From Tepidamorphaceae bacterium (GTDB taxonomy: Bacteria; Pseudomonadota; Alphaproteobacteria; Rhizobiales; Tepidamorphaceae): a stretch of 64,000 bases of DNA. Each line of letters begins with the position of its first letter. Position 1 is the stretch's first letter. Under the pieces are notes generated by a model. It searched no databases. It saw nothing but the letters and a program-made list of their open reading frames with translations, and was not told where the DNA came from. A program made the translations under genes and the position numbers. Shown piece after piece: positions 1 to 64,000 of this stretch. The DNA lies in contig JANQNT010000004.1 in the NCBI GenBank assembly GCA_028279445.1, positions 1-64,000 on the forward strand, given 5' to 3'.

Positions 1-68
1 CTTGCTGGTTTTCAAGTCCCCGATAACGCCGTCAGGGGCGAAATCCGCCGCGTCCCGAGAGGGATATG

Positions 69-155
69 GCCAAAATCGCCCATTTCGGCGTTGCAAAGCG
101 CTAGCAAGGGATGACCCTTGCGTCAGCTTTGCGCCTGGAACTGGACGATTTTGGC
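69..155. repeat. Long imperfect inverted repeat
   Basis: Three arm blocks pair in order. GCCAAAATCG (69-78) pairs with CGATTTTGGC (146-155), GCAAAGC (93-99) with GCTTTGC (126-132), and GCAAGGG (104-110) with CCCTTGC (115-121), around the loop ATGA. This is the architecture of an intergenic palindromic element or of a strong 3'-end hairpin of a gene outside the window. No second copy was noticed in the window. Confidence 0.5.
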
Positions 156-363
156 GCATACCACGCTCCAAATCCTGACTGTCGATGCAGCCATGGCCGG
201 CAACCAACCGATTCCCGATAAACGCGACACTTGCCGCGGTCCGCCGCGGCATCGGAATACGGTTAGGTAGGGAGTGCCAGCGGTTAAAGTCAAATGAATG
301 CGGCATCGCGATCCGGCAAGAGCATCCCTTTGCTTTTGCACGCGCGGCGTCCTAAACAGGGCC

Positions 364-400
364 GCGCGCCCGGGGCTTTGGACCCTTGGGGCGCGCTTTT
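364..400 (+). terminator. Terminator-like hairpin in the leader of the chorismate mutase operon
   Basis: GCGCGCCC (364-371) pairs with GGGCGCGC (389-396) and is followed directly by TTTT (397-400). It lies about 36 bp before the chorismate mutase start codon. It could end an upstream transcript or act as an attenuator. No leader peptide rich in Phe, Tyr or Trp codons was found. Confidence 0.4.
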
Positions 401-435
401 CGTCAATGTTGCGCCTCGAAGACAAGTGATCACCC

Positions 436-1236
436 ATGCCGCCCCGCAGCCCAGATGACGCCGAACGGCTCGCCGACCTGCGCGCGCGCATCGACGACAT
501 CGATGCGCGCATGCACGCGTTGTTGCAGGAGCGTGCGGCGGTGATCCGCGAACTGATGGGCGCAAAGCCGGCGCGCGGAACCGCGGGCGCCTTTCGCCCC
601 GAGCGCGAGGCGCACATGATGGCCGCGCTGGCCGACCGCCATGCCGGCGAGCTGCCGTTCCTGACGGTGGCGCATATCTGGCGCACCATCATTTCGACCT
701 TCACGCAACTGCAGGCGCCTTACCGCGTGTTTCTCGGCGGCGACGATGCCAGCCTGCGTGACATGGCCCGCTACCAGTTCGGCTACTCGACGCCACTCGA
801 GACCGCGCCCGCGCGCGGCGAAGCACTGCGGCTGCTCGCCGGGAACCCCGGTAACCTGGCCCTGGTGCCGGCCGGCGGCGAGGATGCCTGGTGGGAGGAA
901 GCACTGGAAGCGGGCTGTCACGTCATCGCCGTGCTGCCGGAAGTCGGCGCGCAAGCCGGCAACGAATTCCCGGCCGCGCTGGTGTTTGCCGCCAACACGA
1001 TCGGCGTCGACGACCTGCCGCGCCGCGTGCAGGCACTGCGCACCAATGACAGCACAGCGTTGCGCGCATTGCTGTCAAAACCGGGCTGCGACCTGCTTGC
1101 CGGTCCCGCCGACGGTGGGCGCGCGGCGCTGGTCGCGATCGATCGCGATGGCGCGATGGCCATCGATGACCAAGCCATCGCGGTTCGTGCTGCCGGCGGA
1201 ACCGCCGCGCCGGTGCGCGTGCGCGAGAGCGTGTGA
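436..1236 (+). CDS. Chorismate mutase (AroQ-type) with C-terminal extension
   Basis: Converts chorismate to prephenate, the branch point to phenylalanine and tyrosine. Roughly residues 8-95 form the all-helical AroQ fold: the first helix reads [19 protein letters not shown], followed by a Glu-rich second helix and the usual VAHIWRTI segment. The remaining ~170 residues are not needed for mutase activity and loosely recall the ligand-binding fold of prephenate dehydratases, but I see no clear catalytic motif. The next gene begins within four bases (overlap or close coupling), and hisC- and tyrC-like genes follow, which supports a role in aromatic amino acid synthesis. The ATG start is preceded by a terminator-like hairpin. 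Confidence 0.85.
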
Positions 1237-1250
1237 AGGCTGTTTGCGCC

Positions 1251-2378
1251 ATGACCGACACATCCACCGGACCCAACCAGCCCGCGCCGCGCGAGACGAT
1301 CCTGCAGATCGCGCCCTACATCCCCGGCAAGTCCGCCGCAGCCGACATCGCCACGCGCCACAAGCTGTCGTCGAACGAGACACCGCTCGGCCCGAGCCCG
1401 AAGGCGGTTGCCGCCTATGCGGAGGTGGCGAAGCGTCTCGCCGACTATCCCGACGGTTCGGCTGGCGAATTGCGTGCAGCCATCGCCGAACGCTTTGGCC
1501 TCAATCCCGACCACATCGTTTGCGGCGCGGGCTCCGACGAAATCCTCTCGCTGTTGGCGCAGGCCTACCTCAACCCCGGCGACGAAGCGTTGTTCACCGA
1601 GCACGGCTTCCTCGTCTACCGGTTGGCGACGCTGGCCGCGGGCGGCGTGCCGGTCGCCGTGCCCGAGCGGGACTTGACGGCGGATGTCGACGCCCTGCTG
1701 GCGGCGGTCACCGGGCGCACGCAGATCGTCTTTCTGGCCAACCCGAACAACCCGACCGGCACCTATCTGCCGTTCGAGGAGGTGCGCCGTCTGCACGCCG
1801 GCCTGCCGGCGGATGTGCTGCTGGTGCTCGACGCGGCCTACGCGGAGTATGTCCGCCGCAACGACTACGACTCCGGCCTGTCGCTGGTCGCCGACAACGC
1901 CAACGTGGTGATGACGCGCACTTTCTCGAAGATCCACGGGCTGGCGGGTCTGCGGCTCGGCTGGGTCTACGCGCCCGGCCCTGTCGCCGATGTGCTGAAC
2001 CGGGTGCGCGGCCCCTTCAACATCACGGCGCCCGCGCTGGCGGCCGGCATCGCGGCGGTGAAGGACACCACCTGGACCGACAAGGCCGCCGCCCATAACG
2101 ATGTCTGGCTGCCACGGGTGACCGGAACGCTGGAGACGCTCGGTCTGCCAGTGACACCGAGTGTCGCCAACTTCGTGCTGGTGCATTTCCCTGAAGACAC
2201 CGGGCGCACGGCCGCGGACGCCGACGCGCATCTGGTGGCCCAGGGCATCTTCCTGCGCCGCATGGAAGCCTACGGGCTTCCCGGTGCGCTGCGCATGACC
2301 ATCGGCAGCGCCGAAGCCAACCAGGCGGTCGTCGATGCGCTCGCCACGTTCCTGGGCCGGGAGCCCGTCGAGGCATGA
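1251..2378 (+). CDS. hisC: Histidinol-phosphate aminotransferase family (aromatic aminotransferase)
   Basis: PLP-dependent fold-type I aminotransferase that exchanges amino groups between glutamate and histidinol-phosphate or aromatic oxo acids. Visible motifs are the N-terminal [11 protein letters not shown] block, the cofactor region NPNNPTGTY, and the PLP lysine in [15 protein letters not shown]. The length (375 aa) is normal for HisC. Because it sits between chorismate mutase and prephenate dehydrogenase, it probably serves tyrosine/phenylalanine synthesis at least as much as histidine. I start it at ATG 1251 (MTDTST...). A GTG at 1233 overlapping the upstream stop is possible and would add six residues. 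It ends inside the start of tyrC (ATGA overlap). Confidence 0.88.
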
Positions 2379-3328
2379 GCGCGGCGGCAACACGGTTGGA
2401 CACACCGGTCTTCCAGCGCCTGGCGCTGATCGGGATCGGGCTGATCGGCTCGTCGATCGCACGGGTCGCGCGGCAACGCGGCCTGGCCGGCGAGATCGTC
2501 GTCTCGACGCGCTCGGAACAAACCCTGGTGCGCGCTGAAGCACTTGAGCTCGGCGATGCCTATCACCTCTCCGCCGCCAACGCGGTCCGCGACGCGGACG
2601 CGGTGATCGTCTCCGTGCCGGTCGGCGCCAGTGGCGCGGTGGCCGAGCAGATCGCGCCGGCGCTCAAGCCCGGCGCCATTGTCTCCGATGCCGGCTCGGT
2701 GAAGGCCCAGGTGATCGCAGGGATGGCGCCGCACATGCCGCAGGGCGTGCATTTCGTGCCAGCCCATCCGGTCGCCGGCACCGAGTTCTCCGGCCCGGAT
2801 GCCGGCTTCGCCGACCTGTTCGACGGGCGCTGGTGCATCCTCACCCCGCCCGCGGGAACCGACGAACGGGCAATCGAACGGCTCGCCGACTTCTGGCGCG
2901 GCGCGGGTTCCGACATCGAGATGATGGACCCCGAGCACCACGACCTGGTGCTCGCCATAACCAGTCACCTTCCGCACCTGATCGCCTACTCCATCGTCGG
3001 CACGGCCGCCGACCTGGAGACCGTCACCAATTCCGAGGTGATCAAGTTCTCCGCCGGGGGTTTCCGCGACTTCACCCGGCTGGCCGCATCGGACCCGACC
3101 ATGTGGCGCGACGTGTGCCTCAACAACCGCGAAGCAATCCTGGAGATGCTTGGCCGCTTCGCTGAGGACATCTCCGCCATGCAGCGCCTGGTGCGCTGGG
3201 GCGATGGCGACGCGCTGTTCGACCTGTTCACCCATACCCGCAACGTACGCAAGCGCATCATCGAAGCGGGTCAGGAGGCGGATATGCCCGATTTCGGCCG
3301 CCCGCACGGTACAGCCCCCGAAGAGTAG
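2375..3328 (+). CDS. tyrC: Prephenate/arogenate dehydrogenase
   Basis: NAD(P)-dependent oxidative decarboxylation of prephenate (or arogenate) on the way to tyrosine. The N-terminal Rossmann motif GIGLIGSS is at about residues 22-29. The prephenate-binding block [11 protein letters not shown] follows, and a C-terminal helical dimer domain contains the [12 protein letters not shown] segment. The 317-aa length is typical of monofunctional alphaproteobacterial enzymes. It is the last gene of the chorismate mutase-hisC-tyrC operon, overlapping hisC by four bases (ATGA), and ends 11 bp from the convergent DUF2125 gene. Confidence 0.9.
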
Positions 3329-3339
3329 GCCCGACCCGA

Positions 3340-4401
3340 CTAACGAAGCAGCGACGGCAGGTCGGTGAGGCCGATCGGGCCGAGATAGAGCGTGCCGTCG
3401 TTCATCCGGAACCCGACACGCGATCCGCTGCGCCCTTCCACCTCGACCGGCGAGCCGAGCGCGCCGATTGACAGCGCCGCCACGCCCGACAGGCCGAGCA
3501 TGTCGTCGACGGGAATGTTGCCAAGGTCGACACCGGCGGTGGTCAGGTTGATGGCGCCGACGGGGCGGCCGGCACCGTCGAGGCGCATCTGTCCGTCCAC
3601 CAGTACCAGCGACTGGCCGAAGGCCAGCCGGGCGGTATCGAGGAAAATCTCTCCGCCGCGATCGCGCCAGTCGCCGAGCCAGCCAGGCCAGTCCCCGTTC
3701 GGCAGTCCGTCAATCCCGGTCGTGCGTCCAAGCACATCGAAGCGGTCGGCGCCGCGCGCGGTGCCGTCGGGCAGGTCGATGACAGGCGCGAAGGTGGTCA
3801 GGGCGAAATCATAGCCGCCGGCCGCGGCCTGCGCGCCTTCCGACTCGCGGAAATGCGCTTCCATCGCATCGGCCCGGTAGGCGAATGCCGTCTGGCCGGA
3901 AACCGGTATCACGTTGAGGATCGGCCCGCTGACGGCGAGATCGGCGCGGCTGGCGCGCACCCGGCCATCCACCTCCGGCGTCAGGCGCATGGACATGCGC
4001 GCGATTGTCCAGCTCGCTTCGGCGGTCGCACCATCAGCCGCCTCGACGGTCATGGGGCCGGAAAACTCCGCGATGACATGGGTCGGCGCATAGGCCTGCG
4101 CCACGGCGCGTATCTCGCCGATGCGCACCGTCGTCACACCATCTCCGCCGCTCAGCGTGAACACCGCATCACGGCAACTCACCTCGAAGCGGAACGGGAA
4201 GCCAGCATGCCGGTGCTCGGCGCAGGTCAGCTCCCGGCCCCGGCGCGCCTCGGCCTCGCGCCAGCGCTCAAAACCCTCCCGCGCGCCCGCCTGGCCAACG
4301 AACCAGTAGGCGGTCCACAGACCGCCGAGCAGAAGGACCAGGAGGAGCGGCAGGATCGCCCCCAATGGCGGGCGGCCTCTTTGCCGGGACTCGCGTGGCA
4401 T
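3340..4401 (-). CDS. DUF2125 family membrane-anchored protein
   Basis: Function unknown. One N-terminal membrane anchor (about residues 14-34, with a run of Leu and Val) is followed by a large beta-rich exported domain that matches the DUF2125 pattern of Alphaproteobacteria, including a Cys pair in the ELTCAEHRHAGFPFRFEVSC segment. It is probably a periplasmic, inner-membrane-tethered protein. I chose the ATG at 4401 (MPRESRQRG...) because it places positive residues just before the anchor. The longer open frame upstream would put 58 unlikely residues in front of it. It is convergent with tyrC. Confidence 0.75.
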   Translation of the reverse strand: MPRESRQRGRPPLGAILPLLLVLLLGGLWTAYWFVGQAGAREGFERWREAEARRGRELTCAEHRHAGFPFRFEVSCRDAVFTLSGGDGVTTVRIGEIRAVAQAYAPTHVIAEFSGPMTVEAADGATAEASWTIARMSMRLTPEVDGRVRASRADLAVSGPILNVIPVSGQTAFAYRADAMEAHFRESEGAQAAAGGYDFALTTFAPVIDLPDGTARGADRFDVLGRTTGIDGLPNGDWPGWLGDWRDRGGEIFLDTARLAFGQSLVLVDGQMRLDGAGRPVGAINLTTAGVDLGNIPVDDMLGLSGVAALSIGALGSPVEVEGRSGSRVGFRMNDGTLYLGPIGLTDLPSLLR

Positions 4402-4476
4402 ACGGTTACGCACCTCGCGCGGTTGAGTTTGCAGCCTTCCCTTGCTACGGCACTCGGCCGTCCGGGAAAAGACCTG

Positions 4477-4998
4477 ATGCACGATATCGAATGGGTTTTC
4501 GGCTACGGCTCGCTGATGTGGCGGCCGGGTTTCCAGTTTCTGGAACGCCGCCAGGCGCATCTGGCCGGCGCGCATCGCCGGTTATGCGTCCTCTCCCATG
4601 TTCATCGCGGCACGCCGGGCCTGCCTGGCCTGGTGCTGGGCCTCGATCGCGGTGGAAGCTGCCATGGCATCGCCTATCGCGTCGCGCGCGGCGACTGGGA
4701 GGCAACGCTCGATTATCTGCGCGCCCGCGAACAGGTGACCATGGTCTACCGAGAAGCGGTGCGCCCGGTGCGGCTGGACGGTGCCGGCAAAGTGCCTGCG
4801 CTGACCTATATGGTCGACCATGGCCATGCGCAATACGCCGGTGCGCTGTCGATTGACGAACAGCTTCGCCTGGTCCGCCAGGGGCACGGCCAGTCCGGGC
4901 CCAACGTCGATTATGTGCGCAACACCCACGCCCATCTCGACGAACTGGGCATCCATGACGCACCGCTCAGCGCGCTGATCCGGGAACTCGACCGCTAG
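4477..4998 (+). CDS. chaC: ChaC-like gamma-glutamylcyclotransferase
   Basis: Predicted cytosolic enzyme that cleaves glutathione to 5-oxoproline and Cys-Gly. The defining N-terminal motif FGYGSLMWRPGF lies within the first 20 residues, and a conserved REQVTMVYRE block carries the acidic residue region of the family. At 173 aa it is at the short end for ChaC. ATG 4477 is the only start that gives a family-like N terminus. It is divergent from the DUF2125 gene with a 75-bp gap. Its TAG stop lies inside a small palindrome (4995-5015). Confidence 0.85.
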   Translation: MHDIEWVFGYGSLMWRPGFQFLERRQAHLAGAHRRLCVLSHVHRGTPGLPGLVLGLDRGGSCHGIAYRVARGDWEATLDYLRAREQVTMVYREAVRPVRLDGAGKVPALTYMVDHGHAQYAGALSIDEQLRLVRQGHGQSGPNVDYVRNTHAHLDELGIHDAPLSALIRELDR

Positions 4999-5015
4999 AG
5001 CATGTCCAGCTCTAG
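4995..5015. terminator. Small perfect hairpin between convergent genes
   Basis: CTAGAGC and GCTCTAG form a perfect 7-bp stem around ATGTCCA. The first TAG is the stop codon of the ChaC-like gene. The left arm, CTAGAGCATGT, is also the tip of the 312-bp element at 43393-43704, so this may be a remnant of a dispersed palindrome now serving as a bidirectional 3' end. Confidence 0.45.
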
Positions 5016-5028
5016 GCTGGATCGACCG

Positions 5029-5475
5029 TCAGGCGAAAGCGAGACTGAGCGGCGGGGTCGGAACCGCCTGCTTCAGATCGGCGATGATGCGCCGCGCGCC
5101 TGCCGGCGTGCCGGTGATATGGACGTGGGCCTCCGACGCGCCGGCGGCCATGGCCGCAGCTCGCGCCAGACGGAATTCCGCATGGTCCGCGCGGCCGATC
5201 CACACCGCCTCGCGCGACCCATCGGCGCCCACCGAGGCAAGCACCACCACCGCCGGTTCGCCGGTGCGAACGCCATGGATATCACACACCGAAAACACGA
5301 AGCGCACGCCGCTGGCGCCGCGCCAGTAGCGAAACGCACTATCGAGCCCGGTGGCCAGCAATGCCACAGGCGTTCCGTCATCAACAAGATGGCGACCGCG
5401 GGTCGGCGCCATGGCCCAGGCGGCAGCGCCATCCATGGACGGCAAGGACGAGAGTTTGGAACCAGAAGGACGCAT
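5029..5475 (-). CDS. Conserved hypothetical protein, DUF-like
   Basis: I do not recognise a family. It is a 148-residue soluble protein without signal peptide or membrane segment. It opens MRPSGSKLSS, and the middle has a beta-rich pattern (VRFVFSVCDIHGVRTGEPAVV) and a C-terminal ADHAEFRLARAAAMAAGA helix. ATG 5475 is preferred because AGG lies about 10 bases upstream. An ATG at 5511 would start inside the RIME-like repeat. Codon use matches its neighbours. It is convergent with the ChaC-like gene. Confidence 0.5.
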   Translation of the reverse strand: MRPSGSKLSSLPSMDGAAAWAMAPTRGRHLVDDGTPVALLATGLDSAFRYWRGASGVRFVFSVCDIHGVRTGEPAVVVLASVGADGSREAVWIGRADHAEFRLARAAAMAAGASEAHVHITGTPAGARRIIADLKQAVPTPPLSLAFA

Positions 5476-5503
5476 GGGGGAGCCTGTCTCTTTCGTTCCG
5501 GTC

Positions 5504-5607
5504 AGAGCCATTTCGCTTTGCACCAAAGCGCACGATTGGCTCTATCTGTTTGACCTTAAGCACGTTCTTGCCCGAAACCGGTACACACTTTTCGGGAACA
5601 CGCTTTA
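5504..5607. repeat. RIME-like two-palindrome intergenic element, copy 1
   Basis: First palindrome: AGAGCCA...TGGCTCT (5504-5543) enclosing CGCTTTG-CAC-CAAAGCG. Second palindrome: AAGC...GCTT (5558-5605) enclosing CCCGAAA...TTTCGGG around the core ACCGGTACACAC. The core CGAAA-ACCGGTa-cCACTTTTCG recurs in the elements at 12785, 13857, 21259, 36035 and 50695. The two-palindrome layout is that described for rhizobial RIME elements. Confidence 0.75.
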
Positions 5608-5764
5608 GAGAACAAAGCTAGAACATAGATACTGGCTACGCGTCAAGCCCGCAGTATCTCACCACGGGTTTGTGGCGGTTACGTGGGCGATGGCCGATTG
5701 GATTGCAAGCAACGCCACGGCTCCGTGATCAAGCGTGACTCCACGGGCCCGCGACGATCTCCGG

Positions 5765-8110
5765 TCAGTTGCAGCGCGAGTAATCGCAATTGCTGCACAC
5801 CAGGCAGCCCTCGCGCCGGGTCAATGCCGGCTGGACGCAGCGCGGACACAGGCCCTGGCCCGGCGGGCGTGACGCGATGGCATCGCGGTGGCCATCCAGT
5901 ACAGGCGTTTCCAGCCCCGCCTCGCCGCCTGTCATGAAACCGATGGCGCGCATGTGCTTCTCGATAACGCCGCCGATCGCCGCCAGCAGGCTTGGCACGT
6001 AGCGCCCCTCCATCCAGTGCCCACCGCGCGGATCGAACACCGCCTTGAGTTCCTCGACCACGAAGGAGACATCGCCGCCGCGCCGGAACACCGCGCTGAT
6101 CATCCGCGTCAGCGCCACCGTCCAGGCGAAATGCTCCATCGCCTTGGAGTTGATGAAGATCTCGAAGGGGCGCCGCCGACTGTCCTCGATGGTGTCGTTG
6201 ATGGTGATGTAGATGGCGTGCTCGGAATCCGGCCAGCGGATCTTGTAGGTGTAGCCGGGCAGCGTCTCGGCGCGGGCAATGGGCGCGTGGGCGTCTGCTT
6301 GCGGTGACGGCGGCGCTGGCGCCTCGCTCGACAGCACCGAGCCGGTCACCGCGTTGGGCCGATAGGTGGTGCAGCCCTTCAGACCCGCGTGCCAGGCTTG
6401 CATGTAGACATCGACGAAATCCTCGAAGCGGATGTCGGCCGGCACGTTCACGGTCTTGGAAATGGCGCTGTCCACATAGGGCTGGAGTGCTGCCTGCATG
6501 GCGATATGGTCGCCCGGCGCCAGGTCCGCGGTGGTGACGAAGCTGTCGGGAAGGACGGCATCCTCGCCATGCAGATACCGGTACAGCGCGACAGCGTAGT
6601 CGGCGACCGCCTCTTGGGTGCGCATACCATCGGCGCGCAGCACCGCGCGGGTGTAGCTGGTGGCGAAGATCGGCTCAACGCCCGACGAGACATTGCCGGC
6701 GAACAGCGAGATGGTGCCGGTCGGCGCGATGGACGTCACGAGCGCATTGCGAAGACCGTTGGCGGCAACCAGCGGCGCCACGTCCGCCTCCAGCCGCGCC
6801 AGCATGGCGTTGTCGCGAAAGCTCTCCCCATTGTAGAGCGGGAAGGCGCCCTTCTCCTTGGCCAGATGCGCGCTCGCCCGCCATGCGGCGCTCTGGATGA
6901 TGCGCATCCAGCCACCGGCGATTTCGGCCGCATTGTCGGACCCATAGCGCAGACCGCACATGGCGAGCGCGTCGGCAAGACCGGTGACACCAAGCCCGAT
7001 CCGCCGCTTGGCCTGCGCCTCCGCGCGCTGCTCGGGCAGCGGAAAGCCGGAAATCTGAATCGCATTGTCCAGCATGCGCACAGCCGGCGCGACCGCCTCG
7101 GCCAGCGCGCCGGTGTCGAGATAGGCGCTGCGCTCGAACGGCTCGACCACGAAGGCGGCCAGATTGACCGAACCGAGCAGGCAGGCGCCATGGGGCGGCA
7201 GCGGTTGCTCGCCGCAGGGGTTGGTGGCGCGGATCGTCTCGCAATAGGTCAGGTTGTTGGCGGCGTTGATCCGGTCGATGAAGATCACGCCCGGCTCGGC
7301 ATAGTCGTAGGTGGCGCGCATGATCTGCGCCCACAGGTCGCGGGCGCGGATGGTCTTGTAGACCGTGCCGCCGAAGGTCAGCTCCCACGGGCCGTCGCTC
7401 TCCACGGCGGCCATGAAGGCATCGCTGACCAGCACCGAGAGATTGAAGTTGCGCAATTCGCGCGCATCCCGCTTGGCGGCGACGAAGGCCTCGATGTCGG
7501 GATGGTCGCAGGCGAGTGTGGCCATCATCGCCCCGCGCCGCGCACCCGCCGACATGATGGTGCGGCACATCGAGTCCCACACCGCCATGAAGCTCAACGG
7601 GCCGGAGGCATCCGCGCCGATCGAGGCGACGGGCGCGCCTTTCGGCCTCAGCGGCGAGAAGTCGACGCCAATGCCGCCGCCCTGCTGCATGGTCAGCGCG
7701 CTGTCGCGCACGCCGTCGAAGATGCCGGTCAGGCTGTCCTCCAGCGTGCCCATGACGAAGCAGTTGAACAGCGTCACCTGACGGTTCGCGCCGGCGCCCG
7801 CGAGAATGCGGCCCGCCGGCAGGAAACGCCCCTCGTCCATCAACTCGAAGAAGGTTCGCGCATGGGCCTTGCGACCACGCACCGGCTCGGCTTCCGCAAG
7901 CGCATTCGCGACGCGCTTCAAGGTGTCGGGACGCGTCTTGTCGACAGGCGTCCCATCCGGCGCCTTGAGGCGGTACTTGAGGTCCCAGATCTCGTCAGCG
8001 ATGGCCGGCCGCGGCAACGGCAATGGCACGCCGGCACCGACATCGCCGTCGTTGCCGGAACCACCGCCCGCGCCGCGTCTGCGGGCCGGTTTTCTGCTGG
8101 GAGCATCCAT
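5765..8110 (-). CDS. nrdJ: Adenosylcobalamin-dependent (class II) ribonucleotide reductase
   Basis: Makes deoxyribonucleotides from ribonucleoside diphosphates using a thiyl radical generated by coenzyme B12, independent of oxygen. Visible are the FNCFVMGTLEDS segment with the substrate-site Cys, the glycine-rich QQGGGIGVDFSPLRP block, the active-site ATNPCGEQPLPPHGAC motif (Asn-Cys-Glu), and a C-terminal zinc-ribbon-like tail with CPRC and CSNC pairs. The 781-aa length fits the shorter NrdJ subfamily rather than the ~1,200-aa form common in rhizobia. It is transcribed alone. I found no cobalamin riboswitch or NrdR box in the 154-bp upstream gap. Confidence 0.93.
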   Translation of the reverse strand: MDAPSRKPARRRGAGGGSGNDGDVGAGVPLPLPRPAIADEIWDLKYRLKAPDGTPVDKTRPDTLKRVANALAEAEPVRGRKAHARTFFELMDEGRFLPAGRILAGAGANRQVTLFNCFVMGTLEDSLTGIFDGVRDSALTMQQGGGIGVDFSPLRPKGAPVASIGADASGPLSFMAVWDSMCRTIMSAGARRGAMMATLACDHPDIEAFVAAKRDARELRNFNLSVLVSDAFMAAVESDGPWELTFGGTVYKTIRARDLWAQIMRATYDYAEPGVIFIDRINAANNLTYCETIRATNPCGEQPLPPHGACLLGSVNLAAFVVEPFERSAYLDTGALAEAVAPAVRMLDNAIQISGFPLPEQRAEAQAKRRIGLGVTGLADALAMCGLRYGSDNAAEIAGGWMRIIQSAAWRASAHLAKEKGAFPLYNGESFRDNAMLARLEADVAPLVAANGLRNALVTSIAPTGTISLFAGNVSSGVEPIFATSYTRAVLRADGMRTQEAVADYAVALYRYLHGEDAVLPDSFVTTADLAPGDHIAMQAALQPYVDSAISKTVNVPADIRFEDFVDVYMQAWHAGLKGCTTYRPNAVTGSVLSSEAPAPPSPQADAHAPIARAETLPGYTYKIRWPDSEHAIYITINDTIEDSRRRPFEIFINSKAMEHFAWTVALTRMISAVFRRGGDVSFVVEELKAVFDPRGGHWMEGRYVPSLLAAIGGVIEKHMRAIGFMTGGEAGLETPVLDGHRDAIASRPPGQGLCPRCVQPALTRREGCLVCSNCDYSRCN

Positions 8111-8264
8111 GATGGATCAGCTTTCCGCGAACATGCTGCGCTGCCGTCACAGGCACTGACGCATGGTCGAAAATCTACCGCGCGGAGCCATTTGAGTCAA
8201 TGAATGTTCCCGTAATGTTCATGACCTCGGTGGACTTGGTTAACGCCCGCTCCGGTTCGTGGAG

Positions 8265-8936
8265 TCAGTCCCCGTATTGCGATAGTGCGGCCATGTCGCA
8301 CACGCTGACGCCCTCAGGCGTGACCGTGATCAGCCCCTCGTCCTGCAGCGCCTTGAGGCTGCGGTTGGTGGCCTGGCGGGAAATGCCGCAAAGCTGGCCA
8401 AGCTCTTCCTGATTGATCGTCAGGGTGCCGCCAACACGCGGGAAAAGGACCGGATTGAACAGCCAGGCGATGCAGCGCGCCAGCCGGCCCGTCGTGTCGA
8501 GCATGCGATCATAGCCAAGCGTGCCGATGAACTGGCCGAGACGCTCGTTGAGCTGGCGCACGAGAAACCGGTTGAAGCCGGTGGACTCGCTGAACAGCCA
8601 GTTGAAGGTACCGGCATTCATCAGCGCAAGGCGGGTGTCGCGCACCGCGACGATGTCGTACTTGCGCTCCTCGCGCTTGATCATCGCCCCTTCGCCGAAC
8701 CAGCCGCCGGCGGGGATGCCGGAATAGCTGATCGGCTTGCCGTCCGGCGAGATGGTGGCGATCTTGGCAATGCCGGAGATGACGCCGGTCCAGAACTCGA
8801 AGCGGTCGCCGCGGTGGCAGATATAGGCGCCGGCCTCATAGTCGCGCTGGGTGATGCCGGCAGCCGCGCGACTGAGTTCGGCGGGCGTCAGTTCGTCCGC
8901 CCAGGCAGCGATATCGTTGAGTTGCTCCGGTGTCAT
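8265..8936 (-). CDS. Crp/Fnr family transcriptional regulator
   Basis: An N-terminal cyclic-nucleotide-binding-like beta roll (about residues 20-130, with GGWFGEGAMIKRE) is followed by a dimer helix and a C-terminal winged helix-turn-helix (residues ~165-223, with the recognition segment ELGQLCGISRQATNRSLKALQ). The N-terminal Cys set of oxygen-sensing Fnr is absent, so it is not an Fe-S oxygen sensor, and the inducer is unknown. It lies between nrdJ and the ior gene on the same strand, with 154 bp before nrdJ, and is probably its own unit. Confidence 0.85.
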   Translation of the reverse strand: MTPEQLNDIAAWADELTPAELSRAAAGITQRDYEAGAYICHRGDRFEFWTGVISGIAKIATISPDGKPISYSGIPAGGWFGEGAMIKREERKYDIVAVRDTRLALMNAGTFNWLFSESTGFNRFLVRQLNERLGQFIGTLGYDRMLDTTGRLARCIAWLFNPVLFPRVGGTLTINQEELGQLCGISRQATNRSLKALQDEGLITVTPEGVSVCDMAALSQYGD

Positions 8937-9032
8937 GCCGTGGTCGTCCTGCCTGCGATCAGAAAAGCGCAGACCGCGGTTTTCGACCGCTCGGGCATCA
9001 AGTTCAAGCGAATTCGACGCGATACAGTCCAG

Positions 9033-9048
9033 GTTCCGGACCCGGAAC
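9033..9048. terminator. Short hairpin downstream of the ior gene
   Basis: GTTCCGG-AC-CCGGAAC is a perfect palindrome just after the stop codon of the indolepyruvate oxidoreductase gene. No T-run follows on the minus strand, so its role as a terminator is uncertain. Confidence 0.3.
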
Positions 9049-9053
9049 GGAAG

Positions 9054-12000
9054 CTACTCGGCCGCGTCGGCGAGCGGCGCCGGCGGATCGCGGAACGCAT
9101 CCAGCGCCGCCTCCCACTCGATCCGCGCCGCGGCGAGATTGGCCGCCTTGACGTGACCGAAGCCGCGCACCGACTGGACGGCGCCGGCCGCGCGCAGCGC
9201 AGCGCCGAAGTTATCCTCGGTCAGTCCGGCGATGAGTTCGTCGACCATCGCCTCGTAGTCGAGGACAAGCTGCCGCTCGGCGCGCCGCTCCTCGGTGTAG
9301 CCGAAGATGTCGAAAGGCGTGCCGCGCAACCGCTTCAGCGGCGCCAGCAGCCTGAAGCCGGTCATCATCCAGCCGCCGAACCGCAGTTTCGCCGGCGCGC
9401 CGGTCCTGGGATCGGGCCGCGCCAGCAGAGGCGGGGCGAGATGGAAGTTGAGCGTCACCTTGCCGTCGAACCGGCTCGCCACCTGACGCGCGAAACTGCC
9501 ATCGGTATAGAGCCGGGCGACCTCGTACTCATCCTTGTAGGCCATCACCTTGAACAGCCCGCGCGTCACCGTCTCGGTCAGCCTGGTGGAGCCGGGCAGT
9601 GCGGCCGCCTCGGCCTCGCGCATGCGCTCCACGCGCGCCTCGAAACGCAGCGCATAGGCCATGTCCTGATAGTCGGCCAGGAACTCGACACGGCGCTCGA
9701 TCAGTTCCTCCAGGCTTCCCGACAGCTTGCGGACACCCGATGTTGCGGCATCGCGCAGGCCCTGCATGTGCCTGGCGAAGGCACGAGGATCATGCGCCGC
9801 AGAACGCCCCGCGGCGAAGGCGGCAAGATTGCGCGGCACCGTCTGGCCGTTCATCCGGATCGCCTCCTCGATCGACTCGATCGACACCGGGATGCGCCCA
9901 AGCTGGCAGGCAAAGCCCAGCATGAAGATGTTGGCCATGATGGAATCGGCGAACAGCTTCGTGGCAATGCCCGTCGCATCGACCATGTGCACATGGTCGG
10001 CGCCGGCGCGCTTGCGGATCGCCCGTTTCAACCGCTCGGTCGGCAGCGCGTAGTTCACGTCGTGGGTGAAGTCGCCGGGGAACTGCTCATGCGTGTTGAC
10101 CACCATCTGCGTGGTGCCCGGATTGACCGCGGCCAACACCTTCTGGCCGCCGGCGACGACGATGTCGCAGCCAAGCACCAGATCAGCGCCGCCGGCGGCG
10201 ACGCGGATGGTGGCGATATCGTCGGGGTGTTCGGCAATCTGCAGGTGCGACATCACCGAGCCGCCCTTCTGCGCCAGCCCGGCCATGTCGATGATGCCGC
10301 AGCCCTTGCCCTCCAGGTGCGCGGCCATGCCGATCAGTGCGCCGATGGTCACCACGCCGGTTCCTCCGACACCGGTGACGACAATTCCATAGGGCCGATC
10401 GAGCGGGGACCGTTCAGGCTGCGGCAGGTCGCCGGCCTCGAAGCCGCCGCCGGCGGCGACCGCGCGCTTGAGCTGGCCACCCTTGACCGTGACGAAGCTC
10501 GGGCAGAAGCCCTTCACGCAGGAGAAGTCCTTGTTGCAGGCGGACTGGTCGATCTGCCGCTTGCGGCCGAACTCGGTTTCCACCGGCGCGATGGCCACGC
10601 AGTTGGACTGCACGCCGCAGTCCCCGCAACCCTCGCAGACCAGCTCATTGATGACGACGCGCTCGTCGGGATCGGGATAGAGCCCGCGCTTGCGGCGCCG
10701 GCGCTTTTCCGCCGCGCAGGTCTGGTCGTAGATGATGACCGACAGCCCCGGCACCTCGCGCAGGCTCGCCTGCACATCGTTCAACTCGTCACGGTGACGC
10801 ACCGTGGTTCCCGTCGGCCATTGGGTGCCGGCCGGGTACTTGTCGGGCTCGTCGGTGACGACGACCACCGGGTTGGCGCCTTCGGCGGCGACCTGGGCGG
10901 CGATCTCCGGCACGGTCAGGTTGCCTTCGTGGGCCTGGCCGCCGGTCATGGCCACGGCATCGTTGTAGAGGATCTTGTAGGTGATGTTGACGCCGGCCGC
11001 CTTGGCGGCGCGGATCGCCATGTAGCCGGAGTGGTTGTAGGTGCCGTCACCCAGGTTCTGGAACACGTGGTCGCGGTTGGAGAACGGCGCCTCGCCGATC
11101 CAGTTCGCGCCCTCGCCGCCCATATGGGTGTAACCCTCGGTGTCGCGATCCATCCACTGCACCATGTAGTGGCAGCCGATGCCGGCATAGGCGCGGCTTC
11201 CCTCCGGCACGAGCGTCGACGAGTTGTGCGGGCAGCCGGCGCAGAAATACGGCGTGCGTGTCGCGATACTCGCGGTTTCGGCGAAGGTCTTCTGGAATGC
11301 CCTGAGCTCAGCGACGCGCGCCTGAAGCGCCTCGTCGCGCACCTCGCGCAGGACACGCTCACCGATTGCAATGGCGATGTCGTTGGAATCGAGCGCGCCC
11401 TTGACCGCGAACAGCACCTCGCCGTGTTCGTCGCGCTTGCCGATGATCCCCGGCGCGTTGGCCCGCCCGTAGAGCTGCTCGCGGATTTGCGCCTCCACCA
11501 GCATGCGCTTTTCTTCCACGACGATGATCTGCTTCAGGCCATCAGCGAAGGTCTCGATGCTGCCGGACTCCAGCGGCCAGGGCGAGGCGAGCTTGTAGAC
11601 GCGAAGCCCCAGCCGCGCCGCCTTGACCTCGTCGATGCCGAGATCGGCCAGCGCCTGCATGACATCGAGGTGGGACTTGCCGAGCGAGACAACGCCGATC
11701 CTCGCGCCGCGCCCGCCGCGGAAAATCATCCGGTCGAGCTTGTTGGCGCGCAGGAAGGCCAGCATGGCGTAGCGCTTGTGATCGTGCAGGCGTGCTTCCT
11801 GCTCCAGCGGATGATCGTTGGGGCGGATGTTCAGCCCGTCCGGAGGCATCGCGTAGTCGTCGGGGATGACGATGCTGACCCGGTCGAGCGAGCCATCGAT
11901 GGAGGCGGTCGACTCGACCGTATCCTTGACGCCCTTCAGCGCGGTCCACACGCCGGCATAGCGCGACAGGGCGTAACCGTAGAGCCCGTAGTCGATCAGC

Positions 12001-12584
12001 TCCTGCACGCCGGCCGGATTGAGGATCGGCATCATCACGTCGACGAAGGCGAATTCCGACTGATGCGCGGTGGTGGAGCTTTCGCAGGTGTGATCGTCGC
12101 CCATCAGCGCCAGCACGCCGCCATGGGGCGAGGTGCCGGCGAAATTGGCATGGCGGAACACGTCGCCGGACCGGTCGACGCCCGGCCCCTTGCCGTACCA
12201 CATGCCGAAGACGCCATCGAAGCGGCCCTCGCCGCGCATTTCCGCCTGCTGGGAACCCCACAGCGCGGTGGCGGCCAGGTCCTCGTTGACGCCCGGCTGG
12301 AACACGATGTCGTTGGGGTTGAGTACGCCCGCGGCGCGCATGAACTGCTGGTCGAGCCCGCCGAGCGGGGAGCCGCGATAGCCGGTCACGTAGCCGGCCG
12401 TGTTCAGCCCGGCGCGCCGGTCGCGCTCCTTCTGCATCAGCATCATGCGCACCAGCGCCTGGGTGCCGGACACGAAGACACGCGATTTGGTCAGGTCGTA
12501 TTTGTCGTCGAGCGTGACGCGGTTCACGCGCGCACCCGCACCGCCCTCGGCGGGGATTTGCGGATTCGACGTCTTCGCGCCCAT
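9054..12584 (-). CDS. Indolepyruvate ferredoxin oxidoreductase, fused IorA-IorB
   Basis: Oxidative decarboxylation of aryl or branched 2-oxo acids to acyl-CoA with ferredoxin, in aromatic amino acid breakdown. The 1,176-aa chain is the single-polypeptide type. It has an N-terminal pyrimidine-binding region (TGYRGSPLGGLDQQF), a ThDP-binding region with GDGTYNHSGYMAIRAA, and a Cys-rich stretch (CEGCGDC, CNKDFSC, CVKGFCP) that could hold an Fe-S cluster. The gamma domain begins at VVTGVGGTGVVTIG and carries MAGLAQKGGSVMSHL. The start is ATG 12584, with GGGAGGAACGC just ahead of it. Transcription probably starts near 12645 from a promoter with a palindromic spacer. Confidence 0.9.
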   Translation of the reverse strand: MGAKTSNPQIPAEGGAGARVNRVTLDDKYDLTKSRVFVSGTQALVRMMLMQKERDRRAGLNTAGYVTGYRGSPLGGLDQQFMRAAGVLNPNDIVFQPGVNEDLAATALWGSQQAEMRGEGRFDGVFGMWYGKGPGVDRSGDVFRHANFAGTSPHGGVLALMGDDHTCESSTTAHQSEFAFVDVMMPILNPAGVQELIDYGLYGYALSRYAGVWTALKGVKDTVESTASIDGSLDRVSIVIPDDYAMPPDGLNIRPNDHPLEQEARLHDHKRYAMLAFLRANKLDRMIFRGGRGARIGVVSLGKSHLDVMQALADLGIDEVKAARLGLRVYKLASPWPLESGSIETFADGLKQIIVVEEKRMLVEAQIREQLYGRANAPGIIGKRDEHGEVLFAVKGALDSNDIAIAIGERVLREVRDEALQARVAELRAFQKTFAETASIATRTPYFCAGCPHNSSTLVPEGSRAYAGIGCHYMVQWMDRDTEGYTHMGGEGANWIGEAPFSNRDHVFQNLGDGTYNHSGYMAIRAAKAAGVNITYKILYNDAVAMTGGQAHEGNLTVPEIAAQVAAEGANPVVVVTDEPDKYPAGTQWPTGTTVRHRDELNDVQASLREVPGLSVIIYDQTCAAEKRRRRKRGLYPDPDERVVINELVCEGCGDCGVQSNCVAIAPVETEFGRKRQIDQSACNKDFSCVKGFCPSFVTVKGGQLKRAVAAGGGFEAGDLPQPERSPLDRPYGIVVTGVGGTGVVTIGALIGMAAHLEGKGCGIIDMAGLAQKGGSVMSHLQIAEHPDDIATIRVAAGGADLVLGCDIVVAGGQKVLAAVNPGTTQMVVNTHEQFPGDFTHDVNYALPTERLKRAIRKRAGADHVHMVDATGIATKLFADSIMANIFMLGFACQLGRIPVSIESIEEAIRMNGQTVPRNLAAFAAGRSAAHDPRAFARHMQGLRDAATSGVRKLSGSLEELIERRVEFLADYQDMAYALRFEARVERMREAEAAALPGSTRLTETVTRGLFKVMAYKDEYEVARLYTDGSFARQVASRFDGKVTLNFHLAPPLLARPDPRTGAPAKLRFGGWMMTGFRLLAPLKRLRGTPFDIFGYTEERRAERQLVLDYEAMVDELIAGLTEDNFGAALRAAGAVQSVRGFGHVKAANLAAARIEWEAALDAFRDPPAPLADAAE

Positions 12585-12651
12585 GCGTTCCTCCCGAACG
12601 GTGCCTGCTCTCCGGTCTCTCGCGGCTTGTCGCCGGCTGTTGTTGAGACTT

Positions 12652-12680
12652 ATTATAGGTCAGTATTACTGACCCATAAA
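12652..12680 (-). promoter_or_regulatory. Promoter of the ior gene with palindromic operator in the spacer
   Basis: On the minus strand a perfect -10 box TATAAT (12652-12657) is separated from a weak -35 (TTTATG, 12675-12680) by exactly 17 bp. Those 17 bp are a perfect palindrome, GGTCAGTA-T-TACTGACC (12658-12674). A poor -35 with an operator filling the spacer suggests control by a dimeric regulator. The start codon lies 68 bp downstream. No regulator gene adjoins it except the Crp/Fnr gene beyond ior. Confidence 0.65.
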
Positions 12681-12784
12681 GCGGAAAGTTGGAACGAGTC
12701 GAACAAGCGCCGTGATTGTCAATTTAGGGCTTGCAAGGCGCCGGCGCCATGCACGAGTTGGCGACGTGGTGAAGGGGGCTTTCT

Positions 12785-12947
12785 GGCCTGCCGCTCGCCT
12801 TATCCGAAAATCGGTACCCACTTTTCGGGGCTCGCGGCATCATCCTGCACTGGCTGAGTGTTTGGCACCCAGGCACGCGACTGCGTGCCCGGCCGGTCAG
12901 GCCGCGCCCCCGCAGGCGGTGAGCGAAGCGAACTCGCGTGAGCGGAG
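12785..12947. repeat. Dispersed repeat, partial copy related to 21259-21613
   Basis: The stretch begins with the core CCGAAAATCGGTACCCACTT. It then runs in parallel with 21310-21485: both contain GGGGCTC, GGCATCATCCTGC, TTTGGCACCCAGGC or GTGTGGCACCCAGGC, GGTCAG and GCGTGAGCGG in the same order. It ends at the stop codon of aguB. The remainder of the ~360-bp gap (12681-12784) shows nothing recognisable. Confidence 0.6.
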
Positions 12948-13820
12948 TCAAACCGCACCATCGAGAGAGGCGATCACCCCATAGTGCTCCGGCCGGCGAT
13001 CGCGAAAAATGCCCCAGGAGGCGCGGCGCACGGCGAGATCGTCGAGATCGAAGCTGGCGGTGAGCACGCTCTGGCTCTCGCGATCCGCCCCGGCGACCTT
13101 CTGGCCTTGGCTGTCGGCGATGAAGGATGAGCCGTAGAAGGAAAGCTCGGTGCCGTTCTTGCCCGGTTCGGTGCCGATGCGGTTGGAGGCCACCAACGGC
13201 ATCAGGTTGGCGCCGGCGTGCCCGCACATCACCGCCTGCCAGTGGGCCGACGAATCCCAGTCCGGCTCGATCAGCTCCGAGCCGATGGCCGTGGGATAGA
13301 ACAACATCTCCGCGCCCATCAGCGCCATGGAACGGGCGCACTCGGGAAACCACTGGTCCCAGCAGATGCCGACCCCGATGCGCCCGAAGGCGGTGTCCCA
13401 GACCTTGAAGCCCGTGTCGCCGGGATTGAAGTAGAATTTCTCCTGGTAGCCGGAGCCTTGCGGGATGTGCGTCTTGCGGTAGACGCCGAGATTGCACCCA
13501 TCCGCATCAACGATGGCGATGGCGTTGAAATAGGCGTTGTTGGCCTTCTCGAAGAAGGACACCGGAAGCACCACGCCCAGTTCCTTGGCGAGCACTGAGA
13601 ACCGCTTGATCGCCGGATTCTCGTCAACCGGCGTGGCGCGCAAAAAGTGCTCCGGCAGCTCGTCCTGACAGAAGTACCAGCCTTCGAACAGTTCCTGCAC
13701 CAGCACGATGTTCGCGCCCTTGCCCGCCGCCTCACGGATCAGCGCCTCCGCCCGGTCGATGTTCTCGGTGACGTCATCGCTGCAGGCCATCTGTGTGGCG
13801 GCGAGGGTGACGGTGCGCAT
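12948..13820 (-). CDS. aguB: N-carbamoylputrescine amidase
   Basis: Nitrilase-family enzyme that hydrolyses N-carbamoylputrescine to putrescine, CO2 and ammonia. The catalytic triad is visible as Glu in LVQELFEGWYF, Lys in YRKTHIP, and Cys in GVGICWDQWFPE. The length (290 aa) is normal. ATG 13820 (MRTVTLAATQ) is the family-like start. The open frame extends further upstream but only through a RIME-like repeat. It lies downstream of aguA on the same strand, 137 bp away, so the pair completes the agmatine-to-putrescine route. Confidence 0.93.
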   Translation of the reverse strand: MRTVTLAATQMACSDDVTENIDRAEALIREAAGKGANIVLVQELFEGWYFCQDELPEHFLRATPVDENPAIKRFSVLAKELGVVLPVSFFEKANNAYFNAIAIVDADGCNLGVYRKTHIPQGSGYQEKFYFNPGDTGFKVWDTAFGRIGVGICWDQWFPECARSMALMGAEMLFYPTAIGSELIEPDWDSSAHWQAVMCGHAGANLMPLVASNRIGTEPGKNGTELSFYGSSFIADSQGQKVAGADRESQSVLTASFDLDDLAVRRASWGIFRDRRPEHYGVIASLDGAV

Positions 13821-13856
13821 GGGGTGGTTCCTCAAATAACTCTGGGCTTCGAACCT

Positions 13857-13959
13857 AGAACCGTTTCGCTTTGCGTTGAATCGCTCAACCGGCTCTATGT
13901 CTTTGTTTTCACGCAATTCCGGACGGAAAACCGGTATCCACTTTTCCTGGAATTGCTTT
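13857..13959. repeat. RIME-like two-palindrome element, copy 2
   Basis: First palindrome: AGAACCG...CGGCTCT (13857-13896, one mismatch) with inner GTTGA-ATCGC-TCAAC. Second palindrome: GCAATTCC...GGAATTGC (13913-13956) enclosing GGAAAA...TTTTCC around ACCGGTATCCAC. It fills the aguA-aguB gap. Confidence 0.75.
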
Positions 13960-14980
13960 AGGCCGCCGGCTCCTGCTGGGTTATGCAATGGACGCCGCCG
14001 CCGCCCTCGAAGATGCGGATCGCCGGAACGCCGACCACCTCGCGGCCGGGATAGAGTTTTGCGAACAGGTCAGCCACCTCCGCGTCCCGCGCGTCGTCGA
14101 AGATGCCCATGATCACCGCGCCGTTGCACACATAGTAGTTCACGTAGGAGAGCGACAGCGGCATGCCGTCGGCGTCCTGGCGGTCGGCGGGGGCATCGAG
14201 CACGATCACCTCCAGATCGCGCCCCGCCGCATCCTTTGACGCCTGCAGAATGGCAATGTTCTCGGCCGCCGCCTCGAAATCGGGATGGCTTGAGTCCGGC
14301 TGGCCATGGGCCACAACGACGCCGGGTTTCACGAAACAGGCGAGCGTGTCGATATGCCCGTCGGTGCCAAGCGGCCCCTCATCGGCGACAACACCGCGCT
14401 TCAGCCAGATGGCGTGGCGGGTGCCGAGCAGTCGGTGGCATTCGGCTTCCACCTCCGCGCGCGTCCAGCTCGGATTGCGGTTCTCGTTCAGTTGCACGCT
14501 CTCGGTAAGCAGCAGCGTGCCCTCCCCGTCCACATGGATGCCGCCACCCTCGTTGACGAGCCTTGAAGGGATGCGCTCCGCGCCGGTTTCACCGGCGATG
14601 AAACGGGCGATCAGCGCATCCGCCTTGCAGTCGGGAAAGCTGCGTCCGCCCCAGCCGTTGAAGGTCCAGTCCACCGCACCGAGCGTGCCGTCGCTGCCGA
14701 TGACGAAACTCGGACCGATGTCGCGCATCCACCCGTCGGCGATTGGCTGCTCGACGACGCTGACGCCCTTGTCGAGATAGCTGCGGGCGTGCTCGCCCAT
14801 GCCCGGCGGGGCGACCATCACCACCGGCTCGAAGCGGCAAATCGCGTTCGCCGTGGCGGACCATGCCCGATAGGCGCCGTCTTCGTCGCCGGCCAGCACA
14901 TCCGGGTTCGACGGCCAAGCCATCCAGGTGCGTTTGTGGGGCGCCCATTCCGGCGGCATGGTCCAGCTCTGCTCGGTCAT
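13958..14980 (-). CDS. aguA: Agmatine deiminase
   Basis: Guanidino-group-modifying enzyme that converts agmatine to N-carbamoylputrescine and ammonia. Family signatures are MPPEWAPHKRTWMAWP near the N terminus, NEGGGIHVDGEGTLL, and the catalytic Cys in GGGGVHCITQQEP close to the C terminus. The length (340 aa) is normal for bacterial enzymes. ATG 14980 has GAAG nine bases upstream. An in-frame ATG at 14986 is an alternative. The gene precedes aguB and diverges from a TRAP operon. A perfect 13-bp hairpin lies in its leader. Confidence 0.92.
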   Translation of the reverse strand: MTEQSWTMPPEWAPHKRTWMAWPSNPDVLAGDEDGAYRAWSATANAICRFEPVVMVAPPGMGEHARSYLDKGVSVVEQPIADGWMRDIGPSFVIGSDGTLGAVDWTFNGWGGRSFPDCKADALIARFIAGETGAERIPSRLVNEGGGIHVDGEGTLLLTESVQLNENRNPSWTRAEVEAECHRLLGTRHAIWLKRGVVADEGPLGTDGHIDTLACFVKPGVVVAHGQPDSSHPDFEAAAENIAILQASKDAAGRDLEVIVLDAPADRQDADGMPLSLSYVNYYVCNGAVIMGIFDDARDAEVADLFAKLYPGREVVGVPAIRIFEGGGGVHCITQQEPAA

Positions 14981-15349
14981 TGTCATTTTCTTCGCATTGG
15001 CAAATGGCATGAAATGCCGCCACAAATCCGGGGCTCCGGCTGGTCGGCACGATCGGAAAACCCGATCGTGCCGAGCGAACAAATCTGTTTCCCGACATCA
15101 CCGCGCGCCGCTAGGCTGGTCAAGTGCGAACAACATCGACTTGGGCGCGTCCGGAGATAAAAAGCAAATTGATGCGCGACTTTGGTCCTGTTGCCGCAGA
15201 CAGGGCCGGCCGATACAACAAACGCGGCCTGATTGGGGAGGGGTTCGCGGCCAACGTCGATTTGACTGGCGTTCGCAACGCGTTTGGCTTTCAATCGGGC
15301 CGGGGCCAAGAAATCAAGACAGCAAACCCAAGGCAGAGGTGGAGTAACA
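14981..15349. other. Divergent control region between aguA and the TRAP operon
   Basis: A gene-free stretch of 369 bp between divergent start codons. It holds the perfect hairpin at 15044-15074. The rest shows no repeat family or clear -35/-10 pair that I would defend. Confidence 0.5.
15044..15074. promoter_or_regulatory. Perfect 13-bp inverted repeat upstream of aguA
   Basis: TCGGCACGATCGG and CCGATCGTGCCGA flank the five-base loop AAAAC. The repeat is 64-94 bp upstream of the aguA start and about 280 bp from the TRAP binding-protein start. It could be an operator or a leader hairpin. There is no T-run on the minus strand after it. Confidence 0.5.
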
Positions 15350-16447
15350 ATGCAACGACGTCAATTTCTCAAGGGCGCGGTAATCACGGCCGGCGCCACC
15401 GGGGCTGCAACGCTGGCTGCACCGGCGATCGCGCAGGCCAAGACCGACATGGCCATCGTGTCGACCTGGCCGCGGGACTTCCCGGGTCTGGGCATTTCGG
15501 CGCAGCGCCTTGCGGCGCGCATCGGCGAGCTGACCGAGGGCCGCATCAACGTCACCTACTTCGCCTCCGGCGAGAAGGTCGGCGCCTTTGACGTGCTCGA
15601 CGAGGTCGCCGCCGGCAACAGCCAGGCCTATATCGGCGCCGATTACTACTGGAAGGGCAAGCACCCGGCCTGGGCTTACTTCACCGCCGTTCCCTTCGGC
15701 CTGACCTATGCCGAGATCGACGCCTGGATGAAGTATGGCGGTGGTCAGGAGCTGCATGACGAAGTCGCCGGCGGCTTCGGCATCAAGGGCTTCCCGTGCG
15801 GCAACACCGGTGTTCAGATGGGCGGCTGGTTCAACAAGGAGATGGAGAGCGCCGACGACTTCAAGGGTCTGAAGATGCGCATCCCCGGTCTCGGCGGTGA
15901 CGTTCTCGCCAAGCTCGGCGCATCGCCCGTCGCGCTGCCCGGCGCCCAGATTTACGAGAACCTGGTCTCCGGCGCCGTCGACGCCACCGAGTGGGTCGGC
16001 CCCTACAACGACTACTTCATGAAGTTCTACGAGGCGGCCAAGTACTACTACTATCCCGGCATGCACGAGCCGGGATCCCAGTTGCACCTGGGCATGAACG
16101 CCGAATGGTGGGGCGGGCTTTCGAAGAACGACCAGAACATCATCATTGCCGCCTGCGCGGAGGAAAACGCCCACCAGATGGCGGAGACCAACGCGCGCAA
16201 CGGTGAGCACCTCACCAAGCTCATCACCGATCACGGCGTCGAGCTTCGCGAGTTCAACGACGATATCTACGACGCCTTCTACGAGGCGGCTCAGGAAGTA
16301 TTCGAGGAAACCCGCGATCACTCCGATCTCGCCAAGAAGGTGCACGACTCGTTTGCCGCCTTCCGCGATGACATCGGCGGCTGGATGGTGGCGGCCGAGG
16401 CCAGCTACCTGCGCCAGCGCAACCGCGTCACGGGCGTCGAGCTCTAG
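15350..16447 (+). CDS. TRAP transporter substrate-binding protein, 2-oxo acid/lactate (TakP-like) family
   Basis: Periplasmic receptor of a TRAP importer. The N terminus MQRRQFLKGAVITAG is a clear twin-arginine signal (RRQFLK) ending near APAIAQA, so it is exported folded. The ligand region MRIPGLGGDVLAKLG, the segment DATEWVGPYND and the YYYYPGMHEPGS stretch match the subfamily that includes Rhodobacter TakP and the Thermus lactate receptor, so a 2-oxo or 2-hydroxy acid is the inferred substrate. ATG 15350 has GGAG six bases upstream. The two membrane genes follow at 79 and 20 bp spacing. Confidence 0.88.
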   Translation: MQRRQFLKGAVITAGATGAATLAAPAIAQAKTDMAIVSTWPRDFPGLGISAQRLAARIGELTEGRINVTYFASGEKVGAFDVLDEVAAGNSQAYIGADYYWKGKHPAWAYFTAVPFGLTYAEIDAWMKYGGGQELHDEVAGGFGIKGFPCGNTGVQMGGWFNKEMESADDFKGLKMRIPGLGGDVLAKLGASPVALPGAQIYENLVSGAVDATEWVGPYNDYFMKFYEAAKYYYYPGMHEPGSQLHLGMNAEWWGGLSKNDQNIIIAACAEENAHQMAETNARNGEHLTKLITDHGVELREFNDDIYDAFYEAAQEVFEETRDHSDLAKKVHDSFAAFRDDIGGWMVAAEASYLRQRNRVTGVEL

Positions 16448-16526
16448 GGCGCCGCGCCAGACACGACAGCAAGGCCGGGACGGGGCAATTGCGCTCCGTC
16501 CCGGTCACCGTTGGGGAAACGCGATC

Positions 16527-17546
16527 GTGACCGCCGTCGATGTTGCCGAGGCCGGCGTGGAGGACACTCCGCCCACCGGTTCCCGATCCGTCGCGACAGC
16601 CGTCCGGCTGTTCGGATGGATCATGCTGGCGGTGCTCGCCGGCTTCATCTTGAACGTCTATCTCAATTTCTGGCAGGACTTCCCCGGCATCGAACCGGTC
16701 TTCGCCGGAAGCGACGTCGGCGCGCTGCCCTTCGTCCAGCTTGCCCTCTACGCCCTCTTCATCTTTGTCGCCGTCGCCTACGTGCTGCGCGACAAGACGG
16801 TGACGCTGCGCGCCGATTCAAGACACATCTCCGACATCAACGCCTACTTCATCCGCGCCATGTTCTTCGCGGTGCTGTTGGTCGGCTGCATCGACGCGGT
16901 GATCTCGTTCGTGCGCGTCGAGGGCTTCCTGCCGGCCATCGTCGGAGATGACATGGCCGCAGCGCTTGGCCGGTCAAGCTGGCGCGGCGCCTATGTGCAC
17001 ATGCCACTGGTCGGCGTATCGCTGGTCATCGCGTACTTCGTGCGCACCCTCGGCTTCATCTGGCTTGCGCTGATGGTTGTGGTGGCCGAGCTGCTGATCG
17101 TCATCGGCCGCTTCATCTTCTCCTATGAGCAGGCCTTCATGTCCGATCTGGTGCGCTTCTGGTACGCGGCGCTGTTCCTGTTCGCCAGTGCCTACACGCT
17201 GCTGGAGGAAGGCCATGTGCGCGTCGACGTCTTCTATGCCGGTCTCGCGGACAGGACGAAGGGCTTCCTCAACGCCTCCGGCACGCTGGTCTTCGGCATC
17301 CCGCTGTGCTGGGTCATCCTGATCATCGGTGCCGGTTCCAAGCAATCGATCATCGTCAGTCCGATGATCAGCTACGAGGTTACCCAGGCAGGCTTCGGGC
17401 TTTACGTGAAGTACATGATGGCCGGCTTCCTGGCTGTCTTCGCCATCTCCATGCTGATCCAGTTTCTCAGTTACCTGCTGACCGCAGTGGCTGACATGCG
17501 CGGCGACCCCGGCGGCCGCCAGCATGTCGTAGGCGCTGCTCACTAG
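16527..17546 (+). CDS. TRAP transporter small permease, enlarged (DctQ-like)
   Basis: Small membrane subunit of the TRAP importer. It starts with GTG at 16527, with GGGGAAA eight bases upstream. Typical DctQ proteins have four membrane helices in ~160-200 aa. This one is 339 aa with about eight hydrophobic segments, and the normal DctQ core is its C-terminal half (the GHVRVDVFYAGL motif lies there). The N-terminal half adds roughly four helices of unknown role. It is followed after 20 bp by the large permease. Confidence 0.8.
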   Translation: MTAVDVAEAGVEDTPPTGSRSVATAVRLFGWIMLAVLAGFILNVYLNFWQDFPGIEPVFAGSDVGALPFVQLALYALFIFVAVAYVLRDKTVTLRADSRHISDINAYFIRAMFFAVLLVGCIDAVISFVRVEGFLPAIVGDDMAAALGRSSWRGAYVHMPLVGVSLVIAYFVRTLGFIWLALMVVVAELLIVIGRFIFSYEQAFMSDLVRFWYAALFLFASAYTLLEEGHVRVDVFYAGLADRTKGFLNASGTLVFGIPLCWVILIIGAGSKQSIIVSPMISYEVTQAGFGLYVKYMMAGFLAVFAISMLIQFLSYLLTAVADMRGDPGGRQHVVGAAH

Positions 17547-17566
17547 GTCCCGCGCAGGCAGTCCCC

Positions 17567-20233
17567 ATGGAACTCTTCTTCATCCTGATCCTGATCGGCA
17601 TCATGGCCTACGCGCTGGGCTCCGGGTATCCGGTCGCCTTCGCGCTGCCGGGCTCGGCCATCGTCACCATCGCGCTTGCCGCAGGCCTCGGCTACCTGTT
17701 CTACGGCGATGTCGATTTCTTCTTCACCCATGGCGGTCCGGGCCAGTGGCTCAGCGCCGGGGTCACCAATTACCGCGGCGTCTACTGGGAGGCGGAACGC
17801 GACACGCTGATTGCGATCCCGCTGTTCGTGTTCATGGGGATCATGCTGCAGCGCTCCAAGATCGCCGAGGACCTGCTGGTCACCATGGCCCAGCTCTTCG
17901 GCCCGATCCCCGGCGGCCTTGGCATCTCGGTCGTCTTTGTCGGCGCACTGCTGGCTGCCACCACCGGCATTGTCGGCGCAACCGTGGTTGCCATGGGCCT
18001 GATCTCGCTGCCGGCGATGCTGCGCAACAAATACTCGCCCGCACTGGCCACCGGCACCATCGCCGCATCCGGCACGCTGGGGCAGATCATCCCGCCATCC
18101 ATCGTGCTGATCATCCTCGCCGACCAGCTTGCCAGCGCCGTCGACCAGGCCGGCACCAGCCGCACCGCGCTCTACAAGGAGTCCACCGGCGAGCTCACCA
18201 TGCCGTCGGACTTCGCGGTGACCTCCACCAGCGCCGGCGAGATGTTCCTGGGTGCCTTCGTCCCCGGCCTCATCCTGGTCGGGCTCTACATGCTGTTCAT
18301 CCTCGGCTTCGCGCTGGCGCGCCCGCACATGGCGCCCGCTGTGCCGCGCGAGGGCGGTATCGACCGCGCCTTCGCCTTCAAGGTGTTCATCACCCTGATC
18401 CCGCCGCTTGCGCTGATCTTCATGGTGCTGGGCTCGATCATCTTCGGCATCGCGACCGTCAACCAGGCCGGCGCCATCGGCGCCGTCGGTGCCATGCTGA
18501 TGGCCGGCTACCGCCTGCGCGAGGGCAAGCCCGGCGCCTTCACCCCGTCGATCATGGCGATCATCGCGGTACTGGGCATCTTCGTGCTGCTGAGCTTCCA
18601 CACCGTCAACGTCAAGCGCATCGAGACATCCCAGGACGTCACCGCGCTGATCATCGCGATTATCGCCGTGTCGCTGCTGCTGATCGCCATCTTCTGGAGC
18701 GGCTGGCGCACGCTGAAGATCGAGGACACCCTGCGCGGCGTCATGATCGACACCGCCAAGACCACCTCGCTGGTGTTCATCATCCTGCTCGGCGCGGCGA
18801 TGCTGACGGCGGCCTTCCGCGCCTTTGGCGGCGAGGACCTGGTGAAGGACTTCCTCGGCGGGCTGCCGGGCGGCTTCTGGACCCAGTTCGTCATCGTCAT
18901 GCTGGTCATCTTCATCCTCGGCTTCTTCCTCGACTTCATCGAGATCGCCGTGGTGGTGGTGCCCATCGTCGCCCCGATCCTGCTCGCCGACCCGTCCGCC
19001 AACGTCACCGCCGTGTGGCTCGGCGTGATGATCGGCCTCAACATCCAGACCTCGTTCCTCACACCGCCCTTCGGCTTCGCCCTGTTCTATCTGCGCGGGG
19101 TGGCACCGGCGACGGTCAAGACGATCGCCATGTACAAGGGCGTCATCGCCTTCATCGCGCTGCAGCTCATTGCGCTGGTCATCGTCGGCACCAATCCGGG
19201 ACTGGTGAACTACCTGCCCAACCGCGCCTCGCTGCTGTCGGACACCGCGCCACCGCCGAAGAACCCGCGCCTGCAGTTCTGCATGGAAGAGTTCACCGCC
19301 GAGCGCTTCGCCGCGGACGGCCAGCGCATCGAGGCGGCCATCGAGGCGGCATCGACGATCGACGTGAGCTACCTGCCCGAGGATATGCGTGAAGAACTCG
19401 CCGAGGGCATCGGCAAGACCGCCGACGCGATCCCGCTGATGGCGGCGATCGGCGAGGCGCGTCGGGCCATCGAGACCGCGACGCCCGATTACGCGCCGCT
19501 GCACGTGCAGGTGCGTGCGCTGGAACGCGATGCCCGGCGCATCGACAAGGACATCGCCGAGCTTGAGGTCATCGTGCAGCGCTCCGGTCCCAACGGTGTC
19601 TTCTCCGCAGCGCGCGGCGAGAGTGCGCGCGCAGAAATCGCCGAACTGGAAGCCGGGCGCGACGCGCTGCTGGCGCAAATTCCGGCCGAGTGGGAAGAAC
19701 GCCACAAGGTCTTCGGCGAGCTGCAACGGGCCGAGCAGCAGGCCCGCACCGCCTATCGCCGCAACGCCGACCAGGCCTACGAGCCGCTCCAGGAAGTGAT
19801 CGAAATCGTTCAGGCGACGGATGCGCTGCAAGCGACCGGCGAGAACCTGCGTGCGCTTGCCGGCGCGCTGCAGAGCGCTGCATCCGCGGAAAGCTTCCTG
19901 CAACAGCTTGAGCCGGTGCGCGAAGCGCTTGGCGACATCGCCGGTGCCGGCGACATCCGCAAGGCAATCAACGCGGCACGGCGCGCCATGCGTGGCGATG
20001 AACCCGATTCCGCAAAGGCGGCGGAGGCGCTTAGCGAAGCCGAGGCGCTGCTCGACAGCGAGCTTGCCTGGCGCCGGCAGGCGGCCGAACAGTTGCTGCC
20101 GCAGCTTGCCACCTTCGACGCAGCCATCCGCGACACCATCGGCCTGCGCGGCCAGCGCCGGTTGCCCCGCGAACAGGCGCTCTATGTCGCGGGGTGTTCC
20201 GCAAGCCACCGCAACCTGTCGCTGAGCTTCTGA
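17567..20233 (+). CDS. TRAP transporter large permease with ~340-residue C-terminal extension (DctM-like)
   Basis: Sodium-coupled transport subunit of the TRAP importer. Residues 1 to about 546 are the multi-helix DctM domain, with the PPSIVLIILADQ and GFFLDFIEIAVVVVPIVAP signatures. After NYLPNRASLLSD the chain continues for about 340 residues that are hydrophilic, Ala/Glu/Arg-rich and heptad-like, so a soluble helical or coiled-coil domain, presumably cytoplasmic. Ordinary DctM is ~430 aa. The reading frame and codon use run through unbroken, so this is not a read-through artefact. Operon partners are the Tat-exported receptor and the enlarged small permease. Confidence 0.85.
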   Translation: MELFFILILIGIMAYALGSGYPVAFALPGSAIVTIALAAGLGYLFYGDVDFFFTHGGPGQWLSAGVTNYRGVYWEAERDTLIAIPLFVFMGIMLQRSKIAEDLLVTMAQLFGPIPGGLGISVVFVGALLAATTGIVGATVVAMGLISLPAMLRNKYSPALATGTIAASGTLGQIIPPSIVLIILADQLASAVDQAGTSRTALYKESTGELTMPSDFAVTSTSAGEMFLGAFVPGLILVGLYMLFILGFALARPHMAPAVPREGGIDRAFAFKVFITLIPPLALIFMVLGSIIFGIATVNQAGAIGAVGAMLMAGYRLREGKPGAFTPSIMAIIAVLGIFVLLSFHTVNVKRIETSQDVTALIIAIIAVSLLLIAIFWSGWRTLKIEDTLRGVMIDTAKTTSLVFIILLGAAMLTAAFRAFGGEDLVKDFLGGLPGGFWTQFVIVMLVIFILGFFLDFIEIAVVVVPIVAPILLADPSANVTAVWLGVMIGLNIQTSFLTPPFGFALFYLRGVAPATVKTIAMYKGVIAFIALQLIALVIVGTNPGLVNYLPNRASLLSDTAPPPKNPRLQFCMEEFTAERFAADGQRIEAAIEAASTIDVSYLPEDMREELAEGIGKTADAIPLMAAIGEARRAIETATPDYAPLHVQVRALERDARRIDKDIAELEVIVQRSGPNGVFSAARGESARAEIAELEAGRDALLAQIPAEWEERHKVFGELQRAEQQARTAYRRNADQAYEPLQEVIEIVQATDALQATGENLRALAGALQSAASAESFLQQLEPVREALGDIAGAGDIRKAINAARRAMRGDEPDSAKAAEALSEAEALLDSELAWRRQAAEQLLPQLATFDAAIRDTIGLRGQRRLPREQALYVAGCSASHRNLSLSF

Positions 20234-20348
20234 ATCGCCGCCGGCGCAATCCTGCTATTCCGCCGCCCGGCTTGCCACGACGCGCCACGCGATCCATCGT
20301 TACGCTTAAGCCATGATGCACACGTCTTGCGGTCTCGCCGCGACGACG

Positions 20349-20456
20349 CTAGATCATCCTGTGTTTGGGCTACCTCAACCCAAACACAGAAAAGATGATC
20401 GGTTCTAAAGGGTTAGAGCAACTTGTCTGCGCCGATCCCGGCGCAGGTTGCTCTAG
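20349..20456. repeat. 108-bp double-hairpin repeat, copy 1
   Basis: Hairpin 1: GATCATC (20352) and GTGTTTGGG pair with CCCAAACAC and GATGATC (to 20400). Hairpin 2: TAGAGCAAC...GTTGCTCTA enclosing CTGCGCC/GGCGCAG. A second 108-bp copy at 51621-51728 differs at eight positions. It lies 35 bp before the glutamine amidotransferase start and may sit in its transcript leader. Confidence 0.85.
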
Positions 20457-20491
20457 AGGCACCGCAGACACACAAGACACGGGATCAAGAG

Positions 20492-21256
20492 ATGAGCGAA
20501 CGCTCGGTCATCCTCGTTACCACCGACGTCAAGGACATCGACGTCTACCGCTGGCACGCGACGCCGGAGCCCTATATCCGCGCGCTCGTCGATCACGCCG
20601 ACGCCGCGCCCCTCCTGGTGCCCTCATACGGCGAGGCGCTCGACCTGCGCAGCCTGGTGGCGCGCTGCGACGGTGTGCTGATGACCGGCTCACGCTCCAA
20701 CGTGCACCCGCCCCACTACGGCGAGGAAGAGCACGAAAAACACGGTCCCTTCGACCATGACCGCGACGCGACGACGCTCGCCCTGGCGCGCACTGCCCTG
20801 GATATGGGTGTGCCGCTGTTCGCCATCTGCCGCGGCCACCAGGAACTCAACGTGGCGCTTGGCGGAACCCTGGTCGGCGAAGTGCACGAGGACGACGAGC
20901 GCATGGACCATCGCTCGCCGGATGTCGACGACAACGACGTGCGCTTCCGGCTGGCCCATACGATCACCACGCGCGCCGGCGGCATGCTGCAGCGCATTCT
21001 GGGACCCGAGCCGATCCACGTGAATTCGCTGCATCGCCAGGCGGTCGGCAAGCTCGCCCCCGGCCTGGAGGTCGAGGCGACCGCCGAAGACGGCACCATC
21101 GAGGCGACATCGGTCAGGAATGCCCAGAGCTTCGCGATGAGCGTGCAGTGGCACCCCGAGTACTGGGCCGGCAGGGACTCGCCCTCCACGAAGCTGTTCG
21201 AAGCCTTCGGCGAGGCTGCCCGCGCCCACCGCGCCTCCAGCAGCCAGGCTGCTTGA
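20492..21256 (+). CDS. Class I glutamine amidotransferase-like hydrolase (peptidase C26, PuuD-like)
   Basis: Predicted gamma-glutamyl amide hydrolase, as in polyamine or GABA metabolism. The nucleophile Cys sits in FAICRGHQELNVALGGTL, and the His-x-Glu pair is in VQWHPEYW near the C terminus. VNSLHRQAVGKLAPG is the usual substrate-side loop. The length (254 aa) fits PuuD/YvdE enzymes. I start it at ATG 20492 (MSERSVILVT). The longer frame upstream enters the 108-bp repeat. A link to putrescine made by aguA-aguB is possible but the genes are not adjacent. Confidence 0.85.
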   Translation: MSERSVILVTTDVKDIDVYRWHATPEPYIRALVDHADAAPLLVPSYGEALDLRSLVARCDGVLMTGSRSNVHPPHYGEEEHEKHGPFDHDRDATTLALARTALDMGVPLFAICRGHQELNVALGGTLVGEVHEDDERMDHRSPDVDDNDVRFRLAHTITTRAGGMLQRILGPEPIHVNSLHRQAVGKLAPGLEVEATAEDGTIEATSVRNAQSFAMSVQWHPEYWAGRDSPSTKLFEAFGEAARAHRASSSQAA

Positions 21257-21258
21257 AG

Positions 21259-21613
21259 TCTATTCCGCTCACGCCAGTTCGCTGCGCTCACGGCTCCGCA
21301 TTCTTGCTGACCGCTCGGCTTGTCCGAAAACCGGTTCCCACGTCACACGACGTGTGTTTCGGGGCTCATGGCATCATCCTGCTCGGACGAAACGTGTGGC
21401 ACCCAGGCGTCCGACCGGACGCCCGCGCGGTCAGCGCGCCCTCGCGGAGGCATCGAGCAAAGCGAGACTTGCCGTGAGCGGAATAAAGGCGAGCGGCCAG
21501 CAAGAATCAAACCGGCGAAGCCGGCAAGCGCGACTGCGCGTCGCCCGATAGGCCGCCCCCGCGGAGCCGTGCGCGCGGACATTGTCCGGGCGCACTGGCG
21601 TGAGCGGAATAGA
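21259..21613. repeat. 355-bp element with 20-bp perfect terminal inverted repeats
   Basis: TCTATTCCGCTCACGCCAGT (21259-21278) recurs inverted at 21594-21613. A second inner pair, ACGGCTCCGC near 21291 and GCGGAGCCGT near 21561, extends the inversion. The left interior (21310-21485) is similar to 12785-12947 and carries the CCGAAAACCGGTTCCCAC core shared with the RIME-like copies. It exactly fills the gap between two convergent genes and encodes nothing recognisable. It resembles a MITE or a composite of palindromic units. Confidence 0.75.
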
Positions 21614-21619
21614 GCCGCC

Positions 21620-22297
21620 CTAACCCTCCGCCTCCGCCAGAAACCGCGTCACGTCCGACAGGCTTGCACCCTCCCGCCAGATGCTGCCCGGCAGACGTTC
21701 GGCCGGCTGGCCAAGGCGGTTCAGCCACACCACGTTGAAGCCGAAATGGGCACCCCCATGGGCATCCCAGCCGTTGGCGGAGACGAACAGCACATTTGCG
21801 GGCGGTACACCAAGACGTTGTTCGACCAATTCATAGACCCGCCCGTCGGGCTTGTTGACGCGGATGCCATCGACGGAAATCACCTCGTCGAGCAGGTCGC
21901 CGAGCCCGGATGCGGCAACGCCCGATTGCAGCATCGCCGTGCAGCCGTTCGACAGGATCGCGGTCTTGCGGCCCGCCGCGCGCAAGCCCTCAAGCGTATC
22001 GGCGGCGTCCGGATAGGCCTGGATACGATTGTACAGATCGAGCAGGCGGGCGCGCAGATCGTCATCGTCGAGCCGATGCGCCTGCATGGCAAAGTCCAGC
22101 GCCCCGGCGGTGATTTCGGCGAAGTCCGCGTACGCGCCCATCAGCGTACGCAACCAGGTGTATTGCAGTTGCTTGTCGCGCCAGACCTGTGAGAAGGCAG
22201 GCCAGGCCTCGCCAATCTCCTCCGCCAGTCGCTGCGCCGGCGAATTGACATCGAACAACGTGCCATAGGCATCGAAAACGCAGGCCCTGATTTCCAT
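21620..22297 (-). CDS. Haloacid dehalogenase type II family hydrolase
   Basis: HAD-superfamily enzyme of the L-2-haloacid dehalogenase group. The nucleophilic Asp lies in CVFDAYGTLFD at the N terminus, the Ser/Asn motif is AILSNGC, the Lys is in RVNKPDGRVYE, and the C-terminal block FVSANGWDAHGGAHFGF is diagnostic of type II haloacid dehalogenases. ATG 22297 gives the standard N terminus. The substrate may be a 2-haloacid, but many relatives act on other small substrates. It diverges from the TonB receptor across an AT-rich gap. Confidence 0.87.
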   Translation of the reverse strand: MEIRACVFDAYGTLFDVNSPAQRLAEEIGEAWPAFSQVWRDKQLQYTWLRTLMGAYADFAEITAGALDFAMQAHRLDDDDLRARLLDLYNRIQAYPDAADTLEGLRAAGRKTAILSNGCTAMLQSGVAASGLGDLLDEVISVDGIRVNKPDGRVYELVEQRLGVPPANVLFVSANGWDAHGGAHFGFNVVWLNRLGQPAERLPGSIWREGASLSDVTRFLAEAEG

Positions 22298-22662
22298 ACT
22301 CACTTGGTCTCCCCATTTCCAGCGCGAGGCCAGCCGGCCATCGCCAATACAGCGTTGCCCAGCAGCAAGCACCGCTGCGAAGGCCAAAGGCAAGCACCTG
22401 ATGGCAGATCAGGATCACGATTGCCGCGCTTGGATCGTATGAACTCATGAGTCGGCATAATTTAGAAATAATATAATTAAATATTATTACTCCAAATATC
22501 TTATAAAATAGAATAATTACAAATATATTATGTTGTGATTCAGCAACATATCGCACGATACCATGTAAGATTCATGTAGATTTTGCGCATAATTCTTGAC
22601 CTGCCTCACCCCACTGATACGACACCGCACACGAGGTGTTTTGGTTGAATCGGGGGTGAACG
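22298..22662. other. AT-rich gap upstream of the TonB receptor
   Basis: No gene. From about 22440 to 22600 the base composition drops to strongly AT-rich in an otherwise GC-rich window. It contains the inverted repeat at 22467-22488 and a possible promoter for the receptor: TTGACC (22596-22601), 16 bp, then TACGAC (22618-22623). No cobalamin-riboswitch pattern was found. Confidence 0.55.
22467..22488. promoter_or_regulatory. AT-only inverted repeat, candidate operator
   Basis: AATAATAT-AATTAA-ATATTATT is a perfect 8-bp inverted repeat with a 6-bp spacer. It lies 130 bp before the proposed -35 of the TonB receptor and 170 bp before the haloacid dehalogenase start, so it could serve either gene. 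Its composition recalls metal-responsive boxes, but no exact Fur or Irr consensus is present. Confidence 0.4.
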
Positions 22663-24858
22663 ATGATCCGGGGGCATGAGCAGTTTCGGCGTGCATTGTA
22701 TGGTGGCGTGGCCTATCTGGCGCTTGCCGCGCCGGCCTACGGTCAGGACGGCAACGGTGCGGCGGTGCTGGATACGCTGACCGTCGTCGGCACGCGAACG
22801 GAACTCTCGGTGCTCGAAAACCCGCGCTCGGTGAGTGTTGTCGGTCCGGAGCAGATCGAGCGCCAGGCGCCCTCGAGCATCGGTGAACTGCTGGAGGACA
22901 TTCCCGGCGTCGAACTCGTCGACAGTTCGGTTCCTGGCATGCGGCGCCTGAGCATTCGCGGCGAGAGCTCACGCCGCGTTACGGTTCTTGTCGATGGCCA
23001 GGTGATCACCGATCACTCGAGCTACGGCACGCCTTTGCTGATCAACCCGGCTGCCGTGGAGCGCATCGACGTCATCCGCGGCCCCGCCTCGGTGCTCTAC
23101 GGCGGCAAGGCGATCGGCGGCGTCATCAACATCATCACCAAAAAGGGCGTGCCCGGCAAAGCCGTCGAAGTCGAGATCGGCGGCACCTATTACTCAGGCT
23201 CCGATGGCGGGCAGGGCTGGGTCAATGTCGGCGGCACAGTCGGCGACTTCGACTATCGCATCACCGGCGGTGCGGCGACATTCGACGACCTGCGCGTTCC
23301 GGAAGGCCAGTTCACGGCCACCGGCCGGTTGACGACAACGGCGCACGAGAACGACGACATATCGGGGCATATCGGCTTCACCTTCGGTGAGAACCGGAAC
23401 CACTATGTGTCGCTCAAGGCCGAGCAATACCGCCTGGAATCCGAGGCCTGGACCGACCCCACGGTACTGACCGGCAATCCGCCCCTCGTCGCCGGACCGA
23501 CATTCTTCAACATCGATCTGCCAGAGCGCGACCGGCGCAAGGTGGGTATCTATTACGACGGAACCGACCTGACGGACTGGCTGGCCAAACTGCACATCGA
23601 TGCCTACTACCAGACCATCGACCGGCTGTTCGAAAACAACGTTGCCACGTTCTCACCGCCGACATTCGTTCCGTTCCCGCCGCCCGGCGGCTTCACGCCT
23701 CCGTTCACCACCTCGGTACGGTCGACGTCGGACGATACGCTGACCAACTACGGCGGCCTGGTTCAGGCCGATCTCGACCTGCTGGAGGGGCATGAGACGA
23801 TTGTTGGCGTTCAGTACCTTGCCGACGTGCTGGAAACCTCCAAGACATCGGCGGTTTCGACGACGCCCTTTATCTTCCCGGCGAGCAACAACTCCAGTTT
23901 CACCGAGGCACGGATCGATACCTTCTCGGTGTTTGCCCAGGACGCGTGGGACCTGACCGACTATCTGCGGCTGACCGCCGGCGTGCGGTACAATCACATC
24001 CGCTCCGAACTCGAAGAGGTCGTCAGCACGCAAGTCGCCCTGACGCCGGGTTCGCGCACCCAGGATCAGGTGTCGTCGAGCGTCGGCCTCACCTACACCG
24101 GCATCCCGGACACCACGTTCCGCGTGCTCTACTCCAGCGGCTATATCAGCCCGACCCTGCTGCAGTCCTACGGCCGCACGTCGGCCGGCGGTCAGCCCGT
24201 GTTCGGCAACCCGGGCCTGGAGCTGGAGACCGCGGACAATTTCGAGATCGGCGCGCGCTACGACCGCAACGGACTGGTGTTCGACCTCGCTGCCTTCTAC
24301 ACGATGTCGGACAACTACATTACGATCGTCGACTGCAACGCCGTCGGTGCGCCAGCCTGTCCGCAGGTCGGCCGTCCGCCTCGGATCAACGGTGTCTACA
24401 CCAACATCGACGAGTCTGTGGCCTATGGCCTGGAACTGTTCGCGCAATACACCTTCCCCGGCACCCAGTGGACACCGTATGTGAACGCGGCGTGGATACG
24501 CAGGCGTTTCGATTTCCCCCAGTTCTCCACTTATGACAGCAACGTGCCGGCATTCGCGGGACGGTTCGGCCTGCGCTACGAGTGGCAGGCACACGGCTTC
24601 GACCTATGGGCCGACTTGTTCGCACGCGCCTCCACCGAGGTGCGCGAGACCTTGCTGACGGACACCGGCATCACGACCACCAGGGTCGGTGGCTGGGGCA
24701 CGCTCAACCTGGCCTTCGGCGGCACCTACGGCGAGGACGACCATCTGCGGTTCGTCCTGGAGTTCGACAACATCACCGACGAGGAGTACCGGCCGCTCAC
24801 CGATGCGCTTCCTGGCGTCGGACGCAGCATCAAGCTGACGGTCGCCGCAACGTTCTAG
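22663..24858 (+). CDS. TonB-dependent outer membrane receptor
   Basis: Energised outer-membrane importer. A signal peptide of about 27 residues ends at AAPAYGQ, and a TonB-box-like DTLTV follows at 37-41. The plug domain (about 50-170) includes IRGPASVLYGGKAIGGVINIITKK. A 22-strand barrel ends in the typical aromatic C terminus VAATF. GGGGGTGA precedes the ATG. The substrate cannot be read from the sequence. It is co-directional with, and 99 bp upstream of, a cobalt-type nitrile hydratase operon that faces a NicO Ni/Co transporter, so cobalt or a cobalt chelate is a reasonable guess. Confidence 0.9.
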   Translation: MIRGHEQFRRALYGGVAYLALAAPAYGQDGNGAAVLDTLTVVGTRTELSVLENPRSVSVVGPEQIERQAPSSIGELLEDIPGVELVDSSVPGMRRLSIRGESSRRVTVLVDGQVITDHSSYGTPLLINPAAVERIDVIRGPASVLYGGKAIGGVINIITKKGVPGKAVEVEIGGTYYSGSDGGQGWVNVGGTVGDFDYRITGGAATFDDLRVPEGQFTATGRLTTTAHENDDISGHIGFTFGENRNHYVSLKAEQYRLESEAWTDPTVLTGNPPLVAGPTFFNIDLPERDRRKVGIYYDGTDLTDWLAKLHIDAYYQTIDRLFENNVATFSPPTFVPFPPPGGFTPPFTTSVRSTSDDTLTNYGGLVQADLDLLEGHETIVGVQYLADVLETSKTSAVSTTPFIFPASNNSSFTEARIDTFSVFAQDAWDLTDYLRLTAGVRYNHIRSELEEVVSTQVALTPGSRTQDQVSSSVGLTYTGIPDTTFRVLYSSGYISPTLLQSYGRTSAGGQPVFGNPGLELETADNFEIGARYDRNGLVFDLAAFYTMSDNYITIVDCNAVGAPACPQVGRPPRINGVYTNIDESVAYGLELFAQYTFPGTQWTPYVNAAWIRRRFDFPQFSTYDSNVPAFAGRFGLRYEWQAHGFDLWADLFARASTEVRETLLTDTGITTTRVGGWGTLNLAFGGTYGEDDHLRFVLEFDNITDEEYRPLTDALPGVGRSIKLTVAATF

Positions 24859-24957
24859 GATATGCTGAGACTGGCATCTCGCCCAGGACTTCCAAATCGC
24901 CGCCAAAGCCGCGACACTCGCCCGCATTGATCGGGCCGGACGCGGAGGCGGCAGGCA

Positions 24958-25623
24958 ATGGCGGGCGAGGAGCACGGCAACGGCCATCACCGTGGTCATG
25001 ATCATGATCACGACTACAGTGAACTCGACGAGACCGAGCTGCGCGTGCGGGCGCTGGAATCGCTGCTGATCGAGAAAGGCTATGTCGACCCGGCCGCCCT
25101 CGACGAGTTGATCGAGACCTACGAGACGCGTGTGGGTCCGCGCAACGGCGCGGCCGTCGTTGCCCGCGCCTGGAGCGATCCCGCCTTCATGCAGGCGCTG
25201 CGCAACAACGCGACAGCGGCCATCGCCACACTCGGCTTCACCGGCCGCCAGGGTGAGCACATGGTGGCCGTGGAGAACACGGCCAATACCCACAACATGG
25301 TCGTGTGCACCCTGTGCTCCTGCTATCCGTGGCCGGTGCTCGGCCTGCCGCCGGTCTGGTACAAGTCGCCACCCTACCGGGCCCGCGCGGTGTCCGATCC
25401 GCGCGGCGTGCTGACCGAGTTCGGCGTAACGCTGCCGCAAGGCACCAACATCCGCGTCTGGGATTCGACCGCGGAGGTGCGCTACCTCGTCATCCCGATG
25501 CGCCCGGACGGCACTGAGGAGATGCGCGAGGAACAACTCGCTACCCTCGTCACCCGCGATTCCATGATCGGCACCGGCCTGGCGCTGACGCCCGACAAAG
25601 CACGCGCGCAAGGACTGCTGTGA
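24958..25623 (+). CDS. nthA: Nitrile hydratase alpha subunit, cobalt type
   Basis: Hydrates nitriles to amides. The metal-binding claw CTLCSC is at residues 117-122. Thr rather than Ser at its second position marks the non-corrin cobalt type, in which two Cys are oxidised to sulfenic and sulfinic acids. The N terminus is His-rich ([14 protein letters not shown]), as in several cobalt-type alpha subunits. The length is 221 aa. GGAGG lies nine bases before ATG 24958. The beta subunit starts inside its stop codon region (TGATG). Confidence 0.95.
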
Positions 25624-26279
25624 TGGACGGCCCGCACGATCTTGGCGGCAAGCCCGGTTTCGGCCCCGTCGTGCCGGAACCGAACGAACCTGTCTTCCAC
25701 GACGCGTGGGAGAAACGTGCTTTCGCGCTGACGCTCGCCATGGGCTTCACCGGCACCTGGACCATCGATACCTCACGCCACGCCCGCGAGCGCATCCCCC
25801 CAGCGGATTATCTCACCATCGGCTACTACCGCGTCTGGCTGGAAGGCCTGTGCACGCTGCTCAAGGAACATGATCTGGCAAGCGCGGACGAAATCGCTTC
25901 GGGCAAGAGCGCCGCGCCGCCCGTCCCGGTCAAACGCATCCTCAAGGCAAGCGACGTCGCCGCCACGCTGGCCAAGGGCGGTCCGGCAAGCCGCGAACCA
26001 GACGCACCGGCACGCTTTGGCGTCGGCGACCGTGTCCGCACGCTTGCAGCGGGCGTCGACCACCACACCCGCCTACCGGCCTACGTGCGCGGGCAGATCG
26101 GCACCATCGCGCAGGTGCACGGCTGCCACGTCTTTGCGGACACCAACGCCCACGGCCGGGGCGAATGTCCGACCTGGCTCTACGGCGTCGCGTTCGATGC
26201 AGCCACCGTCTTCGGTCCGTCACGCGCCGGCGATAGCCTGCATCTGGATCTGTGGGAGCCCTATCTTGAACCAGCCTGA
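25623..26279 (+). CDS. nthB: Nitrile hydratase beta subunit
   Basis: Partner of the alpha subunit, forming the active-site cleft. It begins [16 protein letters not shown], the classic beta-subunit N terminus. The C-terminal SH3-like part runs from FGVGDRVRTL through YVRGQIGTIAQVHGCHVFAD to the WLYGVAFDAATVFG block. The start is ATG 25623, overlapping the alpha stop (TGATG), with GTG 25620 directly in front. It is translationally coupled and overlaps the accessory gene by 14 bp. Confidence 0.95.
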   Translation: MDGPHDLGGKPGFGPVVPEPNEPVFHDAWEKRAFALTLAMGFTGTWTIDTSRHARERIPPADYLTIGYYRVWLEGLCTLLKEHDLASADEIASGKSAAPPVPVKRILKASDVAATLAKGGPASREPDAPARFGVGDRVRTLAAGVDHHTRLPAYVRGQIGTIAQVHGCHVFADTNAHGRGECPTWLYGVAFDAATVFGPSRAGDSLHLDLWEPYLEPA

Positions 26280-26613
26280 CCTGGCCAGAAGCCCCGGCAT
26301 CCCCACCGATGACGACGGCCCCGTCTTCGCCGAGCCCTGGGAGGCAAGGGCCTTCGCGCTTGCCCTGCGCTGTCACGAACAAGGGCTGTTCGACTGGCCG
26401 AGCTGGGCCGAGGCGCTGGCGGCAACGATCCGGGAGGAACCGGAGCTTGCCTATTACCGGCAATGGCTGCTGACGCTCGAGACGCTGCTTGCCCGGACCG
26501 GCACGGTGCCGGATGCCGAACGGCTCCAGCGGATCGACGCCTGGAACCGGGCCGCCCGCGCCACGCCCCATGGCGAACCGATCGTGCTCGGCCGCGACAC
26601 GCAGGATACCTGA
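26266..26613 (+). CDS. Nitrile hydratase accessory protein (activator, P14K-type)
   Basis: Small chaperone-like protein that inserts cobalt into, or matures, the alpha subunit. Its 115 residues resemble the N-terminal domain of the beta subunit: GPVFAEPWEARAFALALRCHEQGLF is the signature, and YYRQWLLTLETLL follows. I propose a TTG start at 26266, seven bases after GGGAG. An ATG is not available in a sensible place. The gene overlaps the beta subunit by 14 bp and is followed four bases later by the metallophosphoesterase. Confidence 0.85.
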   Translation: MNQPDLARSPGIPTDDDGPVFAEPWEARAFALALRCHEQGLFDWPSWAEALAATIREEPELAYYRQWLLTLETLLARTGTVPDAERLQRIDAWNRAARATPHGEPIVLGRDTQDT

Positions 26614-26617
26614 AACG

Positions 26618-27490
26618 ATGACCGATCCCCTCCCCGTCACCCAGGACCTGGGTGCCTTCGACGAGCCGGTGCTGATCTTCGGCGGTGTCTATTCGAACCT
26701 GGAAGCCTTCGAAGCGCTGATCGCCGCCGCCAACGCCGCCGGCATCGCGCCGCAACGCATGATCCACTCCGGCGACATCATCGCCTATGGCGCCGACCCG
26801 GCCGACTGCGCGGCGACCTTGCGCGATCTCGGCTGTCCCGCGATCCAGGGCAACGTGGAGGCGCAGATCGCCGCCGGCGCCATGGACTGCGGATGCGGTT
26901 TCGATGAGGGCTCAAGCTGCGATGCGCTGTCGGCACGCTGGTACATGTACGCGCAGCCGAAAGTGCCGCAAGACCTCGCCGTGTGGATGGGCGCGCTGCC
27001 CGATCACATCCGCTTCTCGATGGCCGGCATTGACGTGCGCGTGGTGCACGGCGCGCCAAGCCGGGTGAACCGCTTCCTCTACGGGCCGGAAGCCTCAAGC
27101 GACTTCGAGGAGGAGCTGGCGCTGGCGCCCGAGCAGCTCATCGTCGGCGGCCATTGCGGCTTCCCCTTCTATCACCGCTTCGGCGCGAGGGGCTGGCTCA
27201 ACACCGGCGCCGTCGGCATCACCGCCGACGACGGCACGCCACGCACCTGGTACGCGACTCTGACACCCGTCACGGACGGCATCGACATCGCCATCCGCGC
27301 ACTGGACTACAACCACGGAACCGCGGTCGCGAAACTGCGCGACGCGGACCTGCCGGAACCCTATGCAGTGGCGCTGGAAGGCGGCCCCCTGCCCAACCGC
27401 GACACGCTGCCGGATGCACTGCGCGCCCGCGCCGGCAAACCGCTCAACTTCACCGTGGAGACGTTGCCGGCAAAGGCGCAAGCGGCCTGA
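26618..27490 (+). CDS. Metallophosphoesterase-like protein with altered metal motifs
   Basis: Calcineurin-like fold. The family motifs can be followed in order but several ligands are changed: GGVYSN (22-27) in place of GDIHSN, GD (52-53) kept, GNVE (78-81) in place of GNHD, VHG (143-145) kept, and GHCG (178-181) in place of GHTH. A Cys cluster (91, 93, 101) sits in a MDCGCGFDEGSSCD loop. I recall relatives with the same loop, so this is probably a subfamily and not a decayed gene. It may bind a different metal. As the last gene of the nitrile hydratase operon, a link to cobalt handling or to the product pathway is possible. Confidence 0.7.
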   Translation: MTDPLPVTQDLGAFDEPVLIFGGVYSNLEAFEALIAAANAAGIAPQRMIHSGDIIAYGADPADCAATLRDLGCPAIQGNVEAQIAAGAMDCGCGFDEGSSCDALSARWYMYAQPKVPQDLAVWMGALPDHIRFSMAGIDVRVVHGAPSRVNRFLYGPEASSDFEEELALAPEQLIVGGHCGFPFYHRFGARGWLNTGAVGITADDGTPRTWYATLTPVTDGIDIAIRALDYNHGTAVAKLRDADLPEPYAVALEGGPLPNRDTLPDALRARAGKPLNFTVETLPAKAQAA

Positions 27491-27495
27491 GCTTT

Positions 27496-27600
27496 CTTGC
27501 TTTCCTTCTGCACCGGCCCTCACCCCCTCCCGACCACCCACGGGAGTATGCTGCATGGGTGGTCGGGAGGGGGTGAGGGCCGGTGCAGAAGGAAAGCAAG
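27496..27600. repeat. Perfect 45-bp inverted repeat with 15-base loop
   Basis: The left arm 27496-27540 (begins CTTGCTTTCCTTCTGCACCG) and the right arm 27556-27600 are exact reverse complements. The loop is CGGGAGTATGCTGCA. The sequence GGGCCGGTGCAG recurs once more at about 27643. It sits between the convergent nitrile hydratase operon and the NicO gene. It could be a bidirectional terminator, a young palindromic repeat or a cruciform. Confidence 0.9.
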
Positions 27601-27673
27601 AGTGCCAGGGGGAGCGGGCCGGAACCGCAGGAGCAAAAGAGAGCGGGCCGGTGCAGTCAGGTAACAAGAGTGC

Positions 27674-29314
27674 TCACATCAATCCCTGCCGGGCGAGCGC
27701 GCCGGCGAGGAACACCATGCCGAACAGCAGCACGAAGGCGCCGGCGCCCAGTTCGATGGCAAACGAGAGCGTCGCGGTCGCCGCCGGCGAACGCGTCATG
27801 CGCTCCACCAGCGCCCGCGCGCCGAGCGCCGAGGTGGCAATCGCGGCAGTGACCATACCGGTCCCGACCGCCATCGCCAGCGTGCCGACGATGCCGAGCA
27901 GGAACAGTCCCTGGGCGAAGCAGAACACCAGCAGGATCAGCGCGCCCGAGCACGGGCGGATGCCGATCGCCAGCACAGCGTTCCAGGCCTTGGTGAAGGA
28001 GAGCGCACCACCGAGCGTCTTCGGGTCCGGCGCATGGTCATGGCCGCAGCAAGCCCCGTGCGCATGGTGGTCGTGGCCGTCGCCGGGTTCGTGGGGATAG
28101 GGTCCGGGCAGCGCGGTTCGCGGGCGCAGCCGCCAGGCGCGCCAGACCAGCGAGGCGCCGACCAGCGCGATCAGCACGAAGCTCGCAATCTCAAGCCAGT
28201 TGGCCGTGCGCGTCATGGACGCGCTGGTCATCGAGAGGATCAGCGTCATCACCGTGACGATGGCGATCGCCACCAGTGCCTGCACGATCGCCGCGATGAA
28301 GGCGATCGCCGCGCCGCGCCGGGCCGTCTCCCGGTTGGCCAGCACGTAGGACGACATCACCGCCTTGCCGTGACCGGGACCGGCGGCGTGCAGCACACCG
28401 TACAGGAAGGAGAAGGCCAGCACGGTCAGACCCGCCGCCGGGCTGTCGCGCACCTGGGCAACCGCGTCGGTCATCAGCCGGTAGAGCCTGCTCTGCTGCG
28501 CGGAGACCCAACGCAGGAAGCCGGAGAACGGTCCATCACCCGGGGTGATCGCGGGATCCACCGGCGCGACGCCGAAGGGCGCGGCGGCAGGGGTCAGCTC
28601 GCGCCCGCCATCGGCCACCTGCACCAGCGCCACCTCGCCGCAGGTGATGATGAGCTTGTTGGCGATGCCGCTGACAAGTCCGGTGTATTCCGGTGGCAAT
28701 TCGCGTATCTCCGGCGGCAGTTCGGCAAGCTGCGCGGCGGCGACTTCGTCAAGCGGCTCCGGTCGGCGCACTTCCAGCGTGCAGTCGTCCGGCGCGTCCA
28801 CCAGCACCGCCGGATCGCTCTGCGCGAAACCGAAGGCGACGAAGTACTCGGGATCGTAGACATCGATCTCGACCAGCTTGTTGCGAGGGTCGAAGGGTGC
28901 CGCCATCGGCAGCGTGTAGTTGAGCGTGAGCTGACCGTTCTCGGCGCGCGTCAGCCAGTAGTCACGGGGTTCGCCATAGGGCGGCTCCTCGCTGCCGGCA
29001 TAGAGGAATGTGAAGAAGGCGAATTCGGCGAGCGACTCCACGTTGACCTTGGCCAGTGGATCGAGCTCGGCGCGCGAGTAGGTCCCGTCACCGTCCTCGT
29101 CCAGGCCCTCCACCGCATACACGCTGAAGGGCAGATCGAAGATCCACCGGTGGCGGATTTCGGTAATCGCGCCATTGTCGTCAAAGACGATCTGTGACGA
29201 CGACTCCACCAGCACATGCGGATGGCTGCGCAGGTCCGGCGCGGTGACCAGAAACGCACACAGCAGGACGCCGAGAGCGATCAGGCGGCGGGACAGGGCG
29301 GAGCTGCGAATCAT
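27674..29314 (-). CDS. DUF1007-NicO fusion: nickel/cobalt transporter
   Basis: Two-part membrane protein of 546 aa. After a signal-like first helix, a periplasmic DUF1007 domain (about 30-230) carries HPHV and a canonical EF-hand loop DEDGDGTYSRAE (72-83). The C-terminal NicO/RcnA-type transporter starts near residue 290, with LHAAGPGHGKAVMSSY, a His/Cys-rich loop (HDHHAHGACCGHDH) and AIGIRPCSGALILLVF. It moves Ni2+ or Co2+, and the direction cannot be decided from sequence. Facing a cobalt-type nitrile hydratase operon favours cobalt. Confidence 0.85.
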   Translation of the reverse strand: MIRSSALSRRLIALGVLLCAFLVTAPDLRSHPHVLVESSSQIVFDDNGAITEIRHRWIFDLPFSVYAVEGLDEDGDGTYSRAELDPLAKVNVESLAEFAFFTFLYAGSEEPPYGEPRDYWLTRAENGQLTLNYTLPMAAPFDPRNKLVEIDVYDPEYFVAFGFAQSDPAVLVDAPDDCTLEVRRPEPLDEVAAAQLAELPPEIRELPPEYTGLVSGIANKLIITCGEVALVQVADGGRELTPAAAPFGVAPVDPAITPGDGPFSGFLRWVSAQQSRLYRLMTDAVAQVRDSPAAGLTVLAFSFLYGVLHAAGPGHGKAVMSSYVLANRETARRGAAIAFIAAIVQALVAIAIVTVMTLILSMTSASMTRTANWLEIASFVLIALVGASLVWRAWRLRPRTALPGPYPHEPGDGHDHHAHGACCGHDHAPDPKTLGGALSFTKAWNAVLAIGIRPCSGALILLVFCFAQGLFLLGIVGTLAMAVGTGMVTAAIATSALGARALVERMTRSPAATATLSFAIELGAGAFVLLFGMVFLAGALARQGLM

Positions 29315-29405
29315 GGCCCGCGAAGGTAGCGCAGTTTGCGCCGGAATGAAGGCAGGTCATGTCGGTCGAAAAGCCCACCACCAACATCTGATCGGACCAA
29401 CCAGT

Positions 29406-30221
29406 TCAGGGCCGAAGGCGGTCGAGATCAAACCGTGACATGTCGGCGATCAGAGCCGCCATCCGGGCGCATTGGTGAGCCACGATGGCAGCACCGGTCT
29501 CCGGCGTAGCCCCCGCCGCATTACCCACCGCACCGGATGCGTTGAGGTCCTGCGTTGCCCAGGCAAAGCCGGTGCCGCCGCCACCGCGCAACACGTCGAA
29601 TTCGCTCTCCATGTCCGCCGCCGCGGAAGCGAAGTTCTCAGCCGCTGCCATGTCCACCAGATCGGGGCGCAGATGCAGCATCAGCGCGGTCTCGATCTCG
29701 CCGCCGTGGATACCATGGCGCATCTCGTCGCTGTCGACGAGCCCCTCCGGCAGTCCCATCCGCATCCAGCTCGTCGGCACGACCAGCATGTCGGCCTCCA
29801 GCCGCAACCGGCGCGCGGCGATACCCATCGCCTCGGAGTTGCCGCCGTGGGAGCTGACGATCGCCAGCCGGCGAATACCGCTCGCGGCAACGCCCGCACC
29901 GATCTCGGTGAGCATCGCGATCAGCGTTTCCGCCTCGTGTGACACGGTGCCGGCGAAACCCTCGTGCTCATCACTCTTGCCGACGCTGATGCCGGGCAGC
30001 GTCAGCACGTCACAGGCACCGGACCAGGTCGCCATTGTCCGTTCGATCATCGCTTCGCCGATGATCGCGTCCGTCCCGAAGGGCAGATGGGGGCCGTGCT
30101 GTTCGATCGCCGCGATTGGCAACACGGCAACGGCACGATCGAGATCGATCGCCGCAAGTGCCGTGCGCCCGACCTCGTTCCAGCGCCGCCAGCGCCCACC
30201 CGGATTGTCGCTATCGCCCAT
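29406..30221 (-). CDS. Creatininase family amidohydrolase
   Basis: Metal-dependent amidohydrolase of the creatininase/ArfB/MftE superfamily. Metal ligands are visible in AAIEQHGPHLPFGTD, SSHGGNSEAMG and HGGEIETALML. The length of 271 aa is normal. True creatininase is only one member of the family, and others act on formamides in flavin or pterin pathways, so the substrate is open. It diverges from an ABC ATPase gene across 122 bp that contain a run of nine C (30262-30270). Confidence 0.85.
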   Translation of the reverse strand: MGDSDNPGGRWRRWNEVGRTALAAIDLDRAVAVLPIAAIEQHGPHLPFGTDAIIGEAMIERTMATWSGACDVLTLPGISVGKSDEHEGFAGTVSHEAETLIAMLTEIGAGVAASGIRRLAIVSSHGGNSEAMGIAARRLRLEADMLVVPTSWMRMGLPEGLVDSDEMRHGIHGGEIETALMLHLRPDLVDMAAAENFASAAADMESEFDVLRGGGGTGFAWATQDLNASGAVGNAAGATPETGAAIVAHQCARMAALIADMSRFDLDRLRP

Positions 30222-30343
30222 GCTCGATCATCCAGTTTTCTTTGAGCGGTTCCAGCCCAATCCCCCCCCCACTAGCAATCGCTGCATCGGCAGGCTAGGT
30301 CAATGGCCCGGCAGCCTGAACGCAAGTTACCGAACCGACCACC

Positions 30344-31126
30344 ATGGATGAGCAGATAGTCCTGCGCGCACGCGCCCTGGCCAAGAGCTTCGCCGACGGC
30401 ACCCAGGCGCTTGGCGACGTCGACCTGACGGTGCGCGAAGGAGAGTTCGTCTCGCTGCTTGGTGCATCCGGCGCCGGCAAGTCGACCTTGCTGCGCATCT
30501 TCGCGGGGCTGGAAACGCCGAGCGCTGGAACACTGCACCGCGCCGACGACGTGACCCGCCGCGGCGGCACTGCGATGGTGTTCCAGGACGCGGCATTGAT
30601 GCCGTGGGCGAGCGTCTTCGACAATGTCTGGCTGCCCCTGCGGCTGGCCGGCAAGACCCGCGCGGCGGCACGCGAAGCCGTCATGCACACGCTTGAGACA
30701 GTCGGCCTTGAACATCGCGCCGATGCGCTGCCGCGCGAACTCTCCGGTGGCATGAAAATGCGTGTCTCCATTGCCCGTGCGCTGGTCACCGCGCCGCGGC
30801 TGGTGCTGCTCGACGAGCCGTTCGCCGCGCTCGACGAGATCAACCGCTTCCACCTCAACGACGTATTGCTGGAACTTTGGCGACGCGAGCGGCTGACTGT
30901 CGTGTTCGTGACCCATTCGGTGTTCGAGGCCGCCTTCCTGTCGACCCGCGTCGCCGTGCTGTCATCGCCACCGGCAGCGATTGCCGGTGAACTCGCGATT
31001 CCCGCCGACCTCCCCCGCGACGAAGGCTACCGCCAGTCGGCAGGTTTTCTCGACTTCGCGCGAAGGTTGTCGGCACTTCTGGCGAAAGCCGGCGAAACGC
31101 ATGAGAAAGTTCCGCTTCCGGTTTGA
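30344..31126 (+). CDS. ABC transporter ATP-binding protein, nitrate/sulfonate/taurine type
   Basis: Complete nucleotide-binding domain: Walker A GASGAGKST, Q-loop VFQDAALMPW, signature LSGGMKMR, Walker B LVLLDEP and the switch His in FVTHS. It resembles SsuB/TauB/ThiZ ATPases. No permease or binding-protein gene lies beside it in the window, so it either works with subunits encoded elsewhere or is a remnant. ATG 30344 is preceded only weakly by a ribosome site. The divergent neighbour is the creatininase-like gene. Confidence 0.85.
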   Translation: MDEQIVLRARALAKSFADGTQALGDVDLTVREGEFVSLLGASGAGKSTLLRIFAGLETPSAGTLHRADDVTRRGGTAMVFQDAALMPWASVFDNVWLPLRLAGKTRAAAREAVMHTLETVGLEHRADALPRELSGGMKMRVSIARALVTAPRLVLLDEPFAALDEINRFHLNDVLLELWRRERLTVVFVTHSVFEAAFLSTRVAVLSSPPAAIAGELAIPADLPRDEGYRQSAGFLDFARRLSALLAKAGETHEKVPLPV

Positions 31127-31193
31127 CCACGCACGCTGCAGCGCGCAAACTGTCGACAAATGGGCTGCTGAAGTCAGGGCCCGGGGAGCAAGG

Positions 31194-31211
31194 CTGGAGG
31201 AAACACTCCAG
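31194..31211. terminator. Small hairpin after the ABC ATPase gene
   Basis: CTGGAG-GAAACA-CTCCAG is a perfect 6-bp stem, 67 bp after the ABC ATPase stop and 26 bp before the MarR start. Without a T-run its role is unsure. Confidence 0.25.
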
Positions 31212-31237
31212 GCCGCGCACGGAGCTGGGGGGCATCC

Positions 31238-31678
31238 GTGAAAAACTGGTATCGAGAATCTCTAAGCTTCCAGCTCTTGCGGGCTGCGCGGCTGCACCGG
31301 GCATGTGCCGCGCGGCATCTGGGTGACATCGGCGTCCATCCCGGACAGGAGACAGCACTGCTGGTTCTCTCGGTCAACGGCGAGCAACCGATGACCACAC
31401 TGGCCGAAGCGCTTGAGGTGAAACCGCCAACGGTGACCAAGATGGTCACGCGGATGACCGGCCAGGGCCTGGTCAAGCGCACCGGCTCGCAGAGCGATCG
31501 GCGCAGCTTCCTGGTCAGCCTGACACCCGATGGCGAGGCCAAGGCACGCGAGCTCAAGCGTGTCTGGAAACGCATCGAGAAGGAAGCCATGAGCGGGCTC
31601 AACGAAAAGGAGCGCAAACGCTTCGCCAAGGCGCTCAACCAGTTGACCGAGCAGTTGGCCCTGGACAACGACGCTTGA
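31238..31678 (+). CDS. MarR family transcriptional regulator
   Basis: Winged-helix dimer of 146 aa. The DNA-binding segment is MTTLAEALEVKPPTVTKMVTRM, with the wing at KRTGSQSDRRSFLVSLT (Asp-Arg-Arg is the usual wing motif). The start is GTG 31238 following GGGGGGCATCC. Its stop overlaps the TTG start of the aminotransferase (TTGA), so the two are translationally coupled and the regulator may control that gene. Confidence 0.87.
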   Translation: MKNWYRESLSFQLLRAARLHRACAARHLGDIGVHPGQETALLVLSVNGEQPMTTLAEALEVKPPTVTKMVTRMTGQGLVKRTGSQSDRRSFLVSLTPDGEAKARELKRVWKRIEKEAMSGLNEKERKRFAKALNQLTEQLALDNDA

Positions 31679-32856
31679 GCACCGCCGCACCGACCACCGT
31701 CGCCGCATTCGATCGGATCGGCGACGAGAACGCCTTCGCCGTTCTGGCGCGCGCCGGCGCCCTGGAGGCGCAGGGCCGCGACATCATCAATCTGGGGATC
31801 GGCCAGCCGGACTTTCCAACCCCGCCGCACATCGCGGAAGCCGCCATCAAGGCGATCCGCGACGGGCATCACGGCTACACGCCCGCACCGGGCATCGCCC
31901 CTCTGCGCGAGGCGGTCGCCACCGACATCCACCGCCGCCTGGACGTCGAGATCGATCCCGGATGCGTGCTGATCGTGCCCGGCGGCAAGGTCTCCATTTT
32001 CGCGGCAATCATGATGTTCGGCGAACCCGGCGCCGAGATCATGTATCCCGATCCGGGCTTTCCCATCTACCGCTCGATGATTTGCTTTACCGGCGCGACG
32101 CCAGTGCCGATCCCCATGCGCGAGGAGAACGGCTTTGCGTTCGATGCCGACGAGGCGTTGGCAGCGATCACGCCAAGGACACGGCTGATCATCCTCAATT
32201 CACCCGCCAACCCGACCGGCGGCGTGACTCCGAAGGAGCAGTTGGACACGCTCGCGCTGGGCCTGGCCGAACATCCCCATGTGGCCGTCCTGTCGGACGA
32301 GATCTACGCGCAGATGACCTATGATGATCTCGAGCATGCAAGCCCGATGACCCACGAACATCTGCGCGACCGGGTGATCCTGCTCGACGGCTGGTCGAAG
32401 ACCTATGCCATGACCGGCTGGCGGCTCGGCTATGCGGTGTGGCCGCAGGCGCTGTTCGACAAGGCCCGCAAGCTCGCGGTCAACGCCTGGTCCTGCGTCA
32501 ATGCGCCGACGCAGTACGCCGGCCTTGCGGCACTTGAGGGACCGCAGGACTGCGTCGCCGAGATGATGGCTGCTTTCGACCGGCGCAGGAACGTGATCGT
32601 GGAGTGTCTCAATACCCTGCCCGGCATCACCTGCCGGAAGCCGAGCGGCGCCTTCTACGCCTTCCCGAATGTCACAGGGACGGGCAGGCCGGCCAAGGCC
32701 CTGGCCAGCGACCTCCTGGAAGTCACCGGTATCGCGACCATCGCCGGTCCCGATTTCGGCCCGCTTGGCGAGGGGTTCATCCGCTTCTCCTACGCCAACT
32801 CGCAGGCCAATATCGAACGCGCGATGGACCGGATCGGCGACTATCTGACCGGCTAG
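31675..32856 (+). CDS. PLP-dependent aminotransferase, class I (AspC/AAT-like)
   Basis: Fold-type I aminotransferase of 393 aa acting on an amino acid/oxo acid pair. Motifs are NLGIGQPDFPTPPHI, the substrate/PLP loop NSPANPTGG, Tyr/Asp of LSDEIYAQM, the Schiff-base lysine in DGWSKTYAMTGWRLGY, and the C-terminal Arg in FIRFSYANS. The TTG start at 31675 overlaps the MarR stop by four bases. The specific substrate cannot be told from sequence, and an aspartate or aromatic substrate is common for this group. Confidence 0.87.
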   Translation: MSTAAPTTVAAFDRIGDENAFAVLARAGALEAQGRDIINLGIGQPDFPTPPHIAEAAIKAIRDGHHGYTPAPGIAPLREAVATDIHRRLDVEIDPGCVLIVPGGKVSIFAAIMMFGEPGAEIMYPDPGFPIYRSMICFTGATPVPIPMREENGFAFDADEALAAITPRTRLIILNSPANPTGGVTPKEQLDTLALGLAEHPHVAVLSDEIYAQMTYDDLEHASPMTHEHLRDRVILLDGWSKTYAMTGWRLGYAVWPQALFDKARKLAVNAWSCVNAPTQYAGLAALEGPQDCVAEMMAAFDRRRNVIVECLNTLPGITCRKPSGAFYAFPNVTGTGRPAKALASDLLEVTGIATIAGPDFGPLGEGFIRFSYANSQANIERAMDRIGDYLTG

Positions 32857-32879
32857 GGTCGGGGCCTGGGAGCGGGACC

Positions 32880-33587
32880 CTAGTCTTCTCGCGCTTCCGC
32901 GATGGTCTGATCGAGATTGGCGACCAGCGCGGGATCAAGACCCAGTCGTGCCGCCAGCATGCTGAGATAAGCCCGCTCGGCGGGATGGTCGGGATCCACC
33001 GCCACGGCGGACGCCACATAGAGCTCCATGGCGACTTCCGGGCTGGAGGCCGCCCTGACCACCTTGTCGACATCGAGAGGTGAGCGCATCTCGCGAGCGA
33101 TGAAGTCGCTTTCGTCCGGGTCCATGCCGAGCGCATCGACCCGCTCGATGATGCGCGCTTTCTCGTCGTCGTCGATGAAGCCGTCCGCCTTGGCCGCCTG
33201 GATCATGGCGATGACAAGCGCCTGCGCGCGGGCTTCTTCCGAACTCGCCGCGGGCATGAAGTCGCTGTCGTCGGGGGGCATCAGCACCGGATCGCCACCG
33301 GAGGGGGCGGCCGGGCCACCGCTATCGCCCTGGCCGGCCTGATAGTCCCGATAGGCCTTGTAGGCGAGACCGGCGATGGCCGCCATGCCACCGTATTTCA
33401 GCGCCTTCTTGCCGAGCTTGCGGCCTGACTTGGAGCCAAGCAGCACCGCGGCGAGGCCGCCGGCGATGGCGGTCGCGGCGAGCGGGTTCTCGCGCGCCTT
33501 GTTGCTCAGGGACTTGCCCTTCGACTGCAGCGCGTCGGAGGTGCCCGCTCCGAGATAGCGGTCCATCAGGTTCTTGGCATCGAACAT
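32880..33587 (-). CDS. TerB-like protein, DUF533 (YebE family)
   Basis: Role unknown. The N terminus (MFDAKNLMDRYLG) is followed by a glycine/alanine-rich membrane-associated segment (about 35-75, with ATAIAGGLAAVLLGSKSGR) and a C-terminal all-helical TerB-like domain from about residue 110, with acidic DDSDF and DDDEKARIIERVDALG blocks. The name tellurite-resistance comes from the fold and is not evidence of function here. ATG 33587 has GGGAGCC eleven bases upstream. It is convergent with the aminotransferase. Confidence 0.8.
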   Translation of the reverse strand: MFDAKNLMDRYLGAGTSDALQSKGKSLSNKARENPLAATAIAGGLAAVLLGSKSGRKLGKKALKYGGMAAIAGLAYKAYRDYQAGQGDSGGPAAPSGGDPVLMPPDDSDFMPAASSEEARAQALVIAMIQAAKADGFIDDDEKARIIERVDALGMDPDESDFIAREMRSPLDVDKVVRAASSPEVAMELYVASAVAVDPDHPAERAYLSMLAARLGLDPALVANLDQTIAEARED

Positions 33588-33668
33588 CTGCGGCGGCTCC
33601 CTTGCCGTGAGAGATTGCGTCGCGTGTTCACCTATGGACGCAAACACCTCTCGACAAGGGCAGGTGCG

Positions 33669-35288
33669 TTACCGCGTGACGATTTCCGGTCCCATCAGCG
33701 CGTAGGGCAGCGTGATCGACAGCGCCGGGATGTAGGTCACCAGGATCAGGAACACGAACAGCACCGCGACGAAGGGCAATGCCGCCTTCACCACCTGCAC
33801 CAGGCTCATGCCGGTGATCCCCGACGTGACGAACAGGTTGAGCCCGATCGGCGGCGTGATCATGCCGATCTCCATATTGACCACCATGATGATGCCCAGA
33901 TGCACCGGATCGACGCCGAGTTCGATGGCAATCGGGAACACCACCGGCGCGACGATCAGCAGCAGGCCGGAGGGCTCCATGAACTGGCCGCCCAGCAGCA
34001 GCAGGATGTTGACCGCGATCAGGAAGGTGAACCAGTTGAAGCCGTAGTCCAGCATCACCGCGGTGATGGCGTCCGGGATGCGCTCGGAGGTGAGCACGTG
34101 GGCGAACAGCAGCGCGTTGACGATGATGAACATCAGCATGATCGTCGTCTTGCTGGCATCCACCAGCACCTTGCGCGTATCGGGATGAAAGCAGGCGCCG
34201 AGCATGTGCCGGCCGATCTGCGACAGGTTGCGCCGCCACAGCGGCAGGCTGGCGACCAGCAGCGCCGGGATATGCAGCGGGTTGGTCTGCTCGTCGCGCC
34301 AGGTCGCGTAGGCGATCATGATCGCCAGGGCGAGGGCGGCACCGGTCAGCGTGCGCCCGGCAAAGGTCACGCCTTCCCAGTTGGCGGTGAAGAAGAAGGA
34401 CAGGATCAGCCACACGAACAGGAAGGCGAGCGCATAGATCACCGCCTTGAAGCCGACGCGCGCGCGCGGCGCGTCGCCCTCCTCGATCCATTGGGTCTCC
34501 TTCAGCGGTCCCATGTCGCGATAGACGAACAGCGCGATGACGAAGGCATAGACGGCGGAAACGGCGGCCGCTTCCGTCGGTGTGAACACGCCGCCATAGA
34601 TGCCGCCGAGCACGATGACGATCAGGAACAGGCCGAAGCCGGCCTCCTTGCCGCCGTTGATGATCTCGCCGAAGCCCCTCCAGGGTTCGGCCGGGAAACC
34701 CTTGATGCGCGCCATCACATAGATCGCGCTCATCAGCATCAGCCCGGCGACGAGGCCCGGCACCACGCCTGCCAGGAACATGCGTCCGACCGAAACGTCG
34801 GTCGCCGCCGAATAGACCACCATGACGATGGAGGGCGGAATGAGGATGCCGAGCGTGCCCGCGTTGGCGATGACGCCGGCGGCGAACTCCTTGGTGTAGC
34901 CGACCTGGCGCATGCCGGCGATGGCGATGGTGCCGATGGCGACCACGGTTGCCGGCGAGGATCCCGAAAGTGCCGCGAACATCATGCAGGCCAGCACGCT
35001 GGCCATTGCCAGCCCGCCGCGGAAGTGCCCGACGGTGGCGATGGCGAAACGGATGACGCGCTTGGCCACACCACCGGTCGACATGAAGGACGAGGCCAGG
35101 ATGAAGAAGGGAATCGCCAGCAACGTGTAGTGCTGCGAGGCGGTGAACAACTGCAACGCCACCGAGGACATGGAATCGGTGGAGAAGAAGGCGATCACTA
35201 GCACCGACGACAGACCCAGCGCCACGGCGACCGGGACGCCCAGGAACAGCAGCCCGAGAACGAGCGAGAAGAGGATGGCGGTTTCCAT
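33669..35288 (-). CDS. dctM: C4-dicarboxylate TRAP transporter large permease
   Basis: Transport subunit of the Na+-coupled C4-dicarboxylate importer. Typical blocks are SGSSPATVVAIGTIAIAGMR, IPPSIVMVVYS and the C-terminal MVVNMEIGMITPPIGLNLF. At 539 aa it is longer than the standard ~430 because of an extra stretch around residues 215-330 with two or three more hydrophobic segments. This form is also seen in other alphaproteobacterial dctM genes. It is third in dctP-dctQ-dctM, starting five bases after dctQ. Confidence 0.9.
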   Translation of the reverse strand: METAILFSLVLGLLFLGVPVAVALGLSSVLVIAFFSTDSMSSVALQLFTASQHYTLLAIPFFILASSFMSTGGVAKRVIRFAIATVGHFRGGLAMASVLACMMFAALSGSSPATVVAIGTIAIAGMRQVGYTKEFAAGVIANAGTLGILIPPSIVMVVYSAATDVSVGRMFLAGVVPGLVAGLMLMSAIYVMARIKGFPAEPWRGFGEIINGGKEAGFGLFLIVIVLGGIYGGVFTPTEAAAVSAVYAFVIALFVYRDMGPLKETQWIEEGDAPRARVGFKAVIYALAFLFVWLILSFFFTANWEGVTFAGRTLTGAALALAIMIAYATWRDEQTNPLHIPALLVASLPLWRRNLSQIGRHMLGACFHPDTRKVLVDASKTTIMLMFIIVNALLFAHVLTSERIPDAITAVMLDYGFNWFTFLIAVNILLLLGGQFMEPSGLLLIVAPVVFPIAIELGVDPVHLGIIMVVNMEIGMITPPIGLNLFVTSGITGMSLVQVVKAALPFVAVLFVFLILVTYIPALSITLPYALMGPEIVTR

Positions 35289-35293
35289 GTCGT

Positions 35294-35971
35294 TCAGTCC
35301 TTCAGCGCGTCTTTGTTCTCGGCGACGAGCTCTTCTGCCTCGTGGCCGGCAATGATCAGCTCGCGCTCGCCGCGCACCATGGCGACGATCGCTTCAACGC
35401 TGCGGAAGACGACGAAGGAAAGTCCGATCGGCAGCACCACATAGGCGACCCAGCGCTGCACCCGCTCGGGCAGGCCGAGCGCCTGCAGGAAGCCGGGATA
35501 ACGCATGTCCTCCATGCCGATGCCGAGCTTGAACATGCGCGACCAGTAGTCGATGGCGCCGCCCTTGGTCTGGGCGCCGAACGCTTTCAGCCAGTCGGCG
35601 TTGAGCAGGATCAGCCCATAGAGCAGGCAGCACACCGCGCCGAACACGGCGACGACGCGGAACATCTTCGGCGGCATCAGCCGGATGAACGCATCGACCC
35701 CCAGGTGCATGCCCATCTTGATGCCGTAGCTCATGCCGAACAGGATCAGCCAGGCGAACAGCACGGTGGTCAGCTCAAGTGCCCCGGTGATCCCCGTGTT
35801 GAAGCCGTAGCGCAGCACCACCTGGACGAAGGAGATGACGGTGATCGCCGCCAACAGCCCGGCGATGGTGTTTTCCTCGATCGCCGTGACCATGCCGGGA
35901 CGCACGCGTTCCAGCAGGAAGATCGCAGCAATCAGCGCGACCATGATGATGGTGAGTGTGAGGCCGATCAT
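35294..35971 (-). CDS. dctQ: C4-dicarboxylate TRAP transporter small permease
   Basis: Four-to-five-helix membrane subunit, 225 aa, linking receptor and large permease. It contains ENTIAGLLAAITVISFVQVVLR and the conserved GMHLGVDAFIRLMPPK loop. It sits between dctP (168-bp gap with a RIME-like repeat) and dctM. The repeat in the gap could attenuate or stabilise the operon transcript so that receptor is made in excess. Confidence 0.88.
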   Translation of the reverse strand: MIGLTLTIIMVALIAAIFLLERVRPGMVTAIEENTIAGLLAAITVISFVQVVLRYGFNTGITGALELTTVLFAWLILFGMSYGIKMGMHLGVDAFIRLMPPKMFRVVAVFGAVCCLLYGLILLNADWLKAFGAQTKGGAIDYWSRMFKLGIGMEDMRYPGFLQALGLPERVQRWVAYVVLPIGLSFVVFRSVEAIVAMVRGERELIIAGHEAEELVAENKDALKD

Positions 35972-36034
35972 GGCTACCCCCGTACTGACATTTCCCCCGC
36001 GCAGCGCACGTCTTCATTGAGTCGCGCGCTGTTT

Positions 36035-36118
36035 GCGCTGCCGGCTCGAGCGGGATCGGGAAAAGTGGAAACCGGTTTTCCGTCCGATCCCGATCCAACT
36101 CAAAAGAGCCGGCAGCGC
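36035..36118. repeat. RIME-like nested palindrome, copy 3 (inverted orientation)
   Basis: The outer 13-bp perfect arms GCGCTGCCGGCTC (36035-36047) and GAGCCGGCAGCGC (36106-36118) enclose the inner CGGGATCGG (36051-36059)/CCGATCCCG (36084-36092). The shared core GGAAACCGGTTTTCC lies in the middle. It lies within the dctPQM operon between dctP and dctQ. Confidence 0.75.
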
Positions 36119-36139
36119 GTATCGTTCAGGCGTTCGTGG

Positions 36140-37138
36140 TCAGCTCGCGTTGGCCGCGACAGCCGCGTCGATGACGTCCTGGCCGATATCGTCGGCGAAC
36201 TGGTCCCACACCGGCTTCATGATGCCGACCCACTCGGCGCGCTGCTCAGGGCTGAGTTCGCGAATGGTGCCGCCGGCATCGACGATGCCCTGACGCGCCT
36301 GCGCGTTGACCGCGTTGGCGTTGGCGTTGGCCTTGTCGATCTCCTCGGTGAAGATCGTCAGAAACTGCTCACGCACCGCCGGATCGAGCCCGTCGAGCCA
36401 CTCCGTCGAGGTCACCGCCAGATAGGTCAGGAACTGGTGATTGGTCTCCGTTACGCCGTCCTGCACCTCGAAGAACTTCTGCTTGTAGATGTTCGACCAG
36501 GTGTTCTCCTGCCCGTCGACAACGCCGGTCTGCAGCGCGCCGTAGACTTCCTTGAAGGCGAGCTTCTGGGCCGAGCCGCCGAGCGCCTCGATCATCGCCA
36601 CGGCGACGTCGGAGGTCTGCACCCGGAACTTCAGGCCGGAGGCATCGCCAGGCACCATCAGCGGCTTGCTGGCGGAAAAGTGCTTCAGGCCGTTGTAGAT
36701 GTAGGCAAGCCCGGCAAAGCCCTTGTCCTCGATGGCCCGCAGCAGTTCCTGGCCCTTCTCGCCCTTGGTGAAGCGATCGACCGCCTCCACCGAGCCGAAC
36801 AGGAACGGCAGGTCGAAGACGCGGTACTTCTTGGTGTAGGATTCAAACTTCGACAGCGACGGCGCCGCGATCTGCACGTCACCGAGCAACAGCGCTTCCA
36901 TCACCTTGTTGTCGTCGAACAGCGTCGACTGCGCGAACACCTCCATGCAGGCGGTGCCGTTCATCTCTTCATTGATGCGTTCGGCGACGGCGGTGGCCGC
37001 ATTGCCCTTGGGGTGGCCGGTGGCCGCGACAACGTGGCTGAACTTGATGACGATCTCGCCGTCGTCGCACGCGGCCATGGCCGACGATGCCGACAGCGTC
37101 AGAGCGGCAGCCGCGATGGCGCCAAGAATGCGTTTCAT
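36140..37138 (-). CDS. dctP: C4-dicarboxylate TRAP substrate-binding protein
   Basis: Periplasmic receptor for succinate, fumarate or malate. A Sec signal peptide of about 22 residues (MKRILGAIAAAALTL to SSAMA) precedes IVIKFSHVVAATGHPKG, the hallmark DctP N terminus. The ligand Arg region LKFRVQTSDV and GVVDGQENTWSNIY are present. GGGAGGAACCTGCAAA precedes ATG 37138. A sigma-54 promoter about 70 bp upstream and the adjacent dctB-dctD genes indicate induction by external C4-dicarboxylates. Confidence 0.93.
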   Translation of the reverse strand: MKRILGAIAAAALTLSASSAMAACDDGEIVIKFSHVVAATGHPKGNAATAVAERINEEMNGTACMEVFAQSTLFDDNKVMEALLLGDVQIAAPSLSKFESYTKKYRVFDLPFLFGSVEAVDRFTKGEKGQELLRAIEDKGFAGLAYIYNGLKHFSASKPLMVPGDASGLKFRVQTSDVAVAMIEALGGSAQKLAFKEVYGALQTGVVDGQENTWSNIYKQKFFEVQDGVTETNHQFLTYLAVTSTEWLDGLDPAVREQFLTIFTEEIDKANANANAVNAQARQGIVDAGGTIRELSPEQRAEWVGIMKPVWDQFADDIGQDVIDAAVAANAS

Positions 37139-37207
37139 TTTGCAGGTTCCTCCCAATGACTACGCTGACCGGCACGCACACCCCCGCGGCCGGCTCGCCA
37201 AGAGCCT

Positions 37208-37223
37208 AGCAGGCGGCGTGCCA
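37208..37223 (-). promoter_or_regulatory. Sigma-54 promoter of dctPQM
   Basis: On the minus strand TGGCACGCCGCCTGCT matches the -24/-12 consensus TGGCACG-N4-TTGCA at all invariant positions (GG and GC ten bases apart), with the first T of TTGCA replaced by C. Transcription would begin near 37197, about 58 bases before dctP. DctD, encoded just upstream, is the expected activator. Confidence 0.75.
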
Positions 37224-37297
37224 GTCCCGACAAGCTGGCCAAAAGGCGTATGTTTACAAAGTGTTAAGAATTTCCCCGCGCACCGCACGAGCGGCAT

Positions 37298-37317
37298 ATG
37301 GGTGGATTCCCACCCAT
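37298..37317. promoter_or_regulatory. Palindrome upstream of dctP, candidate DctD enhancer site
   Basis: ATGGGTGG-ATTC-CCACCCAT is a perfect inverted repeat centred about 110 bp upstream of the inferred dctP transcription start. This is a usual distance for a sigma-54 activator site. Its sequence differs from the published rhizobial DctD sites as I remember them. Confidence 0.5.
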
Positions 37318-37333
37318 CATACGACAGCGCGTG

Positions 37334-38695
37334 TTACGAGGCCGACCCATCCGCGGCGTCATCGCCATGCAGGCCGTGGCGGCGGATCTTCTCGTACAGC
37401 GTCTTGCGCGAGATGCCGAGCGCCTCGTATGTGGGCTTGAGCCGGCCGCCATTGGCGGCCAGCGTCTGAGCAATCACCGAACGCTCGAAGGCGGCGACCG
37501 TATCGGCCAGCCCGCCATCCGATGCCGCCACCTCCGCGGCCCCGTCTCCCGCCAGCGTCTCCTGATCGACCACCCCGAGCACCAGCCGGTCGGCCATGTT
37601 GCGCAACTGGCGCACATTGCCGGGCCACTCGCGCGAGGAAAGCGCGGCGAGCGCCTGCGGCGTCAGCTCCGGCATGTCGCGGTGATAGCGCGCCCGCGCC
37701 TTGCGCATCAGGTGGTGCAGCAGCAGCGCGATATCGTCGCGGCGCTGCGACAGCGGCGGCACCGCGATGGTCACCACATTGAGCCGGTAGTACAGGTCTT
37801 CCCGGAAACCGCCGCTGCATGCCAGCTCCGCCAGGTCGGATTTCGAGGCGGCCAGAAAGCGCACATCGAGCCGCACCGTCCGGTTGGAGCCGAGCCGCTC
37901 CAGCGAGCGCATCTCGATGACCCGCAGCAGCTTGGCCTGCAGGTCGATGGGCATGGACTCGATCTCGTCGAGGAAGACAGTCCCGCCGTCCGCGTGCTCC
38001 AGCTTGCCGACCCGCGTATCGCGGGCGCCGGTGAAGGCGCCGGCCTCGTGGCCGAACAGCTCCGACTCGATGATCTCGGCGGGCAGCGCGGCGCAATTGA
38101 TGGCGACGAACGGCGCCTCGGCGCGCGGACCGGTATCGTGCAGCGCCCGCGCCACCACGTCCTTGCCGGTTCCGGTCTCGCCGAGGATCAGCACATCCGC
38201 ATCGGTCGCCGCGATCATCGCCACCTGCTTGCGCAAGGTGACGGCGACCGGCGAGCGCCCGACGATGCGTTCTTCCAGACCGCTGACACCGGAGAGCTGC
38301 TCGCGCAGCGCACGGTTCTCCAGCACCAGGCGGCGCCGGTCGATGGCGCGGGTGACGATCGCTTCCAGCTCGGCATTCGGAAACGGCTTCTCGACGAAGT
38401 CGTAAGCACCCGACTTCATCGACTCCACCGCAAGCGACACATCGCCATGGCCGGTGATCAGCACCACCGGCAGGGCCGGATCGATCTCCAGCACCTGGCG
38501 CATCAGCGCCAGGCCATCCTCGCCGGGCAGCCTTATGTCGGTGACCAGCACGCCGTGGAAATCCGCCGAGACGTGTTCGGCGACATCGTCCCCCGACCCG
38601 AAGGGCACGACATTGAAGCCGGCAAGCTCCAGCCCCTGCTTGAGCGTCAGCCGCAGGTCATCGTCGTCATCAACCAGCAGGACGGTCGGCGTCAT
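37334..38695 (-). CDS. dctD: C4-dicarboxylate response regulator, sigma-54 activator
   Basis: NtrC-type activator. The receiver domain (about 1-120) has acidic residues in VLLVDDDDD and the phospho-acceptor Asp in VLVTDIRLPG. The AAA+ domain has Walker A GETGTGKD, the sigma-54 contact loop GAFTGA and GGTVFLDEI. The C-terminal Fis-type helix-turn-helix ends near ALGISRKTLYEKI. Start ATG 38695 (MTPTVLLVDDD) overlaps the 3' end of dctB by 26 bp. ATGs at 38704 and 38707 are alternatives. It should activate the dctPQM sigma-54 promoter. Confidence 0.92.
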   Translation of the reverse strand: MTPTVLLVDDDDDLRLTLKQGLELAGFNVVPFGSGDDVAEHVSADFHGVLVTDIRLPGEDGLALMRQVLEIDPALPVVLITGHGDVSLAVESMKSGAYDFVEKPFPNAELEAIVTRAIDRRRLVLENRALREQLSGVSGLEERIVGRSPVAVTLRKQVAMIAATDADVLILGETGTGKDVVARALHDTGPRAEAPFVAINCAALPAEIIESELFGHEAGAFTGARDTRVGKLEHADGGTVFLDEIESMPIDLQAKLLRVIEMRSLERLGSNRTVRLDVRFLAASKSDLAELACSGGFREDLYYRLNVVTIAVPPLSQRRDDIALLLHHLMRKARARYHRDMPELTPQALAALSSREWPGNVRQLRNMADRLVLGVVDQETLAGDGAAEVAASDGGLADTVAAFERSVIAQTLAANGGRLKPTYEALGISRKTLYEKIRRHGLHGDDAADGSAS

Positions 38696-40481
38696 TGTCT
38701 GCATCATCCGTTTCTTCGCCGTTCGCCAGCGGCAGGCGCACGCGGAAGACCGCGCCGCCGCCCATCGTGCTGTCGACGGCGATGTCGCCGGCAAAATCCT
38801 TGACGATGTTGTAGGCGATCGACAAGCCGAGCCCCAGCCCCTCGCCATGCGCCTTTGTGGTGACGAAGGGGTCGAACACCGCCTCCTTCGGCGACAGCGC
38901 GACGCCGGCGCCGTTGTCGACGACAGTGATCACGGCTTGGCCGTTCTCCTCGCCGACATCGACGGCGACTTCGCCGCCTCCATCCGCATGGCGTTCCCGC
39001 GCGGCATCGATGGCATTGCCGATCAGGTTGACAAGGACCTGCTCCATGCGCACCGAGCCGGCGAGCGCCGTGACACCGTTGCCGCGCACGCGCACCTCGA
39101 CGCCGGCCGCGCGGCGCTTGGGCTGCAGCACCGACATCGACGCATCGGCCGCCGCGCGCAGATCGACCGGGCGCAGCTTGGTGCCCGGCTTGCGGGCGAA
39201 GGTCTTCAGAGCGCGCGACGTTTCTCCCAGCCGGTCAACCAGCCCGCGCAGCCGGTCGAGATTGTCCAGCGCCTGCTCCGGCGTGCCGCGCCTGATCAGC
39301 GTCTCGGCGTTGTCGGCATTGGAGAGCATGGCCGCCAGCGGCTGGTTGTACTCGTGCGCCAGGGACGCGGACATCTGGCCAAGCGCGGCGAGCTTGGTTG
39401 CCTGCAGCAGTTCGTTGCGCGCCTGGCGCAGATCGCGGGTGCGTGCCTCGACGCGCCTTTCCAGCCGCAACGCATTGGCCCGTTCGTTGCGCAGCTTCGC
39501 GGCGATGGCCCGGCGGCGCTGCAGCAGCGCCATCATGGCGATGGCGATCAGCGCGGCGGCGGCTCCCGCAAAGCCCGCCGCCAGCTCAGCGCGGCGGTGC
39601 AACGGCGCCAGCTCCACCAGATCGATCATCGTCCAGTCGAAGATCGGCATGGCATGGCGCACCAGGATGTAGCGACCGGACAGCTCCTCGTCGTCGATCT
39701 CCGCCGGGCCGTCCGGGCCGGCCGCGATGCGCAGCACGGGCGCATCCGGGCGATGCCGTTGGGCCGGGCCTTCGGCGAGCGAACGCAAACGCAGGCCGAC
39801 CCGGTTGGACATCACCACCAGCCCCTCCGCGTCATGCGCCAACAGCGTGTCGGCAACGAAGGTCCAGGGCCGCTCGATGCGTTCCAGATCCACGGCGACG
39901 CTGATGACGCCGGCAACGTCACCGCGCGAGCGCACCGGGGCGGAGAACACGTACAGCCGCGTGTCGTCGGCGGTGACCATGGTCTGGCGACCGAGCCTGC
40001 CGCCCAGCGCGGCCTTGAAGTGGGGCTCGTCCGCGATCACCGCGCCGACCGAAAGTCCGCGCAGCTCGGGCCGGCTCGTGGCGAAAACATTGCCCTCCGC
40101 GGTGCTGAAGGAGATCGCATGCGCACCGGTCAGCGCAGCCTGGGCGGCCAGCAACTCGCCCGAAGCGCGCGCCCACCAGACCTGGGTGACCGCGCCATCG
40201 GGATCGGACGCATCGGCGCGCAGGAACATGGCGCGCACATCGGCGCGCCGCGCGATCAGCGCCGGCAGCACGCGGTACTTGTCCAGCGCGCCTTCGGCGG
40301 ATTCCGCGTGGAAGTCGAGCACCGCCATGCTGCGCTCGGTGGCGTCGCCGATCAGGTAGTCCTTGGTGTAGGCCCAGGTGGCCAGGGCGACGAGAAGACA
40401 GACGGCCAGCAGGCCTGCGGCAATCAACCGGAACCGTCGAGGCGACAGTGGTTTGTCCGGCACGGGCGCAGCACTACGCAT
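38670..40481 (-). CDS. dctB: C4-dicarboxylate sensor histidine kinase
   Basis: Membrane kinase partner of DctD. It has a first membrane helix at about 18-38, a periplasmic double-PAS/Cache-type sensor of about 250 residues, a second helix near residue 300 (ELAAGFAGAAAALIAIAMMAL), and a coiled coil. The phospho-acceptor His is in SASLAHEYNQPLAAML, and the catalytic ATP domain has IGNAIDAARE, DNGAGV and GLGLGLSIAYNI. ATG 40481 places the helix properly. dctB and dctD overlap, so they are co-transcribed. Confidence 0.9.
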   Translation of the reverse strand: MRSAAPVPDKPLSPRRFRLIAAGLLAVCLLVALATWAYTKDYLIGDATERSMAVLDFHAESAEGALDKYRVLPALIARRADVRAMFLRADASDPDGAVTQVWWARASGELLAAQAALTGAHAISFSTAEGNVFATSRPELRGLSVGAVIADEPHFKAALGGRLGRQTMVTADDTRLYVFSAPVRSRGDVAGVISVAVDLERIERPWTFVADTLLAHDAEGLVVMSNRVGLRLRSLAEGPAQRHRPDAPVLRIAAGPDGPAEIDDEELSGRYILVRHAMPIFDWTMIDLVELAPLHRRAELAAGFAGAAAALIAIAMMALLQRRRAIAAKLRNERANALRLERRVEARTRDLRQARNELLQATKLAALGQMSASLAHEYNQPLAAMLSNADNAETLIRRGTPEQALDNLDRLRGLVDRLGETSRALKTFARKPGTKLRPVDLRAAADASMSVLQPKRRAAGVEVRVRGNGVTALAGSVRMEQVLVNLIGNAIDAARERHADGGGEVAVDVGEENGQAVITVVDNGAGVALSPKEAVFDPFVTTKAHGEGLGLGLSIAYNIVKDFAGDIAVDSTMGGGAVFRVRLPLANGEETDDADNDADRPAG

Positions 40482-40491
40482 GACCAGCCGT

Positions 40492-41040
40492 TCAGGTCTC
40501 CGCCGGCTGGTGCGCGCGCGCCGAGGACGAGGCTTGCGGCGCGTCGGGCTCAAGGCCGCGGAACGCACCACCGAAGAACACCAGCGGCTGCCGGGCTTCG
40601 TCCAGAACCGTCAGCGCGCTCACCCGGATCAGGTGTATCTCGTGATCGCCGCCGTCGATGAGCCGCTCGCGGGTTCCCTCAAGCGTCGCCAGCGCACCGG
40701 GGATCAGCGGCACGCCGGTCTCGCCATGCACTGGCGCGGTATCGCCCCACTTGTCCGCGAACGGTTCGGCGAAACGCAGTGCCAGGTCCGCCTGGTCCTC
40801 GGCAAGAATGCTGATGCCGTAGCGTTTGGCGTCATGCCAAAGCTCAAAGCCGTTCGCATCCCGCAACACACAGAACAGGATCAGCGGCGGCCGCAGCGAC
40901 ACCGAGGTCAGCGAATTGGCCGTCATGGCGACACGCGCCGCCGCGCCGTCGTCACCGCTCTCAGCGGTGATAACCGCGACGCCCGTGGCGAAACGGCCCA
41001 TCACGTGGCGGAACGCCAGACTGTCAAACTCGGTCACCAT
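40492..41040 (-). CDS. Flavin reductase family protein (HpaC-like)
   Basis: FMN-binding split-barrel protein of 182 aa that reduces free flavin with NAD(P)H, usually for a two-component monooxygenase. Signatures are FRHVMGRFATGVAVITAE and AMTANSLTSVSLRPPLILFCV. It starts at ATG 41040, 40 bp after the SDR gene on the same strand. No monooxygenase gene is nearby, so the partner is unknown. The C-terminal ~25 residues are low-complexity. Confidence 0.85.
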   Translation of the reverse strand: MVTEFDSLAFRHVMGRFATGVAVITAESGDDGAAARVAMTANSLTSVSLRPPLILFCVLRDANGFELWHDAKRYGISILAEDQADLALRFAEPFADKWGDTAPVHGETGVPLIPGALATLEGTRERLIDGGDHEIHLIRVSALTVLDEARQPLVFFGGAFRGLEPDAPQASSSARAHQPAET

Positions 41041-41080
41041 GTCTGCCTGCAAACTCCGATCACTGACCCGGCACTGCGGA

Positions 41081-41854
41081 TCAAACACACCGTCCGCCGT
41101 CGACTTCCAGCACCACGCCGGTGAGGAATGCCGCTTCGTCGCTGGCGAGATAGACCGCCGCACCGGCGATGTCGGCTGGCTTCGACAACCGGCCCATGGG
41201 GATGGTGGCGATGAACTTTTTCCGGTTCTCGGGCGTGTCCGGCATGCCGATGAAGGTCTCCAGCAAGGCCGTCTCGCCCAGCACCGGAGCAATGCAATTG
41301 ACCCGGATGTTGTCCGGCGCAAGCTCCACCGCCATGGACTTGGATACGAGATTCACCGCTCCCTTGGATGCGTTGTACCAGGTCAGGCCCGGTCGCGGGC
41401 GGATGCCGGCGGTTGAGCCGACATTGATGATCGAGCCGCCGCCGGCGTGCTTGAGCTCGGGCACCGCGGCCCGCGCCATCAGGTAGATCGCCTTCATATT
41501 GACGGCGAAGACCCGGTCGTAGGTGGCTTCGTCCACCTCCAACATCGGCTGGTTGCGGTGGCTGAACCCGGCATTGTTGACGACGATGTCGAGGCCACCC
41601 AGGGCGGTAACGCTCGCCTTGACGGCCGCATTGACGTCGCCGGCCCGTGACACGTCACAGGTTACCGCGACCGCGGCATCGCCGAGCACGCCCGCCATCT
41701 CCCGCGCGCCGACCTGGTCCAGGTCGACGATGGCAACCCTGGCGCCCTCGCGCACGAAGGCCCCGACGATACCGGCGCCGAAGCCGGACGCACCGCCGGT
41801 CACCAGCGCCCGCTTGCCGGCAAGCCGGCCCTTGCCTGTCGGCGCCTTAGCCAT
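41081..41854 (-). CDS. Short-chain dehydrogenase/reductase (SDR)
   Basis: NAD(P)-dependent oxidoreductase of 257 aa. The cofactor motif is TGGASGFGAG (about 19-28), NNAG is at VVNNAGFSH, and the catalytic Ser and Tyr-x-x-x-Lys appear in INVGSTAGIRPRPGLTWYNASKG. An Asp in VAIVDLD after the second strand favours NAD over NADP. It overlaps the aldehyde dehydrogenase stop by eight bases, so alcohol-to-aldehyde-to-acid oxidation of one substrate is a plausible joint role. Confidence 0.88.
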   Translation of the reverse strand: MAKAPTGKGRLAGKRALVTGGASGFGAGIVGAFVREGARVAIVDLDQVGAREMAGVLGDAAVAVTCDVSRAGDVNAAVKASVTALGGLDIVVNNAGFSHRNQPMLEVDEATYDRVFAVNMKAIYLMARAAVPELKHAGGGSIINVGSTAGIRPRPGLTWYNASKGAVNLVSKSMAVELAPDNIRVNCIAPVLGETALLETFIGMPDTPENRKKFIATIPMGRLSKPADIAGAAVYLASDEAAFLTGVVLEVDGGRCV

Positions 41855-43334
41855 GGTTCACCACCACTGTCTTGATCTGGCTGAACTCGTGCAGCGCGGC
41901 AAAGCCCTTTTCGCGGCCGTGCCCGGAACGCCCCACCCCGCCGAAGGGCAGTTCGATGCCGCCGCCCGCGCCATAGCCGTTGATATAGACCTGTCCGCAG
42001 CGCATCGCCCGGGCGATACGCATCTGCCGTGCCCCATCGCGCGTCCAGATGCCGGCGACGAGACCGAACGGCGTGCCGTTGGCAAGCGCGACGGCCTGTG
42101 CTTCATCGGCGAACGGCGTGACGGCGAGTACCGGTCCGAACACTTCCTCATTGGCAAGCTCGCTGGTTGCGGGAACCGGCGCGAACAGCATTGGCGCCAC
42201 GTAGTGGCCGCCGGGAGGCGCATCGTCGGCAACACGGCCCTGCGCCACCAGAGCGATGCCGTCGGCCCTGGCGCGGTCGACGAACGCGGTGACGCGCCGG
42301 ACCTGGTCCGGATTGATCAGCCCGCCCAGGTCTGCGCCTGCGTCATGCGGCGCGGCGACGAGGGCGGAGAACCGTTCGGCGAGCCGCTCGACGACCTGAT
42401 CGGCGATCGGCTCCTCCACCAGCACGCGGCTGCCCGCCGAACAGGTCTGGCCGGCGTTCTGGATGATGGCATTGACGAGGACCGGCAGCGCGGCATCGAG
42501 ATCGGCATCGGCGAACACGATCTGCGGCGACTTGCCGCCAAGCTCCAGCGTGCAGCCGATGTGGTTGATCGCCGCCGCCTGCTGCACCAGCGTTCCCGCG
42601 CCGGGGGAACCGGTGAAGGACACGAAATCGATGCCGGGATGCCCGGCCAGCGCCGCGCCGGCCGCTTCGCCGGTGCCGGTGACGATGTTGATGGCGCCGT
42701 CCGGAAAGCCAACCTCGCCGGCGAGGGTAGCGATGCGCAAGGCGCTCAGGCAGGCGTCCTCGGCCGGCTTGAGCACCGTGGCATTGCCCATGGCAAGCGC
42801 CGCCCCAAGCGAACGGCCGAGTATCTGCGCAGGGTAGTTCCACGGGATGATGTGGCCGGTGACGCCGAGCGGATCGCGCAGGCAGGCGACCGTGTAACCG
42901 CCAAGGAAGGGAAGCGTCTCGCCGTGCACCTTGTCGGCCGCGCCGCCATAGAACTCGAAGTACCGCGCGCATGCGGTGATATCGGCGCGCGCCTGCGCCA
43001 ACGGCTTGCCGGTATCGCGCGCCTCGATGTCCACCAGCCTGTCGAAATCGGCGAGGATCACCGCCGACAGCCTGAGCAGGAGCCGGCCGCGTTCGGTAGC
43101 GGTGAGCGCGCCCCAGGCACCCTCGAAGGCGGCGCGTGCCGCCGCCACGGCAGCATCCACGTCGTCGGCGCCGCCGGCGGCGATCTCGCAAAAGACCGCA
43201 CCGTCCGAGGGGCAGGTCACGGGGATCGTGCCGCCGCCGCAAGCGGTGCGCCAGTCGCCCGCGATGAGGATCGTTTGCGGCAGACAGTCCGGCAGCCCGC
43301 CCGGCGCCGGATCGATCGGTTGAGGCCGATTCAT
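41847..43334 (-). CDS. Aldehyde dehydrogenase family protein
   Basis: NAD(P)-dependent aldehyde oxidation to acid, 495 aa. The catalytic Glu is in TLELGGKSP and the catalytic Cys in NAGQTCSAGSRV. The cofactor region is IIPWNYPAQI and SFTGSPGAGTLV. ATG 43334 has GGAG eight bases upstream. It is the first gene of the operon with the SDR and flavin reductase. The sequence does not fix the substrate; betaine aldehyde-type and gamma-aminobutyraldehyde-type enzymes look similar. Confidence 0.88.
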   Translation of the reverse strand: MNRPQPIDPAPGGLPDCLPQTILIAGDWRTACGGGTIPVTCPSDGAVFCEIAAGGADDVDAAVAAARAAFEGAWGALTATERGRLLLRLSAVILADFDRLVDIEARDTGKPLAQARADITACARYFEFYGGAADKVHGETLPFLGGYTVACLRDPLGVTGHIIPWNYPAQILGRSLGAALAMGNATVLKPAEDACLSALRIATLAGEVGFPDGAINIVTGTGEAAGAALAGHPGIDFVSFTGSPGAGTLVQQAAAINHIGCTLELGGKSPQIVFADADLDAALPVLVNAIIQNAGQTCSAGSRVLVEEPIADQVVERLAERFSALVAAPHDAGADLGGLINPDQVRRVTAFVDRARADGIALVAQGRVADDAPPGGHYVAPMLFAPVPATSELANEEVFGPVLAVTPFADEAQAVALANGTPFGLVAGIWTRDGARQMRIARAMRCGQVYINGYGAGGGIELPFGGVGRSGHGREKGFAALHEFSQIKTVVVNHG

Positions 43335-43392
43335 GTACGCGTCTCCGTTGCAGCCCGGCTGGACAGGGCCAACACGACTGTAAAACGCGAAC

Positions 43393-43704
43393 CTAGAGCA
43401 TGTCTTGCTCTGATTGAATCGTTTGAGCGCCGGAGTTTTTCGTCCCGGCAAGGCGCGTGAAGCAACGCGGTGTCATCACCGTTAGCTTCGCGCAACGCCG
43501 TCCGGGGCGTAAAAGAACAAGCTCAGACGATTGCGAATAGTCGTTTCTCATCAATCGGTTGCAGTGGCCGGCTTGGCGATCTTTTCCGCGCCCACGGCAC
43601 AAAAATCCTCGCCCGATGCGCTGCATCGCGCTGCGGTGTTTGCTTGTGGGGCACGCAAAATCTCATCCATCAAATCGCTCCAATCAGAGCAAAACATGCT
43701 CTAG
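43393..43704. repeat. 312-bp element with 24-bp terminal inverted repeats
   Basis: The left tip 43393-43416 (begins CTAGAGCATGTCTTGCTC) and the right tip 43681-43704 (ends GCAAAACATGCTCTAG) are inverted copies with one mismatch in 24. No protein is encoded. It occupies most of the 446-bp gap between the aldehyde dehydrogenase start and the HTH regulator, and the remainder of that gap shows nothing else. The tip CTAGAGCATGT is shared with the hairpin at 4995-5015. It is MITE-like. Confidence 0.8.
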
Positions 43705-43780
43705 CGCGGCGGGCGCGGCTTGTCTTGCGGTGCGCGGCATGCAGGTGACGCCGGCGGCCATGGCGGTGTAGAAAGCGGCC

Positions 43781-44683
43781 ATGGCAGCGCCGGAACCCAA
43801 GCCCGAGTTTCTCACCACGCGCGAGGTGGCGGCACTTCTGCGCGTGCGCGAGCGCAAGGTGTACGACATGGCCGCCGCCGGCGAGATCCCGTGCCGCCGG
43901 GTGACGGGCAAGCTGCTGTTCCCCAGTGCAGAGATCGAGGCCTGGCTTGCCGGTGGCCAAAGCGCACCAACAGCGCGGCCCGAACCGCACCGCGCCACCG
44001 CGAACGTGGTCGCCGGCAGCCACGATCCGCTACTCGACTGGGCGATCCGCGCATCGGGTTCGGGACTGGCGACCTTCTTCGATGGCAGTCTGGACGGGCT
44101 GGAGCGGCTTGGCCGCGGCGAGGCTGCCGCGGCGGGCCTGCATGTCTACGAGCCGGACCGCGACGACTGGAACATCGCCCATGTGGAGACCACGCTCACC
44201 GATGGGTCGGCCGCGCTGGTTGAATGGGCGAAACGCAGCCACGGCCTGATCGTCGCTGCCGGCGATACCGCCATCGCAGGCTTCAGCGATCTCGCGGGCA
44301 AGCGCATCGTGCGCCGCCAGCCATCGGCCGGCGCGGCGATCCTGTTTTTGCATCTGCTGGCCAGGGCGGGCCTGAAAGAAGCCGATGTGCGCTTTCTCGA
44401 TGACACGGCGCGCACCGAGACGGAAGCCGCCAGCGCGGTTGCCGCCGGCGAGGCCGATGCCGCGCCCGGTCTTGAAGCGGTGGCGCATCAGTTCGGCCTT
44501 GGGTTCGTGCCGCTGGCGACGGAGCGCTTCGACCTCGCCGTCGACCGGCGCGCCTGGTTCGAACCGCCGCTGCAGACGCTGATGACGTTCGCCGGGAGCG
44601 ATGCCTTCGCGGCCAAGGCCAGGGCGCTCGGCGGCTACGACATTTCCGGCCTCGGCACGGTCCGCTGGAACGCGCCCGGATGA
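43781..44683 (+). CDS. HTH regulator fused to a periplasmic-binding-fold domain
   Basis: 300 aa. Residues ~10-56 are an excisionase/MerR-like DNA-binding module (FLTTREVAALLRVRERKVYDMA with PCRRVTGKLLFPSAEIEAWL). From about 75 the chain resembles a type II periplasmic-binding domain used as a cytosolic ligand sensor (LVAAGDTAIAGFSDLAGKRI, GEADAAPGLEAVAHQFGLGF). This architecture is known for oxyanion-responsive regulators, and the tungstate transporter genes next door make tungstate or molybdate the likely ligand. Its end overlaps the methyltransferase start (ATGA). Confidence 0.8.
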   Translation: MAAPEPKPEFLTTREVAALLRVRERKVYDMAAAGEIPCRRVTGKLLFPSAEIEAWLAGGQSAPTARPEPHRATANVVAGSHDPLLDWAIRASGSGLATFFDGSLDGLERLGRGEAAAAGLHVYEPDRDDWNIAHVETTLTDGSAALVEWAKRSHGLIVAAGDTAIAGFSDLAGKRIVRRQPSAGAAILFLHLLARAGLKEADVRFLDDTARTETEAASAVAAGEADAAPGLEAVAHQFGLGFVPLATERFDLAVDRRAWFEPPLQTLMTFAGSDAFAAKARALGGYDISGLGTVRWNAPG

Positions 44684-45306
44684 CGGACATGGGCGCGGCG
44701 GACTGGGATGCTCGCTACCGGGACTGTCCGGTGAGCCCGTTCGGCGACGAACCGGGGAACTGGCTGCGCACCATGCTCGGACGCTGTGATCCCAAGCCCC
44801 GCTCGGCCCTGATGATCGCCGATGGCGACGGGCGCAACGGCGCATGGCTCGCCGGTCAGGGGCTGGACGTGACCGCAATCGACCTGTCGCCGGAGGCGAC
44901 ACGCCTGGCCGAAGCGCGGGACGCGGCGGCTGGCGTAACTGTCACGCGCCTGACCGCCGACATCGCCGAATGGCGACCCGCGGAAGCACGCTGGGAGATG
45001 GCCGGCGTCCTCTTCCTGCACGGACCGGCCGACCTGCGCCGCACCGCCGTGCGCCGGGCGGTCTGCGCGCTTGCACCCGGCAGTCTGCTGCTGGTGGAGG
45101 GTTTTGCGCCGAGGCGCGGCGCCCAGCGCAAGCCCGGACCCGACGATGCCGCCAGCCGCTACCACCTGGACGAACTGAAGCGCTGGTGCACGGGGTTTGA
45201 GCTGATCGAGGCGACAAGCGGCGAAGTTCGCCTCGACGACGGGCCGCGCCACCGCGGCCTCGCCGACGTGATCCGCTTCGCCGCCCACAAACCGCACGCG
45301 GGTTGA
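44680..45306 (+). CDS. Class I SAM-dependent methyltransferase (TehB-like)
   Basis: 208-aa Rossmann-fold methyltransferase. SAM-binding motif I is degenerate (LMIADGDGRNGAWLA), and motif II is VTAIDLSPEA. It resembles the TehB/thiopurine-type group, whose members methylate tellurite, thiols or small molecules. The substrate is unknown. It is translationally coupled to the oxyanion-type regulator and ends seven bases from the convergent tupA. Confidence 0.78.
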   Translation: MTDMGAADWDARYRDCPVSPFGDEPGNWLRTMLGRCDPKPRSALMIADGDGRNGAWLAGQGLDVTAIDLSPEATRLAEARDAAAGVTVTRLTADIAEWRPAEARWEMAGVLFLHGPADLRRTAVRRAVCALAPGSLLLVEGFAPRRGAQRKPGPDDAASRYHLDELKRWCTGFELIEATSGEVRLDDGPRHRGLADVIRFAAHKPHAG

Positions 45307-45313
45307 CAGCCGC

Positions 45314-46144
45314 TCAGTTCACCTTGGCCGGATCGGCGTTGGGGAAGAAGAGCTGCTGGCCATCGCGCGTGTAATCGGCGATCTCCTGCTGACCCTCTTG
45401 CGACAGCAGCCAGTCGATGAAGCTCTGCGCCTTCTCGGCACGCACGTTCGGGCATTTCTCCGGGTTCACCGCGATGACGCCGTACTGGTTGAACAGCGCC
45501 GCGTCCCCCTCGACGTGGATCTCGAAGTCGCCCTTGTTGCCGAAGGCGATCCAGGTGGCCCGGTCGGTAATGGTATAGGCGCCCATGCCCACGGCCGTGT
45601 TCAGCGTCGCGCCCATGCCGGAGCCGGTCTCACGATACCAGGTGCCGCTGGCGCTCGCCGGATCGACGGCGGCGGCGGCCCACAGTGAAAGCTCCTTCTT
45701 GTGGGTACCGCTGTCATCACCGCGCGAGGCGAAGGGTGCTTGCACCTCGCCGATCGCGCCGAGCGCCGCGCCCACATCGCTGGCACCGGCGATGCCGGCC
45801 GGATCGTCCGCCGGGCCGACGATGACGAAATCGTTGTACATGACATCCGCGCGCGACACCCCGTAGCCGTCGGCGACGAACTTCTCCTCCGCCGGCTTGG
45901 CATGCACCAGCAGCACGTCGCCATCGCAGTTGCGCGCGTTCTTGATCGCCTGGCCCGTGCCCACGGCCACGACGCGCACCTCGATACCGGTCTTGTCGGT
46001 GAAGCCCGGCAGCAGGGCGTCGTAGAGACCGGAATTCTGTGTCGAGGTGGTCGACTGCACGATGATGAACGTGTCCTCGGCGGCAGCACTGCCGGCAAAG
46101 GCCAGCAGTCCGGCGGCGAACGCGAGTGCCTTGATCGGTTTCAT
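45314..46144 (-). CDS. tupA: Tungstate ABC transporter substrate-binding protein
   Basis: Periplasmic tungstate receptor. A Sec signal of about 22 residues (ending GSAAAE) is followed by IIVQSTTSTQNSGLYDALLP, where the TTSTxxSGL motif is the TupA oxyanion site. Further blocks are GDVLLVHAKPAEEKFV, FASRGDDSGTHKKEL (second oxyanion loop) and WYRETGSGMGATLN. The length of 276 aa is typical. Gene order on the strand is tupB-tupC-tupA. Confidence 0.92.
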   Translation of the reverse strand: MKPIKALAFAAGLLAFAGSAAAEDTFIIVQSTTSTQNSGLYDALLPGFTDKTGIEVRVVAVGTGQAIKNARNCDGDVLLVHAKPAEEKFVADGYGVSRADVMYNDFVIVGPADDPAGIAGASDVGAALGAIGEVQAPFASRGDDSGTHKKELSLWAAAAVDPASASGTWYRETGSGMGATLNTAVGMGAYTITDRATWIAFGNKGDFEIHVEGDAALFNQYGVIAVNPEKCPNVRAEKAQSFIDWLLSQEGQQEIADYTRDGQQLFFPNADPAKVN

Positions 46145-46182
46145 GGATGGAGTTCCTTTTGACGTTTTCTGGAGGGGGAAGA

Positions 46183-46962
46183 TCAGACCAGCAGTTCGCC
46201 GGCCATGTAGGCGCGCGCGGCATCCGATTGCGGCCGGTCGAAGAACCGTCGCGCCGGCGTCACCTCGGTCAGCCGACCGCGGTGGATGAAGGCGACCTCG
46301 CCGGCCATGCGCCGGGCCTGGCCGCGCTGATGGGTGACCAGCACTGTCTTGACGCCGGCGTCGGCCGCGCGATGCACTAGGCCCTCGATGATCGCCGTCG
46401 ACTGCGGATCGAGGCTGGCGGTCGGTTCGTCCAGCAGCAGCAGGTCGGGATCGGCGGCCAGCGCGCGGACCATGGACAGGCGCTGCTGCTCGCCGGCGGA
46501 GAGCACCCGCGCCGGCCGCTCGCCACGGTCTTCGAGCTGGGCCAGAGAAAGCAAGTGCGCGATGCGCTCAGCACGCGCGCCGCGCGGGACGCCATAGGCG
46601 GCGAGCGCATGATCGAGATTGGCCCTGACCGTCCGGCGCAGCATGACGGGACGCTGGAAGACGAGACCCACCGAATGGCGGAGCGGCGTCTCGCGTCCGG
46701 CCCAGCGAATGGTGCCGGAGGTCGGCTTCAACAGCCCGGCGATCAGGCGCAGCGTCAGGCTCTTGCCGGCGCCGTTGGGACCCATCAGGACAGTGACGTC
46801 GGCGCCCTCAAGGGTCAGCGAGAGATCGCCGATCAGCGCCGCATCGCGGGCCGCATAACCGACCTGATCGAGCACCACGGGCAGGGTTTCGCCGTCGCGC
46901 CGCCGCGGCCCTGCCGCGTTGCCGGAAACATCCCCGTCGACGGGCAGGTCACGCATGGACAT
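46183..46962 (-). CDS. tupC: Tungstate ABC transporter ATP-binding protein
   Basis: Complete ATPase domain: Walker A MGPNGAGKS, Q-loop VFQRPVMLRR, signature LSAGEQQRLS, Walker B LLLLDEP and switch His VTHQ. About 30 residues precede the domain, and ATG 46956 is an alternative start to 46962. It overlaps the tupB end by 14 bp and precedes tupA by 38 bp. Confidence 0.9.
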   Translation of the reverse strand: MSMRDLPVDGDVSGNAAGPRRRDGETLPVVLDQVGYAARDAALIGDLSLTLEGADVTVLMGPNGAGKSLTLRLIAGLLKPTSGTIRWAGRETPLRHSVGLVFQRPVMLRRTVRANLDHALAAYGVPRGARAERIAHLLSLAQLEDRGERPARVLSAGEQQRLSMVRALAADPDLLLLDEPTASLDPQSTAIIEGLVHRAADAGVKTVLVTHQRGQARRMAGEVAFIHRGRLTEVTPARRFFDRPQSDAARAYMAGELLV

Positions 46963-47656
46963 GGCGCTCCGCGGTGTGGCGCACGCTCATCAGTGCTGCG
47001 TTGATGGTCACCGACATGACGACCAGGATGATGCCGAGCCCGAGCGCCAGCGCCAGCTCGCCGCGCGAGGTCTCCAATGCGATCGCCGTGGTCATGACGC
47101 GGGTGACGTGATTGATGTTGCCGCCTACGATCATTACCGCGCCGACCTCGGCGAAGGCGCGGCCCAGGCCGGCGAGCGCAGCGGTCAGCAGCGAATGGCG
47201 CGCATCCCACAACAGCGTCGCCATCATCCGCCCGCGCGGCAGGTACAGCGAGCGCAGATACTCGTCGTACTCGGCGTTGAGGTCGGCAACCACCTGGCGC
47301 GTCAGCGCCGCGACGATCGGCGTCACCAGGATGGTCTGGGCGATCACCATCGCGGTCGGGGTGTAGAGAAGCTGCAGCACGCCGAGCGGTCCGGCCGCCG
47401 ACAGCATCATGTAGACGACCAGCCCGACCACCACCGGCGGCAGGCCCATCAGCGCGTTGACGAAGACGGTGATGGCGCCGCGGCCGGGAAAGCGCCCGAC
47501 GGCAAGCGCCGCACCCAGCGGCAGCCCGATGAGACAGGCGAAGAACACCGCCGTGAAGGTGACGCGCAGCGACAGCAACACGATTTCCATCAGCGCCGCA
47601 TCACCGGAGACGATCAGCCGGAAGGCTTCCGCGAATGCGGCGCCGAAATCCTGCAC
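46949..47656 (-). CDS. tupB: Tungstate ABC transporter permease
   Basis: Inner-membrane permease of 235 aa with five to six hydrophobic segments and the EAA-type loop near LYLPRGRMMATLLWDARH followed by AGLGRAFAEVGAVMIVGGN. The start is GTG 47656 with AGGAG about seven bases upstream. It is the first gene of tupB-tupC-tupA. A promoter is proposed at 47731-47758. Confidence 0.9.
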   Translation of the reverse strand: MQDFGAAFAEAFRLIVSGDAALMEIVLLSLRVTFTAVFFACLIGLPLGAALAVGRFPGRGAITVFVNALMGLPPVVVGLVVYMMLSAAGPLGVLQLLYTPTAMVIAQTILVTPIVAALTRQVVADLNAEYDEYLRSLYLPRGRMMATLLWDARHSLLTAALAGLGRAFAEVGAVMIVGGNINHVTRVMTTAIALETSRGELALALGLGIILVVMSVTINAALMSVRHTAERHVHA

Positions 47657-47730
47657 GCTGCGTCTCCTTCCCGACGATGCCGGCCGCGCCGGTCTTGTAT
47701 CGTGCTATGCTTTGTTGCGCGTAATTATGT

Positions 47731-47758
47731 ATTTTATGTTGAAATTTCCCGAAAGCAA
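47731..47758 (-). promoter_or_regulatory. Candidate promoter of tupBCA
   Basis: On the minus strand TTGCTT (47753-47758), a 16-bp spacer and TAAAAT (47731-47736) lie in an AT-rich patch about 75 bp before the tupB start. AT-rich partial repeats in and beside the spacer could hold the operator of the divergent regulator family, but no exact palindrome was found. Confidence 0.45.
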
Positions 47759-47768
47759 GGGTCGGCGA

Positions 47769-48842
47769 TCAGGCGAGCAGTCCGGCAATCGCCGCCGCGA
47801 TGACGCGTTCCTCATCGGCCGGCACGACCATGCTCGGCGCGCCCGTCCAGGCGAGCAGCACCTCGATACGCTCGCGCACGGCGCTGGCATGCTCGCCGAT
47901 ACCGCCGGTGAAGGCGATCAGGTCGACACCCTGCATGGCCGCGATCATCGATCCTGCGTGGCGCGCCGCCCAGTGGCAGAAATGCTCGATGGCGAAACCG
48001 GCCTCGGGCGTGCCGGCGGCTTCCAGTTCGCGCATGTCGGAGAGCCCGCCGGACAGCCCCTTCAATCCGCTCTCGCGGGTCAGCAGGTGTTCCGTTTCGT
48101 CGATGCCCAGCTCACGCGCCAGGCGCAGCACAAGTGCTGCATCGAGCGAACCGGAGCGGGTGCCCATGGTCAGCCCTTCCAGCGGCGAGAAGCCCATCGA
48201 CGTGGCCACGCTCCTGCCGTGCCGAATCGCACACACGCTGGCGCCGTTGCCCAGATGCAGCGCCACGACGCGATCGGGTAGCAGCTCTCCCGTCTGTTCC
48301 GGGATACGCTCCACCAGCCCCTGATACGACAGGCCGTGGAAACCGTAGCGGCGATAGCCCTTCTCCCGCAGGGAGGCGGGCAGGGCATAGTGCCGCGCGA
48401 CGTCGGGCTGGGTGGCGTGGAAAGCGGTGTCGAAACAGGCCACCTGCGCCATGTCGGGCGCGAGCGTTTGCAGCGCACGGATGGCGGCGAGCGCCGGCGG
48501 GTTGTGCAGCGGCACCAGCGGGTTCAGGCGCTCCAGCGCGGCGAGCGTATCGTCATCGATGCGTGTTGCCGCGGTGAAGGCATTGCCGCCATGCACCACC
48601 CGGTGCCCGGCGCCGCGCATGTCGGCAAGGGCGAGGCCGGCGGCGTCCAGCGCGTCGCGCAGGACGGCGAAGGCGGCGGCGTGATCGCCCGCCGCCACCG
48701 CTTCGGTCTTGCCGCCGACCTCCAGCCGTGCCGCACCGCCGATCTCGGAAACCGCCGCTTCGAACAGACGCCGCGTCGCCGCATCGTCGAAGACGGCGAG
48801 CTTCAGGCTGGACGAGCCCGCATTGACGCTGAGCAGCATCAC
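47769..48842 (-). CDS. ackA: Acetate/propionate kinase
   Basis: Converts acetyl phosphate and ADP to acetate and ATP. ASKHA-fold signatures are LLSVNAGSSSLKLAVF at the start, GHRVVHGG, ACFDTAFHAT, YRRYGFHGLSYQ, HLGNGASVCAI, TMGTRSGSLD and IAFTGGIGEH. The 357-aa length is shorter than the ~400 of Escherichia coli AckA but typical for many alphaproteobacteria. It follows xsc by 19 bp, so it should use the acetyl phosphate made by Xsc. ATG 48839 is an alternative start. Confidence 0.92.
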   Translation of the reverse strand: MMLLSVNAGSSSLKLAVFDDAATRRLFEAAVSEIGGAARLEVGGKTEAVAAGDHAAAFAVLRDALDAAGLALADMRGAGHRVVHGGNAFTAATRIDDDTLAALERLNPLVPLHNPPALAAIRALQTLAPDMAQVACFDTAFHATQPDVARHYALPASLREKGYRRYGFHGLSYQGLVERIPEQTGELLPDRVVALHLGNGASVCAIRHGRSVATSMGFSPLEGLTMGTRSGSLDAALVLRLARELGIDETEHLLTRESGLKGLSGGLSDMRELEAAGTPEAGFAIEHFCHWAARHAGSMIAAMQGVDLIAFTGGIGEHASAVRERIEVLLAWTGAPSMVVPADEERVIAAAIAGLLA

Positions 48843-48861
48843 CGCCGCCCTGTCCTACCCG

Positions 48862-50640
48862 TCAGGCGCCGGCCTGGGGCCGCATGTCCTCGCGGCTGAT
48901 GCCGGCAACCTGCACCGGCCGCTTCATGGCATCACGCCGGAACGGCTCGCCGAGTTCCTGATTGAGCACGCACTCGATGAAGGTGGTGACGTTGCCGTTC
49001 ATCTGCGCGTCGATGGCCTCGTCCAGCGCGGCGGTCAGTTCGTCCATGGTGGTGACCTGCACGCCCTTGAGCCCGCAGCCTTCCGCCACCTTGGCGTATT
49101 CGACCCCGAGATTGAGTTCGGTGCCGACGAAGTTGTCGTCGAACCACAGCGTCGTGTTGCGCTTCTCCGCGCCCCACTGGTAGTTGCGGAAGATGACCAT
49201 GGTGATCGGCGGCCAGTCGTTGCGCCCACAGGCGGTCATCTCGTTCATGGAGATGCCGAAGGCGCCGTCGCCGGCAAAGCCCACAACGGGCACGTCCGGA
49301 CGGCCGATCTTGGCGCCGAGGATCGCCGGCAGCCCGTAGCCGCACGGCCCGAACAGGCCGGGTGCGAGGTATTTACGCCCCTGATCGAAGCTCGGATAGG
49401 CGTTGCCGATGGCGCAGTTGTTGCCGATGTCCGAGGAGATGATCGCCTCACGCGGCAGCGCGGCCTGGATCACCCGCCACGCCATGCGCGGCGACATGCG
49501 CTCTGGCTCACGCCCGCGTGCGCGCTCGTTCCAGTTGGTGCCGGGATCGTCATCCTCGTGGTCCATCGAGGACAACTGCTGCAGCCAGCGCGACTTGGTC
49601 TCCGCGATCAGGTCCTTGCGGTCCTGACGACCGGCATCGCCGGCGCTTGGCGATAGCTGTTCGAGTATCTGCTCGGCGACGAGCTTGGCGTCCCCCTGAA
49701 TGCCGACAGCGACCTTCTTGGTCAGGCCGATGCGGTCGGGGTTGATGTCGACCTGGATGACCGCCGCGTCCTTGGGCCAGTAGTCGATGCCATAGCCCGG
49801 CAGGGTCGAGAACGGGTTGAGGCGGGTGCCGAGCGCCAGCACCACATCGGCCTTGGCGATCAGCTCCATGGCCGCCTTCGAGCCGTTGTAGCCGAGCGGC
49901 CCGGCGAACAACGGATGCGAGCCGGGGAAGGCGTCGTTGTGCTGGTAGCCGCAGCACACCGGCGCATCGAGCTTTTCCGCCAGCGCCTGGGAGGCGGCGA
50001 TCGCGCCGCCGATGACGACGCCGGCGCCGTTCAGGATCACCGGGAACTTCGCCTCCGACAGCAGCTGCGCGGCTTCTGCGATGGACTCCCGTCCACCCGA
50101 CGGGCGCTCCAGGCGCACGATCTGCGGCAGTTCGATGTCGACGACCTGCGTCCAGTAGTCGCGCGGCACGTTGATCTGCGCCGGCGCACAGCCGCGCCAG
50201 GCCTTCTCGATCACCCGGTTCAGCACCTCCGCCATGCGGGCGGGGTCGCGCACCTCCTCCTGGTAGCAGACCATGTCCTCGAACAGCGCCATCTGCTCGA
50301 TCTCCTGGAAGCCGCCCTGGCCGATGGTCTTGTTGGCCGCCTGCGGGGTGACCAGCAGCATCGGCGTGTGGTTCCAGTACGCGGTCTTGATCGGCGTGAC
50401 GAAGTTGGTGATGCCGGGACCGTTCTGCGCCACTGCCATGCACATCTTGCCGGAGGCGCGGGTGAAGCCGTCGGCGATCATGCCGGCATTGCACTCATGC
50501 GCGCAGTCCCAGAAGGTGATGCCGGCGGCGGGAAACAGGTCGGAGATCGGCATCATGGCCGAACCGATGATGCCGAAGGCATGCTCGATGCCGTGCATCT
50601 GGAGAACCTTCACGAAGGCTTCTTCCGTGGTCATTTTCAT
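48862..50640 (-). CDS. xsc: Sulfoacetaldehyde acetyltransferase
   Basis: ThDP enzyme that converts sulfoacetaldehyde and phosphate to sulfite and acetyl phosphate in taurine and sulfonate breakdown. The N terminus MKMTTEEAFVKVLQMHGIEH, the HECNAGMIADGFTRASGKMC block and the ThDP motif region GDGAFGISMNEM...FRNYQWGAEKRNTT are typical of Xsc. The length is 592 aa. GGAGAGGAGCC precedes ATG 50640. Transcribed with ackA, it yields ATP from a C2 sulfonate. No taurine dehydrogenase or sulfite exporter gene is in the window. Confidence 0.95.
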   Translation of the reverse strand: MKMTTEEAFVKVLQMHGIEHAFGIIGSAMMPISDLFPAAGITFWDCAHECNAGMIADGFTRASGKMCMAVAQNGPGITNFVTPIKTAYWNHTPMLLVTPQAANKTIGQGGFQEIEQMALFEDMVCYQEEVRDPARMAEVLNRVIEKAWRGCAPAQINVPRDYWTQVVDIELPQIVRLERPSGGRESIAEAAQLLSEAKFPVILNGAGVVIGGAIAASQALAEKLDAPVCCGYQHNDAFPGSHPLFAGPLGYNGSKAAMELIAKADVVLALGTRLNPFSTLPGYGIDYWPKDAAVIQVDINPDRIGLTKKVAVGIQGDAKLVAEQILEQLSPSAGDAGRQDRKDLIAETKSRWLQQLSSMDHEDDDPGTNWNERARGREPERMSPRMAWRVIQAALPREAIISSDIGNNCAIGNAYPSFDQGRKYLAPGLFGPCGYGLPAILGAKIGRPDVPVVGFAGDGAFGISMNEMTACGRNDWPPITMVIFRNYQWGAEKRNTTLWFDDNFVGTELNLGVEYAKVAEGCGLKGVQVTTMDELTAALDEAIDAQMNGNVTTFIECVLNQELGEPFRRDAMKRPVQVAGISREDMRPQAGA

Positions 50641-50694
50641 CTGTGTGGCTCCTCTCCCGGCACCCACTGGCGGCAGGCATGCTTTGTTTGCTTG

Positions 50695-50743
50695 GAGCAG
50701 GGTCCGGGCGGAAAACCGGTATCCACTTTTCCTGACCCTGCTC
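50695..50743. repeat. RIME-like palindrome, copy 4
   Basis: GAGCAGGGTC (50695-50704) and GACCCTGCTC (50734-50743) are perfect 10-bp arms enclosing GGAAAA...TTTTCC and the core ACCGGTATCCAC. It lies in the xsc leader, 55 bp before its start codon. Confidence 0.75.
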
Positions 50744-50771
50744 GTCTTGCGATTTTCCATATATTGAAATA

Positions 50772-50814
50772 AATGAGACTTCAAGTCTCATTGAATGAGA
50801 ATTCAAGAATCATC
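50772..50814. promoter_or_regulatory. Two tandem 21-bp palindromes between xsc and the IclR gene
   Basis: Site 1 (50772-50792) is perfect: AATGAGACTT-C-AAGTCTCATT. Site 2 (50794-50814) is a degenerate copy: AATGAGAATT-C-AAGAATCATC. Their centres are 22 bp apart, two helical turns, so both face the same side of the DNA. The location between divergent xsc and the regulator fits an IclR operator controlling both. Confidence 0.75.
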
Positions 50815-50826
50815 CGGGACACCACC

Positions 50827-51624
50827 ATGACCATGGCCGCAAACACCGAACCACCTGAGCAGGAAACCGCACCGATCCCCACCAACCTGCGCCTGCTGAT
50901 GGTGCTGGAAGAGGTGGTGCGCGCCGGCGTCCCGGTGACCGCGACCGAGGCGAACGCGGCGCTTGGCCTGCCCAAGCCGACCATCCACCGCCTGTTCGCG
51001 ACGCTGGAGCAGGAAGGCTTCCTGCAGCGCGAACTGAACGGGCGCGCCTATACGCCCGGACGCCGCCTGCGTCGCCTGGCGCTGGGCACCATGTCCTCGA
51101 TGCGCGAGCGCTCGGCGCGCGCGGCCATTCTCAATGCCCTTGCCGAAGAACTGGGCGAGACCTGCAACATAGCCGTGCCGGACCGCGATGCGATGGTCTA
51201 TCTTGACCGCGTCGAGACCACCTGGCCGCTGCGCGTGCAGATGCCGGTCGGCACGCGCGTGCCGCTCCACTGCACCGCCGGCGGCAAGATGTTCCTGAGC
51301 ACCCTCAACGACACGCACCTGGCGCGATATCTCGACGCGGCCAAGCTGAGCGCACATACCCAGCGCACGATCACCGATCCCGTCCGCCTGGCCGAGGAGA
51401 TCGCCGCGATCCGCGAGCGGGGCTATGCCATGGAGAACGAGGAGTTCATGGATGGCATGATCTGCGTGGCGGTGCCGGTCACCGGCCAGCACGGCGCGCT
51501 GATTTCCACCCTGTCATTCCACGCACCCACCCAGCGCATGACGCTGGACGAGGCGCTTGCGCACCTGCCGCGCCTGCGCCGTAGCGCCGAGGAATTGTCC
51601 CGGCTGGCGCTGGAGGACGACTAG
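50827..51624 (+). CDS. IclR family transcriptional regulator
   Basis: 265-aa regulator. The N-terminal winged helix (about residues 18-75) has VTATEANAALGLPKPTIHRLFATLEQ, and a C-terminal ligand-binding IclR domain has PLHCTAGGKMFLS and GYAMENEEFMDGMICVAVPV. It diverges from xsc-ackA and probably controls it, which would differ from the GntR-type TauR usual for taurine genes. ATG 50827 is chosen over an upstream frame running through the operator. Its TAG stop is part of the 108-bp repeat copy 2. Confidence 0.88.
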   Translation: MTMAANTEPPEQETAPIPTNLRLLMVLEEVVRAGVPVTATEANAALGLPKPTIHRLFATLEQEGFLQRELNGRAYTPGRRLRRLALGTMSSMRERSARAAILNALAEELGETCNIAVPDRDAMVYLDRVETTWPLRVQMPVGTRVPLHCTAGGKMFLSTLNDTHLARYLDAAKLSAHTQRTITDPVRLAEEIAAIRERGYAMENEEFMDGMICVAVPVTGQHGALISTLSFHAPTQRMTLDEALAHLPRLRRSAEELSRLALEDD

Positions 51625-51728
51625 ATCATCCTGTGTTTGGGCTGACTCAACCCAAACACAGAAAAGATGATCGATTCTAGAGAATTAGAGCAACTTATCT
51701 GCGCCGATCCCGGCACAGGTTGCTCTAG
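51621..51728. repeat. 108-bp double-hairpin repeat, copy 2
   Basis: Same length and layout as 20349-20456 with eight substitutions (about 93% identity). Most changes fall in the loops and the linker between the hairpins; one (GGCGCAG to GGCACAG) weakens the second stem. The first bases CTAG supply the stop codon of the IclR gene, so the reading frame ends exactly where the repeat begins. Confidence 0.85.
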
Positions 51729-51864
51729 GGGCCTGACAACGTCTGCTCTTGGGGCGACAACGCCCAGGACAACACGATCAGCAGATTCGAGGCCGAGAGT
51801 GTGGTGCAGGCTGGCTTCATCCGGGTACCGGCCGACCGGTTCGCAAAAGGCACGTTCGGCGGCC

Positions 51865-53724
51865 TCAGGCTTCGAGCACGTAGGTGCCCGGCGCGTCGCC
51901 CAGCACATCGTAGCCGGCATCCGGGCGGCCCATGGGCGGCGGCGCGACGCGTTCGCCGGAATGCCCGTCGAGCCACGCAGCCCATTCCGGCCACCAGGAC
52001 CCTTCCCTGAAATCGGCGCGCCTGAACCATTCCTCCGGCGACCAGTAGCGATCGCCGTTGATGGTCGAATGGACGCGGTAGTGGCGGCGCGGATGGCCTG
52101 GCTCGGAAACAACGCCGGCATTGTGCCCGCCCTTGGTGAGCACGAAGGTCACATCCGTCTGGGTCAGCGTGTGCACCTTGTAGGCGGACCGCCATGGCGC
52201 CACATGGTCAGTCTCGGTACCCACGGCGAAGACCGGCGCTCGGATGTCGCTGAGCGACACCGGCCGCCCGCCGACGTCGTACTTGCCCATGGCGAGCTCG
52301 TTGTCGAGGAACAGCTTGCGCAGATACTCCGAGTGCATCCGGTAGGGCATGCGCGTTGAATCCGCGTTCCACGCCATCAGGTCGTTCATCTCGCGGCGCT
52401 CGCCTTTCAGATAGGCGTTCAGCACCTGCGACCAGACCAGATCGTTGGAGCGCAGGATCTGGAACGCGCCGGCCATCTGGTTTGCATCCAGAAAACCCTG
52501 GTCCCACATCATGTCTTCCAGGAAGCTGATCTGGCTTTCGTTGATGAACAGCATCAGTTCGCCGGCTTCGGTGAAATCGCTCTGGGCGGCGAAGAAGGTC
52601 ACGCTCGCAAGCCGCTCGTCATCCTCACGCGCCATCGCCGCGGCGGCAATCGACAGCAGCGTTCCGCCGAGGCAATAGCCGACGCTGTGCGTGGTGTCCG
52701 AGCCGGTAATCGCACAAACCGCATCAAGCGCCCGCATGGGACCAAGTTCAAGGTAGTCGGCCATGCCGAGATCGCGGTCTTCGGGTCCGGGATTCTTCCA
52801 GGAGATCATGAACACCGTGTAGCCCTGCCCGGTGAGATACTTCACCATCGAGTTCTGCGGGCTGAGGTCGAGGATGTAGTACTTCATGATCCAGGCCGGC
52901 ACGATCAGCACCGGCTCGGGCCGCACCGTGTCGCCGGCCGGTTCGTACTGGATCAGCTCCATCAACCGGTTGCGATAGACCACCTTGCCGGGCGTCGCCG
53001 CAACGCGTTCCCCGACGCGGAAGTCCTCGGTTCCAGGCGGCCGCTTTCCGCCGATCAGGCGCTCCCAGTCCTCGCGGAAATTCTGCGCGCCGCGCACCAG
53101 GTTCTGACCGCCCTCGTTGCGGGTCTGCGCGATCAACTCCGGATTGGTAAGCAGGAAATTGGACGGCGAGAGCATGTCGAGGAACTGCCGGGAGGCGAAC
53201 TCGACCGCGCGTTCGTGCTGATCCGTCACCCCGCGTACACCGGTGGTCGCGTTGTGCCACCACTGCTGGGTCAGCAGGAAGCTCTGATACATCAGGTTGA
53301 AAGGCGGCTGCTGCCAGGCGGGATCGCGGAACCGGCGGTCCTGCCGTAGCGGCTCGATGCACGGTTCGTCGGCGCCGCCATGCAAGGCGCAGTTCACCGC
53401 ATGGCGCTGCAGCCGCAACGCCTTGCGCCAGGCCTTGATCCAGAGCTGACTCTGTTTGCCCGGCGACGCGGCGAGATGGATCGCCCAGTCGGCCCAGGCC
53501 TCTGCCAGCGAAGCCGGCGACAGCCCGCCGGTCATGCGCGCGATCATCGCCCGCGAAGCATGGTCCATCACCTCGCCGAGCGCCGTCATCGCGTAAGGAT
53601 CGCGCTCGTGATTGATGCCATCGGGAACACGATCCGGGCGCGGTTGATCCGCGGCCTGCGCATCGGCCGGTGCCGGTCGGGCATCGTCCTTGCTGTCGGT
53701 GTCCACCAGCTTCAGCGTTACCAT
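51865..53724 (-). CDS. phaC: Class I poly(3-hydroxyalkanoate) synthase
   Basis: Polymerises 3-hydroxyacyl-CoA (mainly 3-hydroxybutyryl-CoA) into storage polyester. The catalytic Cys lies in the lipase-like box SVGYCLGGTLL, the Asp in AVGTETDHVAPWRS and the His in TKGGHNAGVVSEPG. The N-terminal domain and the PAWIMKYYILDLSPQNSMV stretch are typical of class I. The length of 619 aa is normal. No phaA, phaB or phasin gene is adjacent. Confidence 0.95.
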   Translation of the reverse strand: MVTLKLVDTDSKDDARPAPADAQAADQPRPDRVPDGINHERDPYAMTALGEVMDHASRAMIARMTGGLSPASLAEAWADWAIHLAASPGKQSQLWIKAWRKALRLQRHAVNCALHGGADEPCIEPLRQDRRFRDPAWQQPPFNLMYQSFLLTQQWWHNATTGVRGVTDQHERAVEFASRQFLDMLSPSNFLLTNPELIAQTRNEGGQNLVRGAQNFREDWERLIGGKRPPGTEDFRVGERVAATPGKVVYRNRLMELIQYEPAGDTVRPEPVLIVPAWIMKYYILDLSPQNSMVKYLTGQGYTVFMISWKNPGPEDRDLGMADYLELGPMRALDAVCAITGSDTTHSVGYCLGGTLLSIAAAAMAREDDERLASVTFFAAQSDFTEAGELMLFINESQISFLEDMMWDQGFLDANQMAGAFQILRSNDLVWSQVLNAYLKGERREMNDLMAWNADSTRMPYRMHSEYLRKLFLDNELAMGKYDVGGRPVSLSDIRAPVFAVGTETDHVAPWRSAYKVHTLTQTDVTFVLTKGGHNAGVVSEPGHPRRHYRVHSTINGDRYWSPEEWFRRADFREGSWWPEWAAWLDGHSGERVAPPPMGRPDAGYDVLGDAPGTYVLEA

Positions 53725-53879
53725 CGCGTCGTCTCCGCACCGATGAATTGGGTCCTGCGATCAGGGTCCAGACCCTAGCTAGCACCAAACAGATGGCAGG
53801 CGTTTGACAAAGCGCAACGCACAGCGTGCGCAACGCACCATGCACGGCAAACTGACCACCGTTTTCAGGGTATCTGGGC

Positions 53880-54617
53880 TCAGGCCGGGCGCGGGCGCCG
53901 CCCACGCACCACCATGCGCTGGTGATAGATGATCAGCGCCAGCCCGACGACCAGCGGCACCGACCACAGGCCCGCCGTGAGGGCCGCCTCCGGCAGCAGC
54001 CGTACCGCACCGAAGGCGAAGAACGCGGTGTAGACGGAGATCCCCGCACCCACCAGCGCCTTGATGTGCTCCAGCAGCCAGTCCTTCGGTCCGGGACGGC
54101 TGTTGTACATGAAGCGCACATTGGTCGCGACGGTGGCAAAGCCCACCAGCGAGATGCCCATCATCAGCGGCTGGCCGATCAGGTAGCCATGGATCAGGCA
54201 GTTGGTGCAGGCGATCAGCAGCAGGACCTGCAGCGCCACGTTGCGCCACTCGCGGTTCTCGACGTGCTGGCGCTTGTTGCGGATGCACAGCCAGCCGTAC
54301 CAGGCCAGATTGACCGTCAGGATCGCCAGATAGATCATCATCCAGCCGAAGATGCCGCGGATCGTGTCGGCATCGCCGAAGTCGGGATGGGTCGCGAGAT
54401 GGGGATGGGTCTCGATCGGCGCCAGGATGGTGCAGGTGCTGATCGCCACGGCGATCGCGCCGGTCGCCAGCATGCACCTGGTGAAGACGACACCGGCGCG
54501 GCGATGCACCAGGCTGCCCTTCCTGGACAGCACGGGTATCCAGAACGTCACCAGGCCCACCGACCCGGTTACAATGTGGGCGATGACAAACAGATGGAAT
54601 GCATCGGCGATTGTCAT
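53880..54617 (-). CDS. Multi-pass membrane protein, DUF2306-like
   Basis: 245 aa with about seven hydrophobic segments. The N terminus FHLFVIAHIVTGSVGLVTFWIPVLSRKGSLVHRRAG has the His-x-x-x-Gly and Arg-Lys-Gly-x-x-x-His-Arg pattern of the DUF2306-type family, whose function is not known to me. ATG 54617 leaves 28 bp to the divergent cytochrome P450 start, so the two promoters must overlap each other's coding region or be very compact. Confidence 0.7.
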   Translation of the reverse strand: MTIADAFHLFVIAHIVTGSVGLVTFWIPVLSRKGSLVHRRAGVVFTRCMLATGAIAVAISTCTILAPIETHPHLATHPDFGDADTIRGIFGWMMIYLAILTVNLAWYGWLCIRNKRQHVENREWRNVALQVLLLIACTNCLIHGYLIGQPLMMGISLVGFATVATNVRFMYNSRPGPKDWLLEHIKALVGAGISVYTAFFAFGAVRLLPEAALTAGLWSVPLVVGLALIIYHQRMVVRGRRPRPA

Positions 54618-54645
54618 GCCATAACTATCGCCGAACAATTCCAAT

Positions 54646-56034
54646 GTGCATAGGGTCCACCCCTCTTCCGTGTACGAGCCGCCCCGCCCCAATGCCCTGT
54701 CGCCCATCGCGGCACTCCTGCGCGCCGCCTGGCGCGGCGACGGCGATCTGTTGAGCCTGCTGCCGGCCGGCGCCTACCGCATGGACATCGGGCCGCTCGG
54801 CTATTCGCGCCGCTCCATCGTCGTCGTCAACGATCCCGTCCATGCGCGCACCATCATGACCGACCCGGCGGATATCTATCCCAAGAACGACCTGATGGTC
54901 GGTGCGCTGGAGCCGCTGGTCGGCAACTCGATCTTCGTCTCCGACGGCGATGTGTGGCGCCGCCAGCGCGCCATGATTGATCCGGCCTTCTCCGGCATCC
55001 GCATCAACCGGGCGTTCTCCTCCATGGTGGCGGCCGTCGACGATCACGAAAGCCACCTCGAAGACCTCACCGCGAGCGGCGAGCCGATGTCGATCGACCT
55101 GGCCATGAGCCATCTCACCGCCGACATCATCTGCCGCACGGTGTTCTCGATCTCGCTCAAGTCGAAGATGGCGCACGATGTCTACGAGGCCTTCTCGGTG
55201 TTCGAACGCTCCGTCGCACATGTGGAGATCAAGCGGCTGATCTTCGACAAGCCGTGGAGCGAGGTGCCGCAGAGCGCCGAGGTACTGGCGGCCTGCGAGC
55301 GGATCCGCGAATGCCTTGCCGAACTGCTCGATACCCATCTTGAGGAGACCGGCGCCGACTACAACGACATCGCCACCGCGGTGATCGGCGCACAGGACAC
55401 CGAAACCGGGAAGCCCTTCACCCGCGAGGAGCTGATCGACCAGCTCGGCGTCTTCTTCCTCGCCGGCCACGAGACCACCGCGAGCGTGCTGACCTGGGTG
55501 TTCTTCATCCTGGCAACGCAAGCCGACGTGCGCGAACGCCTGCGCACGGAAGTCGATGAGGTGGTCGGCGACGGCGAGGTCGAGATCGGTCACACCAAGA
55601 AGCTGGTCTATACCCGCAACGTGTTCCGCGAGACGCTGCGGCTCTATCCGCCGATCACCTTCATCCCCCGCGTTGCCCGCGAGACGACCGAGATCGGCGG
55701 GCGCAGGATCAGGAAGGGCGCGATGGTCATGATCTCGCCGTGGACCATGCACCGGCACGAGCGCTACTGGCGCGACCCGCACGCGTTCGATCCCGACCGT
55801 TTCCTGCCCGAGCGCGAAAAGGAGCTGACCAGCGGTGCCTATATCCCCTTCGGTCAGGGGCCGCGCATCTGCGTCGGCGCCGCCTTCGCCACCATCGAAA
55901 GCGCGTTGATCATCGCCCGGCTGGTGCGCCGCTTCGACTTCGACGTGATCGATCCGGACGCGGTCTATCCGGTGGCGCGGCTGACCACCCGCCCGAAGCA
56001 CCAGATCATGTGCCGGGTGCGGCACCGCCAATGA
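54646..56034 (+). CDS. Cytochrome P450
   Basis: Heme monooxygenase of about 460 aa. The I-helix oxygen motif is FFLAGHETTASV, ExxR is in FRETLRLYPP, and the heme-Cys loop is FGQGPRICVG (Cys near residue 410). It resembles CYP4/102-like long-chain or isoprenoid hydroxylases in length and motifs. No redox partner gene is adjacent. GTG 54646 is the longest plausible start, and GTG 54670 is an alternative. It overlaps the convergent ATP-grasp gene by 29 bp and sits close to the photosynthesis cluster. Confidence 0.9.
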   Translation: MHRVHPSSVYEPPRPNALSPIAALLRAAWRGDGDLLSLLPAGAYRMDIGPLGYSRRSIVVVNDPVHARTIMTDPADIYPKNDLMVGALEPLVGNSIFVSDGDVWRRQRAMIDPAFSGIRINRAFSSMVAAVDDHESHLEDLTASGEPMSIDLAMSHLTADIICRTVFSISLKSKMAHDVYEAFSVFERSVAHVEIKRLIFDKPWSEVPQSAEVLAACERIRECLAELLDTHLEETGADYNDIATAVIGAQDTETGKPFTREELIDQLGVFFLAGHETTASVLTWVFFILATQADVRERLRTEVDEVVGDGEVEIGHTKKLVYTRNVFRETLRLYPPITFIPRVARETTEIGGRRIRKGAMVMISPWTMHRHERYWRDPHAFDPDRFLPEREKELTSGAYIPFGQGPRICVGAAFATIESALIIARLVRRFDFDVIDPDAVYPVARLTTRPKHQIMCRVRHRQ

Positions 56035-57199
56035 TCAGATCGCCCGGCGCCAGATTCGCCGGAGCGCCGCCATTCCAGACGATGTCGCGCGTCGCCGCCT
56101 CGCCGAAGGAGATGCGGTGGCGGATGGCCAGCCAGATGATCTCGGCCGATGACAAGGTCATCAGCGGTAGCACGAGCGGATCGCGCAGGTTCCAGCTCAC
56201 GTCACGCGAGCGCAGCAGTTCGCGCAGGTTGGCGCGCCACTCCGGCCGGCGCTTGAGGAAGGAGCCTTCCGTCGTCGTCAGACAGGGCAGCACTTGCTGC
56301 ATGCGTTCGTGCGGCCCTTGCGCGATCTGACTGGCGCCCTCCGGTTCGGTGATCGCCCGGGCCAGGCTCTCGGGATCGAGGAAATGCACACCACTGGTCA
56401 TGCGTGGATTGCATTCAAGCGCGTACGGCGTGCCGTCGTCGGCCAGCATGAAGTCGAACGACAGGAAGCCGCTGGCGCCGGTCGCTTCGGCGAAGACTGC
56501 GATCCAGTCGTCGACACGCGGCAAACCCCCGACACGGCGGAAGGCGACCGCCACCGTGCCATCGAGCACCGTGCCCGCGTAGAGCGATGTCCCGATCACG
56601 CGACCCTTGTGCAGCACCGAGAAACTGCTGATCTCCTTGCCGGCAATCGCCGCCTGGACGATCGCCGGACGCGCGCCCGGCTCGGGCAGCGGTTGGCCGC
56701 GCGCGATCCGCTCAAGCCCGATGCCCGACCGCGACTGCGCGAACTTGACCACCGTGTCGCACCGCTGCGCCAACGACACCGCCTCGGGCGTGCCAAGCGG
56801 ATGCGTTTCCGGCACCGGCAGCCCCAGGCCGCTGGCCAGTTCCGCGAAACGCTGCTTGTCGTAGACCGCGTGCAGCAGCGGCCGGTCCGGCGCGAACAGC
56901 CGCACGCCATCCAACAGGTGCGGCATCAGTTCCGCGGCATGCAGCACTTCCTCGGAGATCGGCAAGATCAGCGACACGGTCTCGCGCGCCACCACCTCCA
57001 GCATGTCGGCGACATAGGCCGCCTGATCGGTGACCGGAGCCGTCACCTTGTGGCAGGCATCGACGAAGCGCGAGGTGCGCGCCAGGTGCCAGGCCATCGG
57101 TTCGGCGACGACGACCCGCCACCCGATGTGCTTCAGCCCCTCCGCCAGCACCATCCCCTTGGGCATGCGTCCAAGCGTCAGAAGCGCTGTCTTGCTCAC
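56006..57199 (-). CDS. ATP-grasp domain protein (carboxylate-amine ligase-like)
   Basis: 397 aa. An N-terminal pre-ATP-grasp Rossmann-like part (MSKTALLTLGRMPKGMVLAEGL) is followed by an ATP-grasp domain: VVKFAQSRSGIGLERI supplies the ATP Lys, and FDFMLADDGTPYALECNPRMTSGVHF carries the Mg-binding Glu/Asn. Such enzymes join a carboxylate to an amine or thiol through an acyl phosphate. The C-terminal 90 residues are not assigned. The substrate is unknown. It is convergent with the P450 and divergent from bchI. Confidence 0.82.
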   Translation of the reverse strand: MSKTALLTLGRMPKGMVLAEGLKHIGWRVVVAEPMAWHLARTSRFVDACHKVTAPVTDQAAYVADMLEVVARETVSLILPISEEVLHAAELMPHLLDGVRLFAPDRPLLHAVYDKQRFAELASGLGLPVPETHPLGTPEAVSLAQRCDTVVKFAQSRSGIGLERIARGQPLPEPGARPAIVQAAIAGKEISSFSVLHKGRVIGTSLYAGTVLDGTVAVAFRRVGGLPRVDDWIAVFAEATGASGFLSFDFMLADDGTPYALECNPRMTSGVHFLDPESLARAITEPEGASQIAQGPHERMQQVLPCLTTTEGSFLKRRPEWRANLRELLRSRDVSWNLRDPLVLPLMTLSSAEIIWLAIRHRISFGEAATRDIVWNGGAPANLAPGDLIIGGAAPGT

Positions 57200-57309
57200 C
57201 GATGGCGTCCGTCGAGATTGGGTATCGTTACAAGCCGATGGCGCTCATGCGATTTGCCCGTCGAGACGACACCGTGCATGAGCCTCCACACTGTCCGACA
57301 TGCTATGAG

Positions 57310-57327
57310 TGTCAAGATGACGTGACA
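57310..57327. promoter_or_regulatory. PpsR/CrtJ-type site upstream of bchI
   Basis: TGTCAAGATGACGTGACA fits TGT-N12-ACA exactly and is symmetric over five bases per side (TGTCA...TGACA). It lies 77 bp before the bchI start. PpsR/CrtJ represses pigment genes under oxygen in purple bacteria. Confidence 0.75.
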
Positions 57328-57403
57328 ATCCACACCGCTTGCGCCTATCGTCGGAACGCCGGCGCAGGCCATGGTGCCGCACGCCGCAGACAGAGTTTGA
57401 GCG

Positions 57404-58426
57404 TTGACACACAGCTATCCATTCTCGGCGATCGTTGGCCAGGACGGCATGAAGCAGGCGCTGCTGATCGCCGCCGTCGATCCGACCATCGGCGGGGTTC
57501 TGGTGTTCGGCGACCGGGGTACCGGCAAGTCCACCGCCGTGCGCGCGCTGGCCTCGCTGCTGCCGAAGATGCGCGTCGTCGTCGGCTGCCACTACGGGTG
57601 CGATCCCGCCGGCGACACTGCCCTGTGCGAGATCTGCCGCGCTCCTCGCGATGGGGGAGAGCTGAAAAGCCGACAGGTCGCCGTGCCGGTGGTCGACCTG
57701 CCGCTCGGCGCCACCGAGGACCGCGTCGTCGGCGCGCTGGATATCGAGCGCGCGTTGAGCCAGGGCGAACGCGCCTTCCAGCCCGGCCTGCTGGCCCAGG
57801 CCAATCGCGGCTTTCTCTACATCGACGAGGTCAACCTGCTGGAGGACCACATCGTCGACCTGCTGCTCGACGTCGCCGCGTCAGGCGAGAACGTGGTCGA
57901 GCGCGAGGGGCTGAGCATCCGCCATCCGGCGCGCTTCGTGCTGGTGGGCAGCGGCAACCCGGAAGAAGGCGAGCTACGCCCGCAACTGCTCGACCGCTTC
58001 GGCCTGTCGGTCGACGTGGCGACGCCCGAGGACCTCAAGGATCGCATGGAAGTGGTGCGCCGGCGCGACGCCTACGACCGCGATCCGGACGCCTTCATGG
58101 CGGCCTGGAAACGCAAGGACGCGAGCGTGCGCCGCTCCATCGTCAAGGCACGGGAGCGGCTGGAGGGTATCGCGGTTCCCGACGCCGTGCTGGAGAACGC
58201 CGCTCATCTGTGCATGGCGCTCGGCACCGACGGATTGCGCGGCGAACTGACCCTGATGCGGGCCGCCCGCGCGCTCGCCGCCATGGGCGCTGCCAAGATC
58301 GTCGACGAGACGCATCTGCGTCAGGTCGCGCCGCTGGTCCTTAGCCACCGCCTGCGCCGCAACCCCCTCGACGAGGCACGCGCCGCCCAGCGCGTCGAAC
58401 GCGCGGTGGAGGAGCTGTTTGCCTGA
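57404..58426 (+). CDS. bchI: Magnesium chelatase ATPase subunit I
   Basis: AAA+ subunit that drives Mg2+ insertion into protoporphyrin IX, the first step committed to bacteriochlorophyll. PFSAIVGQDGMKQALL opens the protein, Walker A GDRGTGKST is at about 36-44, Walker B is in GFLYIDEVNLLEDH, and VLVGSGNPEEGELRPQLLDRFGL follows. The start is TTG 57404, since no ATG lies at a family-like position. It overlaps bchD by one base (TGATG). The neighbours bchD, bchO and crt genes exclude the cobaltochelatase alternative. Confidence 0.93.
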   Translation: MTHSYPFSAIVGQDGMKQALLIAAVDPTIGGVLVFGDRGTGKSTAVRALASLLPKMRVVVGCHYGCDPAGDTALCEICRAPRDGGELKSRQVAVPVVDLPLGATEDRVVGALDIERALSQGERAFQPGLLAQANRGFLYIDEVNLLEDHIVDLLLDVAASGENVVEREGLSIRHPARFVLVGSGNPEEGELRPQLLDRFGLSVDVATPEDLKDRMEVVRRRDAYDRDPDAFMAAWKRKDASVRRSIVKARERLEGIAVPDAVLENAAHLCMALGTDGLRGELTLMRAARALAAMGAAKIVDETHLRQVAPLVLSHRLRRNPLDEARAAQRVERAVEELFA

Positions 58427-60222
58427 TGCACGCACCGCTTCCGCCCGAACAGCATCGCCCTTCGCCCGATCACGGCGCGCGTGCCTGGGACGACGCGGTG
58501 CTGGCGGCAAGCCTGTTCGCCATCGATCCGGCCGGCTTTGGCGGCATCGCCCTGCGCGCCCATGCCGGTCCGGTGCGCGATGCCTGGCAGGACGCCCTGG
58601 CCCGCATGCGTGGGCGCGAGGGAGCGATCCGCAAGCTGCCGGCCCATATCGGCGATGAACGCCTGATCGGCGGGCTCGACCTAGCCGCCACGCTGAACGC
58701 GGCAAAGCCGGTCATGCGCAAGGGTCTGCTGGCGGAAGCCCATGGCGGCATCGTGGTGGTGCCGATGGCTGAACGCCTCGACGGGCTCGTCGCCTCGCGT
58801 CTGTGCGCCGCGCTCGACGATCACGAGATCGCCTTGCAGCGCGACGGGCTGGCCGCGCAACTGCCCGCCCGCATCGGCGTAGTCGCGCTGGACGAGGGTA
58901 TCGATCCGGAAGAGACCATCCCGCCGGCCCTCGACGACCGGCTGTCCTTCCGCTGCGACCTCACCCTGACGGCGATCCGCGACATTGCGCCGGAGCCTTA
59001 CGGCAACGACGAGATCGCCGCTGTCGCCGGGAGCCTGCATGCAGCGCGTCCCGATGACGAGCTGATCGCCGCCATGGTACAGATCGCCGCGAGCTTCGGC
59101 GTGCCATCGTTGCGCGCGGTGACCTTCGCCGTGCGGGCGAGCCTGGCGCTAGCCCTGCTCGAGGGGCGCAAGGCCCCCGACAAGGACGACATCGCCCGCG
59201 CGGCGGCGCTGGTGATCGGTCCGCGCGCCACGATGCTGCCGACGCCGGAGCCCGAGGAATCCCAGCCCGATACCGAGGAACCACCCCCGCCGGACGATGA
59301 CATGCCGGACAGCGACGATGATGCGTCCGACTTGACCCTCGACGACGTTGTGCTTGACGCGGTGACCGCGGCGATCCCAGCCGATCTGCTGGCGCGTCTG
59401 CGGGTGGATGCAGCGCGCAGTGCACGCATGAACGCGGAAGGGCGCAACGGCGCCCGGCAAAAGGCGCAGTTGCGCGGCCGCCCGATCGGCACGCGCACCG
59501 GCAAGCCCGATGGGCGCAACCGCCTGCACGTGGTCGAGACGCTTCGCGCCGCCGCCCCCTGGCAGCGCCTGCGCAAGGGCGCAAAGGAGCATGGCAACCG
59601 CGTGGCGGTACGCGCCGAGGATTTCCGTCTGCGGCGCTACCAGCACAACACGGAGAGCCTGACCATCTTCGCCGTGGACGCGTCGGGCTCCGCCGCGCTG
59701 AACCGGCTCGCCGAGGCCAAGGGTGCCGTCGAACTGCTGCTGGCGGACTGCTACGCGCGGCGCGACCAGGTGGCGCTGATCGCCTTTCGCGGCGACAGCG
59801 CCGATCTGGTGCTGCCGCCGACCCGCTCGCTGGTGCGCGCCAAACGGACCCTTGCCGGCCTGCCGGGAGGCGGCGGCACGCCGCTGGCGGCCGCAATCGA
59901 TGCAGCAGGTGTGCTCGCCGAGGATGCAAGCCGGCGCGGCCGCAGCCCGCGTCTCGTCTATCTCACCGACGGCAGCGCCAATGTGGGATACGAGCCGGGC
60001 GCCGGACGCAAGGCAGCCCATGCCGACGCCCTGACGGCGGCGGCGCGTCTGCGCGCCGCGAACATGCCGGCGCTGATGATCGACACCTCGCCGCGCGGCA
60101 ACCCCCGCGCGGAGGAGATCGCGACCGAGATGGGCGCTGTCTATCTGCCGTTGCCCCACGCCGACGCGGCCAGCGTGCGCGACGCGGTGAGCGCGGCGTC
60201 GCCGCAAGGCGCGCGCAGATGA
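58426..60222 (+). CDS. bchD: Magnesium chelatase subunit D
   Basis: Platform subunit of Mg chelatase, 598 aa. The N-terminal AAA-like domain (about 1-265) lacks a proper Walker A. A Pro/Asp/Glu-rich linker follows at about 275-310 (EEPPPPDDDMPDSDDD). The C-terminal integrin-I domain has the MIDAS motif DASGSAALNRLAEAKG near residue 415 and the later GGGGTPLAAAI block. It is tightly coupled to bchI (TGATG) and bchO (ATGA). Confidence 0.93.
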   Translation: MHAPLPPEQHRPSPDHGARAWDDAVLAASLFAIDPAGFGGIALRAHAGPVRDAWQDALARMRGREGAIRKLPAHIGDERLIGGLDLAATLNAAKPVMRKGLLAEAHGGIVVVPMAERLDGLVASRLCAALDDHEIALQRDGLAAQLPARIGVVALDEGIDPEETIPPALDDRLSFRCDLTLTAIRDIAPEPYGNDEIAAVAGSLHAARPDDELIAAMVQIAASFGVPSLRAVTFAVRASLALALLEGRKAPDKDDIARAAALVIGPRATMLPTPEPEESQPDTEEPPPPDDDMPDSDDDASDLTLDDVVLDAVTAAIPADLLARLRVDAARSARMNAEGRNGARQKAQLRGRPIGTRTGKPDGRNRLHVVETLRAAAPWQRLRKGAKEHGNRVAVRAEDFRLRRYQHNTESLTIFAVDASGSAALNRLAEAKGAVELLLADCYARRDQVALIAFRGDSADLVLPPTRSLVRAKRTLAGLPGGGGTPLAAAIDAAGVLAEDASRRGRSPRLVYLTDGSANVGYEPGAGRKAAHADALTAAARLRAANMPALMIDTSPRGNPRAEEIATEMGAVYLPLPHADAASVRDAVSAASPQGARR

Positions 60223-61127
60223 TCACGGCGTCCTTCGAACGGCCGTCGTGGCATGACCTTGGCGAGGGCTGGCCCAACAACGAGACGAGCCGCTTCGTCG
60301 AAGCCGGTCAGCTCACCTGGCACGTGCAGGAGATGGGCGATGGCCCCACCCTCCTGTTGCTGCACGGAACCGGCGCAGCGACCCATTCCTGGCGCGACCT
60401 GATGCCGCTGCTGGCCGAGCGCTTCCGCGTCATCGCGGTCGATCTGCCGGGCCACGGCTTCACCACCGCACCACCCTTCAGCCGCTTGAGCCTGCCGCGT
60501 GTGGCGCGCATGACCGGCGACCTGCTTGCCGAACTCGATGTGCAAGCGCGGCTCATCGTCGGCCATTCCGCCGGTGCGGCGGTCGCCATCCAGATGGTGC
60601 TGAGCAGCGCCAGTTCCCCTGCCGGCATCGTCAGCCTGAACGGCGCGTTACTGCCATTTCCCGGCATGGCCGGACATCTGTTTCCGGGACTGGCCAAGAT
60701 GCTGTTCGTCAATCCGCTGGCACCGCGCTTGTTCGCCATGGGCGGCCAGGACCGCACCCGCGTCGAACGGTTGATCCGCTCCACCGGCTCGCAGATCGAC
60801 GAAGGCGGCGTGAGGCACTACCAGAGCCTGATGACCACCCCCGGCCACGTTTCCGGTGCGCTGGCCATGATGGCCAACTGGGACCTGGAGCCGCTGTCGC
60901 GGCGGCTCGCCCTGCTTGAAACGCCGACATTGATGATCGCCGGCGACCGCGACCGGGCGGTCCCGCCGGAGAATGCGCGCTCGATCGTCAAGCAATTGCC
61001 GCAGGGCGAACTGAAGGTCATGGATGGCCTCGGTCATCTGGCCCACGAGGAACGCCCCGCCGAGATCGCCGATGCGATCACCGCGTTCGCCGAAAGACAC
61101 GAAATTCTCAACGCCGAAACCGTCTGA
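60219..61127 (+). CDS. bchO: BchO, alpha/beta hydrolase of the Mg chelatase operon
   Basis: 302-aa alpha/beta-hydrolase-fold protein, long associated with bchID in purple bacteria; its biochemical role is not settled. The nucleophile elbow is VGHSAGAAVAIQM, the oxyanion region is LLHGTGAATHSW, and the acid/His part is ...AGDRDRAVPPENAR...DGLGHLAHEE. It starts inside the bchD stop (ATGA). Confidence 0.9.
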   Translation: MITASFERPSWHDLGEGWPNNETSRFVEAGQLTWHVQEMGDGPTLLLLHGTGAATHSWRDLMPLLAERFRVIAVDLPGHGFTTAPPFSRLSLPRVARMTGDLLAELDVQARLIVGHSAGAAVAIQMVLSSASSPAGIVSLNGALLPFPGMAGHLFPGLAKMLFVNPLAPRLFAMGGQDRTRVERLIRSTGSQIDEGGVRHYQSLMTTPGHVSGALAMMANWDLEPLSRRLALLETPTLMIAGDRDRAVPPENARSIVKQLPQGELKVMDGLGHLAHEERPAEIADAITAFAERHEILNAETV

Positions 61128-61161
61128 TCTGTGTTGCGTCAGGTTGGCGGACGCGATTTAA

Positions 61162-61179
61162 TGTCAACTTATGTTGACA
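61162..61179. promoter_or_regulatory. PpsR/CrtJ-type site overlapping the crtI start codon
   Basis: TGTCAACTTATGTTGACA fits TGT-N12-ACA exactly with six-base symmetric arms (TGTCAA...TTGACA). The ATG of the longest crtI frame (61171-61173) is its centre. The site is therefore in the bchO-crtI gap and the first crtI codons. Confidence 0.78.
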
Positions 61180-62703
61180 ACTGTCGATTCCTCCCGGCCT
61201 GACACCAGCGGCCTCGGCAATGGGCCGCACGCGGTGGTGATCGGCAGCGGATTCGGTGGGCTTGCCGCTGCGGTGCGCCTCGGCGCCAAGGGATACCGGG
61301 TCACCATGCTGGAGCGGCTCGACCAGGCCGGCGGGCGCGCCAGTGTATTCCGCCAGGACGGCTTCACCTTCGACGCCGGCCCCACCATCATCACCCTGCC
61401 CTTCCTGTTCGAAGAGCTGTGGGCCTTGTGCGGGCGCCGGCTGGCCGATGACATCGAGTTGCACGCACTCGATCCGTTCTATCGCATTCTGTTTGACGAC
61501 GGTTCGCATATGGACTGCCGTCACGACCCGGACGAAATGCGCGCCGAGATCGCGAAAATCTCACCGGCCGACGCGGCAAATTACGAACCCTTCATGCGCG
61601 CCAGCGAGGCGATCTACCAGTTCGGCTTCGTGGAGCTCGGCCAGATCCCGTTCCACAAACTGGCGACACTGGCCCGGTCCGTGCCGGGCTTCGCCCGCCA
61701 CCGCGCCGATCGGTCCGTCTACGACCTGGCGTCGCGGTATTTCACCGATCCCAAGCTGCGCTTCGCCTTCAGCTTCCATCCGCTGTTCATCGGCGGCAAT
61801 CCGTTCCGGGCCACCGCCATCTATGGCCTGGTAAGCCATATCGAGCGCGCCTTCGGCGTGCACTTCCCGCGCGGCGGCACCGGCAGCCTGGTGGCCGGTC
61901 TCGTCGACCTCATCGAGGGTCAGGGCGGCGCCGTGCGCTGCGACGCCGATGTCGCCGAAATCCTGCTCGACGGGCGCCGGGCAACGGGTGTGCGACTCGC
62001 CTCCGGCGAGGAGATCGCCGCCGATATCGTCGTCTCCAATGCCGACTCCGCCGCCACCTACCACAAGATGCTGCCGACCTCCGCGCGCAAACGCTGGAGC
62101 GACGAGAAGCTCGCCCGCGCGCGGTACTCCATGAGCCTGTTTATCTGGTACTTCGGCACCAACCGGACCTATCCGGACGTGCCGCACCACTCGATCGTGC
62201 TTGGCCCACGCTACCGCGAACTGATCACCGACATTTTCGACCGCAAGGTGCTGGCCGACGACTTCTCGCTCTACCTGCATCGTCCGACCGCCACCGACCC
62301 CTCGCTGGCACCCGATGGCTGCGACGCGTTCTATGTGCTCTCGCCGGTGCCGCACCTGGACGCCGGCATTGACTGGGAGGCGCAGGCAGAACCCTACCGC
62401 CGCAAGATCGAGAGCGAACTCTCGCGCCGCCTGCTGCCAGGACTGCGGGATGCGGTGGTGTCGTCACGCGTCATGACGCCGGTCGATTTCCGAGACCGTC
62501 TCGGCTCCTACAACGGAGCCGCCTTCGGCCTCGAACCGGTGCTCACCCAGAGCGCCTGGTTCCGTCCCCACAACAGAAGCGAGGACGTCGACAATCTCTA
62601 TCTCGTCGGCGCCGGGACCCATCCCGGAGCCGGCGTACCCGGCGTCCTGTCATCCGCCATCGTCCTTGACCAACTGGTGCCGCATGCAAGCCAATTCGCC
62701 TGA
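61171..62703 (+). CDS. crtI: Phytoene desaturase
   Basis: FAD-dependent enzyme that introduces double bonds into phytoene to give neurosporene or lycopene. The dinucleotide-binding motif VIGSGFGGLAAAVRLGAKGY is at about 23-42, with TFDAGPTIITLPFLF and the C-terminal signature YLVGAGTHPGAGVPGV. The length of 510 aa is normal. The ATG at 61171 is the centre of a PpsR-type palindrome, so a downstream GTG (61234 or 61237, just before VIGSGFGG) must be considered. It overlaps crtB by 20 bp. Confidence 0.93.
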   Translation: MLTTVDSSRPDTSGLGNGPHAVVIGSGFGGLAAAVRLGAKGYRVTMLERLDQAGGRASVFRQDGFTFDAGPTIITLPFLFEELWALCGRRLADDIELHALDPFYRILFDDGSHMDCRHDPDEMRAEIAKISPADAANYEPFMRASEAIYQFGFVELGQIPFHKLATLARSVPGFARHRADRSVYDLASRYFTDPKLRFAFSFHPLFIGGNPFRATAIYGLVSHIERAFGVHFPRGGTGSLVAGLVDLIEGQGGAVRCDADVAEILLDGRRATGVRLASGEEIAADIVVSNADSAATYHKMLPTSARKRWSDEKLARARYSMSLFIWYFGTNRTYPDVPHHSIVLGPRYRELITDIFDRKVLADDFSLYLHRPTATDPSLAPDGCDAFYVLSPVPHLDAGIDWEAQAEPYRRKIESELSRRLLPGLRDAVVSSRVMTPVDFRDRLGSYNGAAFGLEPVLTQSAWFRPHNRSEDVDNLYLVGAGTHPGAGVPGVLSSAIVLDQLVPHASQFA

Positions 62704-63757
62704 CAAGACAATCCAGACCGACGATCTCGCCGTCTGCCAGCAACTGATCCAGACCGGCTCGCGTTCGTTCTACACCGCCTCGCTGCTGCTGCCGGCGCGG
62801 GTGCGCGCACCGGCCTATGCGCTGTATGCGTTCTGCCGTCTGTCCGACGACGCGGTCGATGTCGACGGGCAGTGCGTGGACGCCGCCGACGGCCTGCGCG
62901 AACGGCTCGAGCGCGCCTATGCCGGCATGCCGGCGGACAACGCCGCCGACCGCGCCTTCGCCGAGATGGTGGCGCGCCACGACCTCCCCAAGGCGCTGCC
63001 GCTGGCGCTGCTCGACGGGCTCGCCTGGGACGTCAGGAGCCGCGACTATCACACCCTGTCGGAGCTCTACGACTACTCCGCCCGGGTAGCCGGTTCCGTC
63101 GGCGCCATGATGACCGTGCTGATGGGCGTGCGCGATGCCGACGTGCTGGCGCGCGCCTGCGATCTCGGCGTCGCCATGCAGCTCACCAACATTGCCCGCG
63201 ACGTCGGCGAGGACGCCCGCAACGGCCGCATCTACCTGCCATCGGACTGGCTCGAGGAGGCGGGCGTGGACCGCAACCGGCTGCTTGCCGAACCCGCCTT
63301 CACGCCCGAACTGGCAGCCGTCATCGCCCGGCTGATCGGGGCCGCCGACAAGCTCTACGACCGCTCGCTTGGCGGCATCTGCGCCCTGCCCATCGACTGC
63401 CGCCCGTCGATCCACGCCGCGCGGCTGATCTACCGCGAGATCGGGCACCAGCTCGCGAGCAAGGGCTATGACTCGATCGCCCGGCGCACGGTGGTCTCGC
63501 GCGAACGCAAGATCCAGCTTCTCGCCAAGGCCTGCCTGAAGTCTGTCACCGCCGCAGCCGATGTCTTCGGTCCAGCACTCGACGAGACGGCCTTCCTGGT
63601 CGACGCGGTTCCCTACAACCCGTTCGCGCCGCGCATCCGCGCCTGGTGGCAGCTTGAACAGCCGATCGGCCGGCTGCTGGAACTGTTCGAGCAGTTGGAG
63701 CAGCGCGAACGCTTCAATTACGCCGTTGAACGCGAGGAGGCGCGCGGGCTGGAGTGA
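62684..63757 (+). CDS. crtB: Phytoene synthase
   Basis: Condenses two geranylgeranyl diphosphates to phytoene, the first carotenoid step. The two Asp-rich Mg-binding motifs are DDAVD (55-59) and DVGED in QLTNIARDVGEDARNGRIYLP. The length of 357 aa is typical. ATG 62684 gives MQANSPDKTIQ. An in-frame TTG at 62666 is possible. It is the second gene of crtIB, followed after 66 bp by tspO. Confidence 0.94.
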   Translation: MQANSPDKTIQTDDLAVCQQLIQTGSRSFYTASLLLPARVRAPAYALYAFCRLSDDAVDVDGQCVDAADGLRERLERAYAGMPADNAADRAFAEMVARHDLPKALPLALLDGLAWDVRSRDYHTLSELYDYSARVAGSVGAMMTVLMGVRDADVLARACDLGVAMQLTNIARDVGEDARNGRIYLPSDWLEEAGVDRNRLLAEPAFTPELAAVIARLIGAADKLYDRSLGGICALPIDCRPSIHAARLIYREIGHQLASKGYDSIARRTVVSRERKIQLLAKACLKSVTAAADVFGPALDETAFLVDAVPYNPFAPRIRAWWQLEQPIGRLLELFEQLEQRERFNYAVEREEARGLE

Positions 63758-63823
63758 TTTGGCAATCCAAAATGCCGATTGAGTGGTATACAGGCCATTC
63801 GCAACCCCAACACGGGAAGCCGC

Positions 63824-64000
63824 ATGTCCTGGTCCCTGGTCGCATTCTGCGTCGCCTGCTACGGCGCGGCGATGACCGGCGGTATCTTCCGCCCGGGCGC
63901 CTGGTACCGCGCCCTCAACAAACCGTCCTGGCAGCCGCCGGACTGGCTCTTCGCGCCGGTGTGGATGGTGCTTTACGGCATGATCGCGGTGTCCGGCTGG
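63824..64000 (+). CDS. tspO: TspO/MBR tryptophan-rich sensory protein, 3' end cut by the window
   Basis: The first 59 codons of a five-helix membrane protein that in Rhodobacter regulates pigment genes with oxygen. [36 protein letters not shown] and the many Trp are diagnostic. Its position next to crtB is the one seen in purple bacterial photosynthesis clusters. The gene runs off the right edge. Confidence 0.92.

Follow-up and report, generated by a model that had tools for sequence, protein, structure and literature searches.

DctP-type TRAP transporters with a predicted helical C-terminal extension on DctM and a double-length DctQ

Gene organization of the locus

The window (i.e., the whole 64,000-nucleotide stretch of Tepidamorphaceae contig JANQNT010000004.1 that was analyzed) carries three plus-strand genes at positions 15350 to 20233, which encode a receptor, DctQ, and DctM, in that order (Table 1). 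All three subunits matched Pfam families above the cut-offs in one cluster (PF03480, PF04290, and PF06808), and by this gene content (i.e., a DctP receptor, DctQ, and DctM encoded together) the cluster is a DctP-type TRAP transporter. It does not have the layout of a TAXI-TRAP system, as the receptor is a DctP protein and Q and M are separate genes. An earlier note, made from the sequence alone, had described both membrane subunits as enlarged, and its coordinates and sizes for DctM and for DctQ (start codon GTG at 16527) agree with those given here. It had also recognized a Tat-exported TakP-like receptor: the leader is of the twin-arginine type (MQRRQFLK), the size of the protein is normal for its family, and TakP and SmoM are its closest solved structures, with similarity to TakP extending as far as position 355 of the query.

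Table 1. Coordinates of the transporter genes and their features in the window
Feature	Position	Strand	Basis or remark
TakP-like DctP receptor, 365 aa	15350..16447	+	PF03480, E 3e-51; 2hzk TakP, E 3.8e-72
DctQ of double length (about 339 aa) with eight membrane segments	16527..17546	+	Hydropathy, AlphaFold
Additional DctQ half (N-terminal) with four more hydrophobic segments	16527..17042	+	No Pfam family
Canonical DctQ domain	17094..17486	+	PF04290
DctM, 888 aa	17567..20233	+	PF06808 over core
DctM transport core, residues 1-552	17567..19222	+	Superposition on SiaM (7qha_B)
DctM residues 553-888, C-terminal extension (predicted all-helical and periplasmic)	19223..20230	+	AlphaFold pLDDT about 91
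Entry motif TAPPPxNPxLxxC (560-572), conserved, contains C572	19244..19282	+	Orthologue alignment
C-terminal tail IGLRxQxRL...C877...HRDISLxF, conserved, runs to stop codon	20141..20230	+	Contains second invariant Cys

DctM extension

The last ~336 residues of DctM had no match in a Pfam scan of the window protein, and their NCBIfam matches were limited to weak coiled-coil-type models. Sequence searches against solved structures and Pfam likewise returned nothing beyond coiled-coil noise. In an AlphaFold model of DctM (mean pLDDT, 82.8), the extension is essentially all helical and is the more confidently modeled part (Table 1). The predicted helices span residues 567 to 595, 605 to 671, 681 to 703, and 709 to 749 and are followed by shorter ones; helix 605-671 has a hydrophobic period of 3.44 residues, which is of coiled-coil character. 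The model thus bears out the proposal in the earlier note of a soluble helical or coiled-coil domain. A fold search with the whole DctM model linked the region around residues 745 to 842 to cytochrome b562-like four-helix stretches (Z about 9); this candidate was rejected because such a score lies below the meaningful level for helical bundles.

Alignment of 73 orthologues (58 to 74% overall identity) showed a collinear extension of nearly uniform length. The full 888 residues matched end to end, at 58 to 74% identity, in about 20 of 101 same-order genomes, and the regions fetched around orthologues retained the same subunit lengths and order. The earlier note had considered that the extension might be unconserved among orthologues, but it is conserved end to end. 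A frameshift or gene-calling artefact is ruled out, as orthologues conserve the 888-residue frame through its final residue. At two loci of one genome (L113 and L052), a TAG stop near residue 353 interrupts the extended DctM frame and both parts are otherwise conserved; this stop may be a sequencing error, a pseudogene mutation, or a readthrough codon. In the closest relative (L060 and L061; draft assembly), DctM is split across two frames near residue 455, probably by a frameshift error.

Double-length DctQ

PF04290 covers only the C-terminal half of DctQ. Hydropathy averaged over 74 orthologues gave exactly eight membrane-length hydrophobic segments (the earlier note had counted about eight instead of four), and the long helices of an AlphaFold model (pLDDT, 85) match these segments. 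The long form measures 300 to 400 aa in 76 loci; DctQs found beside unextended DctMs have 175 to 213 aa and three to four segments. Internal duplication was considered as the origin of the long form and rejected, since the two halves gave no signal against each other (hhalign probability, 0.2), and the whole protein had no significant fold match in the PDB.

Among 289 genomes from across the class, 20 contain both the N-terminal half of the long form of DctQ and the DctM extension, a co-occurrence with a Fisher P of about 1e-27. Only three genomes (G492, G517, and G581) were candidates for one enlargement without the other, and all three cases are explained by contig ends. Contig ends aside, the extra half was found exclusively alongside an extended DctM. 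Because it is collinear in its orthologues and co-occurs with the long DctQ in this way, the DctM extension is confirmed as a real domain and not a product of chance.

Clade and distribution

In a tree of DctM cores built with FastTree, the extended proteins formed a single clade on a long branch (support, 1.00), and a single gain of the ~336-residue extension in evolution would be the best explanation of the sequences. At the fetched loci, the DctM tail past the last membrane helix was either 2 to 6 or about 220 to 336 residues long, with one exception, in which a frameshift breaks the frame. The nearest unextended relatives end 2 to 6 residues past that helix and are partnered by DctQs of three to four segments.

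When one genome per species was scanned by pattern, at least 575 loci with an extended DctM were confirmed; these loci belong to alpha-, beta-, and gammaproteobacteria. The best 80 of these include Stappia, Roseibium, Pannonibacter, Breoghania, other Hyphomicrobiales, and Rhodobacterales, as well as Rhodospirillales-type metagenome-assembled genomes (MAGs) and some beta- and gammaproteobacterial MAGs. The extension was present in 7 of the 398 genomes of a broad phylum sample, and its distribution is therefore scattered, not universal. No free-standing extension protein was detected in that sample or in the 289-genome class sample (all matches lay within DctM-length frames), and no viral copies were found. 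The G000 genome (3.4 Mb) matched the DctM family at about 17 places and thus belongs to a TRAP-rich organism.

Cysteine pair and side of the membrane

Each of the 73 aligned proteins has the same two cysteines in the extension, C572 at one end and C877 at the other. No further cysteine occurs among the 24,189 extension positions of this alignment, compared with 52 at scattered positions in the core. Exactly these two also persist in extensions that are divergent or shortened (L193, L194, and L195, one of which is about 100 residues shorter). On the basis of this pattern, C572 and C877 probably form a disulfide staple that joins the first and last segments of the extension.

DctM residues 6 to 557 superposed on SiaM (7qha_B; Z = 33.5, 3.3 Å, 422 of 427 SiaM residues), which indicates that the core has the SiaM elevator fold. 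SiaM has been reported to be N-out/C-out (PMC9971032), and rare natural M-P fusions carry the receptor on the M C terminus (PMC9352664). Since the core matches SiaM over its full length and the SiaM C terminus lies outside, the extension is predicted to be periplasmic. The lone invariant cysteine pair fits an oxidizing compartment and gives independent support to this placement. A periplasmic rather than cytoplasmic position is thus well supported by homology and modeling.

The earlier note had suggested that the extra domain could couple transport to signaling or assembly. Coupling to signaling, to which we assign very little probability, would suit the sensor kinase and response regulator genes that adjoin the transporter at some loci. 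Families of histidine kinases and response regulators recur in 13 to 18 of the best 80 of the at least 575 loci, and the scanned representatives comprise an sCache_2 kinase, a LuxR-type regulator, a PAS_7 hybrid kinase, and an OmpR-type regulator. However, one neighboring kinase has its own sCache_2 sensor domain, so that an extra sensor would be unneeded, and Pfam, NCBIfam, and sequence searches found no signaling domain in the extension. Because separate regulator genes lie beside the transporter and the extension is predicted to be on the periplasmic side (i.e., by the C-out topology of SiaM and the cysteine pair), a signaling role for the extension itself is unlikely. The other half of the suggestion, a role in assembly, is still tenable.

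Possible function of the extension

Among several options, our analysis points to receptor docking as the most likely function. As DctM ends outside, a helical extension that follows its last membrane helix would stand in the periplasm, and a C572-C877 disulfide would tie its first and last segments together beside the membrane. As a docking arm, the extension would then receive the TakP-like receptor, probably a dimer, or hold it above the elevator, and the four extra DctQ helices would be the membrane-side partner of the arm or a wider stator. We consider it about equally probable that this reading of the extension as a periplasmic arm for the receptor holds or fails.

Within the extension, the membrane-adjacent segments (553-572 and 843-888) have the lowest entropy, and that of the middle is high. 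Conserved segments next to the membrane are expected of a contact surface near the transporter and thus support docking; contact near the transporter or receptor is likelier than contact at a distant tip. What speaks against docking is the variability of large parts of the domain (about 2 bits per column): a binding surface that took in the whole arm should be better conserved. An arm that spans toward the peptidoglycan or an outer-membrane porin, and channels substrate or anchors the transporter there, is improbable: the predicted 67-residue helix (605-671) would reach about 100 Å if straight, but the regions far from both domain ends are the most variable, and Pfam and sequence searches detected no peptidoglycan- or porin-binding family in the extension.

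The conserved membrane-adjacent parts would also suit a scaffold, in which the extension and the extra DctQ helices stabilize or oligomerize QM (e.g., as a coiled-coil QM dimer) and take no direct part in handling the receptor. The strict co-occurrence of the two enlargements and the coiled-coil periodicity of the long helix fit such an arrangement as well. Nevertheless, characterized TRAP QM units have been described as monomeric elevators (PMC9352664), and close relatives manage without the extension and without the extra DctQ half, so we regard a pure scaffold as rather unlikely.

Docking has a functional precedent in the TAXI claw, which was modeled in contact with its receptor (PMC11574862). 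TakP forms a helix-swapped dimer (PMC1839085), in which the second protomer was modeled as pointing up from the membrane (PMC9352664). The simplest reading is that the arm could reach this upward second protomer of a dimeric receptor. TakM-type relatives without the extension exist, and if some of these serve dimeric TakP-like receptors, the arm is not generally required. Only tentatively do we propose the more specific version, which is doubtful as it stands, that a disulfide-stapled DctM arm and an eight-helix DctQ capture a dimeric receptor and both protomers serve one translocator. If true, this would be a receptor-holding mode that has not been described for TRAP transporters and is used in hundreds of species.

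Comparison with known TRAP systems

The earlier note knew of no TRAP precedent for such a domain. At the level of TRAP transporters in general this does not hold, given the TAXI claw (PMC11574862) and the M-P fusions (PMC9352664), whereas for an extension of this kind in a DctP-type TRAP system we found no literature report. The claw of VcGluQM (TAXI-TRAP; DUF3394) is likewise a periplasmic domain at the M C terminus with a proposed role in receptor docking (PMC11574862). However, it is mainly beta-sheet and lies between extra membrane helices of a TAXI-type system, while the extension described here is all helical in its model, comes directly after the last membrane helix, includes a conserved pair of cysteines, and accompanies a DctP receptor and a long DctQ; the Pfam scan of the window protein found no DUF3394 in it. 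The M-P fusion TRAP of Acidaminococcus intestini also carries a periplasmic domain on the M C terminus (PMC9352664), but that domain is the receptor itself. Here the domain is an unrelated, predicted all-helical one that lacks a DctP or other Pfam match, and the receptor gene is separate. The sialic acid transporter SiaQM shares the DctM core fold over its full length (Z = 27 to 33) but has no C-terminal extension and has a Q subunit with four helices. TakPQM of Rhodobacter sphaeroides (DctP-type; alpha-keto acids) has the same receptor family and the same six ligand residues; this likeness rests on the receptor TakP, and DctMs that are 46 to 50% identical in related genomes end directly after the last membrane helix.

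The clade is thus real and widespread and, as a variant of the DctP-type TRAP transporter, apparently undescribed. It includes culturable Stappiaceae and Roseibium and offers natural experiments on the role of DctQ, which here is of double length in step with the enlarged DctM, and on the docking of dimeric TRAP receptors.

Receptor, substrate, and neighboring genes

The residues that bind the cation and alpha-keto acid in TakP (PMC1839085) are all invariant in 69 of 69 receptors (Y100, Q156, R177, E214, W215, and E240; numbering as in TakP, counted from the ATG). The substrate would thus be a cation-bound alpha-keto (or alpha-hydroxy) monocarboxylate. Residues that line the pocket differ consistently from those of TakP (F40 to W, V97 to A, P243 to S/A/G, and V245 to L), so the pocket probably accepts a different side chain. 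A fused indolepyruvate:ferredoxin-type 2-oxoacid oxidoreductase is encoded near the transporter (9054 to 12584, minus strand), and its orthologues occur near the transporter in 8 of the best 80 of the at least 575 loci. Because of this neighbor and the set of ligand residues, we favor a 2-oxoacid, possibly a branched or aromatic one, as the substrate.

Genes for N-carbamoylputrescine amidase and agmatine deiminase (12951 to 15019, minus strand) are divergent from the transporter. This pair is common to only 1 of the same 80 loci (L061) and is therefore weak evidence about the substrate. A gene for a peptidase C26/glutamine amidotransferase (20423 to 21256, plus strand) recurs in 27 of the 80. 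The product of positions 24958 to 25623 (plus strand) presumably resembles the nitrile hydratase alpha subunit, with a CTLCSC motif, and a similar-looking family occurs in 5 of the 80 (representative, L100:2132-2794).

The extended DctM is immediately followed by another DctQ-DctM pair, an ordinary one with a DctM of about 540 aa, at loci L062, L064, L066, L075, L076, L082, L084, and L140 (at about 10000 to 12300 in each) and also at L056 and L058. No TakP-like receptor gene was detected near this second pair at those loci, where a single receptor possibly serves two translocators.
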